Source of the DNA: Candidatus Tectimicrobiota bacterium
Lineage (GTDB): Bacteria; JACPSX01
DNA: 9,428 nucleotides
NCBI GenBank assembly: GCA_016193065.1
Contig: JACPSX010000266.1
Location: 1 to 9,428, forward strand
Direction of reading: 5' to 3'
Positions 1 to 9,428 of this stretch are shown one piece after another. Below the pieces are notes generated by a model. It ran no database searches and was not told where the DNA came from. It worked only from the letters and a program-made list of their open reading frames with translations. The translations under genes were made by a program, and so were the position numbers. Position 1 is the first letter of the stretch. Each line of letters starts with the position of its first letter.

Positions 1-774
1 CTTGGTTTTCTCTGGCCGTATCCCGACTACATGGTCGGCCTGATTATGATTGGGCTAGCCCGCTGCATCGCCATGGTCATCGTCTGGAATGAGCTATGCC
101 ACGGCGATAACGAATACGCTGCCGGTCTGGTCGCCTTCAATTCCATCTTTCAAATTGTCTTCTATTCGGCGTATGCCTATATATTCATCACCGTGCTGCC
201 CGGCTGGTTTGGCCTTGAGACTACGGTGGTAGAAGTCACTATCTGGGAGATAGCCCAGAGCGTGCTAATCTACCTCGGTATCCCTTTCTTCGGCGGGATG
301 CTCACGCGCTTTTTCCTGATGAGGGTAAAGGGGCGCGACTGGTATGACACGAAGTTCACTCACCGTATTATGCCGCTCACTTTGGTCGCTCTGCTCTTCA
401 CCATCGTAGCGATGTTCTCTCTCAAGGGTGAGCTTATAGTACAGATACCACTGGACGTGGTGCGCATCGCCGTCCCGTTGCTCCTGTACTTCGTTACCAT
501 GTTCCTGGTCTCGTTCTACATGGGGAAGAGGATTGGAGCAACCTACCCCAGAACAGCCAGCATTGCATTCACCGCGGCCAGTAACAACTTTGAGCTGGCA
601 ATCGCCGTGGCCGTAGCGGTTTTCGGCATCACCTCGGGGCAGGCGTTCGCCGCTGTAGTCGGGCCGCTGGTGGAAGTTCCTGTTCTGATCGCTCTGGTCA
701 ACGTGGCCTTCTGGTTCCAGCGGCGGTACTTTACTGTTCCCGTGACCAGCCAACGAGCCATGGCTCAGCAGTAA
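1..774 (+). CDS. acr3: Acr3-type arsenite efflux transporter, 5' end missing
   Basis: This is the C-terminal part (257 residues) of an inner-membrane arsenite exporter of the Acr3 (BASS superfamily) type, which extrudes As(III) produced by arsenate reductase. The reading frame is open from base 1, so the real start lies upstream; the first ATG (31) is internal. Two family hallmarks are visible. One is the GLARCIAMV segment with the conserved transport Cys (codon 64-66). The other is the [10 protein letters not shown] segment near 580-605 with the conserved acidic Glu (codon 592-594), followed by [10 protein letters not shown]. Several long hydrophobic stretches match the last membrane helices. 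It ends in tandem TAA codons, 48 bp before arsC, consistent with an ars operon. No ArsR regulator is inside the window. The family call is secure; residue roles come from knowledge of the Acr3 family. Confidence 0.95.
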
Positions 775-822
775 TAACGGACAGCTTCGGAATCGTGGCG
801 GAGGAGAAAAGGTGCTTTGCTC

Positions 823-1236
823 ATGAAGAGAATCTTGTTCGTGTGCACGGGAAACTCCGCTCGCAGTCAGATGGCGGAGGGATTTGCCCGTCATTTCGGC
901 CGGGGATCCGTGGAGGCCATCAGCGCCGGGATGGAGCCGAGCCGCTTGAATCCTTATGCCGTGCGGGTCATGGCGGAGAAAGGAATTGATATTTCCCCTC
1001 AGCAATCCAAGGCCTTTGATGAGAATCTAGCCCGCCGGATGGACGTTGTGGTGACGGTCTGCGGCAACGCCGATGAGCGCTGTCCGGTCCTGCCGCCGGA
1101 AGTCGGGAGACTCCACTGGCCTTTGGAGGACCCGGCGGCTGCGAAAGGGAGCGAAGCGGAAATCCTGACCAAGTTCCGGGAAATCCGCGACCAGATTGAA
1201 GCCCGGGTTCTGGAGTTGGTTCGCGACCTGAAATAG
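823..1236 (+). CDS. arsC: Arsenate reductase, thioredoxin-coupled LMW-phosphatase type
   Basis: Predicted 137-residue cytoplasmic enzyme that reduces arsenate to arsenite, supplying substrate to the adjacent Acr3 exporter. The N-terminus carries the low-molecular-weight phosphatase P-loop CTGNSAR (CX5R; Cys8, Arg14). The two further redox Cys of the thioredoxin-linked class are present in CGNADERCP (Cys80 and Cys87), so the three-Cys relay looks intact. The DPA and FREIRDQI segments near the C-terminus fit the family, as does the length. I chose ATG 823 because it places the P-loop at the usual distance from the N-terminus. An in-frame TTG at 817 is also possible: AGGAG at 802-806 lies 10 bases before the TTG and 16 before the ATG. 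It is co-oriented with and close to acr3, so probably co-transcribed. Confidence 0.95.
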   Translation: MKRILFVCTGNSARSQMAEGFARHFGRGSVEAISAGMEPSRLNPYAVRVMAEKGIDISPQQSKAFDENLARRMDVVVTVCGNADERCPVLPPEVGRLHWPLEDPAAAKGSEAEILTKFREIRDQIEARVLELVRDLK

Positions 1237-1416
1237 GGCCTGCGGCGGCGACTTCCTTCCCACGGTCCGGGTTTTCTCTCCCCCTTTTCCGTATCCTGCT
1301 CGGCTGCCCCCTCGGAGGCTCCGGTTCTCTACCCCGCCGGGCATTGGGAAACCCCGGAAAGGCTCATGAGACCTTGGGAGAACAGGGAGGGGCCGGAATC
1401 GGAGGAGGCTCTCACC

Positions 1417-2151
1417 GTGTTATTGCTTTGGGAAATCCTGCGCGCCGGGCTGCTGGCTGTCTGGGACTATGTCGCTCTCCACGTCCTCACCTGCCTGATC
1501 CCGGCCTTCCTGCTGGCCGGGGCCATGGTCGCCTTCATTAATAAGGAGGCGATCATGGCCCGGCTGGGAGCGGCGGCTTCCAAGCCGCGGAGCTTCGCCA
1601 CGGCGGCGGGCGCCAGCTTCTTCGTCGCCGCCTGTTCCTGCACGGTGATCCCCGTCTCCAGCGGAATCTACTACAGCGGTGCGGGCATCGGGGCCGCCTT
1701 CATCCTGCTGTGGGTGGCTCCAGCCTCCAACCTTCTCTCCCTGATCTACACCGGCAACATCCTGGGGGCGGAGATGGCCTGGGTGCGAGTGATCACGGCT
1801 CTCACCATGGCGGCCGTCGTGGGAACGATCATGACCGTGGTCTTTCGCTGGGAGGAAGCCCGGCGCCTGGCTGATCAGGAAAGCAGCGGAGCGGCAAGAG
1901 GCAACAGAAAGCCCCCTGCCGTTCCGGCAAGGGGGCTCTGCTCAGCCTGCTCGTCTGTGCCAGCCCCGGGGGAACACGGATCCCGAGGGCCCGTGCCGAG
2001 CTCAGGGGCCTCTAAGATTTCCTGGCCTTCCCTTTCCCTGTCTCTCCAGGGGGCGGGGCGGCAACCTTCTTGCCCGGCTCGGGCACCCTGGGAGCGCCCG
2101 CGGCCTTCGCTGCTTTGGCAGTCATCGGAGCAGGTTTCCTGGCTTTCTTGA
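1417..2151 (+). CDS. ArsP/DUF318-like permease, C-terminal half missing
   Basis: Predicted inner-membrane permease of the ArsP/DUF318 group, often found in arsenic clusters and linked in characterised members to efflux of organoarsenicals. I chose GTG 1417 because GGAGGAGG (1401-1408) lies 8 bases upstream and the protein then begins MLLLWEILRAG. An upstream ATG at 1366 adds 17 polar residues unlike the family. Residues 1-150 look like the first half of the family: about four hydrophobic segments and the AACSCTVIPV motif (Cys73, Cys75). After FRWEEARR the frame continues about 94 residues as Ser/Pro/Gly-rich sequence with no membrane helices. That stretch runs through a terminator hairpin and antisense to the small gene at 2012-2155. 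The usual second membrane half is absent from all three plus frames before the cyclase, so this is probably a truncated, possibly non-functional permease. Confidence 0.7.
   Translation: MLLLWEILRAGLLAVWDYVALHVLTCLIPAFLLAGAMVAFINKEAIMARLGAAASKPRSFATAAGASFFVAACSCTVIPVSSGIYYSGAGIGAAFILLWVAPASNLLSLIYTGNILGAEMAWVRVITALTMAAVVGTIMTVVFRWEEARRLADQESSGAARGNRKPPAVPARGLCSACSSVPAPGEHGSRGPVPSSGASKISWPSLSLSLQGAGRQPSCPARAPWERPRPSLLWQSSEQVSWLS
1910..1937 (-). terminator. Hairpin terminator for the small minus-strand gene
   Basis: A GC-rich hairpin pairs AGCCCCC and TGCCG (1910-1921) with CGGC-AA-GGGGGCT (1925-1937): 12 base pairs with one bulged A and a 3-base loop. Read on the minus strand the stem is followed by CTTTCTGTTGCC, a broken T-rich tract. 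On the plus strand the bases after it are not T-rich. It lies 74 bases beyond the stop codon of the minus-strand small gene. It also falls inside the 3' part of the permease reading frame. Confidence 0.5.
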
Positions 2152-2155
2152 CCAT
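2012..2155 (-). CDS. Small Lys/Ala/Pro-rich basic peptide (47 aa)
   Basis: A minus-strand ORF of 47 residues starts MVKKARKPAPMTAKAAKAA and ends GKGKARKS. It is almost entirely Lys, Arg, Ala, Pro and Gly, with no hydrophobic segment, and resembles the basic low-complexity tails of histone H1-like or AlgP-like DNA-binding proteins. Support for translation is a strong Shine-Dalgarno, GGGAGG (minus strand, complement of 2164-2169), 8 bases before the ATG. Support for a transcription unit is the hairpin at 1910-1937 downstream. It is antisense to the low-complexity end of the permease frame and divergent from the cyclase gene. A nucleic-acid-binding role is inferred from composition only; no homologue is recognised. 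Confidence 0.55.
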   Translation of the reverse strand: MVKKARKPAPMTAKAAKAAGAPRVPEPGKKVAAPPPGETGKGKARKS

Positions 2156-2263
2156 GCGTTCTTCCTCCCTTTAGATGGTCACAGCCATAATCTTAATATA
2201 GGCCACGGGTTGAATCCGACCACGGCAATTTGCGGCTGTTTGCCGGGCGACGGCGGGGGTTCT

Positions 2264-2279
2264 TGGCATCCTGCGTGCC
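2264..2279 (+). promoter_or_regulatory. Possible sigma54 (-24/-12) promoter before the cyclase gene
   Basis: TGGCATCCTGCGTGCC has the GG and GC dinucleotides exactly 10 bases apart and matches TGGCA of the -24 element and TGC of the -12 element. The T of TTGC is replaced by G. It lies about 170 bases before the cyclase ATG. A single imperfect match in GC-rich DNA can be chance, so this is tentative. Confidence 0.25.
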
Positions 2280-2335
2280 GGGGTACCGCCCCGGGAAACT
2301 GCGGGCGTTCAGAGAAATTGGCCGAAAAACCCCCC

Positions 2336-2364
2336 TTGACTTTCTCTGCCCCCAACTTTAACCT
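2336..2364 (+). promoter_or_regulatory. Possible sigma70 promoter of the cyclase gene
   Basis: TTGACT (2336-2341, five of six matches to the -35 consensus) is followed after 17 bases by TAACCT (2359-2364), a weak -10 with three matches. The implied transcript would start near 2371, giving a leader of about 75 bases before the ATG at 2446. Confidence 0.3.
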
Positions 2365-2445
2365 CTCCACAAGCAAATTCCTATCACTTCACCCGAATCG
2401 AATATTTGCTTCCATTTGGCCCTGGCCCGTCTTCGGAGGGATACC

Positions 2446-5112
2446 ATGAACAAGAGCAGCCTTTCCAGATTCTTTTCATTGGGTGCCAACAGCATCTTTT
2501 ACCGGTTGAAACTTTCCTTTGCCTTTTTTTTCCTCACCCCGCTGATCGTCTTTTTCTTGCTGGGACTGCAGTACAACATCATCGAGAGCCAGGAGTCCTA
2601 TTATTACATACTGGCAATCTTGGTCTTTTCTCTTTTCGGCTATGTCATCGTGCGCCAGATTGTTCAAGGTGTCGACCGCGTGGCGAAAACCATGGAACAG
2701 CAGATGACCGAGCGCTTGGGTATCCCTATTGCAAGCGGAGACGAGATTGAAAGAATCGAAACCACATTCAAAACGGTGAGTACCCGCCTGGAACAATCCA
2801 ACCAATCCCTGCAAAGGCGCATGACTGAAATCGAAGCCTTACGGGAACTGAACCAGACATCCTTCTCCCATTTTGACCGGCAAAGCCTGTTGAACCGCGC
2901 GCTGGAGCGGGCGCTGGAAGTAACGCAAAGTGCAGGCGGTGCCCTGTTTGAACTGGAAAGAAGGGGGCCCAATGCATTTTTGGTTTGCCGGTCCGTTTGT
3001 GGAGAACACATCGTCATTGCAGAAAATGATGCCGTTCCCCTTGCAAAACTTCCCGTGCGTCAGGCCCTTGAAAAAGCCACTGTGACGTTGATGCCCCGAT
3101 CGGAAAGCAATGGATGGCAAGGAGTGCTCTCAGATTCTGATCCGGAGTGTCAGATCGCCGTTGTTCCCGTCACCGAGGAGATGGGATTTTCAGGGGTTGC
3201 CGTTCTGATTAAAACAGGGCCGGATCGGTGGGCCGAGGATAATTTAAATTTCTTGACGTCGTTGTTCGGGGTGATGGCCAGGTCGCTGAAGATCCAGGCG
3301 CTGGGCCGGCAGGAACAGGAAACAGCGGAAGATTTAAAAACGGTCCTCTATATTCTTCAAATGATAAACTCGGGGCTTACGGAAAAGGAAATGCTTTTGG
3401 CCATCGCAAAGAAACTCCGCGAGGTCATCCCGCATCACTGGGCAGGGCTGGCCCTGGTGGAGGAAGGAATCGGGGGTCTGAAGCTGGCGTACTCGATTCC
3501 CAAACCATCTGCCAGTCTGCCCCTCGGATCCGTGCTCCCCGAACAAAACTCCCTTTTGTGCACGGCGCTGCGCGCCCGGTCCGTACTGAACGTAGAGGAT
3601 CTATCGGAACAGCCCGACTACGTTGAACGGGTGCTGTGGGAGGAACTTGAGCTAAAATCGTGCCTGATGGCAGGCTTGCATTTTAAGGGCCAGTCTATTG
3701 GGGTCGTGTGCCTATCACACGTCGAAAAGAACGCATTCCGAATCGCCCATGAGCGAATATTTTCCATGATCACAGAGGGACTGTCGCTGGCCCTAAATCA
3801 GTCACGACTTCTGCAGCAGGCCAGGGAAAAGACCGGGGAACTGGAGGTGTTAAACCGAATCGGAAGAGCGCTGACTTCTTCTACTTTTAATATGGAGCGG
3901 GTGCTGACCTATACCCTGGAGATCATCTCCGGCCTGATCAACGTGGAGGCCGGCTCCCTGCTGTTGCTTGAAGGAGACGAACTGGTCTTCAAAGTGGCAA
4001 TCGGCAAAGCGGGGGAATCGCTCAAGGGCCTTCGCATCAAACTCGGCCAGGGCGTGGTCGGCTGGGTTGCGGCCACCGGAGAATCGATGGTGGTCCGCGA
4101 TGCGTCTGAGAATCCTCATTTTTACCACGGTGTAGATGAGCGTACCGGTTTTAAAACCAGAAACCTGCTCTGCATCCCCATGATCGTGGGCGGCCGTACC
4201 ATCGGAACCATCGAACTGATCAACAAGGTGAAAGGCACCTTCAGCGATGAGGACCTTCGAGTTTTAAAGTCTGTTGCCACCTCTGCCGCCATTGCAATTG
4301 AGAATTCGCAATTATATTCCAGTTCCATAAACATGGCCAAACGAGAACGACTGATTCGAACTATTTTCCAAAAGTACGTCCCTGAGGAGGTTGCTTCAGA
4401 AATTCTGGGCCGCGAGGAAGGGGACCTCATAACGCTGGGGAATCGCCGGCTCGTCACCTTGCTCAACGTCGATATCAGGGGCTATTCGCTCATGTCCAAA
4501 CAGGCCAGCGCCGAAACGGTGGTCAGCATTCTCAACTATTTTTTCATGCGGATGGGAACCATCGTCCTGAAACACAAGGGAATTCTGGACAAATACCTGG
4601 GAGACGGGCTTTTGGCCATCTTCGGTGCGCCCGTCGCCACTCGCAATCCTGCCCTGGATGCCACACTTGCGGCCATCGAGATGGTCGAGGCCATGGAGCT
4701 GGTGGACAAATTTGCTCAGGAAAAATGTGGCATTCCTCTCCACATGGGAGTCAGCATTAACACGGGCGAGGCAATCGTCGGCAATGTGGGATTTGAAAAG
4801 AAAATGGATTTCACGGCCATCGGAGAAGTCGTAAACGATACCTTCCGTCTCCAGAAGCTGACCCGCGAAAAACCCAATTCGATTCTTGTCAGCCAATCCA
4901 CGTTCGAAAAGATCGAACCGTTTGTTCAGGCGCGATCGGCGGGGGTCAAAGTCTTGGGCGCCAATGAAGGTCAGATGGCAGTCTATGAAATTACCGGGAA
5001 AAAAGAGATGTCCGATACGGAGTATCTGCTGTACCAAGCCAAAATCACGGAAAAGCAGCAACTTGCGAAGGGCGCGGGTGACGGCCTACATCCCCCCGGG
5101 TTGGTACACTAA
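2446..5112 (+). CDS. Membrane adenylate/guanylate cyclase with HAMP-like linker and three GAF domains
   Basis: Predicted 888-residue inner-membrane class III nucleotide cyclase, making cAMP (or cGMP) under control of sensory domains. ATG 2446 is preceded by GGAGGG (2435-2440) at 5 bases; the upstream in-frame TTG (2416) lacks such a site. Layout: two membrane helices (about 21-43 and 53-73) with a short loop between; a HAMP-like linker (about 70-118, containing GDEIERIETTF); three GAF domains (about 130-285, 300-455 and 468-622, the last the clearest); and the cyclase domain (about 638-850). Catalytic residues are all visible: metal-binding Asp676 (VDIRGYS) and Asp720 (YLGDG), purine-selecting Lys716 and Thr790 (DFTAIG), and Asn797 and Arg801 for transition-state binding. 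The Lys/Thr pair points to a class IIIb adenylate cyclase, though cGMP cannot be excluded. It stands alone, with large gaps on both sides and a lower GC content than its neighbours. Confidence 0.92.
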   Translation: MNKSSLSRFFSLGANSIFYRLKLSFAFFFLTPLIVFFLLGLQYNIIESQESYYYILAILVFSLFGYVIVRQIVQGVDRVAKTMEQQMTERLGIPIASGDEIERIETTFKTVSTRLEQSNQSLQRRMTEIEALRELNQTSFSHFDRQSLLNRALERALEVTQSAGGALFELERRGPNAFLVCRSVCGEHIVIAENDAVPLAKLPVRQALEKATVTLMPRSESNGWQGVLSDSDPECQIAVVPVTEEMGFSGVAVLIKTGPDRWAEDNLNFLTSLFGVMARSLKIQALGRQEQETAEDLKTVLYILQMINSGLTEKEMLLAIAKKLREVIPHHWAGLALVEEGIGGLKLAYSIPKPSASLPLGSVLPEQNSLLCTALRARSVLNVEDLSEQPDYVERVLWEELELKSCLMAGLHFKGQSIGVVCLSHVEKNAFRIAHERIFSMITEGLSLALNQSRLLQQAREKTGELEVLNRIGRALTSSTFNMERVLTYTLEIISGLINVEAGSLLLLEGDELVFKVAIGKAGESLKGLRIKLGQGVVGWVAATGESMVVRDASENPHFYHGVDERTGFKTRNLLCIPMIVGGRTIGTIELINKVKGTFSDEDLRVLKSVATSAAIAIENSQLYSSSINMAKRERLIRTIFQKYVPEEVASEILGREEGDLITLGNRRLVTLLNVDIRGYSLMSKQASAETVVSILNYFFMRMGTIVLKHKGILDKYLGDGLLAIFGAPVATRNPALDATLAAIEMVEAMELVDKFAQEKCGIPLHMGVSINTGEAIVGNVGFEKKMDFTAIGEVVNDTFRLQKLTREKPNSILVSQSTFEKIEPFVQARSAGVKVLGANEGQMAVYEITGKKEMSDTEYLLYQAKITEKQQLAKGAGDGLHPPGLVH

Positions 5113-5330
5113 CAAGAGCGGTGGAATCCGGAGCAAGGCCACCTCGCAGGGAATCCAGGACCCCTTCTCCTGCCTGTCGCCCCGGTCAGGCCGTACCGGC
5201 GCCATGGGGCCCAGTCGATCTAAAAAGTCTACGGGGTCGATCCTCTCGTTTACCCCAAATTCTACCTCTACCCTCTGATCGCTGAGATCTCTGATAACAG
5301 AGAAAGGTGATCTGGGTTGTTCCCGGATCG

Positions 5331-5358
5331 TTGTCAGCCGCCTGAATTGGCCTAACAT
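5331..5358 (+). promoter_or_regulatory. Weak sigma70-like promoter
   Basis: TTGTCA (5331-5336, five of six) and TAACAT (5353-5358, four of six) are 16 bases apart. A transcript from here would begin near 5365 and pass through the paired hairpins at 5413-5467 before reaching the small ORF and the kinase operon. It is the best right-facing promoter candidate I found upstream of the operon, but the operon start is 460 bases away. Confidence 0.25.
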
Positions 5359-5412
5359 GTCTCACGCGATCCCTGTCTATGGCGAAAAAATTATACAGTG
5401 TTATATTTTGAA

Positions 5413-5445
5413 ACAGGGGGGCGGCAACGCCCATGTAGCTTTTTT
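5413..5445 (+). terminator. Possible terminator hairpin followed by T6
   Basis: A stem GGGCG (5419-5423)/CGCCC (5428-5432) closes a GCAA tetraloop. It may be extended by ACA (5413-5415) with TGT (5434-5436) across an internal loop, and TTTTTT follows at 5440-5445. It could end transcripts from the cyclase gene, or act as the terminator half of a leader attenuator. The gap between the core stem and the T-run is longer than usual, so it would be weak. Confidence 0.3.
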
Positions 5446-5467
5446 CAACGGTAGTTGAATTGGCTAC
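5435..5467 (+). repeat. Two-part dyad overlapping the terminator-like hairpin
   Basis: Inner arms TTCAAC (5444-5449) and GTTGAA (5454-5459) are perfect around a GGTA loop. Outer arms GTAGC (5435-5439) and GCTAC (5463-5467) are also perfect, with a 4/3-base internal loop between the two stems. The outer left arm shares 5435-5436 with the preceding hairpin, and the structure encloses its T-run, so the two folds compete. It may be an RNA structure or a protein-binding dyad. Confidence 0.4.
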
Positions 5468-5494
5468 TGAGGCGTCGTGGTCCAGGAGAAGGCC

Positions 5495-5794
5495 ATGACC
5501 CGCAGCCCCCGGTTCGCTGAGGATTTACCCGCCGCTTTCACCTCGGTTTTCCGATCCCAACGGGGCGCTGGAAGCTCAGTTAACCCTAATCCGAAGAAAA
5601 CAAGCTCGGTTGATGCGTGCTGTTGGCCCGCAGGTCCTGTCGCCGGGTCGCCTCCTCGATCCGCGCTCCGTCACCCTGACGAGGGTCCCACTTTCGCGCG
5701 GCTCTGCGGAGGCATCCCCGCCGCCACCCGCGGGCCTTCGCCGGATGACCTCGGCGGAGAATTTCGGATTGGGGTTAATACACGGGGCTGCTGA
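5495..5794 (+). CDS. Doubtful small ORF before the kinase operon (99 aa)
   Basis: This ORF begins at ATG 5495, 6 bases after AGGAG (5484-5488), and stops 24 bases before the kinase GTG, so its placement would suit a first gene of the operon. Against it, the protein (starting MTRSPRFAEDL) is rich in Arg, Pro, Ser and Gly with no recognisable domain or membrane segment. Its third codon positions show little of the GC preference seen in the genes downstream, and another frame is also open across much of the region. I list it because of its ribosome binding site; it may not be expressed. Confidence 0.2.
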   Translation: MTRSPRFAEDLPAAFTSVFRSQRGAGSSVNPNPKKTSSVDACCWPAGPVAGSPPRSALRHPDEGPTFARLCGGIPAATRGPSPDDLGGEFRIGVNTRGC

Positions 5795-5818
5795 AACTCA
5801 GACAGCTTGGAGGTACGT

Positions 5819-7465
5819 GTGCGCCTGAAGCCCGGTGGCTGGTACAACCTGAGCACAAAGGCCGTCATAGCCGTGGGGATCGTCAACGTGCTCGTGTTCC
5901 TGGTCTTCTCCTATGTTTCCATTCGCACCCAGCGCCAGCACCTGATCTCCGAAGTCGTGCGGGGGGCAAGCCTGTTCAGCGACACGGTGAAGAGCAGCAC
6001 CTACCGGGACATGCTCGAGGATCGTAGGGAAGACGCCTATCTGGTCATGGAAACAATCGGCAGGCAGGAGGGGATTGCGAAAGTCAGGATCTTCAACAAA
6101 GAGGGGAAGATCACCTTCTCCACGAACAAGTCCGAAATTGACCAGCTCGTGGACAAGCAGGCCGAGGCCTGCTACGCCTGCCACGGCCCGGGAATGACCA
6201 AACCGGCTGTGAGCCTGGTGACCCAGGCCCGGGCGCGCATCTACGGGGAAAAGAATGGAAACCGGCACCGCGTCCTCGGCATGATCACCCCCATTTACAA
6301 CGAGAAGAGCTGCTACACGAGCAGTTGTCACGTCCACCCGGCCAGCCAGAGGGTTCTCGGGGTGGTCGACATCGGCATCTCCCTGGCGGACATTGATCGG
6401 GAAATCGGCGCCATCCAGAGGCGCACGGCGGTTCTGGCAGCCGGGGCGATCCTCTTGATCTCTCTGCTCGTCTGGCTCCTGGTGCGGCATTTCGTGGGCC
6501 GTCCCGTGCGGGAGCTCGTGAAGGGGACCCAGCGGATCGCCGAGGGGGATTTGGACCACCTGATCCCCGTCGACCGCTCCGACGAGATGGGGTCGCTGGC
6601 AGAAGCCTTTAACCGCATGACCCGTTCCTTGAAGAGAGCCCACGAGGAGCTGCAAAGCCTGATGGAAAAGCTGGAGGAAAAAGTCCGGGAGAGAACCCGG
6701 GCTCTCGGGGAGGCTCAAGCCCAACTGGTCCAATCCGAAAAGCTCGCCTCCCTGGGAAAGTTGGCAGCCTCCATTGCCCATGAGATTAACAACCCTCTGT
6801 CGGGGGTCCTGACCTACGCGAAGCTCATGATCCGACAGTTAAGTCGCGGCCAGCCCGACGAGAAGGTCCTGAGAGGAGCCATAAAAAATCTCTCCCTGAT
6901 CGAGCGGGAGACCCAGCGCTGCAGCACGATTGTCCGCAACCTCCTGGACTTTTCCAGGCAGCGGGATCTCTCCTTCGCCGCGGTGGACGTAAACCAAGTC
7001 ATTGAGGAGGCCCTCTCCTTGCTGGGCAACCAACTCGTCATCCAGGAAATCCAATTGCAAAAACGTCTCTCCCCCATGCCGAGCATCCAGGCTGATTTTG
7101 CCCAGCTCCGGCAGGCCTTCATCAACATCATTATGAACGCCTGCGAGGCCATGGAGAAGGGGGGGGGCCTCACAATTGAATCGAGGCCCGCAGGAGAAGG
7201 GGCAGTCGAGGTCCGGGTGACCGACACCGGGGTCGGAATCCCGGCGGAGAACCTCTCCAAGATCTTCGACCCCTTCTTCACAACCAAAGAAAAAGGCACC
7301 GGACTCGGGCTCTCGGTGGTCTATGGAATCATCGAGCGCCACGGGGGGAGGCTGGAAATCCAGAGCCAGGCGGGCCGGGGCACCATGATGATTGTCCATC
7401 TGCCGGTGAGCCGCTCGGGCAAGGAACGCGATGAAGAACCCCAGTACGACCGACTCGTCCTGTGA
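5819..7465 (+). CDS. Membrane sensor histidine kinase with c-type heme motifs
   Basis: Predicted 548-residue sensor kinase. GTG 5819 is chosen because GGAGG (5809-5813) sits 5 bases upstream. Layout: membrane helix about 15-33; periplasmic sensor about 35-202; membrane helix about 203-225; HAMP about 222-275; coiled coil about 272-308; HisKA with the phosphoacceptor in IAHEINNPLSG (His321); HATPase with N-box (Asn440), DTGVGI (469-474), FDPFF and GTGLGL (493-498). The sensor loop contains a canonical heme c site, CYACH (118-122), and a CX4CH site, CYTSSCH (165-171), followed by HP. Covalent heme and a redox or gas-sensing role are therefore inferred. The kinase core keeps all motifs needed for autophosphorylation. 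It overlaps the metallopeptidase gene by 35 bp and is in one operon with the response regulator, its likely partner. Confidence 0.93.
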   Translation: MRLKPGGWYNLSTKAVIAVGIVNVLVFLVFSYVSIRTQRQHLISEVVRGASLFSDTVKSSTYRDMLEDRREDAYLVMETIGRQEGIAKVRIFNKEGKITFSTNKSEIDQLVDKQAEACYACHGPGMTKPAVSLVTQARARIYGEKNGNRHRVLGMITPIYNEKSCYTSSCHVHPASQRVLGVVDIGISLADIDREIGAIQRRTAVLAAGAILLISLLVWLLVRHFVGRPVRELVKGTQRIAEGDLDHLIPVDRSDEMGSLAEAFNRMTRSLKRAHEELQSLMEKLEEKVRERTRALGEAQAQLVQSEKLASLGKLAASIAHEINNPLSGVLTYAKLMIRQLSRGQPDEKVLRGAIKNLSLIERETQRCSTIVRNLLDFSRQRDLSFAAVDVNQVIEEALSLLGNQLVIQEIQLQKRLSPMPSIQADFAQLRQAFINIIMNACEAMEKGGGLTIESRPAGEGAVEVRVTDTGVGIPAENLSKIFDPFFTTKEKGTGLGLSVVYGIIERHGGRLEIQSQAGRGTMMIVHLPVSRSGKERDEEPQYDRLVL

Positions 7466-8054
7466 TGTGCCCCAGCCGGCCCCTTTGTCCCCTCCTTGGC
7501 TGGAGGGGACCATCTACCTGGAGTGGATCGGAGAAGGGCGAATGGATGCCGGGCTCCTGAAAAGAATTCAAACCCACGTCGAAGAGATATTCCACTGCCG
7601 CACCCGCGTCCGAATCCGGAAGGGGAATATTCCTCTGGCCTTTGATCCAAACCGGCAGCAGCATTCTTCCACGGTAATCCTGCGCTGGCTCCTGGAAGAC
7701 GTCCCCCGTGATGCCCGCAAAGTTCTGGCCATCACCGACCGGGACTTGTTCATTCCGATTTTAACCTTTGTCTTTGGGGAGGCCCAACTGGGAGGGACGG
7801 GAGCCGTTGTCTCCACGGCCCGTCTCAAGGACGAATCCGGCGCGCAATCCGGGAATCCGGGGCTTTTCTTGAGCCGGCTGCTCAAGGAATGTTTGCACGA
7901 ATTGGGTCACACGTTCGGGCTCACGCACTGTTCGAACAACGGGTGTGTCATGGAGCGGTCGAACACGGTCTTTGACGTGGATCGCAAAAAGAGCGCCCTT
8001 TGCCGGGACTGCGCCATACTTGTGGGGGATAGGGTACGGGAGGAAGGGAAATGA
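7431..8054 (+). CDS. amzA: Archaemetzincin-family zinc metallopeptidase (M54)
   Basis: Predicted 207-residue zinc-dependent peptidase. The C-terminal part carries the archaemetzincin signature: HELGHTFGLTHC (His156, Glu157, His160, Gly163, His166, Cys167), then Cys172, the Met of CVM (174), and a closing CXXC (Cys191, Cys194). The three His bind catalytic zinc, Glu is the general base, and the four Cys are known to bind a second structural zinc in the family. There is no signal peptide or membrane helix, so it should be cytoplasmic. The length is typical of the family; the first 20 residues are a variable, Pro/Ser-rich extension. ATG 7431 follows AAGGAA (7421-7426) and overlaps the kinase end by 35 bp; its own stop overlaps the next start as ATGA. 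Translational coupling to both signalling genes suggests it works with them, but its substrate is unknown. Confidence 0.9.
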   Translation: MKNPSTTDSSCDVPQPAPLSPPWLEGTIYLEWIGEGRMDAGLLKRIQTHVEEIFHCRTRVRIRKGNIPLAFDPNRQQHSSTVILRWLLEDVPRDARKVLAITDRDLFIPILTFVFGEAQLGGTGAVVSTARLKDESGAQSGNPGLFLSRLLKECLHELGHTFGLTHCSNNGCVMERSNTVFDVDRKKSALCRDCAILVGDRVREEGK

Positions 8055-9415
8055 GAGAAAGGGTCAAGATCCTGGTCGTGGACGATGAGGAGATTGTGCG
8101 GGAGTCGCTCTCGGGATGGTCGGAGGAAGACGGCTACGGCGTGGGGGTGGCTCCCGACGGTCCCAGCGCCATCGAGAAGCTCAAGGGGAATGAATGGAAC
8201 ATCCTGCTCGTGGATCTGAAAATGCCTGGGATGGATGGATTGCAGGTTCTGGAAAACGCTCGTAAGGTTCGACCCGAGGCGGCCATCGTGATTATGACTG
8301 CGTACGCGACGGTCGATACGGCTGTACAGGCCATGAAAATGGGGGCCTATGATTACCTGGTCAAGCCGTTCGAGCCCGAAGAGCTTTCCCTGATGATCAA
8401 GAAGCTCGTAAACCAGCAAAATCTCCTCAGGGAAAACATCCTCCTGCGCAAGGCCCTCAAGCGCCAGTACCGCTTCCGGGATCTGGTGAGCAAAAGCCCC
8501 AAAATGCAGGGGATCTTCGAACTGGTGAAAACGGCGGCCAAGAGCAACTCCACGGTCCTCATCCTGGGGGAGAGCGGGACCGGGAAGGAACTTCTGGCCC
8601 GGGCCATCCATGCCGAGAGCCCGCGCTGCACCGGACCCTTTGTCGAAGTCTCCTGCGCGGCCCTCACGGAAACCCTGCTGGAAAGTGAGCTTTTCGGCCA
8701 TGAAAAAGGGGCCTTTACGGACGCCGTGAGCCGCAAAAAGGGAAAGTTCGAGATGGCCCACGGGGGGACTCTCTTCCTGGACGAGATCGGAGACATCAGC
8801 CCCAAGCTTCAGCTTGACTTGTTGCGGGTCATCGAGGAGAGAGAATTCCGGCGGGTCGGGGGCAGCGAGCTGATCAAGGTGGACGTGCGCATCATCGCGG
8901 CCACGAACCGCAACCTGAAGAAGCTTGTGGAGGAGGGAATATTCCGGGAAGACCTCTACTACCGGCTCAACGTGATCGCCATCACCTTGCCGCCCCTGCG
9001 GGAGCGCAAAGAGGATATCCCCCTGCTGGTTGAGCACTTTCTGGGTCAGCTCGGCGTGGAGATGGAAAAAAACCTGGAGGGGGTTTCCAGGGAAGCCATG
9101 GACCTTCTCCTGTCCCGGGACTGGCCTGGAAACGTACGCGAGCTGCGAAACGTCCTGGAGAGAGGTGCCGTAGTCGGCTCGGGCGGCATTTTGCAGCCCG
9201 GCGATTTGGGCCTGCTTGGGGCCGAAGGGGACGACGGCTTTGAGGGAGCGGGGGGAGAGTCCTTGAAAGAGGTCGAACGCCATCACATCCTGGAGGTTCT
9301 CAAGCAGAATCGCTGGAACATTTCCCGGTCGGCCCGGGCCCTGGGGATCGACCGGGTGACTCTCTACCACAAGATCAAGCGATACGGCTTGAAACCTGAG
9401 CGGGCTGTTTCGTAG
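8051..9415 (+). CDS. NtrC-family sigma54-dependent response regulator
   Basis: Predicted 454-residue cytoplasmic transcription activator. The receiver domain (about 5-120) has the acidic pair Asp11/Asp12, phosphoacceptor Asp55 (LLVDLKMPG), Thr83 and Lys105. The AAA+ domain (about 145-375) has Walker A GESGTGKE (173-180), Walker B GGTLFLDE (238-245), and Arg residues in REDLYYRLN (299, 305). The C-terminal Fis-type helix-turn-helix lies at about 423-445 (NISRSARALGIDRVTLYHKI). The sigma54-contact loop reads GAFTDA (220-225) instead of the usual GAFTGA. The ATG overlaps the stop of the metallopeptidase gene by 4 bp and the kinase lies one gene upstream, so this is the presumed phosphate acceptor of that kinase. 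Target promoters are unknown; no convincing sigma54 site was seen directly upstream of its own operon. Confidence 0.95.
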   Translation: MRERVKILVVDDEEIVRESLSGWSEEDGYGVGVAPDGPSAIEKLKGNEWNILLVDLKMPGMDGLQVLENARKVRPEAAIVIMTAYATVDTAVQAMKMGAYDYLVKPFEPEELSLMIKKLVNQQNLLRENILLRKALKRQYRFRDLVSKSPKMQGIFELVKTAAKSNSTVLILGESGTGKELLARAIHAESPRCTGPFVEVSCAALTETLLESELFGHEKGAFTDAVSRKKGKFEMAHGGTLFLDEIGDISPKLQLDLLRVIEEREFRRVGGSELIKVDVRIIAATNRNLKKLVEEGIFREDLYYRLNVIAITLPPLRERKEDIPLLVEHFLGQLGVEMEKNLEGVSREAMDLLLSRDWPGNVRELRNVLERGAVVGSGGILQPGDLGLLGAEGDDGFEGAGGESLKEVERHHILEVLKQNRWNISRSARALGIDRVTLYHKIKRYGLKPERAVS

Positions 9416-9428
9416 AATGCACCTGCAC

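Follow-up and report, generated by a model that had tools for sequence, protein, structure and literature searches.

The genes at positions 5819-9415 of the window, by which we mean the whole analysed stretch of 9,428 nucleotides, encode a dihaem-type sensor histidine kinase, an archaemetzincin (AMZ, family M54) and an NtrC/AtoC-type response regulator. We read them as the regulatory part of a conserved system that responds to envelope redox state and in which the AMZ is a dedicated, most likely proteolytic arm, and we put the probability of this reading at roughly 55%. Archaemetzincins are found in archaea, bacteria and animals, and the peptidase subfamily described here is probably part of a single redox-response system that has yet to be studied. 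Beyond the preliminary description of this DNA, the analysis adds the usual output of the system, a redox operon of Hmc-like/GcvH-like type that is preceded by sigma54 promoters.

The three open reading frames and their domain matches agree with the order kinase-archaemetzincin-NtrC first proposed (Table 1). The kinase and AMZ genes overlap by 35 bp (7431-7465) and the AMZ and regulator genes by 4 bp (8051-8054, ATGA). A perfect GGAGGT precedes the GTG start of the kinase (5819) and an AAGGA Shine-Dalgarno sequence the ATG of the AMZ (7431); kinase residues are numbered from an upstream TTG at 5807.

Table 1. Features of the kinase-archaemetzincin-regulator locus in the window.
Feature	Position	Strand	Description
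Sensor histidine kinase	5819..7465	+	TM1, periplasmic dihaem-type sensor, TM2, HAMP, HisKA, HATPase_c
TM-sensor-TM segment (alignment A1)	5846..6481	+	predicted Cache/PAS fold
First haem-c motif CYACH, residues 122-126	6170..6184	+	C, C, H invariant in 35 relatives
Second haem-c-type motif CYTSSCH (CX4CH), residues 169-175	6311..6331	+	C, C, H invariant in 35 relatives
Archaemetzincin (M54), trio clade	7431..8054	+	Pfam PF07998, NCBIfam NF033823
AMZ residues 108-120, edge-strand/bulge-edge segment	7752..7790	+	substrate recognition (PMC3427221); alignment mapping
Catalytic zinc site and Cys4 zinc site, HELGHTFGLTHC-x4-C-V-M-x16-C-x2-C	7896..8012	+	sequence motif
NtrC/AtoC-type response regulator	8051..9415	+	REC, sigma54 AAA+ and Fis HTH, as in NtrC-type regulators
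Sigma54-contact loop, GAFTDA variant	8708..8725	+	sequence

Of 386 genomes sampled without bias, 19 carry the trio. It is conserved across about 15 phyla and in two gene orders (41 and 37 of 81 loci), both of which retain all three genes, and this excludes a restriction of the arrangement to this genome, one of the outcomes that were to have refuted the original proposal. Spacing is tight across the 81 trio loci: a median of 21 bp separates the kinase stop codon from the first AMZ codon that is conserved, and a median of 8 bp separates the AMZ stop codon from the first such codon of the regulator. The arrangement is therefore far beyond chance; recurrence in other genomes rules out a chance or purely local one. 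The AMZs of trios and of edge-of-contig cases form one clade (100 rows, support 99/93), outside which 33 other AMZs fall, and 99 of the 100 clade members adjoin parts of the system as against none of the 33. Distances in the AMZ and sensor trees correlated after removal of long branches (Spearman rho 0.73, above all 500 permutations), the rank coefficient being chosen because the Pearson coefficient gave unstable results for the regulator tree. The link suggested among the trio genes is real, as borne out by their spread, the two gene orders, co-inheritance, the dedicated AMZ clade and the intact catalytic residues described below; the mechanism first proposed for the peptidase gains partial support.

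The kinase has two transmembrane segments and an H-box, HEINNP, at residue 325. A CxxCH-type motif lies inside the predicted Cache fold between the two helices, as expected of a haem-c Cache sensor, and the second motif aligns with the haem site of GSU0935/GSU0582. Haem is predicted to be attached at these motifs, and the organism's genome contains genes for cytochrome c assembly. Some haem-c Cache sensors are known to have a second haem motif, with GSU0591, GSU0599, Adeh_2011 and Adeh_3383 as dihaem variants (PMC3831638). The window sensor scored 10.3 bits against the Pfam model sCache_heme (PF11845, cut-off 24.1) and was under the cut-off for PF21563 too; scores of the kinase for the NCBIfam equivalogs AtoS (256, cut-off 646) and ZraS (207, cut-off 479) were likewise too low for assignment. 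The haem sensor is not an invariant part of the system, because some trios (nine loci) use PAS or Cache kinases. These trios keep NtrC and AMZ, and where a dihaem kinase is coupled with a receiver-GcvH fusion neither NtrC nor AMZ was present (five of five cases), so that the haem sensor was rejected as the partner of the peptidase.

The sigma54-contact loop of the regulator reads GAFTDA and not GAFTGA; GAFTGA or GSFTGA occurs in 75 of 84 trio regulators. The protein scored 505 against the AtoC equivalog (cut-off 714) and 411 against ZraR (cut-off 760). RpoN was not found in the organism's MAG (86% complete), and no sigma54-like site stands out within the window; with the GAFTDA loop, these observations count against our preferred reading. 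Near-consensus sigma54 promoters precede the GcvH/Hmc output operon in relatives. Strong -24/-12 sites numbered 38 where about 10 were expected, and 25 of these precede the operon. AMZ was not seen as a member of the sigma54 output operon itself, strong sites being enriched ahead of GcvH/HmcB but neither ahead of AMZ nor ahead of the regulator.

The trio adjoins GcvH-like proteins without the lipoyl lysine (GcvH-DGG), usually together with HmcB/HmcC-type electron-transfer subunits and cytochromes. GcvH-DGG was found in all 19 trio genomes versus 3 of the 367 others (Fisher 2e-29, on counts that are not phylogenetically independent), and the three non-trio loci are all interrupted by contig ends. 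HmcC occurred in 17/19 trio genomes versus 42/367 others; genomes with a lone AMZ were at background (6/52), which rules out that any AMZ accompanies the redox complex. The most constant companion of NtrC and AMZ is the GcvH-like protein. AMZ was absent from five loci with a dihaem kinase and NtrC without GcvH-DGG, and the suspicion that related kinase-regulator pairs normally lack the peptidase holds where receiver-GcvH fusions occur or GcvH-DGG is missing and fails for other pairs. Against our preferred reading, neither GcvH-like nor Hmc genes were seen within the available flanking DNA at four trio loci. The window genome has the redox operon, with a one-mismatch sigma54 site, which speaks for the reading; the position of this operon on another contig (C274), beside a different CxxCH kinase/NtrC pair without AMZ, counts against it. 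No NiFe hydrogenase subunit was seen in trio-associated clusters, and HmcB and HmcC at locus L041 scored 309 and 378 against equivalog cut-offs of 420 and 550, being related proteins and not equivalogs.

The window AMZ scored 90 bits against PF07998 (cut-off 24.4) and 167 bits against NF033823 (cut-off 145) and carries the M54 signature HExxHxxGxxHC-x4-C-x-M-x(16-17)-CxxC, in which E157 was confirmed as the catalytic Glu. Its predicted model (AlphaFold2, pLDDT 91) has the metzincin fold of AmzA (Foldseek to 2x7m, E 4e-17, TM 0.84, 36% identity). Residues 1-25 show no conservation, no transmembrane segment was detected in the protein and no fusions of AMZ to other domains were noticed within the trio clade. 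All 100 trio-clade sequences keep the catalytic H, E, H, H and three Cys of the Cys4 zinc site, and 98% have the fourth Cys as well; among lone AMZs, 88% retain the catalytic Glu. Four trio-specific conserved positions (I108, T112, Q119, L120) all lie inside residues 108-120, and the clade-specific conserved changes are confined to this edge segment. Judged from its sequence, the trio AMZ is most likely catalytically competent.

The main rival reading takes the AMZ as non-proteolytic, a partner stabilised by zinc that serves the NtrC-type regulator or the kinase, as CarG does CarD in Myxococcus. By leaving archaemetzincins without a settled role in bacteria, the preliminary description overlooked CarG, a non-proteolytic transcription factor (PMC8156234, PMC3427221), which is archaemetzincin-like, translationally coupled to carD and forms one regulatory unit with CarD (PMC8156234). 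AMZ is also tightly coupled to the regulator gene, the CarG model NF033824 is weakly matched by every trio AMZ, and archaeal AMZs, once purified, showed no activity towards standard substrates (PMC3427221). However, all 100 trio-clade AMZs, the window protein with E157 included, retain the three His ligands and the catalytic Glu, the latter lost in CarG; at 90 bits against an equivalog cut-off of 250, the window AMZ is not a CarG. The clade-specific changes sit in the substrate cleft, and AMZ is missing where NtrC and a dihaem kinase occur without GcvH-DGG. We therefore consider a non-proteolytic AMZ unlikely, though worth keeping in view. A role for AMZ in sensing redox state or zinc in the cytoplasm, with Cys4 oxidation controlling its own peptidase activity or the kinase or regulator, would suit the near-invariant Cys4 site (98-100%) and the redox theme of the rest of the system, and such a switch was proposed by Graef et al. 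(PMC3427221); it appears improbable, since their mutants led them to conclude that the site is structural (PMC3427221) and since it is nearly as well conserved in AMZs outside the system. The AMZ as a mere passenger, a housekeeping peptidase hitch-hiking in the operon, can draw on the lone AMZs of many genomes but is already unlikely because the trio AMZs are one exclusive clade, and their complete active sites in about 15 phyla, the retention of all three genes in both orders and the systematic absence of AMZ from the receiver-GcvH architecture leave it next to no weight.

Under our preferred reading of a dedicated proteolytic arm, the kinase would sense the periplasmic redox or ligand state through its Cache-like domain with two c-haem motifs and phosphorylate the NtrC-type regulator, which with sigma54 would switch on an operon for GcvH-like proteins whose lipoyl lysine has been lost and, in the majority of lineages, for an Hmc/Hyb-like electron-transfer complex. 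AMZ, predicted to be catalytically competent and made together with kinase and regulator, may then cut or remove a single cytoplasmic protein belonging to this system; GcvH-DGG is the first candidate substrate and the regulator the second. Natural substrates of archaemetzincins are not known (PMC3427221), and AMZ follows NtrC nearly as closely as GcvH-DGG, so that distribution alone cannot pick the substrate. As a tentative possibility, AMZ could be a regulatory metallopeptidase that, in about 15 phyla, cleaves the lipoyl-less GcvH-like redox-complex subunit induced by the same kinase/NtrC pair. If so, this subunit would be under double control, transcriptional and proteolytic, which receiver-GcvH fusions would reach by direct phosphorylation, and a proteolytically active archaemetzincin would gain its first physiological role and substrate. 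GcvH-like proteins, receiver-GcvH fusions included, may have been reused as redox-complex regulators. In many phyla one archaemetzincin clade is linked with a defined pathway that comprises about six genes, and the substrate question is therefore testable with a short candidate list. Dihaem kinase, NtrC, peptidase and GcvH-like proteins make up a so far undescribed system of bacteria that are widespread and mostly uncultured; in the literature searched we found nothing relevant joining AMZ with two-component systems, GcvH with NrfD or response regulators, or GcvH with Hmc.

Among known systems, the M54 proteins AfAmzA and MkAmzA share with the trio AMZs the fold, the motif HExxHxxGxxHC-x4-C-x-M...CxxC and the Cys4 site, whereas the trio AMZs form a clade of their own, linked to a two-component operon, and read DLFIPxLTFVFGEAQL in the edge strand, as against DLFVPxLNFVFG(E/Q)A(D/E) in other archaemetzincins. 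CarG of Myxococcus xanthus (NF033824) is likewise a bacterial archaemetzincin-type protein co-translated with a transcription regulator that needs it (PMC8156234), but it has Gln in place of the catalytic Glu, CarD and ECF sigma partners and a distribution limited to myxobacteria, while trio AMZs keep the Glu and have an NtrC partner. The haem-c Cache sensors GSU0935 and GSU0582 (sCache_heme, PF11845) have the Cache/PAS fold and a CxxCH-type haem site at the matching position, and the window sensor differs from them in its two invariant motifs, CxxCH and CX4CH, and its low scores for PF11845 and PF21563. AtoSC and ZraSR pairs resemble the kinase core and regulator in architecture and gave the best NCBIfam scores, although the trio stays far under the equivalog cut-offs and has an additional AMZ gene and another sensor. 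With the Hmc/Hyb complexes, the neighbouring operon shares HmcB/HybA-like FeS and HmcC/HybB-like NrfD subunits and c3-type cytochromes; it differs by adding two GcvH-like proteins, of which one carries an HmcD-like TM helix, and by its tie to NtrC and AMZ.

The preliminary description had placed a sensor kinase, an archaemetzincin (AMZ, an M54 zinc peptidase) and an NtrC-type regulator in this order, with overlaps of 35 bp and 4 bp, and the arrangement stands, with good Shine-Dalgarno sequences at all three gene starts. The contig (G000:C215, 9428 bp) makes up the entire window, ends 13 bp after the regulator and belongs to a MAG of 2.9 Mb that is 86% complete. The ArsP_1 ORF upstream may be frameshifted or broken, as the protein-like reading seems to run on in other frames.

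Features of the window and of another contig, C274, of the same genome
Feature	Location	Strand	Remark
acr3, cut by contig start, and thioredoxin-type arsC	window 1-1236		arsenic resistance cluster upstream of trio
ArsP_1 permease ORF (ArsP-like fragment)	window 1366-2151		matches only half of profile
Large protein: GAF domains, class III adenylate/guanylate cyclase domain	window 2416-5112		between arsenic genes and trio
Kinase, AMZ, regulator (trio)	window 5819-9415	+
76-residue Cys-rich peptide, MKCPFLTEMTVVFCRAYPIRKFVP...	L205 (G000:C274) about 4870-5156	-	behind one-mismatch sigma54 site, before GcvH-like genes
Second kinase (one CxxCH) and NtrC-type regulator (GAFTGA)	L205 6488-9287	+	beside redox operon, without AMZ

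A search of 84,980 species with the AMZ protein found 311 related stretches, and in nearly all of the best 80 of the 311, which were retained, a homologous kinase and NtrC-type regulator adjoin the AMZ. As this set is skewed to near relatives, we used an unbiased sample of 386 genomes across Bacteria, for the most part one to a few from each family. An M54 match occurs in 71 of them and the trio in 19, the window's own counted, so that the trio recurs beyond this genome. Kinase-regulator-AMZ (41 loci) and kinase-AMZ-regulator (37 loci) are the two main gene orders, and the gaps range from a few bases up to some tens. Judged by record titles, the trio occurs in about 15 phyla, including Acidobacteriota, Myxococcota, Thermodesulfobacteriota, Rokubacteria, Methylomirabilota, Nitrospinota, Zixibacteria, Latescibacteria, Gemmatimonadota, Ignavibacteriota, Neomarinimicrobiota and Bacteroidota. 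One Bacteroidota MAG carries tandem trios, kinase-regulator-AMZ followed by kinase-AMZ-regulator (L051 738-7250).

Almost all loci with sufficient flanking sequence have GcvH-like proteins, often two, next to the trio, and the usual further neighbours are an HmcB/HybA-related FeS subunit, an HmcC/HybB-related NrfD-type subunit and c-type cytochromes. These GcvH-DGG proteins carry no lipoyl lysine where one would be expected, and their common C-terminal signature is T..DGG. Their N-terminus is a Cys-rich part (CPFLEE..YC.AYP.RKMIP or CIWM.AG...YKLC...C..C.FD) or a TM helix (L041 6238-8261(+), L055 5061-5768(-), alignment A4). In whole-genome counts, which ignore phylogeny and measure strength of association rather than probabilities, unfused GcvH-DGG was found in 19/19 trio genomes (G025 scored from locus L153) vs 3/367 others, and HmcC in 17/19 vs 42/367 (Fisher 2e-13); of the lone-AMZ genomes, only 6/52 have HmcC. 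The three non-trio loci with unfused GcvH-DGG all end at contig ends.

Among the 22 strongest dihaem sensors of the sample (cut-off >220 bits), 15 adjoin an AMZ, while five are paired with two receiver-GcvH fusions and HmcB/HmcC, and at all five of these loci both the AMZ and an NtrC-type partner regulator are absent. One has NtrC and neither GcvH-DGG nor AMZ, and one locus is cut by the contig end directly after NtrC. AMZ is also absent at four loci with weaker dihaem sensors, NtrC and no GcvH-DGG (L246, on a short contig, L249, L252 and L253). Where the trio kinase is of the PAS or Cache type, the AMZ is retained, mostly together with a GcvH-like protein, sometimes with a NuoF/HydB-like enzyme or a transporter nearby in place of Hmc. 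Thus NtrC, AMZ and GcvH-DGG form the constant core, and the sensor and redox partner vary. Non-haem-kinase trios at L052, L058 and L150 adjoin genes for NuoF/HydB-like NADH-binding flavoproteins, not Hmc genes. The receiver-GcvH fusions, which follow a dihaem kinase as a tandem pair next to HmcB/HmcC (L239 8233-9405(+), L240, L241 3240-5243(-), L242, L243), are apparently an undescribed response-regulator output type.

Haem binding by the kinase sensor is well founded but not proven: CxxCH (C109, C112, H113) and CX4CH (C156, C161, H162; aligned-segment numbering) are invariant in 35/35 diverse kinases, the sensor profile matches 3b42 and 3b47, two c-haem sensors of Geobacter, across the second motif, and the model resembles 3b42 and the WalK extracellular Cache domain. 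This domain type has known dihaem versions (PMC3831638), and NO sensing was reported for single-haem versions fused to signalling modules (PMC12889525).

Weighted scoring for TGGCAC-N5-TTGCW revealed 38 near-perfect sigma54 sites in trio loci vs about 10 expected from shuffles, 25 of them directly before GcvH-like/HmcB genes; there was no enrichment before AMZ or regulator starts. On C274 a one-mismatch site, TGGCACATCCCCTGCA, lies just upstream of an operon that encodes, in this order, the Cys-rich peptide, two GcvH-like proteins, HmcB, HmcC and a cytochrome. That such an operon is the target of the window's regulator in this organism we can only infer, because C274 carries its own CxxCH kinase/NtrC pair, RpoN (PF04552, PF04963) was not found in the 86% complete genome despite at least two NtrC-type regulators, and the window's regulator has GAFTDA in the sigma54-contact loop. 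In the best supported scheme, a periplasmic redox or ligand signal would reach the dihaem kinase, which would act through the NtrC-type regulator, working with sigma54, on the GcvH-like/Hmc operon.

The AMZ belongs to the regulatory side of this system. In an IQ-TREE phylogeny of 133 AMZs, trio members and contig-edge cases form a single group of 100 (support 99/93) with the 33 others all outside, and within the group only L043 lacks any system part nearby. Catalytic and zinc ligands H156, E157, H160, H166, Cys167, Cys172 and Cys191 show 100% conservation throughout this clade, and Cys194 reaches 98%. Outside the clade, 88% of AMZs retain the catalytic Glu. The predicted structure matches 2x7m. 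I108, T112, Q119 and L120 are the only clade-conserved positions rare outside, and all four fall in the edge-strand/bulge-edge segment, to which substrate recognition is assigned (PMC3427221). The AMZ is under selection for an intact catalytic site, with a clade-specific cleft. The most economical reading (probability roughly 0.55) is that the AMZ forms a proteolytic arm and acts on one of the system's own proteins. As it tracks both NtrC and GcvH-DGG, its distribution does not single out the substrate; GcvH-DGG is placed first as candidate because loci with NtrC and a dihaem kinase but no GcvH-DGG lack AMZ. The main rival, a less likely reading modelled on CarG, which is an inactive archaemetzincin translated together with CarD, is a non-proteolytic partner role.

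Our literature search, with subscription papers outside its reach, found no paper that connects archaemetzincin to two-component systems, and none that connects GcvH-like proteins to NrfD/Hmc or to response regulators. Each separate part belongs to a known family, and it is their assembly and the dedicated peptidase clade that appear undescribed.
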